From NCBI GenBank assembly GCA_014378485.1, contig JACMNO010000013.1:44721-108720 (forward strand): a DNA stretch of 64,000 nt. The letters run 5' to 3'. Within the stretch, counting starts at the first letter, position 1. Each line of letters starts with the position of its first letter. The translations under genes and the position numbers were made by a program. Shown here piece after piece: positions 1-64,000 of this stretch. The notes below the pieces were generated by a model. That model searched no databases, was not told the origin of the DNA, and worked only from the letters and a program-made list of their open reading frames with translations. This stretch comes from Bacteroidia bacterium (GTDB taxonomy: Bacteria > Bacteroidota > Bacteroidia > B-17B0 > Aurantibacillaceae).

Positions 1-701
1 TCGCCACTGGCAATAGCTGATCCCATGATCGCTACACCGCTATCCTGCATCACTGTTTTCACATCATTGAAATCCACATTTACATGCATGTGTAAACTAA
101 TAATCTCTGCAATAGATTTTGCTGCACTGGTCAATACATTGTCTGCATGAGCGAATGCTTCTGTCATTTTTAAACTGCCGTAGATCTCACGTAATTTATC
201 GTTACCGATTACAATTAATGTATCTACGTATTTTTTCATTTCTTCCAAACCTTTTTCAGCTTGTTCTCTTCTCTTTTTTCCTTCGAAAGAAAATGGAATC
301 GTTACAATACCAACAGTCAGGATCCCTAATTCTTTTGCAATAGAAGCAATTACTGGTGCTGCACCTGTTCCTGTACCACCACCTAAACCGGCTGTAATAA
401 ATACCATTTCAGTATTATCTTTCAACAGGTTTTTTATTTCATCAATGCTCTCTAAAGCAGAGTCACGGCCAATTTCAGGCTTAGCGCCCGCGCCTAATCC
501 TCTTGTTAAAGAATTACCTAATTGTATTTTATGAGGCACCGGACTTTTTCCTAATGCTTGTTTATCGGTATTGCATACAATGAAATCAACACCTTTAATT
601 CCTAAACGGAACATATGATTTACAGCGTTGCTTCCGCCGCCGCCAACGCCAATTACTTTTATAATTGAGCTTTCCTCCTGTGGTAATTCAAATTGCATCA
701 T
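1..701 (-). CDS. ftsZ: Cell division protein FtsZ (3' part outside the window)
   Basis: Tubulin-like GTPase that polymerises into the division ring at midcell. Reading the minus strand from the ATG at 701 gives MMQFELPQEE, then the nucleotide-binding GVGGGGSNAVNHM near residues 14-26 and the tubulin signature GGGTGTGA near residue 110. The frame stays open to the window edge and stops in VMQDSGVAIMGSAIASG, about residue 233, so the end of the GTPase domain and the C-terminal tail peptide are missing here. A second ATG lies at 698. It is the last gene of the dcw cluster, downstream of ftsA. It is absent from the ORF track only because it runs off the window. Confidence 0.97.
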   Translation of the reverse strand, partial: MMQFELPQEESSIIKVIGVGGGGSNAVNHMFRLGIKGVDFIVCNTDKQALGKSPVPHKIQLGNSLTRGLGAGAKPEIGRDSALESIDEIKNLLKDNTEMVFITAGLGGGTGTGAAPVIASIAKELGILTVGIVTIPFSFEGKKRREQAEKGLEEMKKYVDTLIVIGNDKLREIYGSLKMTEAFAHADNVLTSAAKSIAEIISLHMHVNVDFNDVKTVMQDSGVAIMGSAIASG

Positions 702-718
702 GGTATGTGGTTTTAAGA

Positions 719-758
719 GCCCCTCCCAACCTCCCCGAAGGGGGAGGAGTTTGGGAGC
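719..758. repeat. GC-rich palindromic repeat between ftsA and ftsZ
   Basis: A stem of the form CTCCCAACCTCCCC-gaag-GGGGAGGagTTTGGGAG sits in the ftsA-ftsZ spacer. The same core (CCTCCCCGAAGGGG type) recurs at 13624 and 13711. I take it as a member of a dispersed intergenic repeat family; it could also pause or process the ftsA-ftsZ transcript. No T-run follows on the minus strand, so it is not a classical terminator. Confidence 0.7.
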
Positions 759-846
759 TATGTTAATTTATAAGTTTTATTCTATTTATGTTTATGTTCT
801 TAATTTTCCTCTCTCTGCCAACTAGCGGAAGACTTGGTTGGGCAGC

Positions 847-2211
847 TTATTCTACATCATCACTCATCCAGTCTTTTGCCCGACTGATCAACGAATCAAA
901 GAAATTTCCTACTTTTTGTTTAGAATGGCCTGTTACTTTTTTCTCTGCTTTTTGTTTTGCTTCAACAGTTTCAATTAATACTTTTTCTTCTACTGCTTTT
1001 GTAGAATTGTTTCCGCGTTTTGCTTCACGTTCGTATTTTTCAATTCCTTTCATAACCAAACCAATACCAGTTGCATACATTGGATTTTTTAATTCATCAT
1101 CTGCGCCACCTAAATGTTCGTTCGGGGTGCCAATGCGGCAATCCATCCCTGTATTTTTCATCACCAGATGAGTCAAGTGTTTCAGTTGCGAACCACCACC
1201 GGTAATCACAATACCACCTGCTAATTTGCGTTCAAACCCCGACGACTTAATTTCAAATAACACGAATTCTAAAATTTCTTCCATTCGCGCTTCAATAATC
1301 TGAGCCAGTGTATTAACTGAAATTTCTTTATGCGGACGACCTCTTAGTCCCGGGATTGAGATTACTTCGTTTAATTGATTTTCCTGCGCCAAGGCTGACC
1401 CAAAACGCATTTTTAATTGTTCGGCCTGAGTTTTAATGATACCACATCCTTCTTTAATATCATCGGTAATGATGTTACCACCAAAAGGAATTACCGCTGT
1501 GTGACGGATAATACTATCATAAAAAATAGCAACATCTGTTGTTCCACCACCAATATCAACTAATACAACACCTGCTTCTTTTTCTTCATCGGTTAATACC
1601 GCATCAGCGCTTGCCAATGGTTCTAAATGTAAATCAACTGTTTTTAATTTAGCTCTGTCAACACATTTGAAAATATTTTTTACGGCAGAAACCTGGCCGG
1701 TGATGATATGAAAGTTTCCTTCCAAACGGATTCCAGAATGCCCTATTGGGTTACGGATACCGCTTTCGTTATCTATGATATATTCCTGTGGAATCACGTG
1801 AATAATTTCTTCACCCGGGCTCATCACTAAACGGTGCATGTTATCGATCAATTGATCCACATCGTTTTGAGATACTTCTTCGTCCAAAGATTTACGGGTA
1901 ACCATTCCACGGTGCTGCATACTTTTGATATGTTGCCCGGCAATGCCCACAATTACTTCTTCGATATCTATGTTTGCTTTATCGCCTGCAATTTTAATAG
2001 CCGCTTTAATAGACTCAATAGTTTGCTCAATATTAGCGACAACACCACGGTGTACACCCAAAGATTCGGATTTGCCGACGCTTAATATTTCTACTTTACC
2101 ATGTTCGTTTTTATAACCAACGATCGCGGCAATTTTAGTTGTTCCGATATCTAGTCCTACAACTAGTTCAGCGTTATCTGGCATTTTTTTTACTGTTTGT
2201 TTATTGTCCAT
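847..2211 (-). CDS. ftsA: Cell division protein FtsA
   Basis: Actin-fold ATPase that anchors FtsZ filaments to the inner membrane and recruits the later divisome. The 454-residue product has the phosphate-1 motif GLDIGTTKIAAIVG (about residues 19-32), phosphate-2 VLVDIGGGTTDVAIF (about 217-231), the adenosine motif ITGGGSQLKHL (about 333), and an SHS2-type insertion between them. A low-complexity linker follows, then an amphipathic helix at the C-terminus (FFDSLISRAKDWM), the expected membrane-targeting sequence. The gene starts 4 bases after the ftsQ stop, so the two are co-translated. Length and order match Bacteroidota FtsA. Confidence 0.97.
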   Translation of the reverse strand: MDNKQTVKKMPDNAELVVGLDIGTTKIAAIVGYKNEHGKVEILSVGKSESLGVHRGVVANIEQTIESIKAAIKIAGDKANIDIEEVIVGIAGQHIKSMQHRGMVTRKSLDEEVSQNDVDQLIDNMHRLVMSPGEEIIHVIPQEYIIDNESGIRNPIGHSGIRLEGNFHIITGQVSAVKNIFKCVDRAKLKTVDLHLEPLASADAVLTDEEKEAGVVLVDIGGGTTDVAIFYDSIIRHTAVIPFGGNIITDDIKEGCGIIKTQAEQLKMRFGSALAQENQLNEVISIPGLRGRPHKEISVNTLAQIIEARMEEILEFVLFEIKSSGFERKLAGGIVITGGGSQLKHLTHLVMKNTGMDCRIGTPNEHLGGADDELKNPMYATGIGLVMKGIEKYEREAKRGNNSTKAVEEKVLIETVEAKQKAEKKVTGHSKQKVGNFFDSLISRAKDWMSDDVE

Positions 2212-2215
2212 AAAC

Positions 2216-3028
2216 TTATTTTTTAGTGCAAACCACTTGGTTCTTATATTTTATATTGATAGTGGAATATTTATTCCATCCATCTGTTTTATTTAATCCT
2301 TCGGTGTAAAATAATTTGAGTTTATCAAACTTTTCCTGGAAGTCTTTTGCTTCCCCGAAAATTATTTTATGATTCCCGATCGAAGGATACAATTCCAACT
2401 CTTGATCATTCGTTATATTAATTTGATGTATCAGGCTTGCTAAAACAGAGTCTTTGGTAATAAATACCGAAATATTATAAATGTCATCCAGTACACTTAC
2501 TTTACTAAACAATTCATTTTTTGCAATGGCGCTTACAGGAAACTGGTAGCGTGTTGCAAACGCTTCGTTAATATTTCCTGTTGCTATCAATACCCGTGCT
2601 GTGTACTTGTCACTTAGGGGCATTAACTTTGATTGGTTGTCGATGTAATAACTTTCGCCATCTAAGTTCATTACGCGAACCAATGGTGTACGTTGTCTCA
2701 CATCAATTGTTACATCTCCGTTCACATCCACAGCAATATCTGCATTTTCAACTGCCGGGTGAGAGTTTAGTGCTTTTTCCAAACTGTTCACATCTATATT
2801 TTTTAGAGAAGTGTGTAAGATGGAATCGTTTCTTTCTTTAAAAAATTCTTTAACATCTTCTTCATCAATAAATGTGTTGATCTCTGTATTGTTTACAGTT
2901 ACCAGCAGGTTTTCAACTGTCACATTTTTCCCTTTTCCATTGGTAATGGCTAATGACGCAAACAGGCCTGATAATCCAATAATCCAAAGAACGATGATAA
3001 ATATTTTTCTTAAATTAATTTTTTTCAT
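2216..3028 (-). CDS. ftsQ: Cell division protein FtsQ/DivIB
   Basis: Single-pass divisome protein linking cytoplasmic and periplasmic division proteins. The 270-residue product begins MKKINLRKIF followed by one membrane segment (about residues 8-28), then a POTRA-like region (about 38-115, with LEKALNSHPAVENADI typical of POTRA helices) and a beta-rich domain. Sequence similarity in this family is low, so the call rests on topology, length and position between murC and ftsA. The 77-base spacer upstream holds a decayed repeat (see 3042). Confidence 0.93.
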   Translation of the reverse strand: MKKINLRKIFIIVLWIIGLSGLFASLAITNGKGKNVTVENLLVTVNNTEINTFIDEEDVKEFFKERNDSILHTSLKNIDVNSLEKALNSHPAVENADIAVDVNGDVTIDVRQRTPLVRVMNLDGESYYIDNQSKLMPLSDKYTARVLIATGNINEAFATRYQFPVSAIAKNELFSKVSVLDDIYNISVFITKDSVLASLIHQINITNDQELELYPSIGNHKIIFGEAKDFQEKFDKLKLFYTEGLNKTDGWNKYSTINIKYKNQVVCTKK

Positions 3029-3041
3029 TTTTACTTTTCGC

Positions 3042-3069
3042 TTCTCAACTTCGCTCCTAGTGACAATGT
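3042..3069. repeat. Decayed TTCGnnTnCGCTC-type repeat
   Basis: CTTCTCAACTTCGCTCCTAG followed by TGACAATG in the ftsQ-murC spacer resembles a degraded form of the intergenic repeat seen at 16680 and 63962 (core CTTCGACTGCGCTCAG with TGACA). The match is partial, so family membership is an inference. Confidence 0.4.
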
Positions 3070-3105
3070 CTTTATCCCTGCTTTCACTTTAGTCTTTTCA
3101 CTCCC

Positions 3106-4494
3106 TCAAATTTCTCCCATTAATAATACCTCAATCGGTTCAATCAATGTATCAATGTCTCCCGCTCCTAATGTCATTAACACCTGTGAAGGGTGTGTTC
3201 TTAAAAATTCAACAACATTTTCTTTCTTCACCAAAAACTTTTCCCTGCATTTCATTTTATTTAGCAGCATTTGTGAATTGATTCCTTCAATTGGTTTTTC
3301 CCTTGCGGGATAAATCTCCAGTAACACACATACATCCAATAGGTCAAGGCTTTCTGCAAAACCATCTGCGAAATCACGAGTACGTGAAAACAAATGCGGT
3401 TGAAAAATTCCTGTCACTTTTTTATCCGGGTATAATTGTTTTGCTGCGGTAATGGCAGCTCTCAACTCTTCCGGGTGATGCGCATAATCATCGATGTACA
3501 CCATCGATTTTAATTTCACACGGTAATCAAACCTTCGTTTTACACCTTTAAAAGAACGGAGAGCTTTGTTAATCACATCACCCTTAATGCCTAATTGTTG
3601 CGCAACAGCTATTGCTGCAATTGAATTCTCTACATTGTGCAAACCTGGTAACCCAATGGCTACTTGACTTACAGGCTCTATCGGACTCTTGATGTTGTAA
3701 CAAAATTCGCCATCAATAATTTCAATAGAATCGGCAGAATATTCAGTATCTAAATTTAGTGAGTAGATCAGGCGTTTGACATTGAGGTTCAAATCGTTAT
3801 CAACATTTTTTTTAACAATCAAAAAACCATCCTTTTGAACCTGTTTCGCAAACTGTGTATAGGTTTGATGCATAGCATCTTGGTCACCGTAAATATCCAA
3901 ATGATCTGCGTCAACACTGGTGATAACAGTGATGTAAGGATGAAGCGTTAAAAAGGATCGATCGTATTCATCGGCCTCAACTACTACATAAGCATTTTTA
4001 TCTTTAGCGTTACCAAGCAATAAATTAGTGTGATAGTTTTGAGAAATGCCACCTAAAAAAGCAAAACAATCAATACCTGCTGTTTTTAAAATATGTGCTA
4101 CAAGAGTGGTGGTAGTTGTTTTTCCATGCGTGCCTGCAATTGCGATTGTTTTGAATTGTTTGGTGATTTCTCCCAATACCCAGGCACGCTTTTGTAAAAC
4201 GTAGCCTTTATTTTGAAGATAAATAAACTCTTGGTGATCTCGTGGAACTGCCGGTGTATATATAATAAGTATCTCTTCTTTTTTATAGACGGCGAATAAA
4301 TTTTCAACCAGTGTTTCATCTTCATGAAAATGAATTTGAATTCCTTCCGCCTGTAATTGTGCAGTTAAAGCTGTTTCTGTTTTATCGTAGCCATAAACTT
4401 CTTTTCCATAATGATTAAAATATCTTGCCAAAGCACTCATGCCAATGCCACCAACACCGAGGAAATAATATAGTTTATAATCAAGTATGTTCAT
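3106..4494 (-). CDS. murC: UDP-N-acetylmuramate--L-alanine ligase MurC
   Basis: Cytoplasmic ligase that adds L-alanine to UDP-MurNAc, the first amino acid of the peptidoglycan stem. The 462-residue product has the N-terminal Rossmann motif GVGGIGMSALARYF (about residues 13-26), the Mur-ligase ATP loop GTHGKTTTTTLVAHIL (about 121-136), and C-terminal ligase motifs YIDDYAHHPEELRAA and QPHLFSRTRDF. The length is normal for MurC. It starts 5 bases after murG and belongs to the same transcript. Confidence 0.97.
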   Translation of the reverse strand: MNILDYKLYYFLGVGGIGMSALARYFNHYGKEVYGYDKTETALTAQLQAEGIQIHFHEDETLVENLFAVYKKEEILIIYTPAVPRDHQEFIYLQNKGYVLQKRAWVLGEITKQFKTIAIAGTHGKTTTTTLVAHILKTAGIDCFAFLGGISQNYHTNLLLGNAKDKNAYVVVEADEYDRSFLTLHPYITVITSVDADHLDIYGDQDAMHQTYTQFAKQVQKDGFLIVKKNVDNDLNLNVKRLIYSLNLDTEYSADSIEIIDGEFCYNIKSPIEPVSQVAIGLPGLHNVENSIAAIAVAQQLGIKGDVINKALRSFKGVKRRFDYRVKLKSMVYIDDYAHHPEELRAAITAAKQLYPDKKVTGIFQPHLFSRTRDFADGFAESLDLLDVCVLLEIYPAREKPIEGINSQMLLNKMKCREKFLVKKENVVEFLRTHPSQVLMTLGAGDIDTLIEPIEVLLMGEI

Positions 4495-4499
4495 GAGGA

Positions 4500-5609
4500 C
4501 TATAGAGTGTAGTTGGCTAATTTTAAAACTTCAAGGGCAATCACGTTGGCTGAATTATGAAATGCCATTTGACTGATGTTATTTGTTAAGGTTACCTGTT
4601 GTTGCGTATTATTGATCAGAGCAATGGCGGTTGGTATTAAGGTGCTTTGCGCTACATCATCTCTTATTAATATGGCGGCCTGCTTATCCACTAATGCCAT
4701 GGCGTTTTTTGTCTGATGATCTTCTGCGACATTTGGCGAAGGCACCAAAATACTTGGCATACCGATATTGCATAATTCAGATACTGAACTGGCACCTGCT
4801 CTTGAGATCACGATATCGGCAGGGGCGTATGCAAAATCCATACGTGAAATAAATTCCATTGCGTATATATTATTGTCTGGGAATTTTTCCACCTGTTCCG
4901 TGGCTGTGGTATAATAGTTCTTACCTGTTTGCCATATTAATTGAATATTATTGTCGACTAGTTTTTGTAAGCTAACACCAATGGATAAGTTTATCGTTCT
5001 GGCTCCAAGACTTCCGCCAATGACCAAAATGACTTTTTTGTTAGGGCTTAATTTAAAAAAGTTTATGGCTTCATCCTTATGTTGTTTTACATCCGCCAAA
5101 TCCTGCCGAACAGGGTTGCCTGTTAATAAAATCTTTTCTTTTGGAAAAAATTTTTCCATGCCTTCATAGGCTACACAAATTTTACTCGCTTTTCTGGAAA
5201 GAAGTTTATTGGTGATGCCCGCGTAAGAATTTTGCTCCTGTAGTAACGCAGGAATATCAAAGTGAACTGCTGCTTTTAATAATGGCCCGGAAGCATATCC
5301 TCCTGTTCCAACTACCACATCAGGTTTGTATTCTTTAATAATCTTTCTTGTTTTTAAGAGCGATTGTAAAATTAAGAATGGAAGTTTTAAATTGGAAAGT
5401 GTAAACCGTCTTTGCAGCCCTGCAATTGGCAACCCTATAATCTTGTAACCGGCATTAGGAATTTTTTCCATTTCCATTTTGCCCAAAGCTCCAACAAATA
5501 AAATATCAGCCTGAGGTACTAATTTTTTTATTTCATTAGCGATAGCTATCGCCGGGAAAATATGTCCTCCGGTTCCACCACCACTTAATATGACTTTTAG
5601 TACTTTCAT
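4500..5609 (-). CDS. murG: UDP-GlcNAc:undecaprenyl-PP-MurNAc-pentapeptide GlcNAc transferase MurG
   Basis: Peripheral inner-membrane GT-B glycosyltransferase that converts lipid I to lipid II. The 369-residue product begins with the glycine-rich lipid-substrate loop LSGGGTGGHIFPAIAIA (about residues 8-24), a second GTGGYASGP loop (about 100), and in the C-terminal half the UDP-GlcNAc site with GGSLGARTIN and RAGASSVSELCNIGMPSILV. The length is normal. It lies between ftsW and murC in the order usual for Bacteroidota. Confidence 0.97.
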   Translation of the reverse strand: MKVLKVILSGGGTGGHIFPAIAIANEIKKLVPQADILFVGALGKMEMEKIPNAGYKIIGLPIAGLQRRFTLSNLKLPFLILQSLLKTRKIIKEYKPDVVVGTGGYASGPLLKAAVHFDIPALLQEQNSYAGITNKLLSRKASKICVAYEGMEKFFPKEKILLTGNPVRQDLADVKQHKDEAINFFKLSPNKKVILVIGGSLGARTINLSIGVSLQKLVDNNIQLIWQTGKNYYTTATEQVEKFPDNNIYAMEFISRMDFAYAPADIVISRAGASSVSELCNIGMPSILVPSPNVAEDHQTKNAMALVDKQAAILIRDDVAQSTLIPTAIALINNTQQQVTLTNNISQMAFHNSANVIALEVLKLANYTL

Positions 5610-5670
5610 GTTTTTATATTACTTCTTTTGTTCTTCATGTTACAGCGTAACTCGAAATGAAACTAATGCG

Positions 5671-6822
5671 TTATTCTGTAATCATTTCTTTTTCTTTTAT
5701 TCCGTCTTCATTTGATTTACTAACGCTTAGGATTATGCCTATTGAGATACAGGTAAACCAAATTGAGGTGCCTCCCATGCTTACCAAGGGTAACGGTTGC
5801 CCTGTTACGGGAAATAAATTAACGGCAACTGCCATATTAATGAGTGCCTGAAACACTAAACTGAAACTCAAACCAACGGCCATTAAACCTCCAAATGTTT
5901 TTTCTGAATCACGAAGAATCCGAATACCTCTGAATAATAAGACCATATATAAGAAAATCATAAAGAATCCTGTGAATAAACCGTATTCTTCAATAATGAT
6001 TGCGTAAATAAAATCATTATGAGCTTGTGGTAGAAACGCTCGTTGTGTGCTATTACCGGGGCCTTTGCCGATGATGCCGCCTGTAGCGATCGCAATCTTC
6101 GCCTGTTCACTTTGGTAATTACTATCTGAGTCTCCTTTGCTAAAATTCTCAATCCGTGCTTTCCATGTGCCCCCTCGCCTTAACAGGTCAGGAAACTGGT
6201 ATATGATAACACCTAATAATAAAGCAAATCCTATGCAACCGCTTAAAATGTAAAGTATAAATTTTATTTTTATACGTCCTACAAACATCAAAAAAAGACA
6301 ATTCATGAACAATAGTGCTGCAGTAGAAAAATTTGCCGGTAGTATTAGTGCGCAAATTACCCCTATTGGAATCAATAAATATTTTATAACTGTTTTGAAT
6401 TCCTCTAACTGCCCCTGCCGGATTGTTAATGTTCTCGCAACAAATATGAGTAAGATGATTTTTGCCAAATCCGATGATTGAAATGATAACCCTAACCCTG
6501 GTATTTCAATCCATCGACTTGCTTCACCGGCGCTAACACCTTTTAATAATGTAAACAGTAATATTGGAATTACTAAAAATATACCAATTTGTGCCGCGCG
6601 CGAAAACAATGTGTATTTTAATTTATGTATAAAATACATAATAACAAGCCCACACATAATCAGGAAAGCATGCTTAATTAAAAACACTTCCGCATTTCCT
6701 TGTTTAAATTTATTGGCTAATGTCACAACTGAACTATACACTACTAAAATCGAAAGTAATGATAAAAGAAAAACGATCGCCCAGATCACTCTATCTCCTT
6801 TTAAGTATGCGAATTGTTTCAT
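5671..6822 (-). CDS. ftsW: Lipid II polymerase FtsW (SEDS family)
   Basis: Septal peptidoglycan glycosyltransferase of the SEDS family, working with FtsI. The 383-residue product is strongly hydrophobic with about ten membrane segments. Family motifs visible are GLSFQSSDLAKI in the middle and, near residue 255, GGIIGKGPGNSTQRAFLPQAH followed by NDFIYAIIIEE, the conserved extracellular-loop signature. The C-terminal PLVSMGGTSIWF is also typical. A RodA paralogue would look similar, but the position between murD and murG fixes it as FtsW. Confidence 0.96.
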   Translation of the reverse strand: MKQFAYLKGDRVIWAIVFLLSLLSILVVYSSVVTLANKFKQGNAEVFLIKHAFLIMCGLVIMYFIHKLKYTLFSRAAQIGIFLVIPILLFTLLKGVSAGEASRWIEIPGLGLSFQSSDLAKIILLIFVARTLTIRQGQLEEFKTVIKYLLIPIGVICALILPANFSTAALLFMNCLFLMFVGRIKIKFILYILSGCIGFALLLGVIIYQFPDLLRRGGTWKARIENFSKGDSDSNYQSEQAKIAIATGGIIGKGPGNSTQRAFLPQAHNDFIYAIIIEEYGLFTGFFMIFLYMVLLFRGIRILRDSEKTFGGLMAVGLSFSLVFQALINMAVAVNLFPVTGQPLPLVSMGGTSIWFTCISIGIILSVSKSNEDGIKEKEMITE

Positions 6823-6848
6823 TAGTTTATTATTTGTTTTGATGTATA

Positions 6849-6904
6849 GTCACCCTGAACTTGTTTCAGGGCATAATGAGATGCTGAATCAAGTTCAGCA
6901 TGAC
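6849..6904. repeat. Double-hairpin intergenic repeat
   Basis: Two adjacent inverted repeats, CCCTGAA-cttgt-TTCAGGG and ATGCTGAA-tcaag-TTCAGCAT, fill the spacer between the MurD-like domain gene and ftsW. Read on the plus strand they give the shadow peptide HPELVSG...MLNQVQHD, which I know as the chance translation of a widespread bacterial intergenic repeat. The ORF at 6611-6922 on the plus strand is therefore a shadow. Confidence 0.7.
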
Positions 6905-6908
6905 AATA

Positions 6909-7379
6909 CTATTCAGTCTTGATCAATACCAGCTCTTTAAATTTATTACCTCTGTTCTTGTAATTATCAAAAGGATCAAAACTTGGACAGGCCGGTGAAA
7001 ATAAGACCGCCTGATTTTTAATGGCTTTTGCTTTTGAGAGAGCTACTGCACTTTCTAAGTTCTCAGCTACAATCACCATAACATGTTTATTAAAAATATT
7101 TTTTATTTCAGAGAAACGTCTTCCAAAATAAATCACTGTTTTAATGTTGTAATAATTGATATTTGCGAACCAGGAATAATCAGTTTTCAGGTCATCTCCT
7201 CCCAAAATAAGTACAATTTCTGTGTCCACAGAATTAATACTTTCAACGGCAAGTTTAGCGTTTGTTGCTTTGGAATCATTAATGAAAGTGACCTCATTAA
7301 TATTCGCAACAAATTCAAAGCTATGATCTGTTTCCCTACTTATTGAAAACGTTTTCTGGCCAAGTGCAGTCTCTTTCAT
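6909..7379 (-). CDS. Free-standing MurD C-terminal (glutamate ligase) domain
   Basis: A 156-residue protein that aligns end to end with the C-terminal domain of the neighbouring full-length MurD. Shared blocks include FEFVANIN/LEFVASIN, FINDSKATN/FINDTKATN, LILGGDD/LILGGQD, LFSPACPSFD/LLSPACASFD and YKNRGNKFK/YEDRGVQFK. It has no UMP-binding Rossmann domain and no GKTTT ATP loop, so it cannot be a ligase alone. The ligand-contacting NDSKATN and SPACPSFD blocks remain. It starts 2 bases after the murD stop, so translation is probably coupled. Most likely a partial tandem duplication of murD that has been retained; whether it is functional (for example binding MurD or nucleotide substrate) is unknown. 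Confidence 0.85.
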   Translation of the reverse strand: MKETALGQKTFSISRETDHSFEFVANINEVTFINDSKATNAKLAVESINSVDTEIVLILGGDDLKTDYSWFANINYYNIKTVIYFGRRFSEIKNIFNKHVMVIVAENLESAVALSKAKAIKNQAVLFSPACPSFDPFDNYKNRGNKFKELVLIKTE

Positions 7380-7381
7380 TT

Positions 7382-8728
7382 TTATAGCCCTCTTACAGCT
7401 GATTTAAATTGAACACCTCTGTCTTCGTAGTTTTGGAATAAATCAAAACTTGCACAAGCAGGAGATAATAAAACGGCATCTCCTTTTGTTGCTAACTTAT
7501 AGCACATTGCTACTGCTTCTGCTGCAGAACCGGCCTCCATGATAGTTTCCACAGAACCTTTGAAAGCTTTGATGATTTTTTTATTATCAACACCTAAACA
7601 AACGATTGCTTTTACTTTTTCTTTTACAAGATCAACTAATTCATCGTAATTGTTTCCTTTGTCTTGTCCGCCTAATATTAAGACAGTTGGTTTTTGCATA
7701 CTTTCCAGAGCATACCAGGTTGAGTTGATGTTGGTTGCTTTTGTATCGTTAATGAATTCAATGCCATTGATTGAGGCAACAAATTCTAAACGGTGTTCAA
7801 CATTTACGAAATCTTCAAGGCTTTCACGGATAATGTCTTTACGTATGTCTACGATACGCGCTGCTAATGAAGCAGCCATTGAATTGTAAACATTATGTTT
7901 ACCAGCAAGAGCCAATTGTTCTATTGTCATGATTAAGGGTTTAGGGTTATTATTATAATTAAGGGTTATTTCATTTTTTTGTAAGAAGGCGCCATTTCCT
8001 TCAATTGTTTTTTTAATACTGAATGGAATTTTTGTAGCATAAACCTGCGAATGCTTCATAAAATCTTCCATCACTACATCATCGGCGCAATAGATAAAGG
8101 CATCGTCCTTTGTTTGGTTTTGAGTAATACGGAATTTTGAAGCCACGTAATTCTCAAATTTGTAATCGTACCTGTCTAAATGATCCGGTGTAATGTTTAA
8201 CAACACTGCTATATCTGCTTTAAAATCAAACATTCCATCTAACTGGAAGCTGCTTAATTCCAAAACGTAGTAATCAAAATTCTCTTTCGCTACCTGATAG
8301 GCAAAACTCTTTCCAACGTTACCACCTAAACCTACGTTGTATCCTGCTTTTTGAAGAATGTGATATGTTAGTAGGGTAGTAGTAGTTTTTCCGTTACTGC
8401 CTGTAATGCAAATTGTTTTAGCGTTTGTATATCTTCCTGCAAATTCTATTTCTGAAATGATAGGAATGTTTTTTTCTTTCGCTTTTTGGATCAATACTAT
8501 TTTATCAGGAATACCCGGACTCTTAATGATCTCGCTTGCATTTAAAATTAAATCTTCAGTATGCATTCCTTCTTCAAATGGAATATTATTGCTGATCAAT
8601 TCTGTTTTATATTTTTCTTGAATCAAACCCTTGTCAGATACAAACACGCTAAAGCCTTTTGACTGTGCTAAAATTGCACTGCCAACTCCGCTTTCGCCGC
8701 TACCTAATATCACAATTCGTTTGTTCAA
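7382..8728 (-). CDS. murD: UDP-N-acetylmuramoyl-L-alanine--D-glutamate ligase MurD
   Basis: Cytoplasmic ligase adding D-glutamate to UDP-MurNAc-L-Ala. The 448-residue product has the three normal domains: N-terminal Rossmann-like VILGSGESGVGSA (about residues 6-18), central ATP-binding ITGSNGKTTTTLLTYHIL (about 108-125) with NITPDHLDRY (about 180), and a C-terminal domain with FINDTKATN and LLSPACASFD. It is full length, so it supplies the pathway activity despite the extra C-terminal-domain gene immediately downstream. Confidence 0.97.
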   Translation of the reverse strand: MNKRIVILGSGESGVGSAILAQSKGFSVFVSDKGLIQEKYKTELISNNIPFEEGMHTEDLILNASEIIKSPGIPDKIVLIQKAKEKNIPIISEIEFAGRYTNAKTICITGSNGKTTTTLLTYHILQKAGYNVGLGGNVGKSFAYQVAKENFDYYVLELSSFQLDGMFDFKADIAVLLNITPDHLDRYDYKFENYVASKFRITQNQTKDDAFIYCADDVVMEDFMKHSQVYATKIPFSIKKTIEGNGAFLQKNEITLNYNNNPKPLIMTIEQLALAGKHNVYNSMAASLAARIVDIRKDIIRESLEDFVNVEHRLEFVASINGIEFINDTKATNINSTWYALESMQKPTVLILGGQDKGNNYDELVDLVKEKVKAIVCLGVDNKKIIKAFKGSVETIMEAGSAAEAVAMCYKLATKGDAVLLSPACASFDLFQNYEDRGVQFKSAVRGL

Positions 8729-8734
8729 TTTTGT

Positions 8735-10012
8735 TTATCTTAATTTTAATGTTACAATAGTGAGTGCTGCCAGCGTGATTCCAATAATGAAAAAACGCAT
8801 AACAATTTTTGATTCATGAAATCCAACCTTTTGATAATGATGGTGTAAAGGAGCCATTTTAAATAGGCGGTTGGCTTTAGCAAATTCGAGTCCGTGTTTT
8901 TTCTTTTGGTATTTAAAATAATACACTTGTAAGATCACGGAAACATTTTCTACTAAGAAAATACCACACAAAATAGGGATCAATAATTCTTTACGGATAG
9001 CAATGGCAAATACTGCAATGATCCCGCCGATTGCAAGGCTTCCGGTATCACCCATAAAAACCTGAGCCGGGTAAGCGTTGTACCATAAAAAACCAACACA
9101 CGCTCCAACAAAGGCTGCCATAAACACCACGAGTTCGCCCGTATTAGGAATGTACATAATATTTAAATAATCCGCAAAAACTGTATTGCCGCTTACATAC
9201 GCTAAAATTCCAAGAGTTGCACCAATGATCGCGCTTGTTCCTGCTGCCAACCCATCAATGCCATCGGTGATATTTGCTCCATTTGATACCGCAGTTACAA
9301 TCAGGATCACAATGGGAATAAATATTAACCAACCATAATCAACTGCTTTATCTCCCATAAAGGACAAGATTCGCGTATAATCAAATTCATTATTTTTTAC
9401 GAAAGGAATGGTGGTCTTAAGTGTTTTTGTTGCTGTTGAAGCATACTTTGGAATTGTTAAGTTTTTTTGGACTCCAGTTAATTCATCAAAATTATTGTTT
9501 TCATAGTAGCTGGGACTGTTTGCTGTAACACGTTCTTTGATCACCACATCGGGATGAAAATAAAATACAGCACCAACCAATAATCCAATACCAATTTGTC
9601 CAACAACTTTGAATTTTCCTTTCAATCCTTCTTTGTTTTTCTTGAAAACTTTAATGTAATCGTCCATAAAACCAATACTTCCCAGCCAAACAGTGGAGAT
9701 CAGCATTAAAACAATATAAATGTTGTGGACCTTAGCAAATAATAGTGTAGGAATAATGATAGCCGCCAGAATAATTAAACCACCCATGGTTGGTGTTCCT
9801 GCTTTTTCTTTTTGTCCTTCCAAACCTAATTCCCTTATGGTTTCGCCAATTTGTTTTTTGCGGATGAAATTGATGATGCGTTTACCAAATACCATCGTAA
9901 TGATAAGAGAAGTCAATAACGCCAAAGCCGCCCTAAATGAGATGTATTGAAACACTCCGGCTCCCGGAAAGTTAAAGTGTTGATCTAAGTATTGGAATAA
10001 GTAGTAAAACAT
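8735..10012 (-). CDS. mraY: Phospho-MurNAc-pentapeptide transferase MraY
   Basis: Integral membrane enzyme that transfers phospho-MurNAc-pentapeptide to undecaprenyl phosphate to give lipid I. Motifs visible are [20 protein letters not shown] (about residue 114), [18 protein letters not shown] (about 244), [13 protein letters not shown] and [14 protein letters not shown] near the C-terminus, including the catalytic aspartates and the HHH loop. At 425 residues it is longer than the roughly 360 of proteobacterial MraY because of a hydrophilic insertion (about residues 155-220) after the fourth or fifth membrane helix. I believe this insertion is common in Bacteroidota. Confidence 0.97.
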
Positions 10013-10014
10013 GT

Positions 10015-11469
10015 TTAGTTATTAAATATTTCTTTTACAATTTCAAAATCATCAAATGGGTGCTTCACTCCGTTTATCTCCTGGTATTTTTCGTGCCCTT
10101 TTCCGGCAATCAGAATAATATCGCCTTCTTTTGCAAAAGCAACTGCTGTTCTGATTGCTTCTTTACGATCACTGATACGTAATGTTTTTTTTGCATCCAC
10201 AGGATTAATGCCGGCCTGCATTTGGTTTAAAATATCTTCCGGATTTTCGCTGCGTGGATTGTCACTTGTTAAGATCACTTTGTTACTGTATTCGCAAGCG
10301 ATTTGTGCCATGATTGGTCTTTTCGCTGCATCCCTATCGCCACCGCAACCAGCCAAAGTAATGACCTGTTCATTTCCTGTTCTGATATCTTTGATCGTTT
10401 CCAAAACATTTTTTAAAGCATCAGGAGTATGCGCATAATCAATAATCGCTACAATGCCATTTTTGGATTTAATATATTGAAAACGACCTTCTACTGAATT
10501 TAAATTACTTAAGGTGGTTAGTACTTGTACCTTATCTTGTTTTAATAATTGTGAAACTGCGTAAACCACCAAAACGTTATAGGCATTGAAAGACCCAATC
10601 AGCTTTACCCATACTTCCTGATTGTCGATACTCAGAAGTAAACCGTTCAAATGATTCTCAACAACGCGGCATTTAAAGTCTGCAATGGATTTCAAACCAT
10701 AGCTGTATTTTTTCGCTTTGGTATTTTGTAGCATCACCATGCCATTTCTGTCATCCTTATTAGTCAAGGCAAAAGCTTCATCTTGTAAGTTATCAAAGAA
10801 TAGTTTTTTTGCCCGGATATACTCCTCAAATGTTTTATGATAATCCAAATGATCATGAGTGATGTTTGAAAATGCTGCGCCAATGAATTTAACTCCCGTA
10901 ATTCTGTGTTGAACAATAGCATGAGAACTTACTTCCATAAACGCATACTGACAACCTTCCTCTACCATTTTGGAAAGCAGTTCGTTTAATGCCAAGGCAT
11001 CCGGTGTTGTATGGGTTGAAGGAATAATAGTATTGTTGATCTTATTTTCAACTGTGGATAATAGACCAACGTTATAACCTAATCCCCTGAATAAATTAAA
11101 TAATAAAGTAACAGTAGTTGTTTTACCATTGGTGCCGGTAATACCAATTAATTTTAATTTTTCAGATGGATTATCATAAAAATTACAGGCAATATATCCT
11201 AATGAAGCGGATGAATCCAATACCTTCACGTAAGTGATATTATCTTTTTGAACTTCCGGTAATTCTTCGCAAACTATAGCAACAGCACCACTTTCAATAG
11301 CTGTTTCAATATAATGGTGACCATCGGAAGCTGTCCCCCTAGTTGCAATAAATAAAGAGTCTTTTTTTACTTTGCGTGAATCAAAAGTAACTGAAGAGAT
11401 AGCCACGTTGGTAGAACCAACGATCTCTTCCATTCTTGTTTTATATAATATGTCGCTTAATAATTTCAC
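10015..11469 (-). CDS. murE: UDP-MurNAc-L-Ala-D-Glu--2,6-diaminopimelate ligase MurE
   Basis: Adds the third residue of the peptidoglycan stem peptide. The 484-residue product carries [17 protein letters not shown] in the UDP-binding domain, [18 protein letters not shown] for ATP (about residue 108) and the C-terminal motif [14 protein letters not shown] is the known signature for meso-diaminopimelate rather than lysine selectivity, so the wall is probably the usual A1-gamma type. It lies 2 bases from both ftsI and mraY, so translation is likely coupled. Confidence 0.97.
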
Positions 11470-11471
11470 TC

Positions 11472-13619
11472 TTAACTAAGTATCAATGTTATTTTATCTC
11501 CTCTATTAAATTTTTGGCCTGCCTCAATGGATTGTTTTTTGACAGAACCCATTCCATATAACTTTACATGAAATCCTGAGTTTTCCAATAAAAACAAAGC
11601 GTCTTTAGCAGACAGTCCATTTAGGTTCGGAACAATGCCTTTCTTCAATTGGCTTTCTAAATTGTTTGACTGTAATGAAATACGGGTTGTATCAGAAGGG
11701 TTTCTTGATACATAGCCATCTTCGGTAGCGTTTGATTTCATTGGTAATTTCAAAGCTTTTGAAGCAATGATCATTTCATCATTTTTAGATTTGATGCTTC
11801 CCGGTGCTTTTGTCAAAAGAATATGTTTGCTATTAATTGGATCTAAAAAGTCTAAACTGCTTGAATATACTTTTTCTGCGATCTCTTTAAATACAGGGCC
11901 TGCTACCAAACCTCCATAATAAATACCATTGCTTGGTGAATTAATAATTACGATGCAGGTATATAATGGTTTGTCAGCAGGAAAATAACCGACAAATGAT
12001 GCCTGGTAATTTCTATCACCAACATCACCGTAAGCTGTTTTACCGCTTCCTCTTTTAACTCCTGTTTTTGCGATTTGTGCTGTTCCTGTTTTACCGCCCA
12101 CTTTAAATGCGGTAATGTTTAATCCTTTTCCGCTTCCGTTCTCTACAACACCTTCAAGCATTTCTTTTGCTTTTTTAACTGTGGATGGTTTTACGATTTG
12201 TTGGGCGATTACCTCGGTTGTAAATGTTTTAACGGTTTTTCCATTATGCTTAATTTCTCTTTCAAAACGAGGTTTTACCATTTTACCGTCATTGGCAATG
12301 GCATTATAAAGCGTTAATGTTTGTAAGGGTGTAATTAAACTTTCATAACCATAACTGATCTGTGGAAGCGTTAAACCTGACCAATCTTTACTTTTCGTTT
12401 CTTTAATTAAAGGATTTGCTTCGCCAGGAATGGCTAAACCTAATTTTTGATTTAAGTGAAAAGACTTTAATTTATCAACGTATTGTTGAGGATTTTTCGA
12501 ATAATATTTTACGATTGTTTTGGCAGCCGCCACATTGGAAGATACTTCAAAAGCGCGCTTTAAAGTCAAAACAGGGCTCTCCGGTGGATGTGCATCTTTG
12601 ATCGTTTTGTTATAGTAAGTCACTTCACCGTTACCAACCTGTATTTTTTCATCCAGGCTCAAATTGTAATCATCTATAACGGCCAAGTAAGAGGCCAGTT
12701 TAAATGTTGAGCCCGGCTCAGTGGCATAACCTATGGCATAATTTAAACTTTCAGAATAGGAACTGGAATCTTTACTATCTCTGGTTAAATTAGCAATGGC
12801 TTTGATCTCTCCGGTTTTAACTTCCATTAAAATGGCGCAACCGTGTGATGCTTTATTTTTGATTAGTGTATTCATTAATGCATTTTCTGCTACATCCTGG
12901 ATATTGATATCAATGGTGGTGTAAAGATCACTGCCATCCTTTGGTTCTACTTCATTCTCATCATTAATAGGGCGCCACACATCTCCTGCAATTTTCTGCA
13001 TTAAGCGTTGTCCGCTGATACCTTTTAGTAAAGTATCATAAGCACCTTCGAGTCCAACAGGTTTTACACCTTCTCTGGCCATACCAATAGTACGTGCCGC
13101 CAGCATTTTAAATGGGCGTTCGCGTTTGTTGGTTTGAAGGGTTACCAAACCACCGCGTTTTCCTTTTTTAAAAATTGGGAAGGTTTTTAATGTTTGAAGA
13201 TCTTTGTAGGGAACATTGCGTTTCAATACCACATAACGGTCTCCGCTTTTACGTGCTTTACGCAATAATTTTGTGTAAAGCTTCGCAGATTTATCTTTAA
13301 ACAGATCCGCCAGCATAAATCCTAAAGAATCCACCTTTGATTCAAATAATTTTTTATCAATGGATGGCGCATTGATGTCAACCGCTACTTCATAGTAGGG
13401 TAGGGAAGTAGCCAACAAGTTCCCATTGATATCAAAAATATTGCCCCGCACTGCCTGTATCTCATGAACCTGTGTGTTAAAGGCTTCTGCTTTCGCTTTC
13501 CATTCTGCGCCCTCTTTGAACTGGATAACGCACATTTTATAAAAAATAGATAAAGCGAACACACATAAAAATATGTACACTAAATACGTTCTTGATAATA
13601 TGTCTTTTTTGTTTTCCAT
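11472..13619 (-). CDS. ftsI: Septal penicillin-binding protein FtsI (PBP3) with PASTA domain
   Basis: Septal peptidoglycan DD-transpeptidase, partner of FtsW. The 715-residue product has one N-terminal membrane segment (about residues 10-30), a pedestal domain, then the transpeptidase domain with its three catalytic motifs: the active-site serine in PGSTFKLAS (about 305), SSN in FEVSSNVAAA (about 352) and KTGTAQIAKTG (about 510). The last 60 residues form one PASTA domain (IVPNLNGLSAKDALFLLENS), which may bind muropeptide. The start at 13619 directly abuts a palindromic repeat on its 5' side. Confidence 0.96.
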   Translation of the reverse strand: MENKKDILSRTYLVYIFLCVFALSIFYKMCVIQFKEGAEWKAKAEAFNTQVHEIQAVRGNIFDINGNLLATSLPYYEVAVDINAPSIDKKLFESKVDSLGFMLADLFKDKSAKLYTKLLRKARKSGDRYVVLKRNVPYKDLQTLKTFPIFKKGKRGGLVTLQTNKRERPFKMLAARTIGMAREGVKPVGLEGAYDTLLKGISGQRLMQKIAGDVWRPINDENEVEPKDGSDLYTTIDINIQDVAENALMNTLIKNKASHGCAILMEVKTGEIKAIANLTRDSKDSSSYSESLNYAIGYATEPGSTFKLASYLAVIDDYNLSLDEKIQVGNGEVTYYNKTIKDAHPPESPVLTLKRAFEVSSNVAAAKTIVKYYSKNPQQYVDKLKSFHLNQKLGLAIPGEANPLIKETKSKDWSGLTLPQISYGYESLITPLQTLTLYNAIANDGKMVKPRFEREIKHNGKTVKTFTTEVIAQQIVKPSTVKKAKEMLEGVVENGSGKGLNITAFKVGGKTGTAQIAKTGVKRGSGKTAYGDVGDRNYQASFVGYFPADKPLYTCIVIINSPSNGIYYGGLVAGPVFKEIAEKVYSSSLDFLDPINSKHILLTKAPGSIKSKNDEMIIASKALKLPMKSNATEDGYVSRNPSDTTRISLQSNNLESQLKKGIVPNLNGLSAKDALFLLENSGFHVKLYGMGSVKKQSIEAGQKFNRGDKITLILS

Positions 13620-13623
13620 AACA

Positions 13624-13652
13624 GCCTCCCCAACCCCTCCGAAGGAGGGGCT
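13624..13652. repeat. GC-rich palindromic repeat upstream of ftsI
   Basis: CCCCTCC-gaa-GGAGGGG hairpin core in the 71-base spacer between the ftsL-like gene and ftsI. It has the same core as the copies at 719 and 13711; two copies within 90 bases suggest local amplification. Confidence 0.7.
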
Positions 13653-13690
13653 TTTGAGTGTTTATTTATATTTAAGATTCTTGTTCATTT

Positions 13691-14164
13691 TTATTTTTTT
13701 GAGTCTTTATCCTCCTCCCCTTCGGGGAGGTCGGGTGGGGCTACTTCAATTTTCATTGGCGCAACAACCGGCTCTTTTAATCCTAATGGTGCTACTGCTT
13801 TTGCCACTTCACTTTGTTTACTCACAAACATCAGGTCAGATTTTGATGAAATGAACTCTGTATGTAATTCTTTGATTTGGTTACTCACTTTATTAACTTC
13901 CCTTATTTTATCATCAGCATAATATCCGTTAGCGATGTATAAAATGGCAATCAATCCTAAAAACAAAATGAACGGAATATGTTGCACCGCTCTATCATCA
14001 CTTAAAAATGAACCGCCAAAAATTTTGGAAAGTCCTTTCGCTAAAACGCCTTTCTTTCCCGGTTTAGAAGGCTTTGAAATAACGGGTGGCTCTTCCTGTT
14101 CCACCAGTTCTTCTAACTCTTCCAGTTCTTCCTGTTTGGATATGTCTCTGAATTTATTTGCCAC
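13691..14164 (-). CDS. FtsL-like division protein
   Basis: Small divisome scaffold protein, placed here by topology and position between rsmH and ftsI. The 157-residue product has an acidic cytoplasmic N-terminus, a basic stretch, one membrane segment (IPFILFLGLIAILYIANGYY, about residues 66-85) and a short periplasmic coiled coil (REVNKVSNQIKELHTEFIS). It matches the Bacteroidota FtsL-like family (FtsL_2 type) as I know it. The last 16 residues, APPDLPEGEEDKDSKK, include the reading of a palindromic intergenic repeat (13711-13742), so the natural end of the protein probably lies before about residue 140. Confidence 0.88.
   Translation of the reverse strand: MANKFRDISKQEELEELEELVEQEEPPVISKPSKPGKKGVLAKGLSKIFGGSFLSDDRAVQHIPFILFLGLIAILYIANGYYADDKIREVNKVSNQIKELHTEFISSKSDLMFVSKQSEVAKAVAPLGLKEPVVAPMKIEVAPPDLPEGEEDKDSKK
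13711..13742. repeat. Palindromic repeat inside the 3' end of the ftsL-like gene
   Basis: CCTCCCC-tt-CGGGGAGG core with flanks ending in GGGTGGGGC. It belongs to the family at 719 and 13624, but here it is in frame at the 3' end of a coding sequence and translates as APPDLPEGEED on the minus strand. Confidence 0.75.
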
Positions 14165-14172
14165 TTAAGGTG

Positions 14173-15093
14173 TTATAATTTTATTGCTATTCTTAATTTT
14201 GCGCTTCTTGCTCTGGAGTTCCGTTCTATTTCTTCTGCATCCGGCACGATAGGTTTTGATGTGAGAGATTTGAAATATTTTGTAATTATTCCAAAAACCT
14301 GATCTTTCTCTTCAATACCTTCTATATTCCCGGATCGTATTAAATTCTTTACCAAGCGGTCTTCTAAACTATGGTAACTCATTACTACTAATCTGCCTTT
14401 CGGTTTTAATAAGCTTAAGCACTGAGTTAAACATTCTTTTAAGGCCTCCATTTCCTGGTTCACTTCAATTCGGATCGCCTGGTAAACTTTTGCTAAATAT
14501 TTTCCTTCTTCAAATTTCGGCGTGCATGGTTTAATTAATTCTTTGAATTGTGCGGTTGTTTCGATGCTTCCGTTTACTCGGGCTTCAAAAATGATGTTTG
14601 AAAGCCTGAAGGCGTTGTCAACTTCACCGTACTCTCGGAACATAGCTGTCAGTTTTTTGACATCGTATTTATTCAATACTTTCTTGGCGGTGAGATCAGA
14701 TTTCTGATTCATACGCATATCAAGGTCTGCATCAAAACGAATAGAGAAACCGCGTTCACCTTTGTCAAACTGATGAGATGAAACACCGAGGTCGCCAAGG
14801 ATGCCGTCAACCTGCGTAATGCCGTATAGTTTAAGGTAGTTGGAGATGTGTCGGAAATTATGGGGAATAAAAGTCAGGCGTTTATCATCCGGAATATTTG
14901 CTTTTGCATCTTCATCCTGGTCAAACGAAAATAATTTTCCTTTGGATGAAAGATGTTTTAATATTTCTTTTGAATGCCCGCCTCCACCAAATGTCAGGTC
15001 CACATACACACCGTCGGGGTTTATATCAAGGCCATCAATGCAAGGTTGTAAAAGAACGGGGATGTGATAAGGATTACTCATCATCACCATCAT
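14173..15093 (-). CDS. rsmH: 16S rRNA (cytosine(1402)-N(4))-methyltransferase RsmH
   Basis: SAM-dependent methyltransferase (formerly MraW) modifying C1402 in the ribosomal P site. The 306-residue product has HIPVLLQPCIDGL at the N-terminus, the SAM-binding YVDLTFGGGGHSKEIL (about residues 30-45), DGILGDLGVSSHQFD (about 95-109) and SYHSLEDRLVK near 233. The ORF opens with four closely spaced methionines (MMVMMSNPYH). Initiation at the third or fourth ATG is as likely as the first. Its 5' end overlaps the 3' end of mraZ by up to 20 bases in another frame, indicating translational coupling. Confidence 0.97.
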   Translation of the reverse strand: MMVMMSNPYHIPVLLQPCIDGLDINPDGVYVDLTFGGGGHSKEILKHLSSKGKLFSFDQDEDAKANIPDDKRLTFIPHNFRHISNYLKLYGITQVDGILGDLGVSSHQFDKGERGFSIRFDADLDMRMNQKSDLTAKKVLNKYDVKKLTAMFREYGEVDNAFRLSNIIFEARVNGSIETTAQFKELIKPCTPKFEEGKYLAKVYQAIRIEVNQEMEALKECLTQCLSLLKPKGRLVVMSYHSLEDRLVKNLIRSGNIEGIEEKDQVFGIITKYFKSLTSKPIVPDAEEIERNSRARSAKLRIAIKL

Positions 15094-15544
15094 TAAAATT
15101 TAAATTCCCTAAAACGTCTTCTGCTAATTTTTCAATGTCTACATCCTGAGATAAGAAATGATCGTACAGTTTTTTATCCCAGATCTCAATCACGTTATTG
15201 CTTCCCAATACTTTAATGTCAGTTTTGATATCTGCGTATTCCACTAAAGGCTTAGGCAATAAAACACGTCCGGTATTGTCAGCATCAGCGGCAGTTGCCC
15301 CACCGGTAAATTTTCTAACAAATACGTCGTTTGCTTTTATTAAACGGTTAAGCTTGCTTAATTTTTTATTGAGTTTATTCCATTCATTAATCGGGTACAA
15401 CACCAAACATTTTTGATGTAGGTTTCTGTTAATCACAAATCCATTTTCAAACACTTCTTCCAGTTGCTTCCTGAGATTAACAGGAAACATGAAACGCCCT
15501 TTCGCATCAACTTTACAATCAAATTCTCCTATAAGGCTTGTCAT
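15074..15544 (-). CDS. mraZ: Transcriptional regulator MraZ
   Basis: AbrB-fold DNA-binding protein, normally an autorepressor of the dcw cluster. The product carries the two tandem SpoVT/AbrB-like half-domains, each with its D-x3-R core: DAKGRFMFPVNLRKQLE (about residues 12-28) and DNTGRVLLPKPLVEYA (about 98-113). The ORF track extends to a TTG at 15571. I chose the ATG at 15544, giving MTSLIGEFDCKVDAKGRF and 156 residues, because family members begin this way and the TTG would fall in the likely promoter. Four 10-base repeats upstream look like its operators. Confidence 0.95.
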   Translation of the reverse strand: MTSLIGEFDCKVDAKGRFMFPVNLRKQLEEVFENGFVINRNLHQKCLVLYPINEWNKLNKKLSKLNRLIKANDVFVRKFTGGATAADADNTGRVLLPKPLVEYADIKTDIKVLGSNNVIEIWDKKLYDHFLSQDVDIEKLAEDVLGNLNFNDGDDE

Positions 15545-15568
15545 TAGTGGCTTTGCTTTGAATAACGT

Positions 15569-15576
15569 CAAAAATA
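15569..15576 (-). promoter_or_regulatory. Candidate -7 element of the dcw promoter
   Basis: On the minus strand TATTTTTG matches the Bacteroidota -7 consensus TAnnTTTG. It lies 25 bases before the mraZ ATG. No good TTTG is seen at -33; that position is taken by the MraZ-type repeats, as expected for a repressible promoter. Confidence 0.5.
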
Positions 15577-15583
15577 ATTAAAA

Positions 15584-15622
15584 TTTTACCACTTTCTACC
15601 ACTTTTAGCCATTATTTACCAT
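15584..15622 (-). promoter_or_regulatory. MraZ operator: four 10-base direct repeats
   Basis: On the minus strand the pentamers ATGGT, ATGGC, GTGGT and GTGGT occur at exact 10-base spacing (plus-strand ACCAC/GCCAT/ACCAT at 15588, 15598, 15608, 15618), each followed by an A-rich spacer. Known MraZ sites in other bacteria are TGGG- or AAAGTGG-type repeats at the same 10-base period. The array sits directly upstream of the candidate -7 element, placing MraZ where it would block RNA polymerase. Confidence 0.75.
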
Positions 15623-15770
15623 TTTTGTTGATAAATCAAATTTTGTTAATAGTTAGGTAACGAAATAATCAGTATCACTTTTTAAATTGCTATTTTGTAT
15701 TTAGTTGATTTCATTATGCTTTTTGAAGATTTTAGAAATTCCAGAAATCGTGAAAAGATGAAATTGAATG

Positions 15771-15800
15771 GTTGAGATATTAACAATTGTTTTACCTTTG
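15771..15800 (+). promoter_or_regulatory. Candidate promoter of the acyltransferase gene
   Basis: GTTG, 18 bases, then TACCTTTG, a full match to the -7 consensus TAnnTTTG with a near-match at -33. It ends 11 bases before the ATG at 15812. Confidence 0.5.
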
Positions 15801-15811
15801 TAATCCCTTGT

Positions 15812-16666
15812 ATGGAAAATAAAAAGTTTATAGATATTGAGAGTATTTTAAAAGAAAAAGCTTTTAAGCTTCATAAATGGCTGCCACGTTTTGCCATTAA
15901 TTGGCTAAAGAAAAAACTTCATGAGGATGATATTAACGGGGCCATGGAGTATTTGAAAGACGATGTTGGCCTTGAATTTAATAGTCGCGGCCTTGTGAAA
16001 CTTGGGGCTAAGGTTGAGTCACTGCATTCGGAGTTTGTGCCCAGGACAGGAAGTATTGTTATCGTTTCAAATCATCCTTTAGGTGGTTTAGATGGCATGG
16101 CTTTAATAAAAGCGGTGGGAGATATCAGACCTGATGTTCATTTTTTAGTGAATGATGTATTAAAGAACATAAAAAATTACGGTGATATTTATGTAGCAGT
16201 AAACAAATTAGGATCTTCCTCTCCCAAGTACCTCAGGGTTATTGAAGAAGTGTTCAGAACGGAATCTGCTTTATTATTATTTCCGGCAGGCTTGGTTTCC
16301 AGAAAGCAGGAAGGTGTTGTAAGGGATCTTGAATGGAAAAAAACATTTGTTACTCAGGCCATTGATCATAAACGAATGATTCAACCCGTTTTTATAGAAG
16401 GGAAAAATTCAAATTTCTTCTATAATTTTGCAATGTGGCGAAAACGTTTAGGAATTAAGGCCAACCTTGAAATGTTGTTTTTGCCTGACGAAATGTTTAA
16501 AGCCAGAAAAGAAACAATCAAAGTTCATTTCAGCAAGCCGTTTGATTCTGCTTTATTGAATGAAAGTAAAACGCATAAACAATGGTCGGCTTTAGTTTAT
16601 CAATACATTTACTCTCCTGAATTTATGAAGGGGATACCCTTTGAAGAATATATGAAAGGAAAATAG
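15812..16666 (+). CDS. PlsC-like lysophospholipid acyltransferase family protein
   Basis: Probably a membrane-associated acyltransferase acting on a lipid or amino-lipid acceptor. The 284-residue product has the acyltransferase block SNHPLGGLDGMAL near residue 87 and LLLFPAGLVSRKQ near 150, which correspond to the catalytic H-D motif and the phosphate-binding motif of the family. The spacing is NHPLGGLD, one residue longer than the classical NHxxxxD. That form I associate with the hemolysin/ornithine-lipid-like branch rather than housekeeping PlsC, so the exact acceptor is uncertain. It is followed 67 bases later by ispF. Confidence 0.85.
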   Translation: MENKKFIDIESILKEKAFKLHKWLPRFAINWLKKKLHEDDINGAMEYLKDDVGLEFNSRGLVKLGAKVESLHSEFVPRTGSIVIVSNHPLGGLDGMALIKAVGDIRPDVHFLVNDVLKNIKNYGDIYVAVNKLGSSSPKYLRVIEEVFRTESALLLFPAGLVSRKQEGVVRDLEWKKTFVTQAIDHKRMIQPVFIEGKNSNFFYNFAMWRKRLGIKANLEMLFLPDEMFKARKETIKVHFSKPFDSALLNESKTHKQWSALVYQYIYSPEFMKGIPFEEYMKGK

Positions 16667-16679
16667 AATAGAAGAATTT

Positions 16680-16712
16680 GATGTTGTCTTCGACGGCGCT
16701 TAGACTGACATC
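16680..16712. repeat. TTCGAC-GCGCT intergenic repeat
   Basis: GATGTTGTCTTCGACGGCGC followed by TTAGACTGACATC forms an imperfect hairpin in the spacer before ispF. Its core CTTCGACnGCGCTnAG is shared, in opposite orientation, with the copy at 63962. Confidence 0.6.
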
Positions 16713-16733
16713 TATAATTTAAACTCAAAAATT

Positions 16734-17216
16734 ATGGTAAATATTAGAGTAGGTTTTGGTTACGATGTACATCCTTTAGGAGAAGGCAGAGAGTTGTGGT
16801 TAGGCGGCATTAAACTAGAATTTGATAAAGGTTGTGTGGGGCACAGTGATGCGGATGTATTACTTCATGCTATTTGCGATGCCTTATTAGGAGCTGCCAA
16901 CTTGCGTGATATTGGTTTTCATTTTCCAAATACAAATCCAAAATATAAAGGTGCCGATAGTAAATTACTATTGAAAGAAGTAGTTGACTTGCTTGATAAA
17001 AATGGATACGGTATTGGAAATGTAGATGCAACCTTGAGTTTAGAAGCTCCGATGGTGAATCCGCATATTACTTCGATGCAAAATGTATTAGCGCCAATTA
17101 TGAATATTACTCCTAATGATGTTTCTATTAAAGCAACAACAAATGAACGTTTGGGTTACGTTGGCAGAGGAGAGGGCGTAAATGCCTATGCTGTGGCCCT
17201 GATCTATAAAAAATAA
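16734..17216 (+). CDS. ispF: 2-C-methyl-D-erythritol 2,4-cyclodiphosphate synthase IspF
   Basis: Fifth enzyme of the MEP isoprenoid pathway, cyclising CDP-methylerythritol phosphate and releasing CMP; soluble trimer. The 160-residue product is full length, with the zinc-binding GFGYDVHPL (about residues 7-15), GHSDADVLLHAICDALLGAA (about 41-60), IGFHFPNT, and the C-terminal KATTNERLGYVGRGEG signature. It shows that isoprenoid precursors, including the undecaprenol used by MraY and MurG, are made by the MEP route here. Confidence 0.97.
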   Translation: MVNIRVGFGYDVHPLGEGRELWLGGIKLEFDKGCVGHSDADVLLHAICDALLGAANLRDIGFHFPNTNPKYKGADSKLLLKEVVDLLDKNGYGIGNVDATLSLEAPMVNPHITSMQNVLAPIMNITPNDVSIKATTNERLGYVGRGEGVNAYAVALIYKK

Positions 17217-17221
17217 TTGTC

Positions 17222-18250
17222 ATGCGAATATGGAGCTGCTTCATATTGTTTCATATCATTTTTTCTTCTTGTAAAACTAGCCAACTTTACATTAATGCAA
17301 CAGATCCTGCACCGGTTGTAATTTCGGATTCAATAAAAAAAGTTGGCGTAGTAAGCCGGACAAATTATTCTCTCAATTATTCACCTTCAGTTATTTTTCG
17401 CCAGGAACTTTCAGAAGAACTATTAAAACTGACGCAGGAATCCAGTGCAGAATCTGTAAAAGGGTTAACAGATGCATTACTGGAAAATCGGCGTTTTGAA
17501 ATCATCAGGCCATTCACTGACACTATACTCAAAGCTCCGGATCCTGGTTTGTTTTCTTCGCCATTGTCCTGGACTTTAGTAGACAGTATTTGTAAAACGC
17601 AGGATGTTGATCTGTTATTTGTACTTGAAGAATTTAGCAGCGATTTAAGAGTGGTGCCTTTAAATGTTCCTCCGCCAGGTATTAATCCCATCGTGGATCT
17701 ATTAAATACTGCTATGCAGGCAAGGGTCAATATTATTACAACGGTTAGAAATGGTTGGAGAATTTATGATCCCAGTCATCAATTAATTTTAGATGAATTT
17801 CCAATGATGGATGAACTGATTGTAACAGCCGGCTGGGTTAATATTGTTAACCTTCAGGAAGCCATGTTAACCAGGAAGGATGCTATTAAGAAGAGTTCCT
17901 ATAAGATGGCGCATTCCTATGCTTACCGGACAATTCCACGGACACGAACTTTAACTAGAGAATATTACGTGAGGGGAACTGATAATTTTAAGATGGCCAC
18001 CCGAAAGGTAAAAACAGGGAACTGGAGTGGCGCTGGTGAATTATGGTTAATGGAAACTAAAAGTTCGAAGAAAATGATCGCAGGGAGAGCGGCCTATAAT
18101 ATGGCTATTTTAAGTGAGATCAATGGCGATATTGAAAATGCGATCTCATGGGCTAAGAAAGCTTATGAAGATTATAATAATAACCTGGCTTTAATTTATG
18201 TGAGTATATTGAAGAAACGACTGGAACAAAACGGCCAAAGAAATCAATAA
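17222..18250 (+). CDS. DUF6340-like lipoprotein
   Basis: A 342-residue predicted lipoprotein. It has a short hydrophobic signal with lipobox IIFSSC (cysteine near residue 17), an N-terminal part with SIKKVGVVSRTNYS, and a C-terminal helical part resembling TPR hairpins (AAYNMAILSEINGDIENAISWAKKAYE). This layout fits the DUF6340 family of Bacteroidota, whose function is unknown to me. The sequence gives no catalytic motif. It starts 6 bases after ispF and may be carried on the same transcript. Confidence 0.75.
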   Translation: MRIWSCFILFHIIFSSCKTSQLYINATDPAPVVISDSIKKVGVVSRTNYSLNYSPSVIFRQELSEELLKLTQESSAESVKGLTDALLENRRFEIIRPFTDTILKAPDPGLFSSPLSWTLVDSICKTQDVDLLFVLEEFSSDLRVVPLNVPPPGINPIVDLLNTAMQARVNIITTVRNGWRIYDPSHQLILDEFPMMDELIVTAGWVNIVNLQEAMLTRKDAIKKSSYKMAHSYAYRTIPRTRTLTREYYVRGTDNFKMATRKVKTGNWSGAGELWLMETKSSKKMIAGRAAYNMAILSEINGDIENAISWAKKAYEDYNNNLALIYVSILKKRLEQNGQRNQ

Positions 18251-18255
18251 AAATA

Positions 18256-18663
18256 TTAGTCCTTTCTTTCCTGGCACAATTCTACCAAAACACCATTGGT
18301 GCTTTTAGGATGTAGAAAAAAGATCAGTTTATTATCAGCCCCCTGTTTTGGTTCTTTATTCAGGACTTCAAAACCTTCCAATTTTAAACGCTCCATTTCC
18401 TGGTAAATATCATCTACTTCGTAAGCAATATGATGGATTCCTTCCCCTTTTTTATCAATAAATTTCGCGATCGCACTTTCCGGATTCGTTGCTTCAAGCA
18501 GTTCAATTTTGGTCTCTCCTAATTGAAAAAAAGAGGTATTTACTCCTTCGCTTTCTACTCCCTCTACTTTGTAATGATCTTTTCCGAAGAGTTTTTTGAA
18601 TAATTCGTTGGAGTTATTGAGGCTTTTAACGGCAATTCCTATATGTTCGATTTTCTTAATCAT
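18256..18663 (-). CDS. mce: Methylmalonyl-CoA epimerase
   Basis: VOC-fold metalloenzyme that interconverts the R and S forms of methylmalonyl-CoA, feeding methylmalonyl-CoA mutase in the propionate/succinate pathway. The 135-residue product has the expected metal ligands in KIEHIGIAV (His7), GEGIHHIAYEVDD (about His91) and GVLVELCQE (Glu near 129), and LGETKIELLEAT in the middle. Length and motif order match the family well. The gene is convergent with the lipoprotein gene and divergent from tatA. Confidence 0.93.
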   Translation of the reverse strand: MIKKIEHIGIAVKSLNNSNELFKKLFGKDHYKVEGVESEGVNTSFFQLGETKIELLEATNPESAIAKFIDKKGEGIHHIAYEVDDIYQEMERLKLEGFEVLNKEPKQGADNKLIFFLHPKSTNGVLVELCQERKD

Positions 18664-18677
18664 AGCGCTATTTTCCC

Positions 18678-18685
18678 CAAAAATA
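18678..18685 (-). promoter_or_regulatory. Candidate -7 element of mce
   Basis: On the minus strand TATTTTTG fits TAnnTTTG, 15 bases before the mce ATG. No clear TTTG at -33. Confidence 0.35.
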
Positions 18686-18700
18686 ACAGATTTTCTTGAA

Positions 18701-18731
18701 TTTGTTTAAAACTAATAAATCCGTATATTTG
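18701..18731 (+). promoter_or_regulatory. Promoter of tatA
   Basis: TTTG, exactly 19 bases, then TATATTTG: a full match to the Bacteroidota consensus TTTG-N19-21-TAnnTTTG. It ends 18 bases before the tatA ATG at 18750. The clearest promoter in the window. Confidence 0.75.
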
Positions 18732-18749
18732 TAGCCTAAATTTATTACA

Positions 18750-18944
18750 ATGACACAAGCATTAATCTTAGGTATGTTAGGCGGACTTGGAGCTCCTGAA
18801 ATCATCATTATATTGGTAATCGTTTTATTATTATTCGGAGGAAAAAAAATCCCTGAATTAATGAAAGGATTGGGCAGAGGAATGAAAGAATTTAAGGATG
18901 CCAAAGACGGCGCTTCTGAATCAACTGACTTAGAAAAAAAATAA
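18750..18944 (+). CDS. tatA: Twin-arginine translocase subunit TatA/TatE
   Basis: Pore-forming subunit of the Tat pathway, which exports folded proteins. The 64-residue product has one membrane segment ([17 protein letters not shown]), the hinge [20 protein letters not shown] with the conserved FG and amphipathic helix, and a short charged tail. It is typical in size for Bacteroidota TatA. No tatC is in the window. It has its own strong promoter and a terminator-like hairpin. Confidence 0.93.
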
Positions 18945-18964
18945 AATTATTTGATCACATTTTT

Positions 18965-18998
18965 AAAAGCGTCATTCTGTTCGATTGACGCTTTTATT
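18965..18998 (+). terminator. Terminator-like hairpin after tatA
   Basis: AAAAGCGTCA-11 nt-TGACGCTTTT followed by ATTATTT. It ends only about 20 bases before the gatA start, so gatA must have a start site overlapping the hairpin or depend on read-through. Confidence 0.7.
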
Positions 18999-19014
18999 AT
19001 TTAATACATAAACT

Positions 19015-20427
19015 GTGTATACATTTACAACCATTAATAATCTGGAAGCTGATCTATCAGCAGGTAAAACCACCTGCGTTCAGTTAGTAGAAGAATCCAT
19101 TAAAGCAATTGAATTAAAAAAACATTTGAATGCTTTTTTAGAAGTGTTTAATGACTCTGCTTTGGCACAGGCTAAACTAGTAGATGAAAAAATAAAATCT
19201 AAAACTGCCGGAAAATTAGCAGGAGTTATTCTTGGCTTAAAAGACAACATATGTTACAAGGGACATAAGGTTTCCTGTTCATCAAAAATATTGGAAGGAT
19301 TTGAATCCTTGTATTCATCCACGGTTGTTGAGCGTTTATTAGCAGAAGACGCGATTATCATTGGGCGTTTGAACTGTGATGAATTTGCCATGGGAAGCAG
19401 CAATGAAAATTCTGCCTATGGAAAAGTATTAAATCCTATCAATGAAAAAATGGTTCCTGGTGGTTCTTCAGGAGGTTCTGCGGTTGCTGTTGCTGCGAAT
19501 CTGTGTCATGTTGCTTTGGGTTCTGATACGGGCGGTTCTATTCGTCAACCTGCATCCTTTACAGGAACCGTTGGTTTAAAGCCAACATACGGAAGAGTTT
19601 CCCGTTGGGGATTAGTAGCATATGCCTCATCATTTGATCAGGTTGGTCCTATTACTAAAACTGTTGAAGATGCTGCATTATTACTGGAGATCATGGCAGG
19701 TAAAGATGAGTATGATACAACAGCTTCTCAAAAGGCCGTAGGAAATTATGTGAAGGATTTGTCAGAAAAAAAATCATACAAAATTGCTTACTTAAAAGAA
19801 TGTATGGAATCTAACGGTTTGGATCCTGAAGTAAAAAAACAGACCCTTGATTCTCTGGATAAATTAAAACAAACAGGTCATATTGTTGAAGGAGTTGATT
19901 TTGCTTATCTTGATTTCTTGGTGCCAACTTATTATGTATTAACCACTGCGGAAGCTTCTTCTAATTTATCCCGCTTTGATGGCGTACATTTTGGTTATAG
20001 AAGTCCGAATGCAACTGACCTAGAAAGTACCTATAAAAAAACACGCAGTGAAGGTTTCGGTAAAGAAGTGAAACGCAGGATTATGTTAGGGACATTCGTA
20101 CTAAGTGCCGGTTATTATGATGCGTATTACAGTAAGGCGCAAAAAGTAAGAAATAAAATTCGTCAGAAAACGCGAGAGATTTTATCGCAGTACGATTTCA
20201 TCATTACACCTTCAACTCCGGGAACAGCTTTTGAATTCGGAAAAAATAGCGAGGATCCAATTAAAATGTACCTGGAAGATATTTTTACGGTTCAGGCGAA
20301 CATCGTTGGCTGTCCTGCAATATCAGTACCTAACGGTATGCATAGTAACGGCTTGCCCATAGGTTTGCAAATTATGGGACGTGATTTTGAAGAAGGAAAT
20401 TTGTTGAACTTAGCGGCGCAAATATAG
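19015..20427 (+). CDS. gatA: Amidase of the GatA family (Asp-tRNA/Glu-tRNA amidotransferase subunit A)
   Basis: Amidase subunit that releases ammonia from glutamine for the transamidation of misacylated Glu-tRNA(Gln) or Asp-tRNA(Asn). The 470-residue product has the amidase signature GGSSGGSAVAVAANL (about residues 144-158) with the Ser-cisSer-Lys triad: Lys in GLKDNICYKG (about 75), Ser in GSDTGGSIRQPASF (about 170). The start is GTG at 19015; an in-frame stop at 19009 excludes anything further upstream. The C-terminus LLNLAAQI stops just before a repeat (20432). gatB lies at 45.8 kb; gatC is not seen. Confidence 0.93.
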   Translation: MYTFTTINNLEADLSAGKTTCVQLVEESIKAIELKKHLNAFLEVFNDSALAQAKLVDEKIKSKTAGKLAGVILGLKDNICYKGHKVSCSSKILEGFESLYSSTVVERLLAEDAIIIGRLNCDEFAMGSSNENSAYGKVLNPINEKMVPGGSSGGSAVAVAANLCHVALGSDTGGSIRQPASFTGTVGLKPTYGRVSRWGLVAYASSFDQVGPITKTVEDAALLLEIMAGKDEYDTTASQKAVGNYVKDLSEKKSYKIAYLKECMESNGLDPEVKKQTLDSLDKLKQTGHIVEGVDFAYLDFLVPTYYVLTTAEASSNLSRFDGVHFGYRSPNATDLESTYKKTRSEGFGKEVKRRIMLGTFVLSAGYYDAYYSKAQKVRNKIRQKTREILSQYDFIITPSTPGTAFEFGKNSEDPIKMYLEDIFTVQANIVGCPAISVPNGMHSNGLPIGLQIMGRDFEEGNLLNLAAQI

Positions 20428-20431
20428 TTTG

Positions 20432-20640
20432 CACCACAGAGACGCTAAGAACAAAGAGAAACGCGTGCGAGGTGTGAATAGAAAGAATTAAAATAAAACT
20501 TCAGGGGCCTCTGTGCCTCAGTGGTGAGCAAATAGAATCATCGAGACTCAGCGGAATAATCTGCGGAGCTCTATGAGAAAACAAAATAAATAAAAACTCT
20601 GCGATCTCTGCAAAAAACGTTGCGGACTTTGCGGTTAAAA
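20432..20640. repeat. CTCTGCG/CACAGAG-type intergenic repeat region
   Basis: The 224-base gatA-mrp spacer is made of degenerate copies of a motif I know as a widespread bacterial repeat: CACCACAGAGACGCTAAGAA at the left, its inverted partner CCTCTGTGCCTCAGTGGTG at 20508-20526, then ACTCTGCGATCTCTGC and TTGCGGACTTTGCGGTTAAA. CACCAC and GTGGTG bound an inverted-repeat unit of about 95 bases. No gene or promoter is evident. Confidence 0.7.
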
Positions 20641-20651
20641 CTAAAAACAAC

Positions 20652-21746
20652 ATGACAATTACTGTAGACAGCGTTATAGACGCATTAAAATATGTAGACG
20701 ATCCGGATCTTAAAAAAGATTTAGTGACTCTAGGAATGATCAAAGATGTTGTAGTAGATGGAAAGAATGTGGCCTTTACGGTTGTTCTTACAACACCGGC
20801 TTGCCCTATGAAAGATATGATTCACAATGCCTGCATTAATGCGATTAAACATTATGTGGATAAAGAAGCTATAGTGAATGTAAACATGACGGCTAATGTT
20901 ACATCTACAAGAGATAAAGATCTGGGAACACTTTCAAAAGTTAGAAATATCATTGCGGTGGCTTCCGGTAAAGGCGGAGTAGGGAAGTCTACTATATCTG
21001 CAAACCTCGCAGTTGCTTTAGCAAAACAAGGCGCAAAGGTTGGATTAGTAGATGCTGATATTTATGGTCCTTCTCAAACTATTATGTTTGATGTACAGAA
21101 TGATATGCCTGGCAAAGGCGAGCATGACGGCAAACCAAAAATGAAACCCGTTGAAAGTTATGGTGTGAAATTAAACTCCGTTGGTTTTTTAGCAGGGCCA
21201 GATCAGGTAATTGCATTGCGCGGACCAATGGCATCCAAAGCATTGACCCAATTATTTACAGATACGGCTTGGGGCGAATTGGATTATTTAATTGTTGATC
21301 TTCCTCCGGGAACGGGTGATATACAAATCACATTGTGCAGCACTATTCCTATCACAGGAGCGGTAATTGTAAGTACACCACAAACAGTGGCATTAGCTGA
21401 TGCACGAAAAGGAATTGCATTGTTTAAACTTCCTGCCTTGAATGTTCCGGTATTAGGCATTGTAGAAAACATGGCTTATTTCACGCCCGAAGAATTGCCG
21501 GAAAACAAATATTATATTTTTGGAAAAGATGGTGCTAAAAATTTGGCTGAAGAAATGAAACTCCCTTTACTGGGACAAATTCCTTTGGTGCAAAGCATTC
21601 GTGAATCTGGTGATGCCGGCCGTCCTGCTGTATTACAGGAAACAACACCACAAGCATTAGCCTTTCGGGAAATGGCACAAAATGTGGCGCAACAGGTTGC
21701 TATCCTTAATGCTAACAAAATGAAAGAGAAACCGGCGAGTGTTTAA
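20652..21746 (+). CDS. Mrp/NBP35-type ATPase, iron-sulfur carrier
   Basis: P-loop ATPase of the Mrp/ApbC family, believed to assemble or carry Fe-S clusters. The 364-residue product has an N-terminal MIP18/DUF59 domain (about residues 1-85, with LTTPACPMKDMI), then the deviant Walker A ASGKGGVGKSTISANLA (about 104-120), Walker B region DYLIVDLPPGTGDIQIT (about 213) and ENMAYFTPEELPENKYYIFG. The CxxC pair found in many Mrp proteins is replaced by TPEELPENK, a form I associate with Bacteroidota. A strong terminator follows. Confidence 0.92.
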   Translation: MTITVDSVIDALKYVDDPDLKKDLVTLGMIKDVVVDGKNVAFTVVLTTPACPMKDMIHNACINAIKHYVDKEAIVNVNMTANVTSTRDKDLGTLSKVRNIIAVASGKGGVGKSTISANLAVALAKQGAKVGLVDADIYGPSQTIMFDVQNDMPGKGEHDGKPKMKPVESYGVKLNSVGFLAGPDQVIALRGPMASKALTQLFTDTAWGELDYLIVDLPPGTGDIQITLCSTIPITGAVIVSTPQTVALADARKGIALFKLPALNVPVLGIVENMAYFTPEELPENKYYIFGKDGAKNLAEEMKLPLLGQIPLVQSIRESGDAGRPAVLQETTPQALAFREMAQNVAQQVAILNANKMKEKPASV

Positions 21747-21768
21747 GTTTAGTTTTTTTAAATTTTAA

Positions 21769-21803
21769 AACCCTCCTTCTGAATTTCAGAAGGAGGGTTT
21801 TTG
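21769..21803. terminator. Strong hairpin terminator of mrp
   Basis: A perfect 15-base stem, AACCCTCCTTCTGAA with its complement, followed by TTTTGTTTT on the plus strand. The 3' end of the convergent collagen-like gene lies inside this hairpin. Confidence 0.9.
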
Positions 21804-22460
21804 TTTTATGATTGAAGGGCTTGTTAAACCAATTGGACCTTGTGGGCCAGTTGCACCAGTAGCACCAACCGAACCAGTTGCTCCTGTTAAACCAATTGGG
21901 CCTTGAGGGCCAGTTACACCAGTACCTCCAACCGAACCAGTTGCGCCTGTTAAACCATTTGAACCTTGTGGGCCAGTTGCACCAGTAGCTCCAACAGAAC
22001 CAGTAGCTCCTGTTAATCCTATTGGGCCTTGTGGACCTGTTGCTCCAGTAGCTCCAGGTGTTCCATTTGCACTAAACAAGGCGTACGGCACACTCATTAA
22101 TTCGTTTGTACCAGATATAGTGTAAACTGTGCCGCCTGTAGGGTCAGTTTCTGTTTTTATAAAATAAGGGCCGCTTGCCCAGTTGATGGCAGCAAATGTA
22201 CCTGTTACTGGAGTTCCACTACCTATTTCTAAACTTACCAAACCGTTGGCGTTTGTACTTACTGTTTGAATTTCGCTATAGGCAACAGTACCTGTTGGCG
22301 TGCCTTGCAAAATACTTATTTGCATACCAACTGGTGTTGATGTTAGTAATGCATTACTGCTGTTACGAATTACAGCTTGATAACTCATTTTTTTTGGCGC
22401 TTGCGCCCAAACGCTTGCCGATAATAATAAACCAGCTACTAGTGAATAGATTTTTTTCAT
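21786..22460 (-). CDS. Secreted collagen-like repeat protein, 3' end cut short
   Basis: A 224-residue exported protein. It has a signal peptide ([20 protein letters not shown]), a conserved region of about 110 residues found in many Bacteroidota proteins ([16 protein letters not shown] and [20 protein letters not shown]), then Gly-x-y collagen-like repeats. These occur as 21-residue units ([21 protein letters not shown]), three complete and one partial. Relatives I know continue into a C-terminal domain. Here the reading frame leaves the repeats at GLT and ends [11 protein letters not shown], which is the spacer and terminator of mrp read backwards. It is probably 3'-truncated; a collapsed repeat in assembly is an alternative. 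It shares orientation with the T9SS protein just upstream. Confidence 0.8.
21832..22070 (-). repeat. 63-base tandem repeat in the collagen-like gene
   Basis: Three full and one partial copy of a 63-base unit beginning CCTTGTGGGCCAGTTGCACC on the plus strand. Copies differ by scattered substitutions. Such arrays vary in copy number by slippage. Confidence 0.8.
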
Positions 22461-22480
22461 ATTGTATTGTTTTTTCTCGT

Positions 22481-22963
22481 TTAGTTTTTAATGATTTTAA
22501 ATGTTTTTACCGTTTGGTTGCTTTCCAGGACGTTTAAAAAATAAATAGCTTCGGCTTGCGCATTCATATTTATTTGTGTGCTGCTTTCGGTAATCTTATT
22601 TTCAATAATCAATTTACCTAAGGCATCTGTTAATTGATAGGTTAATTGTTCTGTTTTTAAATCAGCAATTTGCAAGTTTAATAAACTAGTGGTTGGGTTT
22701 GGAAATACAACCAGCGACATATTAATTTTTGTTTCGTTTTTAATGCCTGTTACTACTGATATTTCGTAAGCTTGTTGCACGCCTTGTGCTATCGAACCTG
22801 TGGTTCCTGTGTTGGTGGTATAAACAATTTGCCCTACAGAATAAGCAACGGCACCTCCGCTACCCGAAGCATTACCGCCTGTGGCAGTAGTTGCTTGTTG
22901 TGCTTGTGCTGTTAGCCCGAGGCCTAACAACAAAGCACTCAATTTTACTTTTTTTTGCTTCAT
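22481..22963 (-). CDS. Small secreted protein with T9SS type A sorting domain
   Basis: A 160-residue exported protein of unknown role. A signal peptide ([15 protein letters not shown]) is followed by a glycine/serine-rich stretch [20 protein letters not shown], a form common to small Bacteroidota surface proteins. The C-terminal sorting domain begins at [15 protein letters not shown] with [12 protein letters not shown] and [18 protein letters not shown]. This is the Por/type IX secretion signal that is cleaved on export across the outer membrane. It lies 20 bases upstream of the collagen-like gene on the same strand, so they are probably co-transcribed. Confidence 0.88.
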
Positions 22964-23075
22964 TTTTTTTAATTGTTAATTTGCATTAATACTCTTTTTT
23001 ACTGTCTGTCGGTTTATATTTACGCTGCCTGTCGTCTATACAATGAGGCATAACTAACTTATATTCGCAACTTTA

Positions 23076-23112
23076 GTTCGCTTATCTACATCTAGTATGT
23101 GTATAAGCGAAC
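23076..23112. repeat. Perfect inverted repeat upstream of the T9SS protein gene
   Basis: GTTCGCTTAT-17 nt-ATAAGCGAAC, with an inner ACAT/ATGT pair, lies about 115 bases upstream of the start at 22963. It is not followed by a T-run, so an operator or structured RNA is more likely than a terminator. Confidence 0.6.
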
Positions 23113-23170
23113 CTTTGGTGATCTTAACATAATTATAAATTTAATTAAAATAATCAAACGAGGAAATTAT

Positions 23171-23205
23171 AAAAGTCTCCTTCTGACTAAGAAGGAGACT
23201 TTTTG
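23171..23205. terminator. Hairpin terminator after gldM
   Basis: AAAAGTCTCCTTCT-gacta-AGAAGGAGACTTTT, a perfect 14-base stem with a 5-base loop. On the minus strand it is followed by ATAATTT and lies just beyond the gldM stop. Confidence 0.8.
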
Positions 23206-23208
23206 TTT

Positions 23209-24873
23209 TTATGCTTTTATTTTAATTTTAGCTAAGGGTATAGTTACAATATCCCCATTTGGTTTTCTGACTTTAATATTGTCGATATACGCTATTTGTC
23301 CAACGCTCATATTGCCTAATGCAGTTTTAGCTGCCTGTGATAAGTTATTTCCCTGGCATGGGATATCACCCCTGCCTTGTACAGTAAGGTCAAAGCTTTT
23401 TACAATATAATTTACGGGGAACATAAAGCCTACCGCTTCCGCACCAACACCTCCCAGCATTTTGACTTCATTCCTCGTAAACTCTAAGGTGGAAGTGGCC
23501 AGTTTCCCTCCTAATCTTAAGTAGGGAGGAGGAATATCTTTTACCCTGAATGTTTTCACCGAACCCTGTTGTTGATATACACCGTTTATTTTAGCAGCAA
23601 CTGCTACAGAACAAGTTCCGGCAGATTTGACCGTAATAACGTATTTGCCGGCAGATGTTTGTGTGGCAATAGCACCGCATCCTGTGATGGTCACTTTTAA
23701 ATCGGCAGGAGAAAAACCGGCACAAGTTGCACTGACAGGATTATCAACGCCAGCATAAAAAATATTCATATTATCCGCTGCAACAGCAGAGAAAGGAGGA
23801 GCCACCATATAAGAATATTCAAAAGGATAATATTCAAATTCGCCTCTTGAGTTTTTATATTTGATAACGCCTTTCAATTCTTTTTCACCGGTTGAGCTAG
23901 TGAGTGCTTCATAATTCCCCATACCGTCTTTGATCGCTATTGGCGTTCCCGCTTTAATTAATTTTTTTGATGTGGTATCGTAAATGCCGCCAACCAATAC
24001 TTCAATACGGTCAGGAGTAAATTCACTGCTTGAAGCACCCAAAACAATATTTGCTTTGAATGGTTGTCCGGATAAAACATAAGCGCTTGGAGCTACCACA
24101 TCGGCATGTAATTTATCCGCCTTAAAAACAAATTTACTTGATGCTGCGGCGAACGTATGTAAAAATTCAGACTCTAAATTTTTCATGTCTGCCTGAATTT
24201 TATCTAAATTCGTAATCACGGCAGCCATTGGCATGTGGTAAAAATTTTCTGCTTCCCAGTTTAATTTCACACCTTCAATCACCAGATTTCGGTCAACCGG
24301 TTTGATGTTAGATAGCTTTTGTTTTAAAGTGCTGATACTTTCCTGATCCAGTTTTGTTTTACTGTCTTTTTGCATATTATCAATCAGCGTTAATAGTTCA
24401 TCGTGTAGTTTTGTAAGTTGTTGACGTAGGTCTTTGGCAGAATATTTTGAATCGATCGGATTAGAAGCATCCGAACCTATCAGTAAATGAGTTGGTGTAT
24501 CAAAGTCGTCCAGTTTTTCCATGAACCGTAATTGTGATGTATCCTGTTTGGTTAAGTCTTCCGTTTTTCTTACAATAAGAAGTTTCATACTATCAAGATA
24601 AGCATCTACAAGGCGGATACTTTTTTGTGTTTCTACGGATTTCAGAAGATAAGGAGCTGCTTCAAAATTTCCATCTTTCACATAGTCTTCAAATGCCTTC
24701 TGAACTCTTGTGTTATTTTCGTCCAGGATCGCTTTTGATTTTCCAATACTTTCGTCCACCATCACAAATCCCTTGAGGACCTCTTTTGAAACGTTAAGTG
24801 CTAATAACGCAGTTAGTACAAGGTACATCATGCCGATCATCTTTTGCCGGGGAGTTTCTTTGCCTGAGCTCAT
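23209..24873 (-). CDS. GldM-family T9SS/gliding motor protein, isolated paralogue
   Basis: GldM and PorM span the periplasm and, with GldL, form the proton-driven motor of type IX secretion and gliding. The 554-residue product opens MSSGKETPRQKMIGMMYLVL followed by TALLALNVSKEVL, the diagnostic GldM N-terminus and membrane helix. It continues with a helical domain and beta-rich periplasmic domains (FTPDRIEVLVGG, YEALTSSTGEKELKGVI). It is full length. The usual gldK-L-M-N order is absent: neighbours are a T9SS cargo gene and a divergent aspartate kinase. It is either the sole gldM moved out of its operon or an extra paralogue; the second is more likely. Confidence 0.88.
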   Translation of the reverse strand: MSSGKETPRQKMIGMMYLVLTALLALNVSKEVLKGFVMVDESIGKSKAILDENNTRVQKAFEDYVKDGNFEAAPYLLKSVETQKSIRLVDAYLDSMKLLIVRKTEDLTKQDTSQLRFMEKLDDFDTPTHLLIGSDASNPIDSKYSAKDLRQQLTKLHDELLTLIDNMQKDSKTKLDQESISTLKQKLSNIKPVDRNLVIEGVKLNWEAENFYHMPMAAVITNLDKIQADMKNLESEFLHTFAAASSKFVFKADKLHADVVAPSAYVLSGQPFKANIVLGASSSEFTPDRIEVLVGGIYDTTSKKLIKAGTPIAIKDGMGNYEALTSSTGEKELKGVIKYKNSRGEFEYYPFEYSYMVAPPFSAVAADNMNIFYAGVDNPVSATCAGFSPADLKVTITGCGAIATQTSAGKYVITVKSAGTCSVAVAAKINGVYQQQGSVKTFRVKDIPPPYLRLGGKLATSTLEFTRNEVKMLGGVGAEAVGFMFPVNYIVKSFDLTVQGRGDIPCQGNNLSQAAKTALGNMSVGQIAYIDNIKVRKPNGDIVTIPLAKIKIKA

Positions 24874-24971
24874 AGTAGTAGTTTTTTAATAGTGAAATAG
24901 ATTAGTGTTTGATGATATAACAGGTAGATTGAAAAAAAGTAACAATGGTTTATAAAATATAGTTTTTCACC

Positions 24972-25001
24972 TTTATTATTTTATTGACATCCTTATCTTT
25001 G
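24972..25001 (+). promoter_or_regulatory. Candidate promoter of the aspartate kinase gene
   Basis: TTTA, 18 bases, then TATCTTTG (full -7 match). It ends 15 bases before the ATG at 25017 and lies downstream of the TTG used by the ORF track, supporting the ATG start. Confidence 0.5.
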
Positions 25002-25016
25002 TTTAAAGAATTAATT

Positions 25017-26291
25017 ATGGCGGTATTTAAGTTTGGTGGTGCTTCTGTAAAAGATGCAGATGGTGTAAGGAACGTGGCGTATGTTTTAAAACAATTTTCT
25101 AATGTGAAAATCTGTGTAGTTATTTCTGCCATGGGAAAAACAACTAATTCTTTGGAGCATTTAGCCAATGCTTATTTCTATAAAACTGAGGCCGCTGAGC
25201 CCATTTTAGAGGAAATAAAAACTTACCATTTTGATATTTGCAAACAGTTATTTCCAGATTTTACACATTCCATTTACACAGAACTTGAAAATACTTTTGT
25301 TGAATTGTACTGGGCCATTGAAGATGAACCAACTCAGGGATTTGACTTTGAGTATGATCAGATCGTGAGTATTGGAGAAATTATATCTACACGAATTGTT
25401 TCAGCTTATCTGAATGAAGCCGGACTTAAAAATAAATGGATGGATGTCAGAAGCTTGATTCAAACTGATAATACTTACAGGGAAGGGAAAGTGGACTTTG
25501 AATTAACTGAAGCATTAGTCAATAAAGAATTGATTCCTGCTTTTAAAGCATATGAGATCGTTGTCACTCAGGGATTCATCGGAGGAACTTCTGAAAACTT
25601 TACAACCACATTGGGCCGCGAAGGTTCTGATTACACTGCCTCTATTTTAGCCTACTGTTTAAATGCGGAAAATGTAACGATCTGGAAAGATGTTCCAGGT
25701 GTATTGAACGCTGATCCGAAATGGTTTGGGAAAACAAAAAAAATAGATGAACTTTCTTATCATGATGCCATCGAATTAACCTATTATGGAGCAACAGTCA
25801 TTCATCCTAAAACCATTAAACCGCTTCAGAACAAAAACATCCCCTTATATGTCAAATCTTTTTTAAACCCAACGGAAGAGGGCACTGTGATCAGGGATGG
25901 TGAAAAAAGATTGAACATCCCTTCTTATATATTTAAAGTAGACCAGGTTTTATTATCTATTCAGCCAAAGGATTTTTCTTTTATTGCCGAAAATAACCTG
26001 AGTTATATTTTTGAATTATTTTCCAGGCATGGTGTCAAAATAAATTTAATGCAATTATCAGCGATCAGTTTTTCAGTTTGCTGCGACGGTGACGCGGAAA
26101 AAATTAAGGCACTGGTAGAAGAATTGCAAAGTCAGTTTAAAGTATTATTTAATGCAGGACTGGAGTTAATGACTGTGCGTTATTACACGCAGGATACGAT
26201 AGATACATTGACTGCTAATAAAATAATATTATTGGAGCAGCGGAGCCGGTTTACGGTGCAGATGGTGATGAAGAATGAGATTGGCACTTAA
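25017..26291 (+). CDS. Aspartate kinase
   Basis: Phosphorylates L-aspartate, the entry step to lysine, methionine, threonine and meso-diaminopimelate; its product therefore also feeds the MurE substrate. From the ATG at 25017 (MAVFKFGGASVKDADGVRNV) the product has 424 residues. The kinase domain shows KFGGAS at the N-terminus, VVISAMGKTTNSLE and TLGREGSDYTASILAYCL; a C-terminal region of two ACT domains follows (about residues 300-424). There is no fused homoserine dehydrogenase. I rejected the TTG at 24984 because it precedes the -7 element. Confidence 0.93.
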   Translation: MAVFKFGGASVKDADGVRNVAYVLKQFSNVKICVVISAMGKTTNSLEHLANAYFYKTEAAEPILEEIKTYHFDICKQLFPDFTHSIYTELENTFVELYWAIEDEPTQGFDFEYDQIVSIGEIISTRIVSAYLNEAGLKNKWMDVRSLIQTDNTYREGKVDFELTEALVNKELIPAFKAYEIVVTQGFIGGTSENFTTTLGREGSDYTASILAYCLNAENVTIWKDVPGVLNADPKWFGKTKKIDELSYHDAIELTYYGATVIHPKTIKPLQNKNIPLYVKSFLNPTEEGTVIRDGEKRLNIPSYIFKVDQVLLSIQPKDFSFIAENNLSYIFELFSRHGVKINLMQLSAISFSVCCDGDAEKIKALVEELQSQFKVLFNAGLELMTVRYYTQDTIDTLTANKIILLEQRSRFTVQMVMKNEIGT

Positions 26292-26364
26292 TTTATTTCT
26301 TGTTGGAACTTAGCGAATATTTATTTGTAAGAAATTTTAGTTTTTTTTCTTAAATTTATCATTC

Positions 26365-27411
26365 ATGGCATCAGTAGCAGAAAACATAGGCGCTCCTCCA
26401 GGCACGTTATTTTATAACGGTGAAGAAAGAACAGATAGAATTAAAATTACTTTAATCGAGTATAATGAATCTGATTTTTTTGAACAGGAGTTTTATGACC
26501 TCTCGGATTGTCTCTCGCATGTGAAACCAAATATGATAAAATGGATCAATGTGGAGGGACTTCATAAGCCAGAATTGGTCGAGAAAATAGGGAAAATTTA
26601 CAATATTCATCCATTAACCATGGAGGATATAGTACATGTTGATCAACGCCCGAAATTCGAAGATTATGAGCATTATGTTGTAGCGATTATGAAGATGATT
26701 AGTTATGACAACAAGGTTAATGCAGAACAATTGGCCGTTATATTATGTGAAAACACTGTTATCTCTTTTCAGGAACCTGATGGCGGAGATGCGTTTGATA
26801 TTATACGGACTCGCCTTCGTCAAAGTAAAGGAAGGGTAAGGAAATTAGGTGCCGATTATTTAGCTTATGCCTTAATGGATGCCGTTGTGGATTGTTATTT
26901 TACTGCAATTGAAAAAATAGGCGATAAGATTGAAGAAATTGAAGAAGATATCATTGATGGTTCCGATAAAAAATCATTATTAGAATTATACCATCTGAAA
27001 CGGGAAATGATTTATTTACGCAAACAGGTTTGGCCAATGCGCGATATGATCAATAACATGGTTCGGTCTGAAACCATTTTAATTAATCCAACAAGTGATA
27101 TTTATTTAAGGGATTTAAGTGATCACGTGACACGTATTATTGATACTGTTGAAACCTACCGCGATTTATTATCCGGTATCATGGATATTTATTTGAGTAC
27201 TAATGCCAATAAAATGAATGAGGTCATGAAGGTATTAACCATTATGTCGTCGATATTTATACCTGTTACTTTTATTGCCGGCGTTTACGGAATGAATTTC
27301 GACAACATGCCTGAACTTCGCACACAAAATGGTTATTTCATTACCTGGGGCATCATGCTTGCAATTATCATAGGGTTGCTTATTTATTTCAAACGAAAAA
27401 AATGGATGTAA
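26365..27411 (+). CDS. corA: CorA-family magnesium/cobalt transporter
   Basis: Pentameric inner-membrane channel for Mg2+. The 348-residue product has a large N-terminal cytoplasmic domain (about residues 1-285) rich in charged helices. Two C-terminal membrane helices follow, separated by the selectivity loop GVYGMNFDNMPE, which contains the invariant GMN. It ends with the basic tail KRKKWM. Length and motif are typical. Confidence 0.96.
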   Translation: MASVAENIGAPPGTLFYNGEERTDRIKITLIEYNESDFFEQEFYDLSDCLSHVKPNMIKWINVEGLHKPELVEKIGKIYNIHPLTMEDIVHVDQRPKFEDYEHYVVAIMKMISYDNKVNAEQLAVILCENTVISFQEPDGGDAFDIIRTRLRQSKGRVRKLGADYLAYALMDAVVDCYFTAIEKIGDKIEEIEEDIIDGSDKKSLLELYHLKREMIYLRKQVWPMRDMINNMVRSETILINPTSDIYLRDLSDHVTRIIDTVETYRDLLSGIMDIYLSTNANKMNEVMKVLTIMSSIFIPVTFIAGVYGMNFDNMPELRTQNGYFITWGIMLAIIIGLLIYFKRKKWM

Positions 27412-27511
27412 TATTTTGGTATAATGTGAAGTAAGAATGATAGAAGTAATTTTTTTATTTTAATAATATCACGACCAAAAGAGCGTTTTCTTAAATGAAG
27501 GCCTTTTTTGT

Positions 27512-28477
27512 TTATATGCGGCTCATATTATAATAGATCCTTAGCCCAACACCATGCTGAAGTTTAAATTCCGGATTATATCCCAAACTTATTCGGTCAT
27601 AAGATGGATTGTATAATAACTGAACGGTATACCTTGGGTTAATGGTTAAATGAAGGCCAAATCCGGCAACTGCTCCAATGCCAGCGCCAATTAAATATTT
27701 TTTGCTGTAAAAGTTATAAGGCGGCTGATTATAAACATTCATTAAGTCAATAGTAAAATTGTTTGAACCCCCATTTTGATCGCTGCTTAAAATTGCTTGA
27801 TTTTTTTGCGCCTTTGATAATATAATATTGAGACCCCCTTCCACCATGAATTTTAATTTTTCATTTTTCCCGATAATTCTTTGGTACCCGAGTTGAAACA
27901 TTAATCTTTGTTCAGCGCCTACAATTGTAAATTCATTAACCTTTGCCTGGTTCAGTAAGCCGTTGGTTTTGGTGGCCGAACTAATTGTAAATTTTCCGTT
28001 TACCAATAATTTGGAACCATTTATATTTAAAGTGATGTTTGCTTTTTTGTTGATCTGATACCTTGTATTCAAACCAACCATGTATGTTGTTGTGTACCTT
28101 AAATTGATTGGCATATTCTGCTGATTAAAATACCAGTCCCCATGATTGACATTTAGAAGCTGTGCGATATAATCTATCCCGCCATTAGCGCCTCCATAAA
28201 TATTTACTAGTTGATTATAAAGAATGCTGTTAGCAAAGGTATTTCTTTGGCCGTTTTCATCAAAGCCGTAACCATCATAAATGTAAGCTGTGTTTTGGTT
28301 GGCCCAGAGAGCACCGATGTACAGGCCCGCGTGAAAGCCTTTACTTGAATAAATAAAATTATTAGCACTCGTGTCATTTGTTTCTGATCCCTCTTCCTGT
28401 GCTTTAATGCTGAGGGAAGCAATAAATAGCATGGTTATTAGAAGTAAGGAAGCCCTTAACTGAAATTTCATATTCAA
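27512..28477 (-). CDS. Predicted outer-membrane beta-barrel protein
   Basis: A 321-residue protein of unknown function. A signal peptide (LLLITMLFIASLSIKAQ) is followed by alternating hydrophobic and polar strands with aromatic ends. Examples are AGLYIGALWANQN, YMVGLNTRYQINKKANITLN, LMFQLGYQRIIG and a final strand GVGLRIYYNMSRI ending close to an aromatic, all typical of small outer-membrane barrels. It lies 43 bases downstream of the ECF sigma gene on the same strand, so the sigma factor may control it. No catalytic motif is seen. Confidence 0.7.
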   Translation of the reverse strand: MNMKFQLRASLLLITMLFIASLSIKAQEEGSETNDTSANNFIYSSKGFHAGLYIGALWANQNTAYIYDGYGFDENGQRNTFANSILYNQLVNIYGGANGGIDYIAQLLNVNHGDWYFNQQNMPINLRYTTTYMVGLNTRYQINKKANITLNINGSKLLVNGKFTISSATKTNGLLNQAKVNEFTIVGAEQRLMFQLGYQRIIGKNEKLKFMVEGGLNIILSKAQKNQAILSSDQNGGSNNFTIDLMNVYNQPPYNFYSKKYLIGAGIGAVAGFGLHLTINPRYTVQLLYNPSYDRISLGYNPEFKLQHGVGLRIYYNMSRI

Positions 28478-28519
28478 AAATAGGCTTATTTATTTATTTT
28501 TCTATATGAAAGAAATATT

Positions 28520-29017
28520 TTAACGGTTGATGGCTAACATCAGTTGTTTACGTGCTAAAAAAATTCGGCTTTTTATTGTTCCTAACGGCAATTGCATTTC
28601 CTGTGCGATCTCATCATATCTGTAACCGGTGTAGTATCTTGTAAAAGGAATTTTGTATTGATCCTCAAGATTTTCTATTTTTTTTAGAATATCCTTTGCT
28701 GCTAATCTCGACTCGGTAATATCCTGATAGTTATTTTTAAACGCTCGGGCCATTGCCATATCAGCATTGGTTTGTATAATCTGTCGTGTTTTTACTGCAC
28801 GTCGGTATGAATTGATAAATGTGTTTTTCATGATCGTAAACAACCATGCCTTTAAATTAGTGCTATCCTCAAATTTTTCACGATAAGTAATAGCTTTCAC
28901 ATAAGTATCTTGCGTCAAGTCTAACGCATCTTCTTTGTTCCTTGTCAAACTTAAAGCAAAATTTTTTAAAGATTGCTTTTCATTTAAAATACGAGTATTA
29001 AATTCAATTGCTGTCAT
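28520..29017 (-). CDS. ECF-type RNA polymerase sigma factor
   Basis: Alternative sigma factor of the extracytoplasmic-function group. The 165-residue product has region 2 (NKEDALDLTQDTYVKAITYR, LKAWLFTIMKNTFINSYRR, about residues 25-75) and region 4 with a helix-turn-helix (YRYDEIAQEMQLPLGTIKSR, about 130-150). No anti-sigma gene is adjacent; the gene downstream encodes a predicted outer-membrane barrel. The upstream spacer has two tandem repeats that overlap a candidate promoter, suggesting autoregulation. Confidence 0.92.
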   Translation of the reverse strand: MTAIEFNTRILNEKQSLKNFALSLTRNKEDALDLTQDTYVKAITYREKFEDSTNLKAWLFTIMKNTFINSYRRAVKTRQIIQTNADMAMARAFKNNYQDITESRLAAKDILKKIENLEDQYKIPFTRYYTGYRYDEIAQEMQLPLGTIKSRIFLARKQLMLAINR

Positions 29018-29029
29018 AATAATTTGTTT

Positions 29030-29104
29030 TGTTTAATGAAAACCTATAATGGCTAAACAAAATTAGTTAATGTTTAACGAAAACAAGTATTTATTAAACA
29101 AAAT
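29030..29104 (-). promoter_or_regulatory. Tandem 34-base sites over the sigma-factor promoter
   Basis: The pattern TGTTTAAyGAAAAC-N10-TAAACAAAAT occurs twice, at 29030-29063 and 29071-29104, 41 bases apart. Each is itself an inverted pair (TGTTTA/TAAACA). On the minus strand TAATTTTG at 29065-29058 fits the -7 consensus with a TTG 18 bases upstream, so both copies overlap the promoter. The rest of this 309-base spacer holds only the candidate lysS promoter. Confidence 0.5.
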
Positions 29105-29235
29105 ATTTTAAAAATTCGTAACGTATTGATTTATAGTATATTGAATTTTATACCTCTGTGGTTATTTTCCGTTAACTCTCAACTTTTTATATGAATTTAG
29201 ATATTACAATATTTCTTATTTAAGTGGTAAAACGA

Positions 29236-29270
29236 TTTGATATTTAATAAATTGTGAATAGATAGGTTTG
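29236..29270 (+). promoter_or_regulatory. Weak candidate promoter of lysS
   Basis: TTTG at 29236 and TAGGTTTG at 29263. The -7 match is full, but the 23-base spacing is longer than usual. Confidence 0.3.
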
Positions 29271-29326
29271 ATATCGCTACCAACATAGATTAGGATTTAG
29301 TTAACTTCGGGCAAAAATAATCAAAC

Positions 29327-30865
29327 ATGTTTCAAGAACTAAGTGAGCAAGAAGAACTAAGAAGAGAGAAATTAACTGAGCTAAAAAAATTAGGAATTAA
29401 CCCTTATCCTGCTGAAGAATTTAAAATCAATGTAACCGCTCAGGATATAAAAGATAATTATGAGCGCGATAAATTAAATTATAAAGACATTACACTTGCA
29501 GGCCGTGTGATGAGTGTTCGAGATATGGGTAAAGCTGCTTTTGCAGTAATACAGGATAGTACAGAGCGTATCCAAATCTATGTTCGTCGTGATGATATCT
29601 GCCCGGGTGAAGACAAAACCATGTACGATATTGTTTGGAAAAAATTAATTGACTTAGGCGATATCATTGGTATTGAAGGATATGTGTTTACAACCAAAAC
29701 CGGTGAAACATCCATTCATGTGACTACATTTAAATTATTAACTAAATCTTTAAAGCCATTGCCTGTTGTAAAAACTGATGCGGATGGAAAAGCCTTTGAT
29801 GAAGTTACGGATCCTGAGTTTCGTTACCGTCAGCGTTATGTTGATTTAATAATTAATCCAAGCGTTAAAAAAACGTTTGAACAACGCACAAAAATTATTT
29901 CTTCCATTCGTAATTTCTTAAACGACCACGGAGCTTTAGAAGTAGATACCCCTGTATTGCAATCTATACCTGGTGGTGCGGCAGCACGTCCTTTCTTAAC
30001 ACATCACAATGCCCTGGATATGCCATTGTATTTGCGCATTGCCAATGAGTTATATTTAAAGCGTTTAATAGTAGGCGGTTTTGATTGGGTGTATGAATTC
30101 AGTCGTAACTTCAGAAACGAAGGTATGGATAGAACTCATAATCCTGAATTTACCGTATTAGAATTTTACGCAGCTTACCGCGATTATTTTTGGATGATGA
30201 ATACCACGGAAAAATTATTAGAAAAAATTGCGATGGATTTGCATGGTACTACTGAATTAACTGTTGGTGACAAATCTATTAGTTTTGCCCCACCATTTAA
30301 ACGCATCACCATTATGGATGCCATTAAAGAAAATACCGGCATTGATGTCAGTAAAATGGATGAAGCGGGTTTAAGGGCAGTGTGCAAACAGTTACACATA
30401 GAAATTGATGAATCGATGGGTAAAGCTAAATTGATCGACACGCTTTTTGGAGAAAAATGTGAAGGGAATTATATTCAACCAACTTTTATTACAGATTACC
30501 CGGTGGAAATGAGCCCTTTAACTAAGAAACACAGAACAGAAGAAGGTTTAGTGGAGCGTTTTGAATTAATGATCAATGGGAAAGAAATTGCAAATGCATA
30601 TTCTGAATTAAATGATCCGATCGATCAGCGTGAGCGTTTTGAAGAGCAGGTGAAATTAATGGAACGCGGTGATGATGAGGCCATGTTTATTGATTACGAT
30701 TTTTTGCGCGCTCTTGAATATGGAATGCCACCAACGGCCGGTATTGGTTTCGGTATCGATCGTTTATGCATGCTACTTACCAATCAACCATCTATACAGG
30801 ATGTTCTATTGTTTCCTCAAATGCGACCTGAGCGTAAGCCGGAGGAAGTTGAGACACAGCCATAG
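29327..30865 (+). CDS. lysS: Lysyl-tRNA synthetase, class II
   Basis: Charges tRNA(Lys) with lysine. The 512-residue product has an N-terminal OB-fold anticodon-binding domain (ITLAGRVMSVRDMGKAAFAV, about residues 52-150) and the class II catalytic core. Motif 2 is FSRNFRNEGMDRTHNPEF (about 252-270) and motif 3 is GIGFGIDRLCMLL (about 480). The length is normal. It stands alone, convergent with nothing and followed by a small lipoprotein gene 73 bases later. Confidence 0.97.
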   Translation: MFQELSEQEELRREKLTELKKLGINPYPAEEFKINVTAQDIKDNYERDKLNYKDITLAGRVMSVRDMGKAAFAVIQDSTERIQIYVRRDDICPGEDKTMYDIVWKKLIDLGDIIGIEGYVFTTKTGETSIHVTTFKLLTKSLKPLPVVKTDADGKAFDEVTDPEFRYRQRYVDLIINPSVKKTFEQRTKIISSIRNFLNDHGALEVDTPVLQSIPGGAAARPFLTHHNALDMPLYLRIANELYLKRLIVGGFDWVYEFSRNFRNEGMDRTHNPEFTVLEFYAAYRDYFWMMNTTEKLLEKIAMDLHGTTELTVGDKSISFAPPFKRITIMDAIKENTGIDVSKMDEAGLRAVCKQLHIEIDESMGKAKLIDTLFGEKCEGNYIQPTFITDYPVEMSPLTKKHRTEEGLVERFELMINGKEIANAYSELNDPIDQRERFEEQVKLMERGDDEAMFIDYDFLRALEYGMPPTAGIGFGIDRLCMLLTNQPSIQDVLLFPQMRPERKPEEVETQP

Positions 30866-30938
30866 GCGCTAAACTGAGTAAAGGTAAACTAAAGCGATCT
30901 GATTTTAAAATTTAACGGAAGAAATAGAAAAATAATTT

Positions 30939-31475
30939 ATGAATAAAACAATATTTTATAGTTTGCTTATAGTGGCTTTGGGAATTTTTTCCTGTAGGGA
31001 AACGCCTAAAGTAGAAGAGAAGAAAAAACCTCGTATTTTTCCTGAGTACAGTGAAGCCCTTGATGAGATCATTCGTTCTAAAGAGGGTGTGATCAGGGGA
31101 ATTGATTTAAACAGTGCGGCTTCCGTCATCACTAAAGCTGAAACAAAACAACCATCAGAAGTGGATCACGATTACCTTTATTTTGAATACGAGATTGATA
31201 GCATCACCAGTTATTCTGTGGCTTACAACTTAAAGAATGATAGTCTGGATGAAGTTGATGTGGAAATTGATTGTAATGATCTTGATTTAAGCGCACGTTT
31301 ATTTAACGACTTAAAGACCTATTACGAAAAAAAATTACCTAACCCTACAGAAGATAAAGGCTTTGTGGTTTATAATTGTTTTGAAGGCCAGCGAAAACCC
31401 TTTGTTGTTTCTTTAACAGATAATAGTACTCCAACAAAAGGAATTATTAACCTCGTAATTTACAGGGATAAGTAA
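30939..31475 (+). CDS. Small lipoprotein of unknown function
   Basis: A 178-residue predicted lipoprotein. A hydrophobic signal (IFYSLLIVALGIFSC) ends in a lipobox with cysteine near residue 19, followed by a charged linker (RETPKVEEKKKPR). The mature part is acidic with EYEIDSITSYSVAYNL and VEIDCNDLDLSARLF. I do not recognise a domain. It is convergent with the gene at 31478. Confidence 0.65.
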   Translation: MNKTIFYSLLIVALGIFSCRETPKVEEKKKPRIFPEYSEALDEIIRSKEGVIRGIDLNSAASVITKAETKQPSEVDHDYLYFEYEIDSITSYSVAYNLKNDSLDEVDVEIDCNDLDLSARLFNDLKTYYEKKLPNPTEDKGFVVYNCFEGQRKPFVVSLTDNSTPTKGIINLVIYRDK

Positions 31476-31477
31476 TT

Positions 31478-32467
31478 TTAGTACCTATAAAACAACTTCA
31501 CAATCCTGATTGTTTTTTCATTTGGATCACGGATGATATAAGAATTTACTTTTTTATTTACGTCTGTAACATAGCTGATCTCTTTCAGAAGTATTCCGTT
31601 TTTAAATTGTTTTTCGGTTAACAAACAATCGTTTGCATCATAATCGTATGTTCTAAGCTGCTCCAGTTCCCCGTTACTATTGCTTTTATAAGTAGCCTTT
31701 GTTAACTGCCCTTTTGCATTGTAAGTAAAAGCGCTGTTTTGTGTAATCCAAGCCACTGTATATTGTTCATTGATGCTGACTGATTTTTTAGAATCATTCA
31801 ACGTATAGATAATTTCTTTGTAGGGCCTTCCTTCATCATTCAGACAGGTTTTTTTATATTGGTTCTTGCTTGTTGTTTGGTATGAGTAACTTTCAGAGCT
31901 AATCAGGTATTGCCCACCTAACCGGAATTCAGATTTATTTTCAGATATATTGGTTTCTTTATAACGTTTTTCTTTTTCTACTTTTTCATCAATGGTGTAA
32001 TCATAATAATAGCTTTCATAGTAAGTTCCATCATTGTAACGCTTTAGTTTTAATAGATAATCGGTATTGTAAAAATAGGTGGTTGAAACAGTATCATACA
32101 CATATTCATTTTTCGTGTAAGTGTACCCATTACTCACTAATTTACGTCGGTTGTATTTCGGTCCTGAATGAAATTCTTTCTGTATCACTTTAATAATAGA
32201 GGTATAATAAAAGCGAGTCAATAAACCAGTAGAATTAAATTCATAATAGTTAAGTAATCCTTTGTCTACAGCAACCTGCATATCTTTTTTATCAATAATA
32301 TCAAAGGTGATAGATTTGATGCCCTGTGATTTAATGTACTCCGTATTAAAAGGTAACTGACTTTCAAACGCAGTTTCGGCTGTTGGGATTAAAGTTTGAG
32401 AATTAAGTTTTGGGTTATAAGTGATGAGATATAAGAGAATTAGGAGAAATAATTTGGTAGTATGTAT
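31478..32467 (-). CDS. Secreted protein of unknown function; start codon unclear
   Basis: The ORF track runs from 32725, overlapping the DUF255 gene by 107 bases, but the first 85 codons read through spacer and a palindromic repeat (giving FDPPVGGVEQK). A typical signal peptide begins at HTTKLFLLILLYLITYNPKLNSQ, yet no ATG, GTG or TTG lies in frame just before it. The codon in the right place (32467-32465) is ATA. If that were ATG, a normal 329-residue exported protein would result. The mature part is rich in Tyr, Lys and Asn with short beta-like segments (AFTYNAKGQLTKATYK) and no domain I recognise. A TTG at about 32638 is an alternative start. Confidence 0.6.
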   Translation of the reverse strand: MHTTKLFLLILLYLITYNPKLNSQTLIPTAETAFESQLPFNTEYIKSQGIKSITFDIIDKKDMQVAVDKGLLNYYEFNSTGLLTRFYYTSIIKVIQKEFHSGPKYNRRKLVSNGYTYTKNEYVYDTVSTTYFYNTDYLLKLKRYNDGTYYESYYYDYTIDEKVEKEKRYKETNISENKSEFRLGGQYLISSESYSYQTTSKNQYKKTCLNDEGRPYKEIIYTLNDSKKSVSINEQYTVAWITQNSAFTYNAKGQLTKATYKSNSNGELEQLRTYDYDANDCLLTEKQFKNGILLKEISYVTDVNKKVNSYIIRDPNEKTIRIVKLFYRY

Positions 32468-32527
32468 TAAACAATGAGATTGAACACGTGTGTTGTTTGT
32501 AGAACAATGTTTCGTTAAGGGTTTTTG

Positions 32528-32554
32528 TTCGACTCCGCCAACTGGCGGATCGAA
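32528..32554. repeat. TCCGCCA/TGGCGGA palindromic repeat
   Basis: TTCGAcTCCGCCA-ac-TGGCGGATCGAA, a hairpin with one bulge, in the spacer upstream of the secreted-protein gene. A decayed copy (CTGCCAACTAGCGGA) can be seen in the ftsA-ftsZ spacer near 816-831. Confidence 0.65.
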
Positions 32555-32618
32555 TTGCTTAACAAAATGATAGTGATTGCCTGATAGGAAGTTGAAGCCT
32601 ATTTTTGAATAATTTATA

Positions 32619-34631
32619 TTATGTAGTACGTTCTTCAATTTGTTGAAGCGCCCCCTTAACAGATTCTGTTGGTAATAAGCAGGTGTTGTTTGTACAAACG
32701 TAAATGAGTGTCTGTCCATCAACATACCTGCTTTTTAGCAAGGGCAAATCGGATGGGGTATCGCTTAAAGCAAATATCACATTTGGAGGGCTTTGTTTGT
32801 AGAACAATGACATTTTTTCATTAACACTTTTACCAACAATCACCACTTCGGTTTGCGATTTTAGTAACTGCAATAAAAGTAACGCCCAATTACTATAACC
32901 TGGTCCATACCCTTCAATTTCCTTAATTACTGATTTTAAAAGACTTTCCGAGATATTTCTGTAATGAGCATCTTCAAAATAAATAGATAATTTATATAAA
33001 TTAATGGCCATTTGAGAACCTGATGATGGGATTACATTATCACTCCATTCCGCTTTTCGCACCACTAATTTTTCTTCAGAGGAGTCAGTGAAGAAAAAAG
33101 TTTGTTGCTTCTCATCATAAAAATAACGAAGCGTGTAATCGGCCAGGGCTTTTGCTTTCTTTAACCATTCTTCATTAGCCGTAATTAAATACACCTCCAT
33201 AAAAGCATCTATGACAAAAGCATAATCTTCCAGAAACCCTGAGATCTGCGTTTTATTATTTATGACCCGAAGTAATTTCGAGTTTTCTTTGCAGTAATTT
33301 TTGAGCAAATAGTTTGCATTAGCTAAAGCTAATTTCTTAAATTTTTCATCATTAAAAACAAGGTAGGCGCCTGCTAAAGCCTTACACAGTAATCCATTCC
33401 AGGATGCAAGAATCTTATTATCCAATCCGGGTTTCACTCTTTTTTCACGAATCTTCAGCAAAACGGCATTACAGTTTTTTATTTTTTCCTGAAGTTCAGT
33501 AACCGATAAATGATGTTTTAAGGCTATTACTTTTTCATCCGTATCACGCATTAAAATATAGTTTTCATCTTCCCAGTATCCAACATCATTCACACAATAG
33601 TAATCAGCAAATAATTCAAAGTCATCTTTCAATAGCTTATGCAATTCTTCTTTTTGCCACACGTAGTATTTTCCTTCAATGCCTTCACTATCAGCATCCA
33701 ATGCCGAATAAAAACCAAATTCAGAATTGGTCAGCTCCCGCTCAATAAATTCAATAGTTTCATAAACTACGTTTTTGTAAAGCTCATTAGGATTTTGTTT
33801 ATATGCCTGTGTATATAACTGCACTAATTGAGCATTGTCATAAAGCATTTTTTCAAAATGCGGCACTTTCCAAAACAGATCTGTGCTGTATCTTGCAAAT
33901 CCTCCTCCTATTTGGTCGTAAATGCCACCCCATGCCATGCGGGTTAATGTAAGATCCAGGTGTTTTTTTATGGCAGAATCATTTTCAAAATAATTGTAAT
34001 TCAATAAGAACAAATAATTATTCGGCAAAGGAAATTTTGGTGCACGATTTGGTCCACCATATTCTGTATCAAAAGATTGCTTCCATTTGGATAAAGAATT
34101 ATTCAGCGTTTGAATTGAGAAATCCAGATCATTTTTTTCTTTAGGGATCTCTAATTGTTCTAAACCATCCGTTAAATGTGTCGCATATTCATATGCTTTA
34201 TCGGGATCCTTTTTATAAAGATCAGCAAGGTTTTCCAATATATTGATCCATTGTTGTTTTGGAAAATAAGTTCCTCCATAAATTGGTCTTCCATCAGGCA
34301 ATGCAAAACAATTTAAAGGCCAGCCTCCTTGCCCTGTCATTAGTTGAACTGCGCCCATGTAAACCATATCAATATCAGGGCGTTCTTCACGGTCTACTTT
34401 TATGTTGATGAAGTTTGAATTCATGATTTCAGCTACCTGCTCATTTTCAAAACTTTCATGTTCCATCACATGGCACCAATGGCATGCACTGTAGCCGATA
34501 CTTATTAATATAAGTTTATTTTCTTTTTTAGCCAGTTCCAGAGTTTCTTCATTCCATGCGTACCAGTTCACAGGATTGTTTGCATGTTGAAGTAAGTAAG
34601 GGCTGCTTTCTTTTATTAAATTATTTGACAT
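32619..34631 (-). CDS. DUF255 thioredoxin-fold protein (YyaL/SPATA20 family)
   Basis: A 670-residue protein with an N-terminal thioredoxin-like domain ([18 protein letters not shown], then [14 protein letters not shown] with a CxxC near residues 50-53, and [15 protein letters not shown]). A long alpha/alpha-barrel region like glycoside-hydrolase-type folds follows ([48 protein letters not shown]). The family is widespread and its function is not established. The CHWC pair is intact. No partner genes are adjacent; the 3' end overlaps the ORF track's version of the downstream gene. Confidence 0.92.
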
Positions 34632-34645
34632 AGTTCCGTTATGAT

Positions 34646-34728
34646 TAGTTACGAATTAAATGCGAATATACTAATCCGAATCGGCCAAGTGTTTGCACCG
34701 ATTCGTATATTCGTGTAGATTCGTAATT
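34646..34728. repeat. ACGAAT/ATTCGT long imperfect palindrome
   Basis: Left arm TTACGAATTAAATGCGAATA with TACTAATCCGAATCGG; right arm CCGATTCGTATATTCGTGTA with GATTCGTAAT. The arms pair over about 30 bases with few mismatches. It fills the spacer between the DUF255 gene start and the hydrolase gene end. I know this composition as a repeated intergenic element in Bacteroidota. Confidence 0.65.
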
Positions 34729-34740
34729 ATAATATTGTAT

Positions 34741-35379
34741 TTAAACTAAAAAAGGATTATTCAATCGTTCAAAGCCAATAGTAGTGGCCATACCATGACC
34801 GCTATATACTTTCATGTGATCTCCCAAAGGCATTAATTTTTCTTTAATGGATTTGATCAAAGTGTCATGATCACCCATAGGTAAATCAGATCTTCCAATG
34901 CTTCCATAAAACAAAACATCGCCTCCAATAATAAAACCATCTTCTGAATTATAAAAAGAAATACTGCCAGGGGAATGACCGGGTGTGTGTAACGTTTTTA
35001 AAACCGAATTGCCAAATGAAATCAGATCTCCTTCTTTAATAAAAGCCTTGGGCATGGGACTTTGTTCTGCAGGAATGCCATACATATTAGCTGTGTCTAA
35101 ATGTTTTTCTATGAAAGTCACATCGTCTTTATGCACTTCAGGTAATAAACTATATGTATCAAACACATATTTATTTCCATTGATATGATCAATATGAGCG
35201 TGGGTTAAAATTAACCGCTTTGGTATTAATTGATTCTGAGTTATAAAATCACTCAGTTTTTTGTTTTCGCTGGAAGTGCTGTTCCCCGGGTCCATAATAA
35301 TGCATTCTTTTGTTTCATCCCACAAAATATAGGTGTTTTCCTGAAAGGGCCCAAAGGTGAAAAAGTGTAAGTTTATCAT
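34741..35379 (-). CDS. Metallo-beta-lactamase-fold hydrolase (glyoxalase II-like)
   Basis: A 212-residue cytoplasmic hydrolase of the MBL superfamily. Metal-binding motifs are LTHAHIDHINGN (HxHxDH, about residues 59-70), TPGHSPGSISFY (His near 132), IGGDVLFYGSIGRSDLPMGD (Asp near 151) and SGHGMATTIG near the C-terminus. This fits the hydroxyacylglutathione-hydrolase-like branch; the true substrate, possibly a thioester or persulfide, cannot be told from sequence. It has the usual length for short bacterial members. Confidence 0.9.
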   Translation of the reverse strand: MINLHFFTFGPFQENTYILWDETKECIIMDPGNSTSSENKKLSDFITQNQLIPKRLILTHAHIDHINGNKYVFDTYSLLPEVHKDDVTFIEKHLDTANMYGIPAEQSPMPKAFIKEGDLISFGNSVLKTLHTPGHSPGSISFYNSEDGFIIGGDVLFYGSIGRSDLPMGDHDTLIKSIKEKLMPLGDHMKVYSGHGMATTIGFERLNNPFLV

Positions 35380-35430
35380 AGTGCGATTAATGATTTTTTT
35401 TGTTAAATTTAGGGCTTATTATTCAATTTA

Positions 35431-38400
35431 ATGAAGCGCATACTTCCTTTATTTTTCCTCCTTATATGTATTAAAACTACCTATTCCCAGTTCTATTATG
35501 GGTCACAGTTGGATTTCGGGAAAAACCGTATGCAATATCAGTCTTTTAACTGGACCTATTTTGATTTTGAACGTTTCAGGGTGTATTTATATGAAGGCGG
35601 GCAGGAAATAGCTCGCTATGCAGCTACTTCAGTTGACAGGCAATTACCGATTATGGAAAAGCGCCTCGATTACCAGTTGGATGATAAAATTGATGTGATT
35701 GTTTATAATAACCAAAATGATTTTAAACAAAGCAACATTGGCTTATCAACCGAGGATAATGGAAACATTGGTGGTGTAACCAGGATCATAGGCGATAAGA
35801 TCTTTATTTATTTTACCGGCTCTCATGCCGATCTTGACAAACAGATTCGTGCAGCATTGGCAGAATTAATGATTGATCAGATGATGTATGGTGGCAGAAC
35901 GCGGGATGTTGTTAGGAATTCTACATTATTGACTCTACCTGATTGGTTTAAAAACGGATTGATTGCTTACATTTCTGAAGGATGGAATTCTTCGATCGAT
36001 AACAGGGTTATGGATGCAATTCAGAATGACAGGTTCGCAAAATTTAACCAGCTTACAGGCAAAGAAGCCACGATGGCAGGACATGCCATGTGGTACTACA
36101 TTGCGGAGGAATACGGTGAGGCAATTATTCCGAATTTATTATATATGACCAAAGTGAGCCGTAATCCCAATAACGCTTTTTTATATGTATTAGGTTTGTC
36201 GGTTCAGAATATGACTATCGAGTTTACTAATAAAATGGCCAAGCGTTATTTTGATTATAGAGACAGCACTCGCAGGAATCCTGTGACAGAATCTATAATA
36301 ACAAAACAAAAAAAATCAAGACATTATTATCAATTAAGGGTGAGTCCGGATGGGCAAAAAATAAGTTATGCCACTAATGAGTTAGGACAGTATAAAGTTT
36401 TCGTAAATACCATTGGTGAGAAAAAAACGAAAAGGTTAATCAAATTAAATCCAAAACTTGAAAGGTTGGAAGATAATACTTATCCTTTAATTGCTTGGCA
36501 TCCAAATAATACGATCGTTTCCATGATTTACGAGCGTAAAAATGTTTTAAAACTTTTTACCTATGATACAGAAACAAAGGAAACAAATAAGCGTAATGTA
36601 ACAGGTTTTGAAAAGGTAAACGGATATTCCTTTTCACATGACGGCAAACGCATTGTAATGAGTGCTGTTAAAAAAGGGAAAGGCCAATCCGATATTTTTA
36701 TTTTTACATTAAATTCAGGTGGAATAGAGCAGATTACGAATGACTCCTGGGATGATAACAATCCGGTGTTTGTGGATAATTCAAAAGGAATTTTATTTGA
36801 ATCAAACAGAACTCATGATACCATCAAGGCTAATGAAGATGCAAAGTTGTATTTAAAATTTTCTAAGAACAACGATGTGTTTTTTTACAATGCACTTACT
36901 AAATCAACGGTATTATACAGGGTTACCAATACACCGGATGTGAATGAAACAAATCCCCAGGAATATAATAAAGGAGTAATCTCTTTTTTAAGTGATGCAA
37001 ATGGTGTGTATAACCGCTATGTCGGAGTGCTGGATAGCTCCATCGCTTTTGTAGATACAACCGAGCATTACCGTTATTTCTATAATTCTAAAGCAATTAC
37101 CAATTACCAGAAAAACATTCAAGAGCAACATATCAATGCGCGCTACACAAAATTTGCAGAAATAATTGTCGATAATTTTAAAGAAAAATTAATTGTTTCT
37201 CCTTTGGTATTGCCCGCTGATCTGAAACCAATAGAATTAAAAAATACTTGGTTTAAATCAACGCCGCGTAACAATATAGCAGATCCTGACAGGATCATAA
37301 TTACTAATCCTATAAGAAGGGATGAAGATCTTGGGCCTAAGAAAACAGACACTACTGCTAAAAAAAATGAAGGTATCGACTTTGAAAATTATGATTTAAA
37401 AGGTGAAAAAAAGAAAGACATTCCTGTAGTTACAACCCCTTCGGTTATTAATACAAACCCTAACGGACTGGCTTTAAAGAATCCACAGGAGGCACCGGTT
37501 AATTCAATTATGGAATTAAAATTTCCTATTCAACAGAATTATTACACAAGTTTTAAAACAGACATGGTTGTTTCTCAGTTGGACAACTCTTTCTTAGCTA
37601 CCAGTTATCAGCGCTTTGCAGGAGGTGGAAGCCCGGTGTATTTAAATCCAGGATTAAATGTACTATTCAAGATCGGTTTAAGCGATTTATTCGAAGACAA
37701 AAGAATTGTAGCCGGTTTCCGTATATCAGGAACACTGGATAATGAGTATTTGTTAAGTTGGGAGAACAGGATCAGAAAAGTGGACAGGCAATTAGTGCTT
37801 CACCGCCAGTCTTTTTTAAAGGTTAATGGATCAGAAGGTGTAACTAAAATTCAAACACATGATGCCCGTTATTCCTGGAAAATTCCTTTCAGTGAAGTGT
37901 CCGCCACCAAACTTTCTATCATGTATCGTAATGATAGAATGGTGTATGCTTCAGTGAGTGACGAGAGTTTACCAAAACCACATTTGTATGATAATTATGG
38001 AGGAGCCAAAGTGGAATATATATTCGATAATACTAGAAAAAGAGGATTGAATTTATACAATGGCACACGTTTTAAAATGTGGGCTGAATATTGGAGAATG
38101 GTTAAGAAAGAACAACATGATTTGTTTACATTTGGTTTTGATGTGCGTAACTATAAAAAAATTCACCGCGACTTGATTTGGGCAAACCGTTTTGCAGGTG
38201 CAACTTCATTAGGGACTGACCGTTTGATTTATTATATGGGTGGTGTAGATAACTGGTTAAACCCTCAATTTGACCGGAGTATTAATATAGTGAAACCTGA
38301 TCAATACCAGTTTCAAACGTTAGCAACCAATATGCGTGGATTTAAACAGAATATCCGAAATGGAAATAATTTTGTGGTATGGAACAGTGAAGTTCGTTGG

Positions 38401-38724
38401 CCCATATTCAAATATTTAATTAACCGCCCTATCCGTTCTGATTTTATTCAGAATTTTCAGATCATTGGTTTTGGTGATTTAGGAATGGCCTGGTATGATA
38501 AGAATCCTTACAGCGAAGAAAATGTTTTGAATAAAAATGTGTACGTAGGCAATCCTGTTACGCTGATTATCTATAATCAAAAAGAACCTATTGTTGGTGG
38601 TTATGGCTTTGGTCTGCGTTCCAGATTATTGGGTTATTTTATCCGTGTTGATTTTGCATGGGGTGTCGACGATCGTAAAGTTCAAAAAGGAATGACGTAC
38701 TTGTCCTTAACAACAGATTTCTAA
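35431..38724 (+). CDS. Large surface protein: peptidase-MA-like, TolB propeller and outer-membrane barrel
   Basis: A 1,097-residue exported protein. The signal peptide ILPLFFLLICIKTTYS is followed by a peptidase-MA-like region with no clear HExxH (RYAATSVDRQLPIMEKRL, TLLTLPDWFKNGLIAYISEG, about residues 55-200). A TolB/PD40 propeller follows (YYQLRVSPDGQKISYATNE, GYSFSHDGKRIVMSAVKKG, QITNDSWDDNNPVF, about 285-520), then a linker and a C-terminal beta-rich half resembling D15/BamA barrels (GGVDNWLNPQFDRS, GFGLRSRLLGYFIRVDFAWG). The final residues SLTTDF end in Phe as barrels do. The role is unknown. It is followed 4 bases later by the TauE-like gene. Confidence 0.8.
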   Translation: MKRILPLFFLLICIKTTYSQFYYGSQLDFGKNRMQYQSFNWTYFDFERFRVYLYEGGQEIARYAATSVDRQLPIMEKRLDYQLDDKIDVIVYNNQNDFKQSNIGLSTEDNGNIGGVTRIIGDKIFIYFTGSHADLDKQIRAALAELMIDQMMYGGRTRDVVRNSTLLTLPDWFKNGLIAYISEGWNSSIDNRVMDAIQNDRFAKFNQLTGKEATMAGHAMWYYIAEEYGEAIIPNLLYMTKVSRNPNNAFLYVLGLSVQNMTIEFTNKMAKRYFDYRDSTRRNPVTESIITKQKKSRHYYQLRVSPDGQKISYATNELGQYKVFVNTIGEKKTKRLIKLNPKLERLEDNTYPLIAWHPNNTIVSMIYERKNVLKLFTYDTETKETNKRNVTGFEKVNGYSFSHDGKRIVMSAVKKGKGQSDIFIFTLNSGGIEQITNDSWDDNNPVFVDNSKGILFESNRTHDTIKANEDAKLYLKFSKNNDVFFYNALTKSTVLYRVTNTPDVNETNPQEYNKGVISFLSDANGVYNRYVGVLDSSIAFVDTTEHYRYFYNSKAITNYQKNIQEQHINARYTKFAEIIVDNFKEKLIVSPLVLPADLKPIELKNTWFKSTPRNNIADPDRIIITNPIRRDEDLGPKKTDTTAKKNEGIDFENYDLKGEKKKDIPVVTTPSVINTNPNGLALKNPQEAPVNSIMELKFPIQQNYYTSFKTDMVVSQLDNSFLATSYQRFAGGGSPVYLNPGLNVLFKIGLSDLFEDKRIVAGFRISGTLDNEYLLSWENRIRKVDRQLVLHRQSFLKVNGSEGVTKIQTHDARYSWKIPFSEVSATKLSIMYRNDRMVYASVSDESLPKPHLYDNYGGAKVEYIFDNTRKRGLNLYNGTRFKMWAEYWRMVKKEQHDLFTFGFDVRNYKKIHRDLIWANRFAGATSLGTDRLIYYMGGVDNWLNPQFDRSINIVKPDQYQFQTLATNMRGFKQNIRNGNNFVVWNSEVRWPIFKYLINRPIRSDFIQNFQIIGFGDLGMAWYDKNPYSEENVLNKNVYVGNPVTLIIYNQKEPIVGGYGFGLRSRLLGYFIRVDFAWGVDDRKVQKGMTYLSLTTDF

Positions 38725-38728
38725 TAGG

Positions 38729-39115
38729 ATGCAAACAAAAAAACCAATGACATTAAACATACTTTTTATTTTATTGGCTGTGGGATTAGCAGCAGGTTTT
38801 TTGAGTGGAATGGTTGGGATTGGAGGTGGGATCATTATTGTGCCGGTGTTAGTTTACTTTTTAGGATTTTCGCAGCATCAGGCACAGGGCACCACGTTGT
38901 TCATGTTTTTATTGCCTATAGGAATTTTAGGAGTAATGAATTATCACAAGGCGGGATATGTAGATTTTAAAACCGGTTTAATTATATGCTCCACGTTTGT
39001 TTTCGGAAGTTATTTCGGTAGTAAGCTATCCATTTCTTTGGATCAAAAAACGGTGAAGCAGATCTTTGGCGCCATCATTATTATTTTAGGGGCTAAGATG
39101 TTGTTCTGGAAATAA
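38729..39115 (+). CDS. Half-size TauE/SafE-family membrane protein
   Basis: A 128-residue membrane protein with four hydrophobic segments. The family motif GFLSGMVGIGGGIIIVPVLV lies at residues 22-41 and LDQKTVKQIFGAIIIILGAK near the end. TauE/SafE proteins usually have about 250 residues and two such halves; this is one half, so it would have to dimerise. I believe half-size members occur in Bacteroidota, so it need not be broken. The substrate (sulfite or another organosulfur anion) is not determined. Confidence 0.85.
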   Translation: MQTKKPMTLNILFILLAVGLAAGFLSGMVGIGGGIIIVPVLVYFLGFSQHQAQGTTLFMFLLPIGILGVMNYHKAGYVDFKTGLIICSTFVFGSYFGSKLSISLDQKTVKQIFGAIIIILGAKMLFWK

Positions 39116-39273
39116 AAATTTGTTAGTCAAAGGTTCTAAATATCGATTAACACATTACAAAGATATGCGGAAAATTTATCAGGTTAAATACAAACGACGC
39201 TTTTAAGTTTTAGCCTAACTAAATATAATTTATGTTATCGATGTAATTTGTCTACTGTTGGATTTAAAACATT

Positions 39274-39888
39274 TCAATAAATCTTATAAATAAGGCCAAT
39301 GCTCGCCAAATTTGTTTTATATCCTAAACACCCTTCAAAATAGACCCCAAAATCTTTGTAAAAATAATAACGGATTGTTGCTGTGATACCAAAGGCAGGT
39401 AGAATTGTTGATCTGTCAGAAACAGGTGTAATATCTTTTCCATTTACGGTTTTGGAATGATAATATTTAATTCTTACCCCAACTAAAATTCCACTACACA
39501 TGTCTAAATTTTTTCTTACAAAGAATGAATTATGATGCGTTGCTCTAATGGCAATAAGTGAGTTCGACCAAACATTTTCTTTACGACTATTTTGTGCATC
39601 TACATATTCTCGATTAGCGACCCAACTTGATAAATAAGGCCCTAGACCCCAGTATGCATTACTTGCATAAGGATAAATGCAGCGATCGACACCTATAGAT
39701 ATGAATGGCAATCGTTTATAATTTGTAGTTTCTTGTTTAAACTTATAGGTATCAAAGTGTCTTGATAAAGCTCCTGAACCAATATATAAAACAGTAACGC
39801 CTTTTCCAAATGACTGATGCGGTAATGTTACTGTTTGCGAATAACAAAAATGAGCAGTAAATAAAATAACACAAATATATTTTTTCAT
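39274..39888 (-). CDS. Small exported beta-rich protein, likely outer membrane
   Basis: A 204-residue protein with a signal peptide (KYICVILFTAHFCYSQ) and alternating strands (VTVLYIGSGALSRHF, WGLGPYLSSWV, YYFYKDFGVYFEGCLG) ending GLIYKIY, consistent with a small outer-membrane barrel. No domain was recognised. It is the last gene of the AT-rich operon headed by the ABC-HlyD fusion, 10 bases after its neighbour. Base composition is markedly AT-rich. Confidence 0.6.
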   Translation of the reverse strand: MKKYICVILFTAHFCYSQTVTLPHQSFGKGVTVLYIGSGALSRHFDTYKFKQETTNYKRLPFISIGVDRCIYPYASNAYWGLGPYLSSWVANREYVDAQNSRKENVWSNSLIAIRATHHNSFFVRKNLDMCSGILVGVRIKYYHSKTVNGKDITPVSDRSTILPAFGITATIRYYFYKDFGVYFEGCLGYKTNLASIGLIYKIY

Positions 39889-39898
39889 TACTTGATTT

Positions 39899-40483
39899 TT
39901 AATTTGTAATCCAATGTTCCAGTCCTACTTTAAATTGATTAATATAACCTCTAAAAATGGAAACTGTTATTTTCTTATTTAAATGATGCTTTTTTTTATC
40001 TATTTTAAACTCTTTAGGGAAAAATCCAAATTGCAAGTTAGCGTTTACTCTATCAAAATAATCCTGTTCATTACTACTATACAACATACCCTCTTTTGAT
40101 ATTTCAAATAAAGTTAACTCTATACTGTGAGCACTGGATATTCCATTAAACAATATTACACCATTAACCATCACTGCCTTTGCATTATGGTGAGTTAAAT
40201 CCAATAGATTAACTGTATTCAAATAGCCTTTAAAAATTAATTTAGTGTCATCCAAGTCGTCTAACCATTCATCTAATGTATCATTCCCGATTTTAAATTT
40301 GACAAAATCAATAACAATAATTAATTCATGGTTTTCAGGATTGTAAAAAATAACAGAGCTACTATTTAATGAAAAGTATTGCTGGTCATGGTAATGTGTA
40401 TTTACATAAGTTTTCGAAAATTGTATATTCTGAGCATCACTCCTATAACAAATCAGAAACAAAAATATTATTAAATATTTCAT
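39899..40483 (-). CDS. Small exported protein, possibly YceI-like
   Basis: A 194-residue protein with a signal peptide (MKYLIIFLFLICYRSDAQ). The middle part (LIFKGYLNTVNLLDLTHHNA, VNGVILFNGISSAHSIELTL) resembles the lipid-binding beta-barrel YceI family in layout, a barrel strand followed by a G-x-I-x-NG-x-S turn. The similarity is weak and I give it as a suggestion only. It sits 1 base from the preceding gene in the operon, so it is probably translated with it. Confidence 0.5.
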   Translation of the reverse strand: MKYLIIFLFLICYRSDAQNIQFSKTYVNTHYHDQQYFSLNSSSVIFYNPENHELIIVIDFVKFKIGNDTLDEWLDDLDDTKLIFKGYLNTVNLLDLTHHNAKAVMVNGVILFNGISSAHSIELTLFEISKEGMLYSSNEQDYFDRVNANLQFGFFPKEFKIDKKKHHLNKKITVSIFRGYINQFKVGLEHWITN

Positions 40484-40484
40484 T

Positions 40485-40784
40485 TTATATAGCCTTTATA
40501 TTTTTTCTTAGTAATGCGCCAAACTCTTCATTAATATGACTTACCGGTGTGGCATAAATAATCATATTTTTACTAAAAAACTTCTTTTCAATGTCCCTTT
40601 CAATAGTGCTATACAATAAAGCTTTTGTAATAAAGAACAGATGAATCGTTTTCTTTTGACCCGTAATAGTTATGATTTTGTTTGTATCAATATGTGTTTG
40701 TAACGCGTATTTTTGCTTAATAATATAAAGAGATATACTTCCAGCTTTTTTTTCATCATTTAAAATGATGTTAAATATTATCAT
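40485..40784 (-). CDS. Small protein of unknown function
   Basis: A 99-residue protein without a signal peptide or membrane segment. It has alternating strands and helices (MIIFNIILND, IITITGQKKTIHLFFITKA, MIIYATPVSHINEEFGALLR), which would suit a small ferredoxin-like fold such as PII or CutA, but I recognise no family. Its ATG overlaps the end of tolC (ATGA type, 4 bases), so it is translationally coupled to the efflux genes and probably belongs to their function. Confidence 0.6.
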   Translation of the reverse strand: MIIFNIILNDEKKAGSISLYIIKQKYALQTHIDTNKIITITGQKKTIHLFFITKALLYSTIERDIEKKFFSKNMIIYATPVSHINEEFGALLRKNIKAI

Positions 40785-42175
40785 AGTTTATAGTTTAGAC
40801 TTCCGTTTAAATAAATAATATTGAGCACTGTTTTTATAAATTTTAATTTATATTCTGTTAGTTTTAATTCAGATTCAAGCCATTTATTTTCTCTCGTGTT
40901 CATCATAAACAAAGAGCTTTCTCCATTCGAAAATTTTAGTTTTTCCGCTTCAACAAGTTGTTTACTATAGTTGGCGGAGCGTTCTGCATTTTGAAGCTGA
41001 GCTGATAAAATACTTATTGTTTGTTTTAAAGTATTAATTTTAAAATTTAAATCGTTTGTTTTATTCGAAAGCTCTAAATTATTATTTTGAGAAATAATTT
41101 TTGACATTTTGTATTCATTAGCAGGGTTTCTCAATAACAGAGGAAAGGTCAAATTTACACCCCATTTATAATTGTTGTTAGAAAACATTGAATTCAATAC
41201 AGAACTGTTGCTAGATAGTACATTGTATTTTACATTTAAAACTGGTTTTATCATTTCTTTTTTTAATCTATTTTCTATTTCTAAAACTTTTTGTAAAGAA
41301 TTATATTTTGAAATTACCGGATTAGTCACAGGGTTTTGATATAAACTTTCAACTAGTATGATTTTAGCTTTATTAAAATAATAATCGAGGCTATCAAGTG
41401 GTTCAAAATTATTAGTAAAACCTGCCGGACCGTTGTTCTGCCAATTAAATGCAGAAAGATCATTTGCGCTTTTTTGATTGTCAATTAAAGCATTCTGTAA
41501 ATCCAATAATCGTGTTTGATAGAAAATGGCGGCTTCAATAGTATCTACCGCAGCTTTTTCTCCAATATTGGCAAGTGCTTCTATACCTGTAAGCCTTTGC
41601 CTGGCCGCTTCCATAAAATAATTATTTAACGCTATTTGTTTTGCATTAAATAACCACTCAAAATAACGTTGTGAAGATTCGAAGAGTAAATTATTGAGTT
41701 GTACTTGTTTTTCAGCATCGTAATAATTAAGATACTCTTTTGACTTTAAGACTTCTGCTCTTCGCTTATCGATTAATAAACCTTGTAAAACGCCAACTTC
41801 TAAACCTAGATATGGCAGCCCATTTTGTGGCGTATAGAGTTCAGGATTAATGTTTGTTCCTGTACCATAATCATAACCAAATTTTAAGTATTGAGAGGTA
41901 AATAGTGGTTGTTTAACTTCAGCATTTAAAGTGGTATAATAGTTATTTCCATAAAACTGTTTTTGATCGTAGTTTCCACTTATTAATGGATCGTAATTTC
42001 CACGGGCTGCTTTATATTGCAGCTTTCCATATTTTTTTTCATTTTCTGCCCTTTGTGCTAAAGGATTATTTTGCAATACGTTATTAATAAAATCATTGTA
42101 GCTTAACTTAATGCCGTTTTGACTTTTGCTTGACAGTGAGAATATGAGAAATATAAAAGCAAACGATAATTTCAT
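40781..42175 (-). CDS. TolC-family outer-membrane efflux protein
   Basis: Outer-membrane channel of a tripartite exporter. The 464-residue product has a signal peptide (SFAFIFLIFSLSSKSQ) and the TolC layout of two structural repeats with long helices. The N-terminal repeat has LSYNDFINNVLQNNPLAQRA; the C-terminal repeat has LRNPANEYKMSKIISQNNNL and ANYSKQLVEAEKLKFSNGES. It starts 10 bases after the ABC-HlyD fusion, so together they form an export pathway from inner to outer membrane. Confidence 0.9.
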   Translation of the reverse strand: MKLSFAFIFLIFSLSSKSQNGIKLSYNDFINNVLQNNPLAQRAENEKKYGKLQYKAARGNYDPLISGNYDQKQFYGNNYYTTLNAEVKQPLFTSQYLKFGYDYGTGTNINPELYTPQNGLPYLGLEVGVLQGLLIDKRRAEVLKSKEYLNYYDAEKQVQLNNLLFESSQRYFEWLFNAKQIALNNYFMEAARQRLTGIEALANIGEKAAVDTIEAAIFYQTRLLDLQNALIDNQKSANDLSAFNWQNNGPAGFTNNFEPLDSLDYYFNKAKIILVESLYQNPVTNPVISKYNSLQKVLEIENRLKKEMIKPVLNVKYNVLSSNSSVLNSMFSNNNYKWGVNLTFPLLLRNPANEYKMSKIISQNNNLELSNKTNDLNFKINTLKQTISILSAQLQNAERSANYSKQLVEAEKLKFSNGESSLFMMNTRENKWLESELKLTEYKLKFIKTVLNIIYLNGSLNYKL

Positions 42176-42185
42176 AATAATATTA

Positions 42186-44423
42186 TTATTTATTTTTACT
42201 CGAATCTAAATTCACATAAAATTCAGGCGGAAAGCCGTTTGCTTTTCTCCATAGCTCATAAAATAGCGGCACATTTTTTAAAAGAGCAAAGCCTTCAACG
42301 CCACTTCCAATTTGTATTGCTTCCGGCCATGCTTTTCCGCTATTTTTTGCTAAAATCCTAAATTTTCCATTATCAGATAAAACTTTATCAAATGCAACAA
42401 TTTCTGATGTGTAAGTACCGTAACTTATACCTGGCCAACCTGAAAAAACAAAAGCAGGCCAGCCGTCAAATTGAAGTTGAACTTTCTGGCCAACTTGAAT
42501 AAGAGGCAAATCAATAGGATTAATATATAGTTCAACCACCTGTTCGCTATGTAAAGGTACAATGTTGCATAAAGAAGCTCCTTCTTTAATAATTTCTCCG
42601 ATACCCTGAATATTAGTTTTTGTAATGTAACCATTCTGAGGCGCCAAAACATAATAAAAACCTTTTCGTAAAGTATAATTTGCCAGCTGGTTTTGTAATT
42701 TTGTCAGTGCCCCCTCACCCTCATATAATAATGATAAAACAGAAAACTTATCTGATTCAGCCTTCATTAGTTTTTCTTGATATTCCTGTTGTATTGAATT
42801 TAAATCTATTTCCGAATTTAGAAATTCATTCTTTGTAGACATAAATTTGTTGTCAGCGGAAGTTTTTTTGGCAAGCGCTTCCTGAACTTTTATTCTTCGA
42901 TTTTCTAAATCTGTTTTAGATATTACACCTTTACCAAATAATTCTTCGTAACGTTTTAACTGTTCCTCTGCTACTTTAAAATTATTTGATGATGTGTGAG
43001 ATTCAATGCTATCTGTAGAGATTTTAATTTTAGCTTGTACAATTTTATTTCGGGCTTGTTCAATTTTTAAACTCAAGGATTTATTTAAAGCATTGATTTG
43101 CGAATTTACTGCGTTAATTTTATCTTCATAAGACTCTAATGTTGTTTCTTTTGAATCTATTATCTGTTCGGAACGGTTAATCAATTGAGGATCCATATAT
43201 TCATCTTTTATCTCCGAAATAAAAGCGATGGTATCGTTTTTATCTACCAAATCACCATCCATGATATACCACATTTCTATTCTGCCTGCTATTCTAGAAG
43301 TAATTGTTTGTGGTCTATTCTCTGGGTTTAGCGTTGTTACTTTGCCATTTGATTGAATATTTTGTGTCCATGGCAAAAACAAAATTATCACTGCAGTTAA
43401 AATTAAACTATACAAAGAGTATCTTATTACTCTAGAATATCGATGATTATAAGCTTGTGATTGACTTTGTAATTTTTTACTTTGGGTATCAAGTAAAGAA
43501 TATTGTGGTTGGTGGTTAAATACTTCTTCAATTTTGTATAGTGAAGTTATTATATCATAGCAAACACTTAAACTGCCAACTAACTTCTCTATAGAATTAA
43601 TAACCAAAAGTATAATAATCTCCGATGCTATAAATTGTCCAATATTTAAATCACCTCGTAAAACTAAGTAGGCACCAAAAAACAACAAAACACTTATAAA
43701 TAAAACTTTAAAAATAATAATTCCCTTAAATTGAGTCTCTAATACACTATAATGGTGTTTTCGATTATCAAAATATTGACCTAGTCTTTTTTCCGTTCCC
43801 GAATTTAAATCACTCTCGATATCATTTTTCAAAGCATACTTCTGAAACCATTCCAAGAGTTTATATTTTTGGTTGGACGTTTCTATGTTTGTATCAATAC
43901 CCTTTTTGCCGTAATAACTAACTATAAAATAAAATATACCCCCTAATAAAATGACAAATACTAAAAACCATGAACTATATATTGGTAGAATTAATAAACC
44001 AAAAATTATACTGATAACTGAAAACGATAAATCTAATAGTATCTTACTAATTCCCTTTTGCAGTGTTACTACTTCTAAATATTTATTTATTTTAGGTAAG
44101 ATTTCAATTGAAGGTGTTGAATCCAATAAAAAATTATTTATTCTCGAAGTCAAATCGCCAAATATTTTTTGATGGAGTGTTTCATTTATTCGCATTTGCC
44201 ATAACTGAAAAAACCCGATAAACACAGTTATAATTATAACAATACAACTTAATAAAATAAGGGAAGCAGAAAAACTTCCTGCCATTATATAAGTAATAAT
44301 ACCTTGAATCCCCATTGGGATAGAAATATATAGGACTGCTTGTAAAAGAGCTAACACATATATTTTATTGATTATAGCTCTTTCGTTATGAAGCCACCTA
44401 AATAATAATTTTGCTTTGTTCAC
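42186..44423 (-). CDS. Fusion of an ABC-exporter transmembrane domain (no ATPase) with an HlyD-type adaptor
   Basis: A single 745-residue ORF. Residues 1 to about 310 form a type I exporter transmembrane domain: six hydrophobic helices (VLYISIPMGIQGIITYIM, FLVFVILLGGIFYFIVSYYG) and FIASEIIILLVINSIEKLVG at its end. The nucleotide-binding domain that should follow is absent; there is no Walker A GxxGxGK and no LSGGQ. After a linker of about 25 residues comes an HlyD-type adaptor: membrane helix VIRYSLYSLILTAVIILFLPW, lipoyl-like RPQTITSRIAGRIEMWYIMD, a long coiled coil (about 410-590), a second lipoyl half YVLAPQNGYITKTNIQGIGE, and a C-terminal beta-barrel ending LWRKANGFPPEFY. Relatives I know are two separate genes, an ABC protein and an adaptor. 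The ATG lies 8 bases from the predicted start site. Confidence 0.88.
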   Translation of the reverse strand: MNKAKLLFRWLHNERAIINKIYVLALLQAVLYISIPMGIQGIITYIMAGSFSASLILLSCIVIIITVFIGFFQLWQMRINETLHQKIFGDLTSRINNFLLDSTPSIEILPKINKYLEVVTLQKGISKILLDLSFSVISIIFGLLILPIYSSWFLVFVILLGGIFYFIVSYYGKKGIDTNIETSNQKYKLLEWFQKYALKNDIESDLNSGTEKRLGQYFDNRKHHYSVLETQFKGIIIFKVLFISVLLFFGAYLVLRGDLNIGQFIASEIIILLVINSIEKLVGSLSVCYDIITSLYKIEEVFNHQPQYSLLDTQSKKLQSQSQAYNHRYSRVIRYSLYSLILTAVIILFLPWTQNIQSNGKVTTLNPENRPQTITSRIAGRIEMWYIMDGDLVDKNDTIAFISEIKDEYMDPQLINRSEQIIDSKETTLESYEDKINAVNSQINALNKSLSLKIEQARNKIVQAKIKISTDSIESHTSSNNFKVAEEQLKRYEELFGKGVISKTDLENRRIKVQEALAKKTSADNKFMSTKNEFLNSEIDLNSIQQEYQEKLMKAESDKFSVLSLLYEGEGALTKLQNQLANYTLRKGFYYVLAPQNGYITKTNIQGIGEIIKEGASLCNIVPLHSEQVVELYINPIDLPLIQVGQKVQLQFDGWPAFVFSGWPGISYGTYTSEIVAFDKVLSDNGKFRILAKNSGKAWPEAIQIGSGVEGFALLKNVPLFYELWRKANGFPPEFYVNLDSSKNK

Positions 44424-44437
44424 AGTAATAATTTCCG

Positions 44438-44445
44438 CAAATATA
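44438..44445 (-). promoter_or_regulatory. -7 element of the efflux operon promoter
   Basis: TATATTTG on the minus strand, a full match to TAnnTTTG. It lies 14 bases before the fusion gene ATG, leaving a very short leader. Confidence 0.5.
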
Positions 44446-44461
44446 GTATATATATATACAG

Positions 44462-44478
44462 TAATAGTATTACTATTA
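44462..44478. promoter_or_regulatory. 17-base palindrome, likely operator of the TetR-type regulator
   Basis: TAATAGTA-T-TACTATTA is a perfect palindrome between two divergent -7 elements (44438 on minus, 44487 on plus). It covers the -33 region of the regulator gene. Position and symmetry fit a TetR-family operator controlling both directions. Confidence 0.65.
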
Positions 44479-44486
44479 TATTTAAT

Positions 44487-44494
44487 TACATTTG
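44487..44494 (+). promoter_or_regulatory. -7 element of the regulator promoter
   Basis: TACATTTG, a full match to TAnnTTTG, 20 bases before the ATG at 44515. The upstream ORF-track start (44416) would lie before the promoter. Confidence 0.55.
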
Positions 44495-44514
44495 CACCAA
44501 GAAATATAGTTTAC

Positions 44515-45192
44515 ATGGAATTGGAAGTAAGAATTAAAATGAATGATAAATTGTTTATTCGTGATCCTGAAGTTACAATTTTAGGACAAACAATTATAAA
44601 GCAAGGTCTCGTTTTAATAAACAAGCTTGGTTTTGAAATATTTACTTTTAAAAAATTAGCTTCCGAAATTAATACGACAGAAGCTAGCATTTATCGCTAC
44701 TTTGAGAATAAACATAGGTTGTTAGTGTACCTGATTACATGGTATTGGAGTTATCTTGAGTATAAAGTTCTTTTCAGCTTAAATAACATGAAAGACCCTG
44801 AAATTAAACTTAAAACAATAATAAAATTAATTGCCGAAGAACCCTTGAATAAAGGTTTAAATTCGGACTTTTTATCAGAATATGAAGCTTATAAATTAGT
44901 AATAAGTGAAGGATCAAAAGCTTATCTAACCCACAACGTAAGCAAAGATAATAAAAATAGGATTTTTAAACCTTACAAGGATTTGTGCGAACGTTTTTCT
45001 TCAATAATTAAAGAATATAATCCAAAGTATGAATTCCCACATTCTTTGGCAAGCTCACTTTTAGAGATTTCATATTCACAAAAATTCTTTAAGGAAAATC
45101 TCCCCTCTTTGACTGATTTTGCAAAAGAACAAGACAATAAGAAAATGATTGTATTTTTAGAATCTTTGCTTTTCAACTCTTTAAAACACTAA
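44515..45192 (+). CDS. TetR/AcrR-family transcriptional regulator
   Basis: Likely local repressor of the efflux operon, which is transcribed divergently. From the ATG at 44515 the product has 225 residues. The N-terminal helix-turn-helix is FTFKKLASEINTTEASIYRY followed by FENKHRLLVYLITWYWSYLEY, the TetR signature (about residues 40-75). The remaining helices form a ligand domain with no recognisable subfamily. The ORF track adds 33 residues from the promoter region (VIISANIVYIYTVIVLLLY), which I reject. Confidence 0.88.
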   Translation: MELEVRIKMNDKLFIRDPEVTILGQTIIKQGLVLINKLGFEIFTFKKLASEINTTEASIYRYFENKHRLLVYLITWYWSYLEYKVLFSLNNMKDPEIKLKTIIKLIAEEPLNKGLNSDFLSEYEAYKLVISEGSKAYLTHNVSKDNKNRIFKPYKDLCERFSSIIKEYNPKYEFPHSLASSLLEISYSQKFFKENLPSLTDFAKEQDNKKMIVFLESLLFNSLKH

Positions 45193-45804
45193 TAAATGTT
45201 TAGGGTTAAGGTCAGGTCTAAGAAGTATAGGTATAATTCCGTAACATAGAAAAAATCGTAACTTTAGATTTTTAAATAAACTGCAATAATTTGGTTTACA
45301 AAGAATTTTCAAAAAAATATATTGCCTAAAGATTCACTGGATTATTTTGAGATTACTAAAGTAACAATACTTCCAGAGAATAGTAAATTGGAAGATTGTT
45401 GTGTAATGAGAATACTGAGTGGAAAACCACATAAAACATGAGATGAGGGTATTGATTATAAAACGGATCAACCTATATTTCTCTCAGATGATGTTGTAAA
45501 TTTTTTTTGTGGGTTTAAATATATCCTTTTGCGCCCTTCGTGTGCTAAAAGTTAAAAGATATAATTCAATAAAAACAATCAAATCTGAGAAAAGGAATTC
45601 TCAAGGGGTTTGAAACTACTCATTATAGATCAATTCATTAATAAAGTTGGCCGATGTTCATCCAGATGTCAATTTTTTAAAATTATCTCTGCTATGTTGT
45701 CTTGTGGCTTAATAAGTTCGCTTCTTTCGCGCTAAAGTGATCAGGTAAAAATGCTGAAACATCACGTTAAGATTGGACTGCATGGTTGAACCATAAATTA
45801 AAAT
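45193..45804. other. AT-rich gene-free stretch between the regulator and gatB
   Basis: A 612-base region without an intact gene. A transposase-like relic is readable at 45292-45500 (separate entry). The rest (45500-45800) has stops in every frame I read and no hairpin or promoter I would defend. It marks the right border of the AT-rich island. Confidence 0.6.
45292..45500 (+). pseudogene. Relic of an ISAon1-like transposase N-terminus
   Basis: Reading on the plus strand gives NILPKDSLDYFEITKVTILP followed by ENSKLEDCCVMRILSGKPHKT, a TGA stop, then DEGIDYKTDQPIFLSDDVV in the same frame. The block LP-x-x-x-LDYFEITKV resembles the start of ISAon1-type transposases as I know them. There is no start codon and no catalytic region. 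The assignment rests on one short block and is tentative. Confidence 0.4.
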
Positions 45805-47256
45805 TTACTTTTCCAACGCTTCCTTCACTAATTGGTTCGCCATTTTAGGATCGGCTTTGCCTTTGCCAAGCTTCATCACTTCGCCAACAAATAAACCTAA
45901 CAAGTTCACTTTACCGTTTTTGTACTCCGTGATTTTTTCAGGATATTTTGCTAAGGCTTGATTGACCAATTCCTGTAAAGCACCTTTATCATTGCTTTGA
46001 ATAATATCTAAACGCTGCGCAATACTTAATGGAGATTCGGTAGGATTTATCATTAACTCCAGAAATAATTTTTGAGTAGCAGCTGCATTACTTATTTTAC
46101 CTTCATCAATTAATGAAATTAAATCGGCAATGGTTTTTGGTTTTACTTTAAATTTTTCAATCGCAATCGCATTTTCGTTTAAGTAGGATTTAATACTTCC
46201 CATCATCCAGTTAGCCGCTGCTTTGTAGTTTTTAGTAAACGAAACCAATTCATTAAAATATAAAGCCAAACCTTTTAAGTCGGTTAAATTAAGCGCATCG
46301 TATTCTGATAAGCCAAACTCTTTAGTAAATTTCTTCAAGAGATCATTTGGTAATTCAGGCATTTGAGACTTCGCCGAATTGATGTAGTCTTGCGTAATAA
46401 ATATGGGTTGTAAATCGGGCTCTGGAAAATAACGGTAGTCGTTGGCGTTTTCTTTACTACGTAAGGCAAAGGTAGAACCATCCGTGGCATTAAAGCTACG
46501 CGTCTCTCCGGCAATTTCTCCGCTTGCTTCTAATAAATCAATCTGACGTTTAATTTCAAAATCGATAGCACGCTGCACGTTACGGAAAGAGTTCATGTTT
46601 TTTACCTCTACTTTTTTTCCGTATTCTTTAGCGTCTTTCAGCATCACAGAAACGTTGGCATCACAACGTAGCGAACCTTCTTCCATGTTACCGTCACAAA
46701 TGTCTAAATAACGTACTAGTTTTTTTACCTCAGTTAAATAAACATAAGCTTCGTCGCTACAAGTAAAATCAGGCTCTGTCACAATTTCCAATAAAGGTGT
46801 TCCGGCACGGTTCAAATCTATTAAGGATTCAAACGGATCAATGTCGTGCATACTTTTACCGGCATCTTCTTCCATGTGAATACGCGTTAAATTAATGCGT
46901 TTCTCAGTTCCATCTTTTAATTTAATATCAACATGCCCACCGGTGCAAATAGGCGTTTTATCCTGTGTAATCTGGTAGCCTTTTGGTAAATCGGCATAAA
47001 AATAATTTTTACGGGCAAACTGGTTTTCTTCACGAATGTTACAATTCAGTGCAATGCCTAGTTTTACTGCAAATTCAATGGCGCGCTTGTTTACTTTTGG
47101 TAAAGTACCCGGGTGGCCCAATGTTATAACACTGACGTTGGTATTTGGCATAGCACCATATTCAGCCACATCGTTACTATACATTTTTGTTTTGGTAAGT
47201 AACTGAATGTGACATTCCAAACCTATGACTGCTTTATATTTATCGTAAACGGACAT
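45805..47256 (-). CDS. gatB: Asp-tRNA(Asn)/Glu-tRNA(Gln) amidotransferase subunit B
   Basis: Kinase/transamidation subunit of GatCAB that phosphorylates misacylated Glu or Asp on tRNA and uses ammonia from GatA. The 483-residue product shows IGLECHIQLLTKTKMYS (about residues 11-27), HPGTLPKVN, FYADLPKGYQITQ, EDAGKSMHD, the RAGTPLLEIVTEPDF signature (about 154) and DYRYFPEPDLQPI (about 270). A C-terminal helical YqeY-like domain follows (about 335-483). Full length. gatA is about 25 kb away. Confidence 0.97.
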   Translation of the reverse strand: MSVYDKYKAVIGLECHIQLLTKTKMYSNDVAEYGAMPNTNVSVITLGHPGTLPKVNKRAIEFAVKLGIALNCNIREENQFARKNYFYADLPKGYQITQDKTPICTGGHVDIKLKDGTEKRINLTRIHMEEDAGKSMHDIDPFESLIDLNRAGTPLLEIVTEPDFTCSDEAYVYLTEVKKLVRYLDICDGNMEEGSLRCDANVSVMLKDAKEYGKKVEVKNMNSFRNVQRAIDFEIKRQIDLLEASGEIAGETRSFNATDGSTFALRSKENANDYRYFPEPDLQPIFITQDYINSAKSQMPELPNDLLKKFTKEFGLSEYDALNLTDLKGLALYFNELVSFTKNYKAAANWMMGSIKSYLNENAIAIEKFKVKPKTIADLISLIDEGKISNAAATQKLFLELMINPTESPLSIAQRLDIIQSNDKGALQELVNQALAKYPEKITEYKNGKVNLLGLFVGEVMKLGKGKADPKMANQLVKEALEK

Positions 47257-47329
47257 TCTATTTTGAATTAAGATTTAAGAATTAAGAAGTATTACTCAGA
47301 AATTCAGAATTTAAAGATAGTAATTATTC

Positions 47330-47427
47330 GCGTTAGGGATTGCAGTGAAAATCCTTTTTTGATTACGCATCGGCGTGAGAAAAAAGATTGAAACGCAAAG
47401 CCCGACCCGTTTTTCACGGGTAACGCC
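47330..47427. repeat. 98-base structured intergenic repeat
   Basis: Bounded by GCGTTA and TAACGC. It contains GGGATTGCAGTGAAAATCC, a stem ATCCTTTTTT...AAAAAAGATT around GATTACGCATCGG, and AGCCCGACCCGTTTTTCACG followed by GGTAACGCC. I recognise this arrangement from Bacteroidota intergenic regions, where similar copies are frequent. Terminal and internal complementarity suggest a folded RNA or a small non-autonomous element. Confidence 0.65.
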
Positions 47428-47474
47428 CTAATATTAGATTAACTTAGTATATTTACCTTCCGATATTATTTTCC

Positions 47475-49478
47475 TTGATCCCTAAATTTACCATAGATAA
47501 AATTATTGATGCCGCCCGTGTTGAGGACGTGATCGGTGATTTTATTACCCTTAAAAAGCGTGGTGCCAATTTATTGGGATTATGTCCTTTTCACGGCGAA
47601 AAATCACCATCGTTTACGGTATCACCCGCCAAGGGAATTTATAAATGTTTTGGTTGCGGAAAGTCGGGAACAGCGGTAAATTTTATCATGGACCTGGAGA
47701 GTTTATCATACCCGGAAGCTTTAAGGTGGTTGGCCAACAAGTATGGCATTGAGGTGATTGAAAAAGAAATCAGTGTTGAAGAAAAAGCCCAGCAAAACGA
47801 AAAGGAGAGTTTATACATTGTGATGCAATATTCACAAAAGTATTACACGGATCTTTTAATGAATGATGATCTGGGCCGTTCGATAGGGTTAGGTTATTTT
47901 AAAGAAAGAGGATTTACGCAGGCAACAATCGATAAATTTCAATTAGGTTATAGTTCCGAGGAACGTCGTAAATTTTCTGAAACTGCTGTGAAGAATAGTT
48001 ATAAGCCAGAATACCTGGTTAAAACCGGCATGTCTATTCTATCCAATAATCATGTAGAAGGCAATCCTATAACCGTTAGTGATATATTTGATCGTTACAC
48101 GGGTCGAGTGATGTTCCCGATCCTTAATATTTCAGGAAAGGTTATTGGCTTTGGGGGCAGAATCCTGATTACGGATAAAAAACAGGCTAAGTATATTAAT
48201 TCGCCACAGACCGATATTTACGATAAAAGTAAAACGCTGTATGGTTTGTTTCAGGCTAAAAAGCAAATTATACAGGATGATAATTGTTACCTGGTAGAAG
48301 GTTACACTGATGTGATTTCCATGCATCAATCAAACATTGAAAATGTGGTGTCTTCTTCGGGCACATCTTTGACGGTTGAGCAAATCAAATTAATTCATCG
48401 CTTTACAAAGAATATTACGATTTTATATGATGGCGATGTGGCCGGTATTAAAGCTAGTTTCAGAGGAATTGATCTAATCCTGGAGGAAGGAATGAATGTT
48501 CGCGTGCTGTTGTTTCCTGATGGGGATGATCCGGATTCTTACAGTAAAAAAGTTACGAATGATGAGTTCAAAGAGTTTATAAAAACAAACAGTAAAGATT
48601 TTATTTCTTTTAAAACAAGTTTATTATACAAGGAAGTTGAGCATGACCCAATAAGGCGTGCTGAATTAATTAAGGATATTGTTGAGAGTATTTCAGTGAT
48701 CCCGGATGCGATCAATAGATCAGTGTATGTGAAAGAATGTTCAAGGATCATGGATATCAGTGAGCAGATTTTGCAAATTGAAATCAATAAACTAATTCGT
48801 AAAAAAACAGGCAAACAAGGCGCTGTTTCTTATGATGCAAAAGGCGACAAGTATAAAGGCGGGCATCCTGATGACGCATCACATCCTGTAGAAGAATTTG
48901 CAGAGGAAGAAAAACTAGTTGATCCGATTTTAGATTCGGAAGAAAAAGAATTACTTCGAATGATGATGCAGTACGGAAATGTATTGGTGGAAGTAGAAGC
49001 AGAGGATACAGATAACGCGCAACAGTCATTTCAACTAACGGTTTGTGAGTTTGTTATCTTTGAATTGTGGAGAGATAACCTTCAGTTTATTAATCCTGTT
49101 TACCAAATGGTATTGGACGAATTTCAGCATGAACTGGAGAGTGGCGTTATTCCAACAATGCAAACCTTCACGCACCATTCAAATCCGGCAGTTGCACAGG
49201 TAGCCATTAACATAGCTTCTTTTTCTGATATTGTAAGTTATAAGTGGGAAAAATTTGGTGTTTCAGTTCCGCAGGAAATACATCACATCAAAAAAGGAAT
49301 AGAGCACCAATTGTTCAGTTTAAAAGAAAAACGTTTGAACCAGATCATTAAAGAAGCTAAGGAGTTAGTAAAGACGGCTGATCCCTTTGAGCATAAACAT
49401 GTTTACGAGTTTGTAATTTTATTGGAAAACCAGAAAAAGCGTGTCAATAAAATTCTTGGCAGAACTATTATTAGATAA
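47475..49478 (+). CDS. dnaG: DNA primase DnaG
   Basis: Makes the RNA primers for lagging-strand DNA synthesis with the replicative helicase. The 667-residue product has the N-terminal CHC2 zinc finger (CPFHGEKSPSF...YKCFGCGKSG, about residues 37-65), the catalytic core with GFGGRIL, the TOPRIM domain (NCYLVEGYTDVISMHQ, LYDGDVAGIKAS, about 270-340), and a helical C-terminal helicase-binding part. The start is a TTG: family members begin MIP, and TTG ATC CCT reproduces this, with no better codon nearby. Confidence 0.96.
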   Translation: MIPKFTIDKIIDAARVEDVIGDFITLKKRGANLLGLCPFHGEKSPSFTVSPAKGIYKCFGCGKSGTAVNFIMDLESLSYPEALRWLANKYGIEVIEKEISVEEKAQQNEKESLYIVMQYSQKYYTDLLMNDDLGRSIGLGYFKERGFTQATIDKFQLGYSSEERRKFSETAVKNSYKPEYLVKTGMSILSNNHVEGNPITVSDIFDRYTGRVMFPILNISGKVIGFGGRILITDKKQAKYINSPQTDIYDKSKTLYGLFQAKKQIIQDDNCYLVEGYTDVISMHQSNIENVVSSSGTSLTVEQIKLIHRFTKNITILYDGDVAGIKASFRGIDLILEEGMNVRVLLFPDGDDPDSYSKKVTNDEFKEFIKTNSKDFISFKTSLLYKEVEHDPIRRAELIKDIVESISVIPDAINRSVYVKECSRIMDISEQILQIEINKLIRKKTGKQGAVSYDAKGDKYKGGHPDDASHPVEEFAEEEKLVDPILDSEEKELLRMMMQYGNVLVEVEAEDTDNAQQSFQLTVCEFVIFELWRDNLQFINPVYQMVLDEFQHELESGVIPTMQTFTHHSNPAVAQVAINIASFSDIVSYKWEKFGVSVPQEIHHIKKGIEHQLFSLKEKRLNQIIKEAKELVKTADPFEHKHVYEFVILLENQKKRVNKILGRTIIR

Positions 49479-49567
49479 ATGAGTAAGCGATTTGCATCCT
49501 GTGTGCTTATAGTTTATATTTATCACTCCTGAAATTAAAAAATTACATACTCGTTTTTATATGTTCC

Positions 49568-51490
49568 TTGGCAATTAAAAGTTACTGCCAAACAAGTATC
49601 GATTACTTGAATGCCTATAATAACCAAATCAGTGACCTTATTGATAATGGTAATTATGAACTGGCTCAGAAAAAAGCGGACAGTTTGTTTATTTTGTCCA
49701 CAGCAATCAATTACACGGAAGGTATTGCAGAGTCTTATAATTTGAAAGGAGTAATCAATCGTGATCAGTCCAACTTGAAGGATGCGTTGGATAATTATAT
49801 GAGCGCTTTAAAGTTATTTGATGGATTAAAAATGCCGGTAAAAGTAGCAGGAATCCAAAATAATATCGGTTTGATCTATGCAGAAATAAAAGAATACAGA
49901 ACCGCCCTCGCCTATTATTTTAAAGCAGAAAAAATCAACCTCTCAAAAAAAGAAAAATCAATATTAGCTATTAACTACAATAACATTGCAACCTGCTACC
50001 AAAAATTAAATCAGTTTTCGTCAGCTGAAACCTATTTAAAAAAATCATTGTTATTGCGCCAGGAAGTTTTTGATACCATAGGCATGGCAATGGCCTATCA
50101 TAATATCGGTATCAATCACCAGTTAACGGATGATAAAGATTCGGCAATGATTTTTTTCAATAAGTCATTAAGTTATTTAGCAAACATGAACGAGAATATT
50201 GGCCATGCTTATAATTATTTGGAAATGGGGAACACCTTGCTTCAATATGGAAAATTAAAAGAGGCCGAAGGTTATTTACTGAGTTCCCTTCGCATTGCGC
50301 AGAACAGTGAACTGGAAGGTGTAAAAGTGGAAGTGTATAAATACCTGAGTAATTTATATGAACAGAAACAGGATTTTAAAAAGGCCTTTCAGTACCAGAA
50401 TTTTTATTTATCATCGAAGGAGAATATTGAAAGTGATGAAAGTAAAAATGAAATATTAAAAAAAGAGCTGGAATATGATTTTAGTAAACGGCAGGAATTG
50501 CAGAAAAAAGATGCAGAGAATAAACAGGCAATTTCTGACGCGAAAATAGAAAGCCAAAAAAAACTGACCACAGGCGCTGCGATTGCACTGATTATTTTAT
50601 CAGGGTTGATCCTGATCGTTTTCAGAAGTTATAATCAAAAACGAAAAGCAAATACGATCATTTCAAAACAAAAAGAAATTGTTGAGCACAAGAATAAAGA
50701 GATCCTGGATTCGATCAATTATGCGAAGTACATTCAGAATGCTTTACTGCCTTCAGAAAAAGCGATCAGTGAGTTGCATATTGATTGTTTCATTTTATTT
50801 AAGCCAAAAGACATTGTCAGCGGCGATTTTTATTGGATCCATAACAATCCTGCTTCCAACGGAAATTTAAATGAAGTATATATTGCCGCAGTGGATTGCA
50901 CAGGTCATGGCGTTCCGGGTGCTTTAGTAAGTGTTGTGGGAAATAACGGGTTGAACCGGTGCGTAAAGGAATATGGAATACACGATACGGGCAACATACT
51001 TGATAAATTATCGGAGCTGGTTGAAGAAACGTTTGAAAAAAGCGAAAATGAACTGAAAGACGGAATGGATATTTCTTTACTGAAGATTATTGATATATCG
51101 GTTAGTGAAGCGAATCAATCAATTGTTAATGTTCAATGGAGTGGCGCCAATAATCCGTTATGGATTATTAGAAACGATTCAACTTTAATAGAAGAAATAA
51201 AAGCAGATAAACAACCAGTTGGAAAATTTGATAATCGAAAGCAATTTGCGTCTCATAACTTTGTTTTGGAAAAAGGAGATCGGTTATACTTATTTACGGA
51301 TGGTTATGCAGATCAATTCGGTGGACCAAAAGGAAAAAAATTCATGTACAGGCACCTGGAAGAGGTACTCCTTTCAACAAAAAATTTACCATTAAATGAG
51401 CAAAAATTAGCTCTTGAACTCTCTTTCTCCAATTGGATCGGATCATTGGAGCAGGCAGATGATGTTTGTATCGTAGGTATTCAACTTTAA
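49568..51490 (+). CDS. TPR protein with SpoIIE/PP2C-type serine phosphatase domain
   Basis: Membrane-anchored signalling protein. Exported TPR repeats (about residues 5-270, such as AGIQNNIGLIYAEIKEYRTA and AMAYHNIGINHQLTDDKDSA) are followed by one membrane helix (GAAIALIILSGLILIVF). A short coiled coil with INYAKYIQNALLPSE follows, then a SpoIIE-type phosphatase domain (FKPKDIVSGDFYWI, AVDCTGHGVPGALVS, YLFTDGYADQFGG), with the metal-binding aspartates in place. The ORF-track TTG at 49568 cuts into a signal peptide: in frame upstream one reads LKLKNYILVFICSLAIKSYC, but no ATG, GTG or TTG precedes it. CTG at 49529 is the best-placed codon. Its target is probably an anti-sigma-antagonist-like protein. 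Confidence 0.87.
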   Translation: MAIKSYCQTSIDYLNAYNNQISDLIDNGNYELAQKKADSLFILSTAINYTEGIAESYNLKGVINRDQSNLKDALDNYMSALKLFDGLKMPVKVAGIQNNIGLIYAEIKEYRTALAYYFKAEKINLSKKEKSILAINYNNIATCYQKLNQFSSAETYLKKSLLLRQEVFDTIGMAMAYHNIGINHQLTDDKDSAMIFFNKSLSYLANMNENIGHAYNYLEMGNTLLQYGKLKEAEGYLLSSLRIAQNSELEGVKVEVYKYLSNLYEQKQDFKKAFQYQNFYLSSKENIESDESKNEILKKELEYDFSKRQELQKKDAENKQAISDAKIESQKKLTTGAAIALIILSGLILIVFRSYNQKRKANTIISKQKEIVEHKNKEILDSINYAKYIQNALLPSEKAISELHIDCFILFKPKDIVSGDFYWIHNNPASNGNLNEVYIAAVDCTGHGVPGALVSVVGNNGLNRCVKEYGIHDTGNILDKLSELVEETFEKSENELKDGMDISLLKIIDISVSEANQSIVNVQWSGANNPLWIIRNDSTLIEEIKADKQPVGKFDNRKQFASHNFVLEKGDRLYLFTDGYADQFGGPKGKKFMYRHLEEVLLSTKNLPLNEQKLALELSFSNWIGSLEQADDVCIVGIQL

Positions 51491-51500
51491 CCCAACCTAC

Positions 51501-52178
51501 TTGCAAATTTCTTTGGTATTTGCAGATTCAGGTAAATATTCAATCATATTAGTGGTTCAAAACTCGACTACAGGTTGTATGAATACAATGATAAAACCAA
51601 ATTATATAGAAGTTTATCCGCAGCCCATCGCATCCTTCTGCGCAAACCCGCCTTCAGCAAGTATTATTGATCCAAACATTGATTTCGTGAACACTTCGCA
51701 AGGCGCTACAAGTTATATGTGGGATTTTGGAGACCCTGTTGCCACAAACGGATCAAATAATTCAACGGCTGTTAATCCTAGTCATGCGTATAGTTATACA
51801 GGTGAATATGCGGTTAATTTAATAGCGGTTTCACCAAAAGGTTGTAGGGATATTTCCAGAATTTTGGTAGAAATAACTCCCGAGTTTGCCTTGTATATTC
51901 CTAATGCCTTTACCCCGGATGAAAATGGAAGGAATGACATCTTCCAGCCTTTAGGCATTGGTATAGACGAAGAGAATTACCGTATGTATATTTTTGACCG
52001 TTGGGGTGAGAGCATTTTCACAAGTAATAACTTCAGAAAAGGATGGGACGGTCCTTTGAAAGGTGTTTCAAAGAAAGCTCCGCAAGGTGTTTATATTTAT
52101 AAATTGCAAGTTACAGACACACAAGGTGGCAAACATCCTTATGTGGGGCATGTAACGGTGATTAGAAAAAACGAATAA
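51501..52178 (+). pseudogene. Orphan PKD/CHU_C sorting-domain fragment
   Basis: A 225-residue ORF with no signal peptide that begins inside a PKD-like domain (DSGKYSIILVVQNSTTGC). It continues into a second PKD-like unit (FVNTSQGATSYMWDFGDPVA) and a complete gliding-motility CHU_C type B sorting domain (YIPNAFTPDENGRNDIF, IFDRWGESIFTSNNFRKGWD, GKHPYVGHVTVIRKNE). By eye it is around 80 percent identical over about 185 residues to the end of the giant adhesin at 62455-63005. It starts 11 bases after the phosphatase stop. It looks like the 3' remnant of a second adhesin whose 5' part was lost. It could serve as a donor for gene conversion; expression as a protein is doubtful. Confidence 0.75.
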
Positions 52179-52198
52179 AAACTCTTATTAACAAAATA

Positions 52199-52232
52199 AA
52201 AACCCTCCTAAATTATTTTGGGAGGGTTTTTT
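52199..52232 (+). terminator. Terminator after the orphan sorting-domain fragment
   Basis: AAACCCTCC-12 nt-GGAGGGTTT followed by TTTTGTTT. Stem of 9 bases, clear T-run. Confidence 0.85.
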
Positions 52233-52327
52233 GTTTAAATGAGTGAATGTTGACTTTCGATTATTCAATAAATGTTAAAAATGTTTTAAATTCACTTACA
52301 TTTAACAACTATAATTATCTATTTTTT

Positions 52328-52738
52328 ATGAAAACTACCATTCGGACCATCATCACTATTCTTTTTCTATGTTTTGTAAGCATAAACGATGCAACAGCTC
52401 AACAAATAAGCCCTAAAATACAGGAGATTTACGGCGGTAAGATGCAGGAGTTTGCACAAAACGATCCTGAACACCTTGTAAGATTAAAAGACTTGATTGA
52501 TAATAGAATAAAAATTATTGAATCTGCTGCTTTTGCAGAAGAAAAATATGTAAAGCTTTCAACAATAGAATTATTGAACAAGTATAATCCTGATTTAAAA
52601 AGGGATCTGACTTACGATCCTATAACTTTCAATCCATTAAAGTATAATCTTAATTTTTTTTCTACAAAACCGGAGGTTTATCGTATTGATAATACTGACT
52701 ATCTTATTGTTATTACTCCACAATCATTGAATAAATAA
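52328..52738 (+). CDS. Small secreted protein encoded upstream of the giant adhesin
   Basis: The ORF track starts at 52247, but the ATG at 52328 gives MKTTIRTIITILFLCFVSIN followed by DATAQ, a clean signal peptide, and a 136-residue protein. The mature part (ISPKIQEIYGGKMQEFAQND, LKDLIDNRIKIIES) is helical, then has a short strand region (YRIDNTDYLIVITPQSL). No domain was recognised. The stop is 7 bases before the adhesin start, so the two are one transcript and this may be a dedicated partner or chaperone. Confidence 0.75.
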   Translation: MKTTIRTIITILFLCFVSINDATAQQISPKIQEIYGGKMQEFAQNDPEHLVRLKDLIDNRIKIIESAAFAEEKYVKLSTIELLNKYNPDLKRDLTYDPITFNPLKYNLNFFSTKPEVYRIDNTDYLIVITPQSLNK

Positions 52739-52745
52739 ATCCACT

Positions 52746-55700
52746 ATGAAACACTTATTTACACTGTTCTTTTCAATTTTCTCTATTTCTGCTGTAGCTC
52801 AAAACTATAACATGGATAATACTTCTGTGACTACATGCGGAGGAAATTTTTATGATTCTGGTGGAAGTGCCTCGAATTACGGAGCAAGCGAAACATTTAC
52901 AAAAACATTTTGTCCATCAACAGTTGGTGATAAACTTAGTTTTAATTTTACGGCATTTCAAACTGAGTCAGCTACTTATGATTACTTAACCATATATGAT
53001 GGGCCAAACACCAGTTCCCCAACTTTAGGAACCTATGCGACGACCGTTGGACCGGGTATTGTACAGGCCACATCAACCAATACATCTGGTTGTTTAACTT
53101 TTGTTTTTAAATCAGATGCAACTGTTTTTTATTTAGGATGGGCGGCAACTATAACATGCATCACACCCTGCCAAACGATTAATGCTGTATTTAATAGTTC
53201 TTCGCCGGCGCCTGGTGCAGGAAGTATCATAAGAGTTTGTCAGGGACAATCGGTGACATTTAATGGCAGTGGTACATTCTCTGGTGGTGGAGGTGGGGCG
53301 GTTTATAGCTGGAATTTCGATAACGGCTTAACTGGTTCGGGAACTTCAGCATCTACCACTTATACTGCTCCGGGAGTATATGTGGTAAATTTAAATATTA
53401 CCAAAGCTGGTTGTACAAACCAAAATAAAATTAATCAAATTGTTCAGGTATCTACTACTCCTTCTTTTAGTGCCACAACCACGAGTACTACATCAATTTG
53501 TTTAGGACAATCCGCGACATTAATAGGTTCGGTAACACCCACGCCTTTTCAGGCAAACTGTACTCCACCAGTCAGTGGAACTACATTTTTACCAGATGGC
53601 TCGGGATTGTCTTATAGCACAGCTATTACAGTAGATTGTTATGGATCTTCCCAGACAATAACATCTGCTGCTGATATTAATAATATTTGTTTAAATATGG
53701 AGCACTCCTACCAGGGAGATTTATCAATTCAAATTATTTGCCCAAATGGCCAGATATGTAATTTGAAAGATTATCCTGGCGGTGCTTATAATTATTTGGG
53801 AGCACCCTTAGATGATCCCGCAGTTGGACCGGGCGTTGGAGCAAATTATTGCTTCGCTATGTCAGGAACTGTATTGTTGAGTAACGGACCTACTATAGCG
53901 GGACAAGGAACCCCAGCCTATACATCAATTGCGGCAGGCACCTATTCTCCCACTGGCAATTTTAGTAGTTTAATAGGATGCCCATTAAATGGTAACTGGA
54001 CAATTAAAGTAACAGATAATTTAGGTTCTGATAACGGATATATTTTTAGTTGGGATGTGAATTTTAATGCAGCTGTTCCTGCTTCTCAATCATTTACTCC
54101 AACTATTGTTTCTCAAACGTGGTCAGGTCCAAATATTACCTCTACTGCAGGTAATAATGCAGTCATAACACCAACTTCTACAGGAACTAAATGTTACACT
54201 TTAACTGCAGTGGATAATTTTGGATGTTCTTATATTAGTGGCGGGCATTGTATTACGGTTAATCCGGGTCCTTATGCAGGAGTAAGCAATACATTAGCGG
54301 TTTGTAATTCAGCAGCCTCATCAAATTTATTTGGTTTATTAGGAGCTGGAGTTTCCACTATAGGAACCTGGAGCGGGCCTGCTCCTGCATTAACAGGAGG
54401 AAATCTTGGAACATTTAATCCTGCCTCATATACAGCAGGAACTTATAATTACACATACACTGTTCCTGCATCCGGCGGTTGTCCGGCAGTAACAGCGGTG
54501 GTCTCTGTAACGATAAGACCCAATCCCGCAGCAACTTTATCTTTTACAAATCCATCCTGTGGAAACTCGAATGGCATTATAGTGATAAATAATACCTCCA
54601 GTGGAGGACAAACTATTTCAAGTTTTGCTAGTAGTTTAGGCTCAATATCGGGGCAAACCGTTACCGGCTTAAGCGCACCCTCTACACCTGTAATTACACT
54701 AACTAATAATTTTGGTTGCACGTTTACAGTTTCTGCAACTTTAACAATGACTCCCGGGCCAACTAATATTGCTGTAACCCCAACTAATGCAACTTGTGGT
54801 AACAATAATGGTAGTATTACTTTTAATTCACCAACCGGAGGAACCTCGCCATATACATACGCTATTAATGGTGGCGCTTTTACAGCTACTTCACCCACAA
54901 TCAATCTTCCTGTAGGAACCTATTCAGTTACAGTAAAGGATTTTAATGGTTGTGTATACACAGAAACAACCAGTATCACTAATATTCCGGGTCCTACCGC
55001 AATAGCAGGAACAACAACCCAGGCTAGTTGTAATACAAACAATGGAACATTTAATGTAACAGGCGTAACCGGTGGAACAGCGATCTATACATTTAGTGTA
55101 AATGGTGTGGCAACAACTAGTTTAACTTCAGGATTAGCAGCTGGTACGCATACCATATTAGTAAAAGATGGTAATGGATGTACATTCAGTACAACCTTTG
55201 TAATCGGAACAGCCAATGGCCCATCAAGTTTTGTTGTAAATACCACTAATTCAAATTGCGGATTGGCTAATGGAACATCCACTGTATCAGGAGTAGTGGG
55301 CGGAACTCCTACCTATAGTTTTTCTTTTGACGGAGGAGCGTTTGGAACAGGAACAACAGCTTCTGGTTTAACAGCAACTACACATACAGTGATTGTGAAA
55401 GATGTGAACTCCTGTACGATAACAGCAACCTATAGTGTATCCAACAATCCACCTCCAACTGCATCCATAACAAGTTCAGCAAATGTATTATGTAACGGTG
55501 GAATAACAGGAAGTTTAACAGCAGTGCCGATTGGCGGCACTGGCCCTTTTACATACACATTAACTTCTCCAACACAAACAAACTCCACAGGAGCATTCAC
55601 TGGTTTAGCGGCAGGTACTTATAGTGTTACAATTAAAGATATTTTTAGTTGTACAGCAACCGTTAGTGCGGTGATCAGTCAGCCAACTATATTAACAGGA

Positions 55701-58700
55701 ACTACCAGTTCCATACCGGTGAATTGTTTTGGAAATTCAACCGGAACAGTATCAGCGGGAGGAGCAGGAGGAACAGGTCCTTATACTTATTTATGGAGCT
55801 TAGGAAGCAGTACGTTAGCCACTGTAGGTGGAGCAGCAGCAGGAACATATACAGTAACTATCAGGGATGCTAACTTATGCGTTATCACCAGAACTGTAAC
55901 TGTTACCCAACCGGCTTCCTTAACGTTAACTTCCACTTTAACACCTGCAACATGTGGAAACGCCAATGGTTCAGGAACAGTAACCGTCGGAGGTGGCACA
56001 TCGACTTATAATTTTAACTGGAGTAATGGTGGATTAACGAATGTTTTATCTGCAGCATCTGCTGGAACCTATTCGGTAACTGTCACAGATTTTAATGGAT
56101 GTATGTTAACCAGGACAGTGGCATTAACAAATACGCCAGGGCCAACCGCCATAACAGGAACAACTACTTTGGCAGGGTGTAATTTAACTAACGGATCACA
56201 TAATGTAACAGGTGTAACAGGTGGAACAGCCGCATATACATATAGTGTAGATGGTGTTGCTACTCCAAGTTTAACCTCAGGTCTGGCAGCAGGCACTCAT
56301 ACTATTTTAGTTCGAGATTTCAATGGCTGCACATTTAGTTCAACATTCAATATTAATACAGCTAATGGCCCAACTACAGCAACTATTCTTACAACGAATG
56401 CAAGTTGCGGATCAGCCAATGGAACAGCAACATTAACTGGCGTAACCGGTGGAGTAGCTCCTTATCAGTATTCATTTGATGGAAGTGCATTTGCAGCAGG
56501 AACTACTACAACGGGTTTGGCAGCAGGAACTCATACTGTAATAATAAGTGATGTGAATTCATGTACACTTGCAGTGACTTATACTGAGTTTAATAATAGC
56601 GGGCCAACTGCTTCCGTAACAAGTTCATTAAATGTACTTTGTAATGGAGCATCTACAGGAAGTTTAACTGTTGCTCCTTCAGGCGGAACAGCCCCATTTA
56701 CTTATACATTAACAGCACCAACGGTAACCAATACTACAGGGAACTTTACAGGATTACCTGCCGGTACTTATAACATGACGGTAAAAGACTTCTCGGGTTG
56801 TACAGCAACAGCATCGGTTACTTTAATCCAACCAACTCCTGTAACTCTAACGGTTACATCATTGCCAGCTTTATGTTTTGGATCATCAACCGGAACGGTT
56901 TCTGCTTCAGGATCAGGTGGGAGCGGAGCTTATACTTATTTATGGCCAGCTTTAGGATCAAGCGCCAATGCGACAGTTAGTAACGTAGCAGCAGGAACCT
57001 ATTCAGTAACTCAAACAGATGGAAACGGATGTTCAATTACTCAATCTATTACAGTTACACAGCCAACATCTTTAACTTTAACTTCTACTTTAACTCCTGC
57101 TACTTGTGGTAATGCCAATGGTTCAGGAACCGTTACTGTAGCAGGAGGAACACCAGCTTATACATATAATTGGAGTAATAGTGGTATTACTTCTGTATTA
57201 GGCGGAGTATCTGCAGGAACATATACATTAGTTGTAACGGATTTCAAAGGCTGTGTATTAACAAGAACTGTAAACGTTACAAATATTCCAGGGCCAACCG
57301 CTATAACAGGAACAACTACGTTGGCAGGTTGCGGTTTATCCAACGGATCTTATAATGTAACAGGAGTAACTGGCGGAACATCGGCTTACAGCTTTAGTGT
57401 AGATGGTATTGCGACAACAAGTTTAACTTCAGGTCTTTCAGCCGGAACGCACTCCGTTGCGGTAAGTGATTTTAATGGATGTATATTCATTACAACTTTT
57501 AATATTAATACGGCAACTGGTCCCACAACAGCATCTATAGTTAGTACAAATGCCACTTGCGGATCTGCAAATGGAACAGCAACGGTTGTATCCGTAACCG
57601 GTGGCTCATCACCTTACCAATATTCATTTGAGGGTAGTCCATTTGCGTTAGGAACAAATACTATTGGTTTACTAGCCGGCACCCATACTGTTACTATCAA
57701 AGATGCTAACTCTTGTACATTAACTACAACTTACAATGTATTGAATAATGGTATGCCGACAGTTTCTGTTCCTACTACAACCAATACAACCTGTTTTGGA
57801 AGTTCTAACGGAGGATTTGCTGCCTCTGGATCAGGTGGAAGTGGAGCACCATTTACCTATACTTTAACTTCTCCTTTTCAGAATAACGGTACGGGTATCT
57901 TTACTGGTTTACCCGCAGGTACCTATAATGTTATAACAAAGGATATTGCAGGATGTATGGCTTCAACAAGCGTAACGATCACCCAACCCTCAGTGGTAAC
58001 TTTAACTCCGACGTCGGTTCCAGCCAAATGCTTTGGCGCTGCTACAGGTACCATTAATATTGCAGGCGCAGGAGGCACAGGAGCTTATCAATATGCATTG
58101 AACGGAGGAGCCTACCAGGCTTCAGCTACCTATACTGCCGTAGGAGCAGGTATTTATAATATTTCAATTAAGGATGCTAATGGTTGTACCGCCACACAAA
58201 CTGTGCAGGTTGCTCAGCCAACCGCTTTAGCGATTACGGTTTCTTCTCAAAATGCAAACTGTATTGCGGCTAACGGTATAGCTACTACAACAATAACGGG
58301 TGGTACACCAATATATACTTATACCTGGACGGGTGGCGGAGGAGCCGCCTCAACTTCAAATGGCGTTATTACTGGAAATTACACGGTAACTGCCACTGAT
58401 GCAAACGGATGCGTGATATCAAGTCCGGTGGTGATAGGTTTAACTCCTGGTGGAACGGCTACAATCACTTCACTTTCAAATGTAACATGTAATGGCGCAG
58501 GAAATGGAAGTATGACAACGGGCATGATTGGTGGTGCGGCTCCATTTACGTATTCCTGGACTCCTGGAGGACAAACATCCGCTACAGCGGTTAATCTGGT
58601 CCCTGGAACTTATACGTGTCAGGTAACAGACTTTTATGGTTGCAAATCCACAGTAGCAGGCATAATCACTCAACCACCGACATTAACTGCCATCATGAAC

Positions 58701-61700
58701 TCCAATAACGTAAAATGTTATGGAACAGCTACCGGTACGGTATCTGCTGCGGGTACAGGTGGAACAGGTCCTTATACATACTTATGGCCAACGATTCCAA
58801 GTACTTTATCAACGGTATCAAATGTTTTGATCGGTAATTATAATTGCAATATTACAGATGCCAATGGCTGTACAATTACTCAAAGCATTTCAGTTACCCA
58901 GCCAACTTCCATCACGTTAACATCAACAGTAACTACAGCTAACTGTAACCAGGCTAACGGTTCGGCTACTGTAATTGCTTCAGGTGGCGCACCGGGTGCC
59001 TATACTTACACCTGGAGCTCAGGTTCAAACGCAGCAGCTCAATCCGGATTATTAGCAGGAACTTATACTATTCAGGTTCAGGATGCGAACAATTGTATTG
59101 AAATTGTTTCAGCAACGATTCCTAATATGGTTGGTCCTGTGATCAGTATAGCAAGCCAAACTAACGTAAGTTGTTTTGGAGGTTGTAACGGAGTTGCAAC
59201 AACAGCTGTATCCGGAGGAGTTGGCACGTATACTTATTCCTGGAGTAACGGTAACGTTTCATCCATTGCTCCTAATCTATGCGCACAGATCTATACAGTA
59301 TCCGTTACCGATGGGGCAGGATGTGTATCCTCTACTAGCGTAACGATTACACAACCTACTCCTTTAACAGTGGGTATAGTTGCCAATAATCCAAAATGTT
59401 TTGGTGCAATTAATGGATATGGAATTGCAGCCGCCTTAGGCGGAACACCCAATTACACTTATTCATGGTCAGGCGGTGGCGGAAACTCGGCGACTAGCAG
59501 TCCATTGGGCGCAGGAGGTTACAACCTATTAGTAACAGACGGAAACGGTTGTACGGTAACATCCACGATGACCCTTAATAATCCACCGGCCATGGCAGCA
59601 AGTATTACTTCAACTAATGTGAGCTGTTTTGGAACCTGTAACGGAACCGCCATAGCAACCAGCACAAACGGTATTGGAGCCGTTGGTTATTTTTGGGTTG
59701 GAGGATCAAGCCCTATTGCCTCCCAGACTGCAAGCAGCTTATGCGCAGGAACTTATACCATGGTTGCAACGGATCAAAACAGTTGTACAGCCAGCGCAAT
59801 CATTACTATTACTCAACCACCGGTATTAACGGCCAATATTTCTTCAACAGGAAGTGTGACCTGTAACGGAGGTAACAATGGGTTTGCTGTAGTTTCAGCA
59901 GGAGGAGGAACACCAACGTATTCCTATACATGGAGCGGTGCAGCCTCAACCAGCGGAAACAGTGCTAATGCAAACACCTTGCCGGCAGGTGTATATGCGG
60001 TAACCGTTATTGATACCAAAGGCTGTTCAGTAACAACCAATGCCACAATCATTGAACCGGCGCCATTTACTGCGACCTTAACGCCAACCAATGCAAAGTG
60101 TAATGGTGTGTGTGATGGAACAGCAAATATTGCCTTTTCAGGTGGTGCGGGAACAACAACCTTCTTATGGCAACCGGGGTTACAATCAGGAAACTTTGTG
60201 AATAATTTATGTGCAGGAGGTCAGACAGTAACAATCACATCTAACGGATCATGTCCTACGATATTAACCTTTACTTTAACTGAACCTGCCTTATTAACGG
60301 CTGTAGCTTCCGCAACCACTTCAAACTGTGGTCAAGCTAATGGTAAGACCTGTGTAGTGGTATCCGGTGGAACTTCACCCTTTGCCAGTACATTATGGAG
60401 CAATGGTGTCAATACATTATGTAACAATAATATTTCGGCCGGAGCGTATAACTTTGCGGTTACGGATGCCAACGGATGCATTGCCAATGCCAGCGGTCTT
60501 GTAAATGACATTGCTGCCCCGATAGTAGCTGTTACAAGCCAGACAAATGTGAGTTGTTTTGGTGGAAGCAATGGTGGCGCAATAGCTACTGCTAGCGGTG
60601 GTGTTCCAAGTTACACGATCTCATGGTCAGGCGCGCAGTCCTCAGCCAATACCACATTAAACCCTGTGAATTTTGGTGCAGGATTGCACAACATCACTGT
60701 AGTTGATGCCGCCGGTTGTATTGGAACAGCTTCAGTAAATATTACTCAGCCAGCACAACTTGTAAGCGCCATCGGTAGTTTTACTAATGTTACCTGTAAT
60801 GGCTTAAGCAATGGTGGCGCAACTATATTAACAAATGGCGGCACAACACCATATAGTTATACGTGGACACCAAGTGCACAAACATCGTCTGTTTTAGCGA
60901 ACGTTCCTGCCAACACCTACACTGCTTTTGTAAGTGATGGAATGGGCTGTGTAACTTCTTCGCAGGTAGTGATCTCTCAGCCTCAGGCCTTGATTTTAGC
61001 CTCATCCGGTTTCTCAAACATATCCTGTTTTGGAGGCACTAACGGCCAGATCTTTACAACAGTTCAAGGTGGTACTCCGGGTTATACATATGTGTGGAAC
61101 CCGGCTCAGTCTGGTAACAGCGGCGTGATAGGAAGCTTGCCAGCAGGCGGTTATTCATTAACGGTAACAGATTCTAAGACCTGTTCCATCAATGCTAACT
61201 TTACGATCCTAGAACCATCCATACTAACAAGTACGTATACATCTTTACCGGCTAAGTGTGGCCTTACTAACGGATCCTCCACTGTAACAGTAGGTGGTGG
61301 AACACCATCCTATACATTGAATTGGAACACTGCCCCCGCACAACAAGGATCAATAGCCAGTAATATGGCACCTGGCAGTAACTGGCAATGCGTGATCACC
61401 GATCTTAACGGATGTTCAATTACCCAAACCGTTAATGTGAACAACGCTCCAAGCCCTATCTTCTCAAGTCCGGTTGTAACAAAGCCAAGTTGTTTTGGAA
61501 TGTCGAACGGAGATATCACTGTAAATTATACTTCCGGAACTGGCCCTTATACTGTGATCTGGTCAAGTCCTATTTCACAAACCACAACCGCGTCAGTTTT
61601 AACGCAAAGTATAGCAGGTATTGCCCAAGGTGCTTATACAGCTACTTTGACAGACGTGAACGGATGTGCAACCTCACAACTCATTTCTGTTACGCAACCG

Positions 61701-63008
61701 GGTAAGCTGATACTTATGGTAAGTCCTGACGTGACCATCTGTTACGGACAATCCACCCAATTAAGTGTATCAGGGCAAAGCGGTTCACCTGCTTATACTT
61801 ATACGTGGACACCAAATTCATTTACAGGTGGAGGGCCACATACAGTTAATCCAACAACAATGACCAGTTATAATGTCATGGTAGGCGACACTAAGGGTTG
61901 TACAGATGGACCAAAAGTGATCACTATAAATGTAACACCGCTATTAAGTATAGCGGGACGCTCGGTTACTATATGTGATGGAGGTTCAGCCATTTTTACA
62001 CCAACAATTACCAGTCCGGGCAACGGGGGAGCTTATTCTTACACATGGAGTCCTGCGGCAGGTAATGTAAATTCGATCATGCCAACAGGTCAGGCTTTAA
62101 CTGCGGCAACAACAGTTACCTATGCTCTTATCGTGAGTGACGGATGTACATTGCCATATGCTTCAACTGTATTTACTTTAGTAACAAACCCATTGCCTAC
62201 AGTAACTTTTACGGCAAGTACAGTAGAAGCCTGTGCGCCGGCGAATATTGATTTCATGGCAACTCCGGGTTCATCTGGCAATTATAGTTATTCCTGGATC
62301 AGTGACAATAAAGATCAAATGGGAACTACTAATCCATTAACATACAATTATGCATTAGCAGATACTTTCTCGGTTAAACTTGTAATCATGGATCTGGCAA
62401 CAGGGTGTTCCAATACGGAAATAAAAAATAATTATATCCTGATCAATAAACCACCGGTGGCTTCATTCTATGCTGATCCGCCAAAGGCAAGTATTTTGGA
62501 TCCTAATATTAATTTCGTGAATACATCACAGGGAGCAACTAGTTACTTTTGGGATTTTGGAGACCCTGTTGCATTAAACGGATCAAATAATTCAACGGTA
62601 GTTAATCCTAGCCATGGATATAGCAACACAGGTGAATATGCGGTCAATTTAGTGGCTACTTCTATCAAAGGCTGTAAAGATATTGCGAGAATCTTAGTGG
62701 AGATCACCCCAGACTTTGCACTCTATATTCCAAATGCTTTTACGCCGGATGATAATGGTAAAAACGATGTGTTCCTGCCAATGGGTGTGGGCATCGATGA
62801 AGAAAATTTCCGGATGGATATTTTTGACCGATGGGGTGAGAACATATACCATACAAATGAATTCAGAAAAGGATGGAATGGTATGGTGAAAGGTGGTTCT
62901 AAGCTAGCACCACAAGGTGTATACGTTTATAAATTACAGGTTACAGATACACAGGGCGGAAAACATCCCTTTGTTGGCCACGTGACGGTGATCAGGAAAA
63001 GCGAATAA
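52746..63008 (+). CDS. Giant SprB-like repeat adhesin with CHU_C (T9SS) sorting domain
   Basis: A 3,420-residue secreted surface protein. Order: signal peptide ending ISAVAQ; CUB-like domain (about residues 20-138, FTAFQTESATYDYLTIYDGP); PKD-like unit (YSWNFDNGLTGSGT, about 180-235); proprotein-convertase P-domain (ICLNMEHSYQGDLSIQIICP to DNGYIFSWDVNF, about 270-440); about 30 SprB-type repeats of 70-80 residues, each with a CxG-x-x-xG start, GG-x-x-x-Y-x-Y and AGTYxVxVxDxxGC end (about 590-3000). Ig/PKD-like units follow (about 3000-3230), then a final CHU_C domain (YIPNAFTPDDNGKNDVF to HVTVIRKSE). SprB in Flavobacterium johnsoniae is a motile gliding adhesin exported by T9SS; this protein is analogous, but no gliding assay can be inferred. 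Confidence 0.92.
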   Translation: MKHLFTLFFSIFSISAVAQNYNMDNTSVTTCGGNFYDSGGSASNYGASETFTKTFCPSTVGDKLSFNFTAFQTESATYDYLTIYDGPNTSSPTLGTYATTVGPGIVQATSTNTSGCLTFVFKSDATVFYLGWAATITCITPCQTINAVFNSSSPAPGAGSIIRVCQGQSVTFNGSGTFSGGGGGAVYSWNFDNGLTGSGTSASTTYTAPGVYVVNLNITKAGCTNQNKINQIVQVSTTPSFSATTTSTTSICLGQSATLIGSVTPTPFQANCTPPVSGTTFLPDGSGLSYSTAITVDCYGSSQTITSAADINNICLNMEHSYQGDLSIQIICPNGQICNLKDYPGGAYNYLGAPLDDPAVGPGVGANYCFAMSGTVLLSNGPTIAGQGTPAYTSIAAGTYSPTGNFSSLIGCPLNGNWTIKVTDNLGSDNGYIFSWDVNFNAAVPASQSFTPTIVSQTWSGPNITSTAGNNAVITPTSTGTKCYTLTAVDNFGCSYISGGHCITVNPGPYAGVSNTLAVCNSAASSNLFGLLGAGVSTIGTWSGPAPALTGGNLGTFNPASYTAGTYNYTYTVPASGGCPAVTAVVSVTIRPNPAATLSFTNPSCGNSNGIIVINNTSSGGQTISSFASSLGSISGQTVTGLSAPSTPVITLTNNFGCTFTVSATLTMTPGPTNIAVTPTNATCGNNNGSITFNSPTGGTSPYTYAINGGAFTATSPTINLPVGTYSVTVKDFNGCVYTETTSITNIPGPTAIAGTTTQASCNTNNGTFNVTGVTGGTAIYTFSVNGVATTSLTSGLAAGTHTILVKDGNGCTFSTTFVIGTANGPSSFVVNTTNSNCGLANGTSTVSGVVGGTPTYSFSFDGGAFGTGTTASGLTATTHTVIVKDVNSCTITATYSVSNNPPPTASITSSANVLCNGGITGSLTAVPIGGTGPFTYTLTSPTQTNSTGAFTGLAAGTYSVTIKDIFSCTATVSAVISQPTILTGTTSSIPVNCFGNSTGTVSAGGAGGTGPYTYLWSLGSSTLATVGGAAAGTYTVTIRDANLCVITRTVTVTQPASLTLTSTLTPATCGNANGSGTVTVGGGTSTYNFNWSNGGLTNVLSAASAGTYSVTVTDFNGCMLTRTVALTNTPGPTAITGTTTLAGCNLTNGSHNVTGVTGGTAAYTYSVDGVATPSLTSGLAAGTHTILVRDFNGCTFSSTFNINTANGPTTATILTTNASCGSANGTATLTGVTGGVAPYQYSFDGSAFAAGTTTTGLAAGTHTVIISDVNSCTLAVTYTEFNNSGPTASVTSSLNVLCNGASTGSLTVAPSGGTAPFTYTLTAPTVTNTTGNFTGLPAGTYNMTVKDFSGCTATASVTLIQPTPVTLTVTSLPALCFGSSTGTVSASGSGGSGAYTYLWPALGSSANATVSNVAAGTYSVTQTDGNGCSITQSITVTQPTSLTLTSTLTPATCGNANGSGTVTVAGGTPAYTYNWSNSGITSVLGGVSAGTYTLVVTDFKGCVLTRTVNVTNIPGPTAITGTTTLAGCGLSNGSYNVTGVTGGTSAYSFSVDGIATTSLTSGLSAGTHSVAVSDFNGCIFITTFNINTATGPTTASIVSTNATCGSANGTATVVSVTGGSSPYQYSFEGSPFALGTNTIGLLAGTHTVTIKDANSCTLTTTYNVLNNGMPTVSVPTTTNTTCFGSSNGGFAASGSGGSGAPFTYTLTSPFQNNGTGIFTGLPAGTYNVITKDIAGCMASTSVTITQPSVVTLTPTSVPAKCFGAATGTINIAGAGGTGAYQYALNGGAYQASATYTAVGAGIYNISIKDANGCTATQTVQVAQPTALAITVSSQNANCIAANGIATTTITGGTPIYTYTWTGGGGAASTSNGVITGNYTVTATDANGCVISSPVVIGLTPGGTATITSLSNVTCNGAGNGSMTTGMIGGAAPFTYSWTPGGQTSATAVNLVPGTYTCQVTDFYGCKSTVAGIITQPPTLTAIMNSNNVKCYGTATGTVSAAGTGGTGPYTYLWPTIPSTLSTVSNVLIGNYNCNITDANGCTITQSISVTQPTSITLTSTVTTANCNQANGSATVIASGGAPGAYTYTWSSGSNAAAQSGLLAGTYTIQVQDANNCIEIVSATIPNMVGPVISIASQTNVSCFGGCNGVATTAVSGGVGTYTYSWSNGNVSSIAPNLCAQIYTVSVTDGAGCVSSTSVTITQPTPLTVGIVANNPKCFGAINGYGIAAALGGTPNYTYSWSGGGGNSATSSPLGAGGYNLLVTDGNGCTVTSTMTLNNPPAMAASITSTNVSCFGTCNGTAIATSTNGIGAVGYFWVGGSSPIASQTASSLCAGTYTMVATDQNSCTASAIITITQPPVLTANISSTGSVTCNGGNNGFAVVSAGGGTPTYSYTWSGAASTSGNSANANTLPAGVYAVTVIDTKGCSVTTNATIIEPAPFTATLTPTNAKCNGVCDGTANIAFSGGAGTTTFLWQPGLQSGNFVNNLCAGGQTVTITSNGSCPTILTFTLTEPALLTAVASATTSNCGQANGKTCVVVSGGTSPFASTLWSNGVNTLCNNNISAGAYNFAVTDANGCIANASGLVNDIAAPIVAVTSQTNVSCFGGSNGGAIATASGGVPSYTISWSGAQSSANTTLNPVNFGAGLHNITVVDAAGCIGTASVNITQPAQLVSAIGSFTNVTCNGLSNGGATILTNGGTTPYSYTWTPSAQTSSVLANVPANTYTAFVSDGMGCVTSSQVVISQPQALILASSGFSNISCFGGTNGQIFTTVQGGTPGYTYVWNPAQSGNSGVIGSLPAGGYSLTVTDSKTCSINANFTILEPSILTSTYTSLPAKCGLTNGSSTVTVGGGTPSYTLNWNTAPAQQGSIASNMAPGSNWQCVITDLNGCSITQTVNVNNAPSPIFSSPVVTKPSCFGMSNGDITVNYTSGTGPYTVIWSSPISQTTTASVLTQSIAGIAQGAYTATLTDVNGCATSQLISVTQPGKLILMVSPDVTICYGQSTQLSVSGQSGSPAYTYTWTPNSFTGGGPHTVNPTTMTSYNVMVGDTKGCTDGPKVITINVTPLLSIAGRSVTICDGGSAIFTPTITSPGNGGAYSYTWSPAAGNVNSIMPTGQALTAATTVTYALIVSDGCTLPYASTVFTLVTNPLPTVTFTASTVEACAPANIDFMATPGSSGNYSYSWISDNKDQMGTTNPLTYNYALADTFSVKLVIMDLATGCSNTEIKNNYILINKPPVASFYADPPKASILDPNINFVNTSQGATSYFWDFGDPVALNGSNNSTVVNPSHGYSNTGEYAVNLVATSIKGCKDIARILVEITPDFALYIPNAFTPDDNGKNDVFLPMGVGIDEENFRMDIFDRWGENIYHTNEFRKGWNGMVKGGSKLAPQGVYVYKLQVTDTQGGKHPFVGHVTVIRKSE
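54990..58440 (+). repeat. Three copies of a five-repeat supermodule in the adhesin gene
   Basis: The motif PGPTAI(A/T)GTTT recurs with its glycine codon at 54990, 56139 and 57291, spacings of 1149 and 1152 bases (383 and 384 codons). The four following SprB repeats appear in the same order in each copy (ASC/NSNC, VLCNG, CFGxSTG, TLTPATCGNANGSG); the third copy is less regular at its end. Duplication of five-repeat blocks explains this. Confidence 0.75.
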
Positions 63009-63030
63009 TTGGATAGAATTAATTTAATTA

Positions 63031-63065
63031 AAACGCCTTCTGAAACCGGAAGGCGTTTTTGTTTT
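63031..63065 (+). terminator. Terminator after the giant adhesin
   Basis: AAACGCCTTC-8 nt-GAAGGCGTTT followed by TTTGTTTT; 10-base stem. Confidence 0.85.
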
Positions 63066-63113
63066 ATAAAAATTGTATTTTCGCAAATCGGTTTGATAAA
63101 GAAAAATTAATTA

Positions 63114-63677
63114 ATGAAAAACGTTGCCATATTTGCTTCAGGAGAAGGAACTAACGCTGAGAACCTGTTTAATTATTTTATGAATGATAAACGGGTGAAA
63201 ATAAAACTTGTCGTTACTAATTCGGATAAGGCGGGCGTGATTGAAAAGGCAGAAAGACATAAAAAAAATGTACAGATCATCAGTAAATCTGCTTTATACG
63301 AATACACTGCAAAAATCATTGAATTTCTGGAAGCAGAAAAAATTGATCTGATCATATTGGCCGGTTTCCTTTTAAAGATGCCTGAACAATTCATCAAAGC
63401 ATTTCCGGATAAAATAGTGAACATCCATCCAGCACTTCTGCCAAAGTACGGTGGTGCAGGGATGTACGGCATGAATGTTCATAAAGCGGTCATTGAAAAT
63501 AAAGAATTGGAAAGTGGGGTGACTGTTCACTTTGTAAACGAAGAGTATGATAAAGGAGAAATTATCTTACAGGCTAAATGCACAGTTGATTTTAATGAAA
63601 CTCCGGAGAGCTTATCTGCAAAAGTTAGAAAACTAGAGTTTGAATATTTTCCGAAAGCAATAGAGAAAATTATTTAG
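63114..63677 (+). CDS. purN: Phosphoribosylglycinamide formyltransferase PurN
   Basis: Transfers a formyl group from 10-formyl-THF to GAR in purine synthesis. The 187-residue product has the N-terminal FASGEGTNAENLFNYF (about residues 7-22), LIILAGFLLKMPEQFI (about 79-94), the catalytic NIHPALLPKYGGAGMYGMNV (Asn/His near 103-105) and GVTVHFVNEEYDKGEIILQ with the catalytic aspartate (about 145). Its length is typical for Bacteroidota. A -7-like TATTTTCG lies 41 bases upstream of the start; a palindrome AACTCTTTTAAAGAGTT follows the gene and may terminate it. Confidence 0.96.
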   Translation: MKNVAIFASGEGTNAENLFNYFMNDKRVKIKLVVTNSDKAGVIEKAERHKKNVQIISKSALYEYTAKIIEFLEAEKIDLIILAGFLLKMPEQFIKAFPDKIVNIHPALLPKYGGAGMYGMNVHKAVIENKELESGVTVHFVNEEYDKGEIILQAKCTVDFNETPESLSAKVRKLEFEYFPKAIEKII

Positions 63678-63810
63678 GGTTCACTCAAAACACTGAAATA
63701 GCAATAGATTCAACTCTTTTAAAGAGTTTACTTTCTTTTTTATGCGAGGCTTTTGCGGAAAATATTTGAAAAGGTTTGCATCATTTAGCAGCACATTTAT
63801 CATACGTTAG

Positions 63811-63942
63811 TCACGCCATGGCGTGAGTGCGGCTGTTTTTGGCGAAAGAGAGCGAACTACGATTTTTTAGGCGGCACTGCGGAGACATTTTGTGCGATAA
63901 AAAATGGGAGTTGGTCTTTCGCCTTGTCACGCCGAGGCGTGA
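63811..63942. repeat. Nested inverted-repeat element
   Basis: The 16-base palindrome TCACGCCATGGCGTGA (63811-63826) and its relative TCACGCCGAGGCGTGA (63927-63942) bracket an internal inverted pair GGCGAAAGA (63841) / TCTTTCGCC (63915). The 323-base tail of the window after purN otherwise contains no gene. Confidence 0.65.
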
Positions 63943-63961
63943 TTGTTTCTTTGCAGTTTAT

Positions 63962-63982
63962 CCTGAGCGCAGTCGAAGGGCC
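63962..63982. repeat. CCTGAGCGCAGTCGAAGG intergenic repeat
   Basis: CCTGAGCGCAGTCGAAGG is the reverse orientation of the core at 16680 (CTTCGACnGCGCTnAG). I know this as a very common palindromic repeat in Bacteroidota genomes. Confidence 0.65.
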
Positions 63983-64000
63983 AAGCAAAAAGAAAGTAAA

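Follow-up and report, generated by a model that had tools for sequence, protein, structure and literature searches.

The fused gene and its operon

In the window analysed here, a stretch of 64,000 nucleotides of contig JACMNO010000013.1 from a Bacteroidia bacterium, one open reading frame joins the transmembrane domain (TMD) of an ABC exporter, without its ATPase or nucleotide-binding domain (NBD), to an HlyD-type adaptor (Table 1). The tolC-like gene follows after a gap of 10 bp, which agrees with the initial annotation, and wherever this flank of a full-length fused locus is available, tolC is the neighbour of the fused gene. In roughly one in three of the fused loci examined, a homolog of the accessory 99-aa gene lies 3' of tolC, and some operons with separate genes (G129, G167) have one after tolC as well; the product of this gene may be a fourth, optional member of the operon. 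On the other side, a divergent tetR is present at most fused loci. In the window this gene probably starts at the ATG at 44515, and the TTG given as its start in the ORF list (44416) is likely too early; its orthologs mostly encode proteins of 223-234 aa. Nearly every ortholog of the fused gene that was examined is preceded by the palindrome ATAGTA-N-TACTAT, either exact or slightly changed. A regulon search with the operator pattern gave one other site in the genome, no more than the reversed control, and no cargo gene was found to be conserved in the neighbourhood of the fused operons.

Table 1. Genes and features of the fused exporter locus (positions in the window).
Feature	Position	Strand	Remarks
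Fused gene, ABC-exporter membrane domain without NBD plus HlyD-type adaptor	42186..44423	-	745 aa, GTG start
Six-helix type IV ABC exporter membrane domain, residues 1-301	43521..44423	-	AF2 model, Foldseek
Glu268 in TM6	43620..43622	-	Family alignment
Cytoplasmic linker at the expected NBD site, residues 302-330	43434..43520	-	
Seventh helix, residues 331-349, equivalent to the N-terminal anchor helix of a separate HlyD	43377..43433	-	
Periplasmic HlyD/EmrA-type adaptor, residues 350-745, plus stop codon	42186..43376	-	
Long alpha-hairpin of the adaptor, residues 412-585	42669..43190	-	AF2 secondary structure
tolC-like outer membrane channel gene	40781..42175	-	464 aa; Pfam OEP, E 3.8e-24
Accessory 99-aa gene	40485..40784	-	No Pfam family; 4-bp overlap with tolC stop
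Divergent tetR	44515..45192	+	225 aa; TetR_N, E 1.6e-7
Operator-like palindrome (TAATAGTA-N-TACTATTA) in the intergenic region of tetR and the fused gene	44462..44478		

The surroundings of the operon contain two further items. At 39274-40483 on the minus strand lie two ORFs of 204 and 194 aa without Pfam families, which are also found beside a few other fused operons. At 38729-39115 (+), a 128-aa TauE/SafE-type protein matches only the C-terminal half of the profile (129-237 of 237) and is possibly a half-size transporter.

The initial annotation described a continuous 745-residue frame running from exporter helices into an HlyD adaptor, and Pfam, NCBIfam and the structure model all confirm it. 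In the full protein, Pfam places ABC_membrane at residues 22-176 (E 2.5e-5, slightly under the gathering score) and HlyD_D23 and HlyD_3 at residues 509-662, and in NCBIfam residues 5-322 align with the membrane part of peptide/bacteriocin exporters and residues 418-656 with type I HlyD. ABC_tran gives no match in the 745-aa protein, and a search for a hidden NBD by Pfam, NCBIfam and motifs found none. The Walker A and signature motifs were observed in 0 of 33 non-redundant fused homologs, the first set collected and the one used for the motif search, which bears out the absence of the ATPase domain.

The AlphaFold2 model of the full-length protein is of moderate quality (pLDDT 72, pTM 0.49). 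As the fold search with this model was dominated by the adaptor half, I modelled the membrane part separately, using residues 1-352 with 62 relatives (pLDDT 90.2, pTM 0.85). Six long exporter helices are observed in this second model (15-47, 53-101, 108-149, 153-198, 206-256 and 261-301), followed by the seventh helix at 331-349, and its best fold matches are PCAT1, TmrAB, ComA and HlyB, with query TM-scores of 0.59-0.73 (Foldseek). The adaptor half has the composition of HlyD and EmrA, a barrel-sandwich domain and a long alpha-hairpin after one membrane helix, and its structural matches are EmrA, MacA and HlyD, the EmrA-type adaptors (EmrAB-TolC) being the closest.

Origin of the fusion and decay of the ATPase

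From the window alone, the missing ATPase could be a segment that was lost in assembly, a possibility that the initial annotation had itself named, or the gene could be a decaying pseudogene. However, full-length fused orthologs with an open frame are present in 34 of the 87 genomes of the order (51-76% identity), including one where the contig spans 5,648,308 bases (5.65 Mb), and for this reason chance and assembly loss are excluded. With the junction conserved and the gene under purifying selection as well, the probability of an assembly error or a pseudogene is negligible. The adaptor tree, built with a quick method, groups the fused genes in a single clade (SH-aLRT 100), and the TMD tree does so too. 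The fused gene is also present in three genomes from other families, likely by transfer, though these are probably MAGs in which misbinned contigs are possible. No further fused case was found in a phylum-wide sample of 393 genomes, and among the genomes of the order none was seen to hold both the fused and a complete split system. Judged from these comparisons, the fusion is old, of single origin and common to many genomes, and not a recent deletion.

In the split relatives the genes run ABC-hlyD-tolC; a homologous tetR often lies upstream, its product being roughly 31-48% identical to the TetR of the window, and in many of these operons a matching operator palindrome precedes tetR. Salibacter halophilus and Lishizhenia have split operons with homologous genes in this order, and Riemerella anatipestifer (WP_004920602.1/WP_004920599.1) has a split relative without an adjacent tetR. 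The split operons of Bacteroidota differ from the fused ones in that the genes are separate and the NBD, though degenerate, is still there. In the basal fused proteins a remnant of the linker between TMD and NBD survives (VFDLEENED..., against VTDLELE... in split ABCs), after which come a stretch resembling the N-terminus of HlyD and its membrane helix. This arrangement fits a loss that would have run from the start of the NBD into the start of hlyD. Since gene order, the homologous TetR, the shared operator and the relics on both sides of the junction agree, comparison of sequences supports the view that the fused gene derives from an ABC + HlyD + TolC set in which the ATPase was lost and two genes became one.

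The ATPase that was lost appears to have been in decay already. Among 45 NBDs of the split family in Bacteroidia relatives, 44 retain the Walker A lysine, none the signature SGG, two the catalytic Walker B glutamate and two the switch histidine, with canonical exporters from the same genome as controls for the motif scoring. In seven relatives that belong to other classes of this phylum (L203-L209), Walker A, the Walker B DE and the histidine are retained, and most of these proteins (four or more) have an LSTG-type signature. From this pattern, the ATPase lost by the fused lineage would already have been degenerate in most Bacteroidia relatives.

At six further loci (L213-L218) the ABC gene consists of the membrane domain only (332-339 aa), followed by separate hlyD and tolC genes. 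No NBD was found near these six loci, some of which lie in complete or near-complete genomes. Like the fused operons they lack an NBD and have hlyD and tolC adjoining, but their TMD is a separate gene and retains the first docking loop, which the fused clade does not. In the TMD tree these proteins form a clade of their own (100), next to relatives with a degenerate NBD and separate from the fused proteins, which therefore points to a second, independent loss, and the NBD was most likely lost at least twice. The in-frame deletion proposed in the initial annotation, which would have removed the ATPase and joined the two genes, stands as far as the loss and the joining are concerned, supported by order, TetR, operator and junction relics. 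It needs amending in three respects: the event is old, with one origin and many carriers; the ATPase was already degenerate in most Bacteroidia relatives; and the NBD was most likely lost more than once.

Outside the phylum, two relatives on Novosphingobium plasmids (Alphaproteobacteria; L221:2602-4320 and L223:2593-4317), annotated as ABC transporter (ATP-binding or transmembrane), have an NBD without even Walker A and keep the TM6 glutamate.

Docking loops, selection and conserved charges

Many ABC systems rely on separate ATPases, and the fused protein could be powered in trans by an ABC ATPase encoded elsewhere, as the initial annotation had suggested. The loops on which an NBD would dock, near residues 89-115 and 188-222, are however eroded in the fused protein. 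Whereas the identity ratios of loop to core are 0.97 and 0.95 in the split relatives, they are 0.47 and 0.25 in the crown fused proteins, and the loops are shortened from 32 and 28 residues in the split relatives to 25-30 and 14-23 in the crown. In the four basal fused proteins the loops are of full length with their motifs lost (ratios 0.81 and 0.50). Both loops of the fused clade have thus lost their motifs, and in the crown also length. The TMD-only sister clade, in which the first docking loop is kept (ratio 1.21) and the second partly lost (0.69), speaks for a partner ATPase to some extent; there, the first loop may have another role or may serve such a partner.

The search for a lone partner in the home genome points the same way as the eroded loops. 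All exporter-type NBDs read in that genome lie within full TMD-NBD ORFs, and the lone NBDs with a readable Walker B belong to other classes and carry DEP-type motifs, except L132 (DET) and L134 (DEV). No orphan exporter-type NBD was found among those with readable motifs in this genome, which is about 89% complete, so that one could be missed, and no ATPase gene was found near the fused locus. ABC_tran counts are not clearly higher in genomes holding the fused gene (28 vs 19 genomes, p 0.21). Because the docking loops are eroded and an orphan exporter-type ATPase was not found among the readable NBDs of this genome, I consider a borrowed ATPase improbable.

The membrane core of the fused clade, on the other hand, is under strong purifying selection, with omega at 0.015-0.14 for the TMD core and 0.02-0.11 for the adaptor (closest pairs; rough values, as synonymous sites are near saturation). 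Together with the conserved tolC and tetR neighbourhood and the shared operator, this selection agrees with the initial annotation that the unit is still maintained. It also bears on a passive role of the TMD, which might merely anchor or space the adaptors around TolC, or let the substrate diffuse down its own gradient. The lack of a visible energy source and the relaxed cytoplasm-facing loops are in accordance with such a conduit or scaffold, and the fusion would aid its assembly. But a plain anchor is not expected to keep an identity of about 0.66 across the whole TMD core, nor the low omega of that core or the invariant charges E81, K123, K186, E268 and K297, and I regard a passive role as rather unlikely.

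An alignment of 63 family members, fused and split, shows seven residues without variation (Q40, E81, K123, S183, K186, E268 and K297); for Glu268 the count is 35 fused and 28 split proteins. By alignment, E268 corresponds to Phe331 of mouse P-gp, a cavity position in TM6. For comparison with the glutamate ladder that lines the cavity of SbmA/BacA, the glutamates E81, E268 and E279 are conserved here, E268 at this likely cavity position, but a glutamate at the E268 position is also present in six of the seven near-canonical-NBD relatives; no canonical ABC of the peptidase type in the class examined has it. Initially, I considered that Glu268 in TM6 had arisen together with the decay of the ATPase, an idea that was dropped as the near-canonical-NBD relatives have it too. 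For the same reason E268 is no marker of ATP independence. It is at most a pre-existing feature, which could have been recruited.

A predicted ATP-independent tripartite exporter

Tripartite exporters are classed by their engine as ABC, RND or MFS systems. The architecture observed here is a variant of the tripartite or type I exporters, but it lacks the ATPase by which these are defined. With type I secretion (HlyB-HlyD-TolC; PCAT1, ComA) it has in common the type IV ABC membrane fold, the HlyD-type adaptor and the TolC partner, yet the fused protein lacks the NBD with Walker A/B and LSGGQ, has no C39-like domain, combines TMD and adaptor in one chain, and stands under TetR control with a conserved operator. 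EmrB shows that adaptors of the EmrA type can serve a proton-driven pump, although EmrB is an MFS protein and does not have the ABC fold of the fused TMD.

A precedent is offered by SbmA, a descendant of full ABC transporters that has neither NBDs nor coupling helices and uses protons as its driving force by way of conserved glutamates (PMC13316013). SbmA/BacA (SLiPT) and the fused protein both have an ABC-exporter-type membrane domain and no NBD, and the loss of the coupling helices is paralleled in the short, poorly conserved loops of the crown fused proteins, the basal four having full-length loops without motifs. The fused protein differs in that it has no extra TM0 domain and is tied to an adaptor and TolC, that is, to export and not import, and no match to the SbmA/BacA family of Pfam was obtained at E up to 1. 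By this analogy, and if the reading is right, the fused system would work like SbmA in reverse.

On balance I lean, by a narrow preference, towards a tripartite exporter that became ATP-independent and is probably driven by an ion gradient, parallel to SbmA/BacA, with a single-chain inner-membrane component. The locus would then encode a TetR-regulated exporter that pairs with the operon's own TolC-like protein and in which an ATPase-less ABC membrane domain, a short cytoplasmic linker and the system's own HlyD-type adaptor form one predicted chain. Its ancestor, as comparison with the relatives shows, was a tetR-ABC-hlyD-tolC operon, with an NBD that seems to have lost its catalytic motifs by then; subsequently, if the order of steps is as it seems, the rest of the NBD was lost and the TMD joined in frame to hlyD. 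HlyB and HlyD are present as six chains each in 8dck, a 1:1 ratio of TMD to adaptor that the fusion would have fixed. The membrane domain most likely still dimerises and alternates access, presumably with an ion (proton) gradient in place of ATP as in SbmA/BacA, and would hand the substrate into the duct of adaptor and TolC. The divergent arrangement and the conserved operator suggest that the substrate or a related compound derepresses TetR.

More tentatively, with a chance that I put somewhat short of even, the family may constitute a new class of exporter spanning the envelope: type I machinery once driven by ATP would have become a secondary tripartite pump that runs on an ion gradient, with all states of this change still living. 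The states found in the family are a near-canonical NBD, a degenerate NBD, an NBD-less separate TMD, and an NBD-less TMD fused to the adaptor, and if the conversion is true, the switch from primary to secondary transport could be traced step by step. In the open literature, to which the search was confined, neither the fusion of HlyD to an ABC membrane domain lacking its NBD nor the degenerate-NBD systems of Bacteroidota were found described. The family shows an ABC-type exporter whose ATPase decays and vanishes repeatedly while the remainder stays under selection, which challenges the annotation 'ABC transporter ATP-binding protein' for such genes, and its predicted transport would make it, after SbmA, a second natural example of an ABC fold that transports with no ATPase. 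The one-chain inner-membrane component should be useful for structural work, and as cultured bacteria carry split relatives (Salibacter halophilus, Novosphingobium aromaticivorans), part of the question can be tested now.
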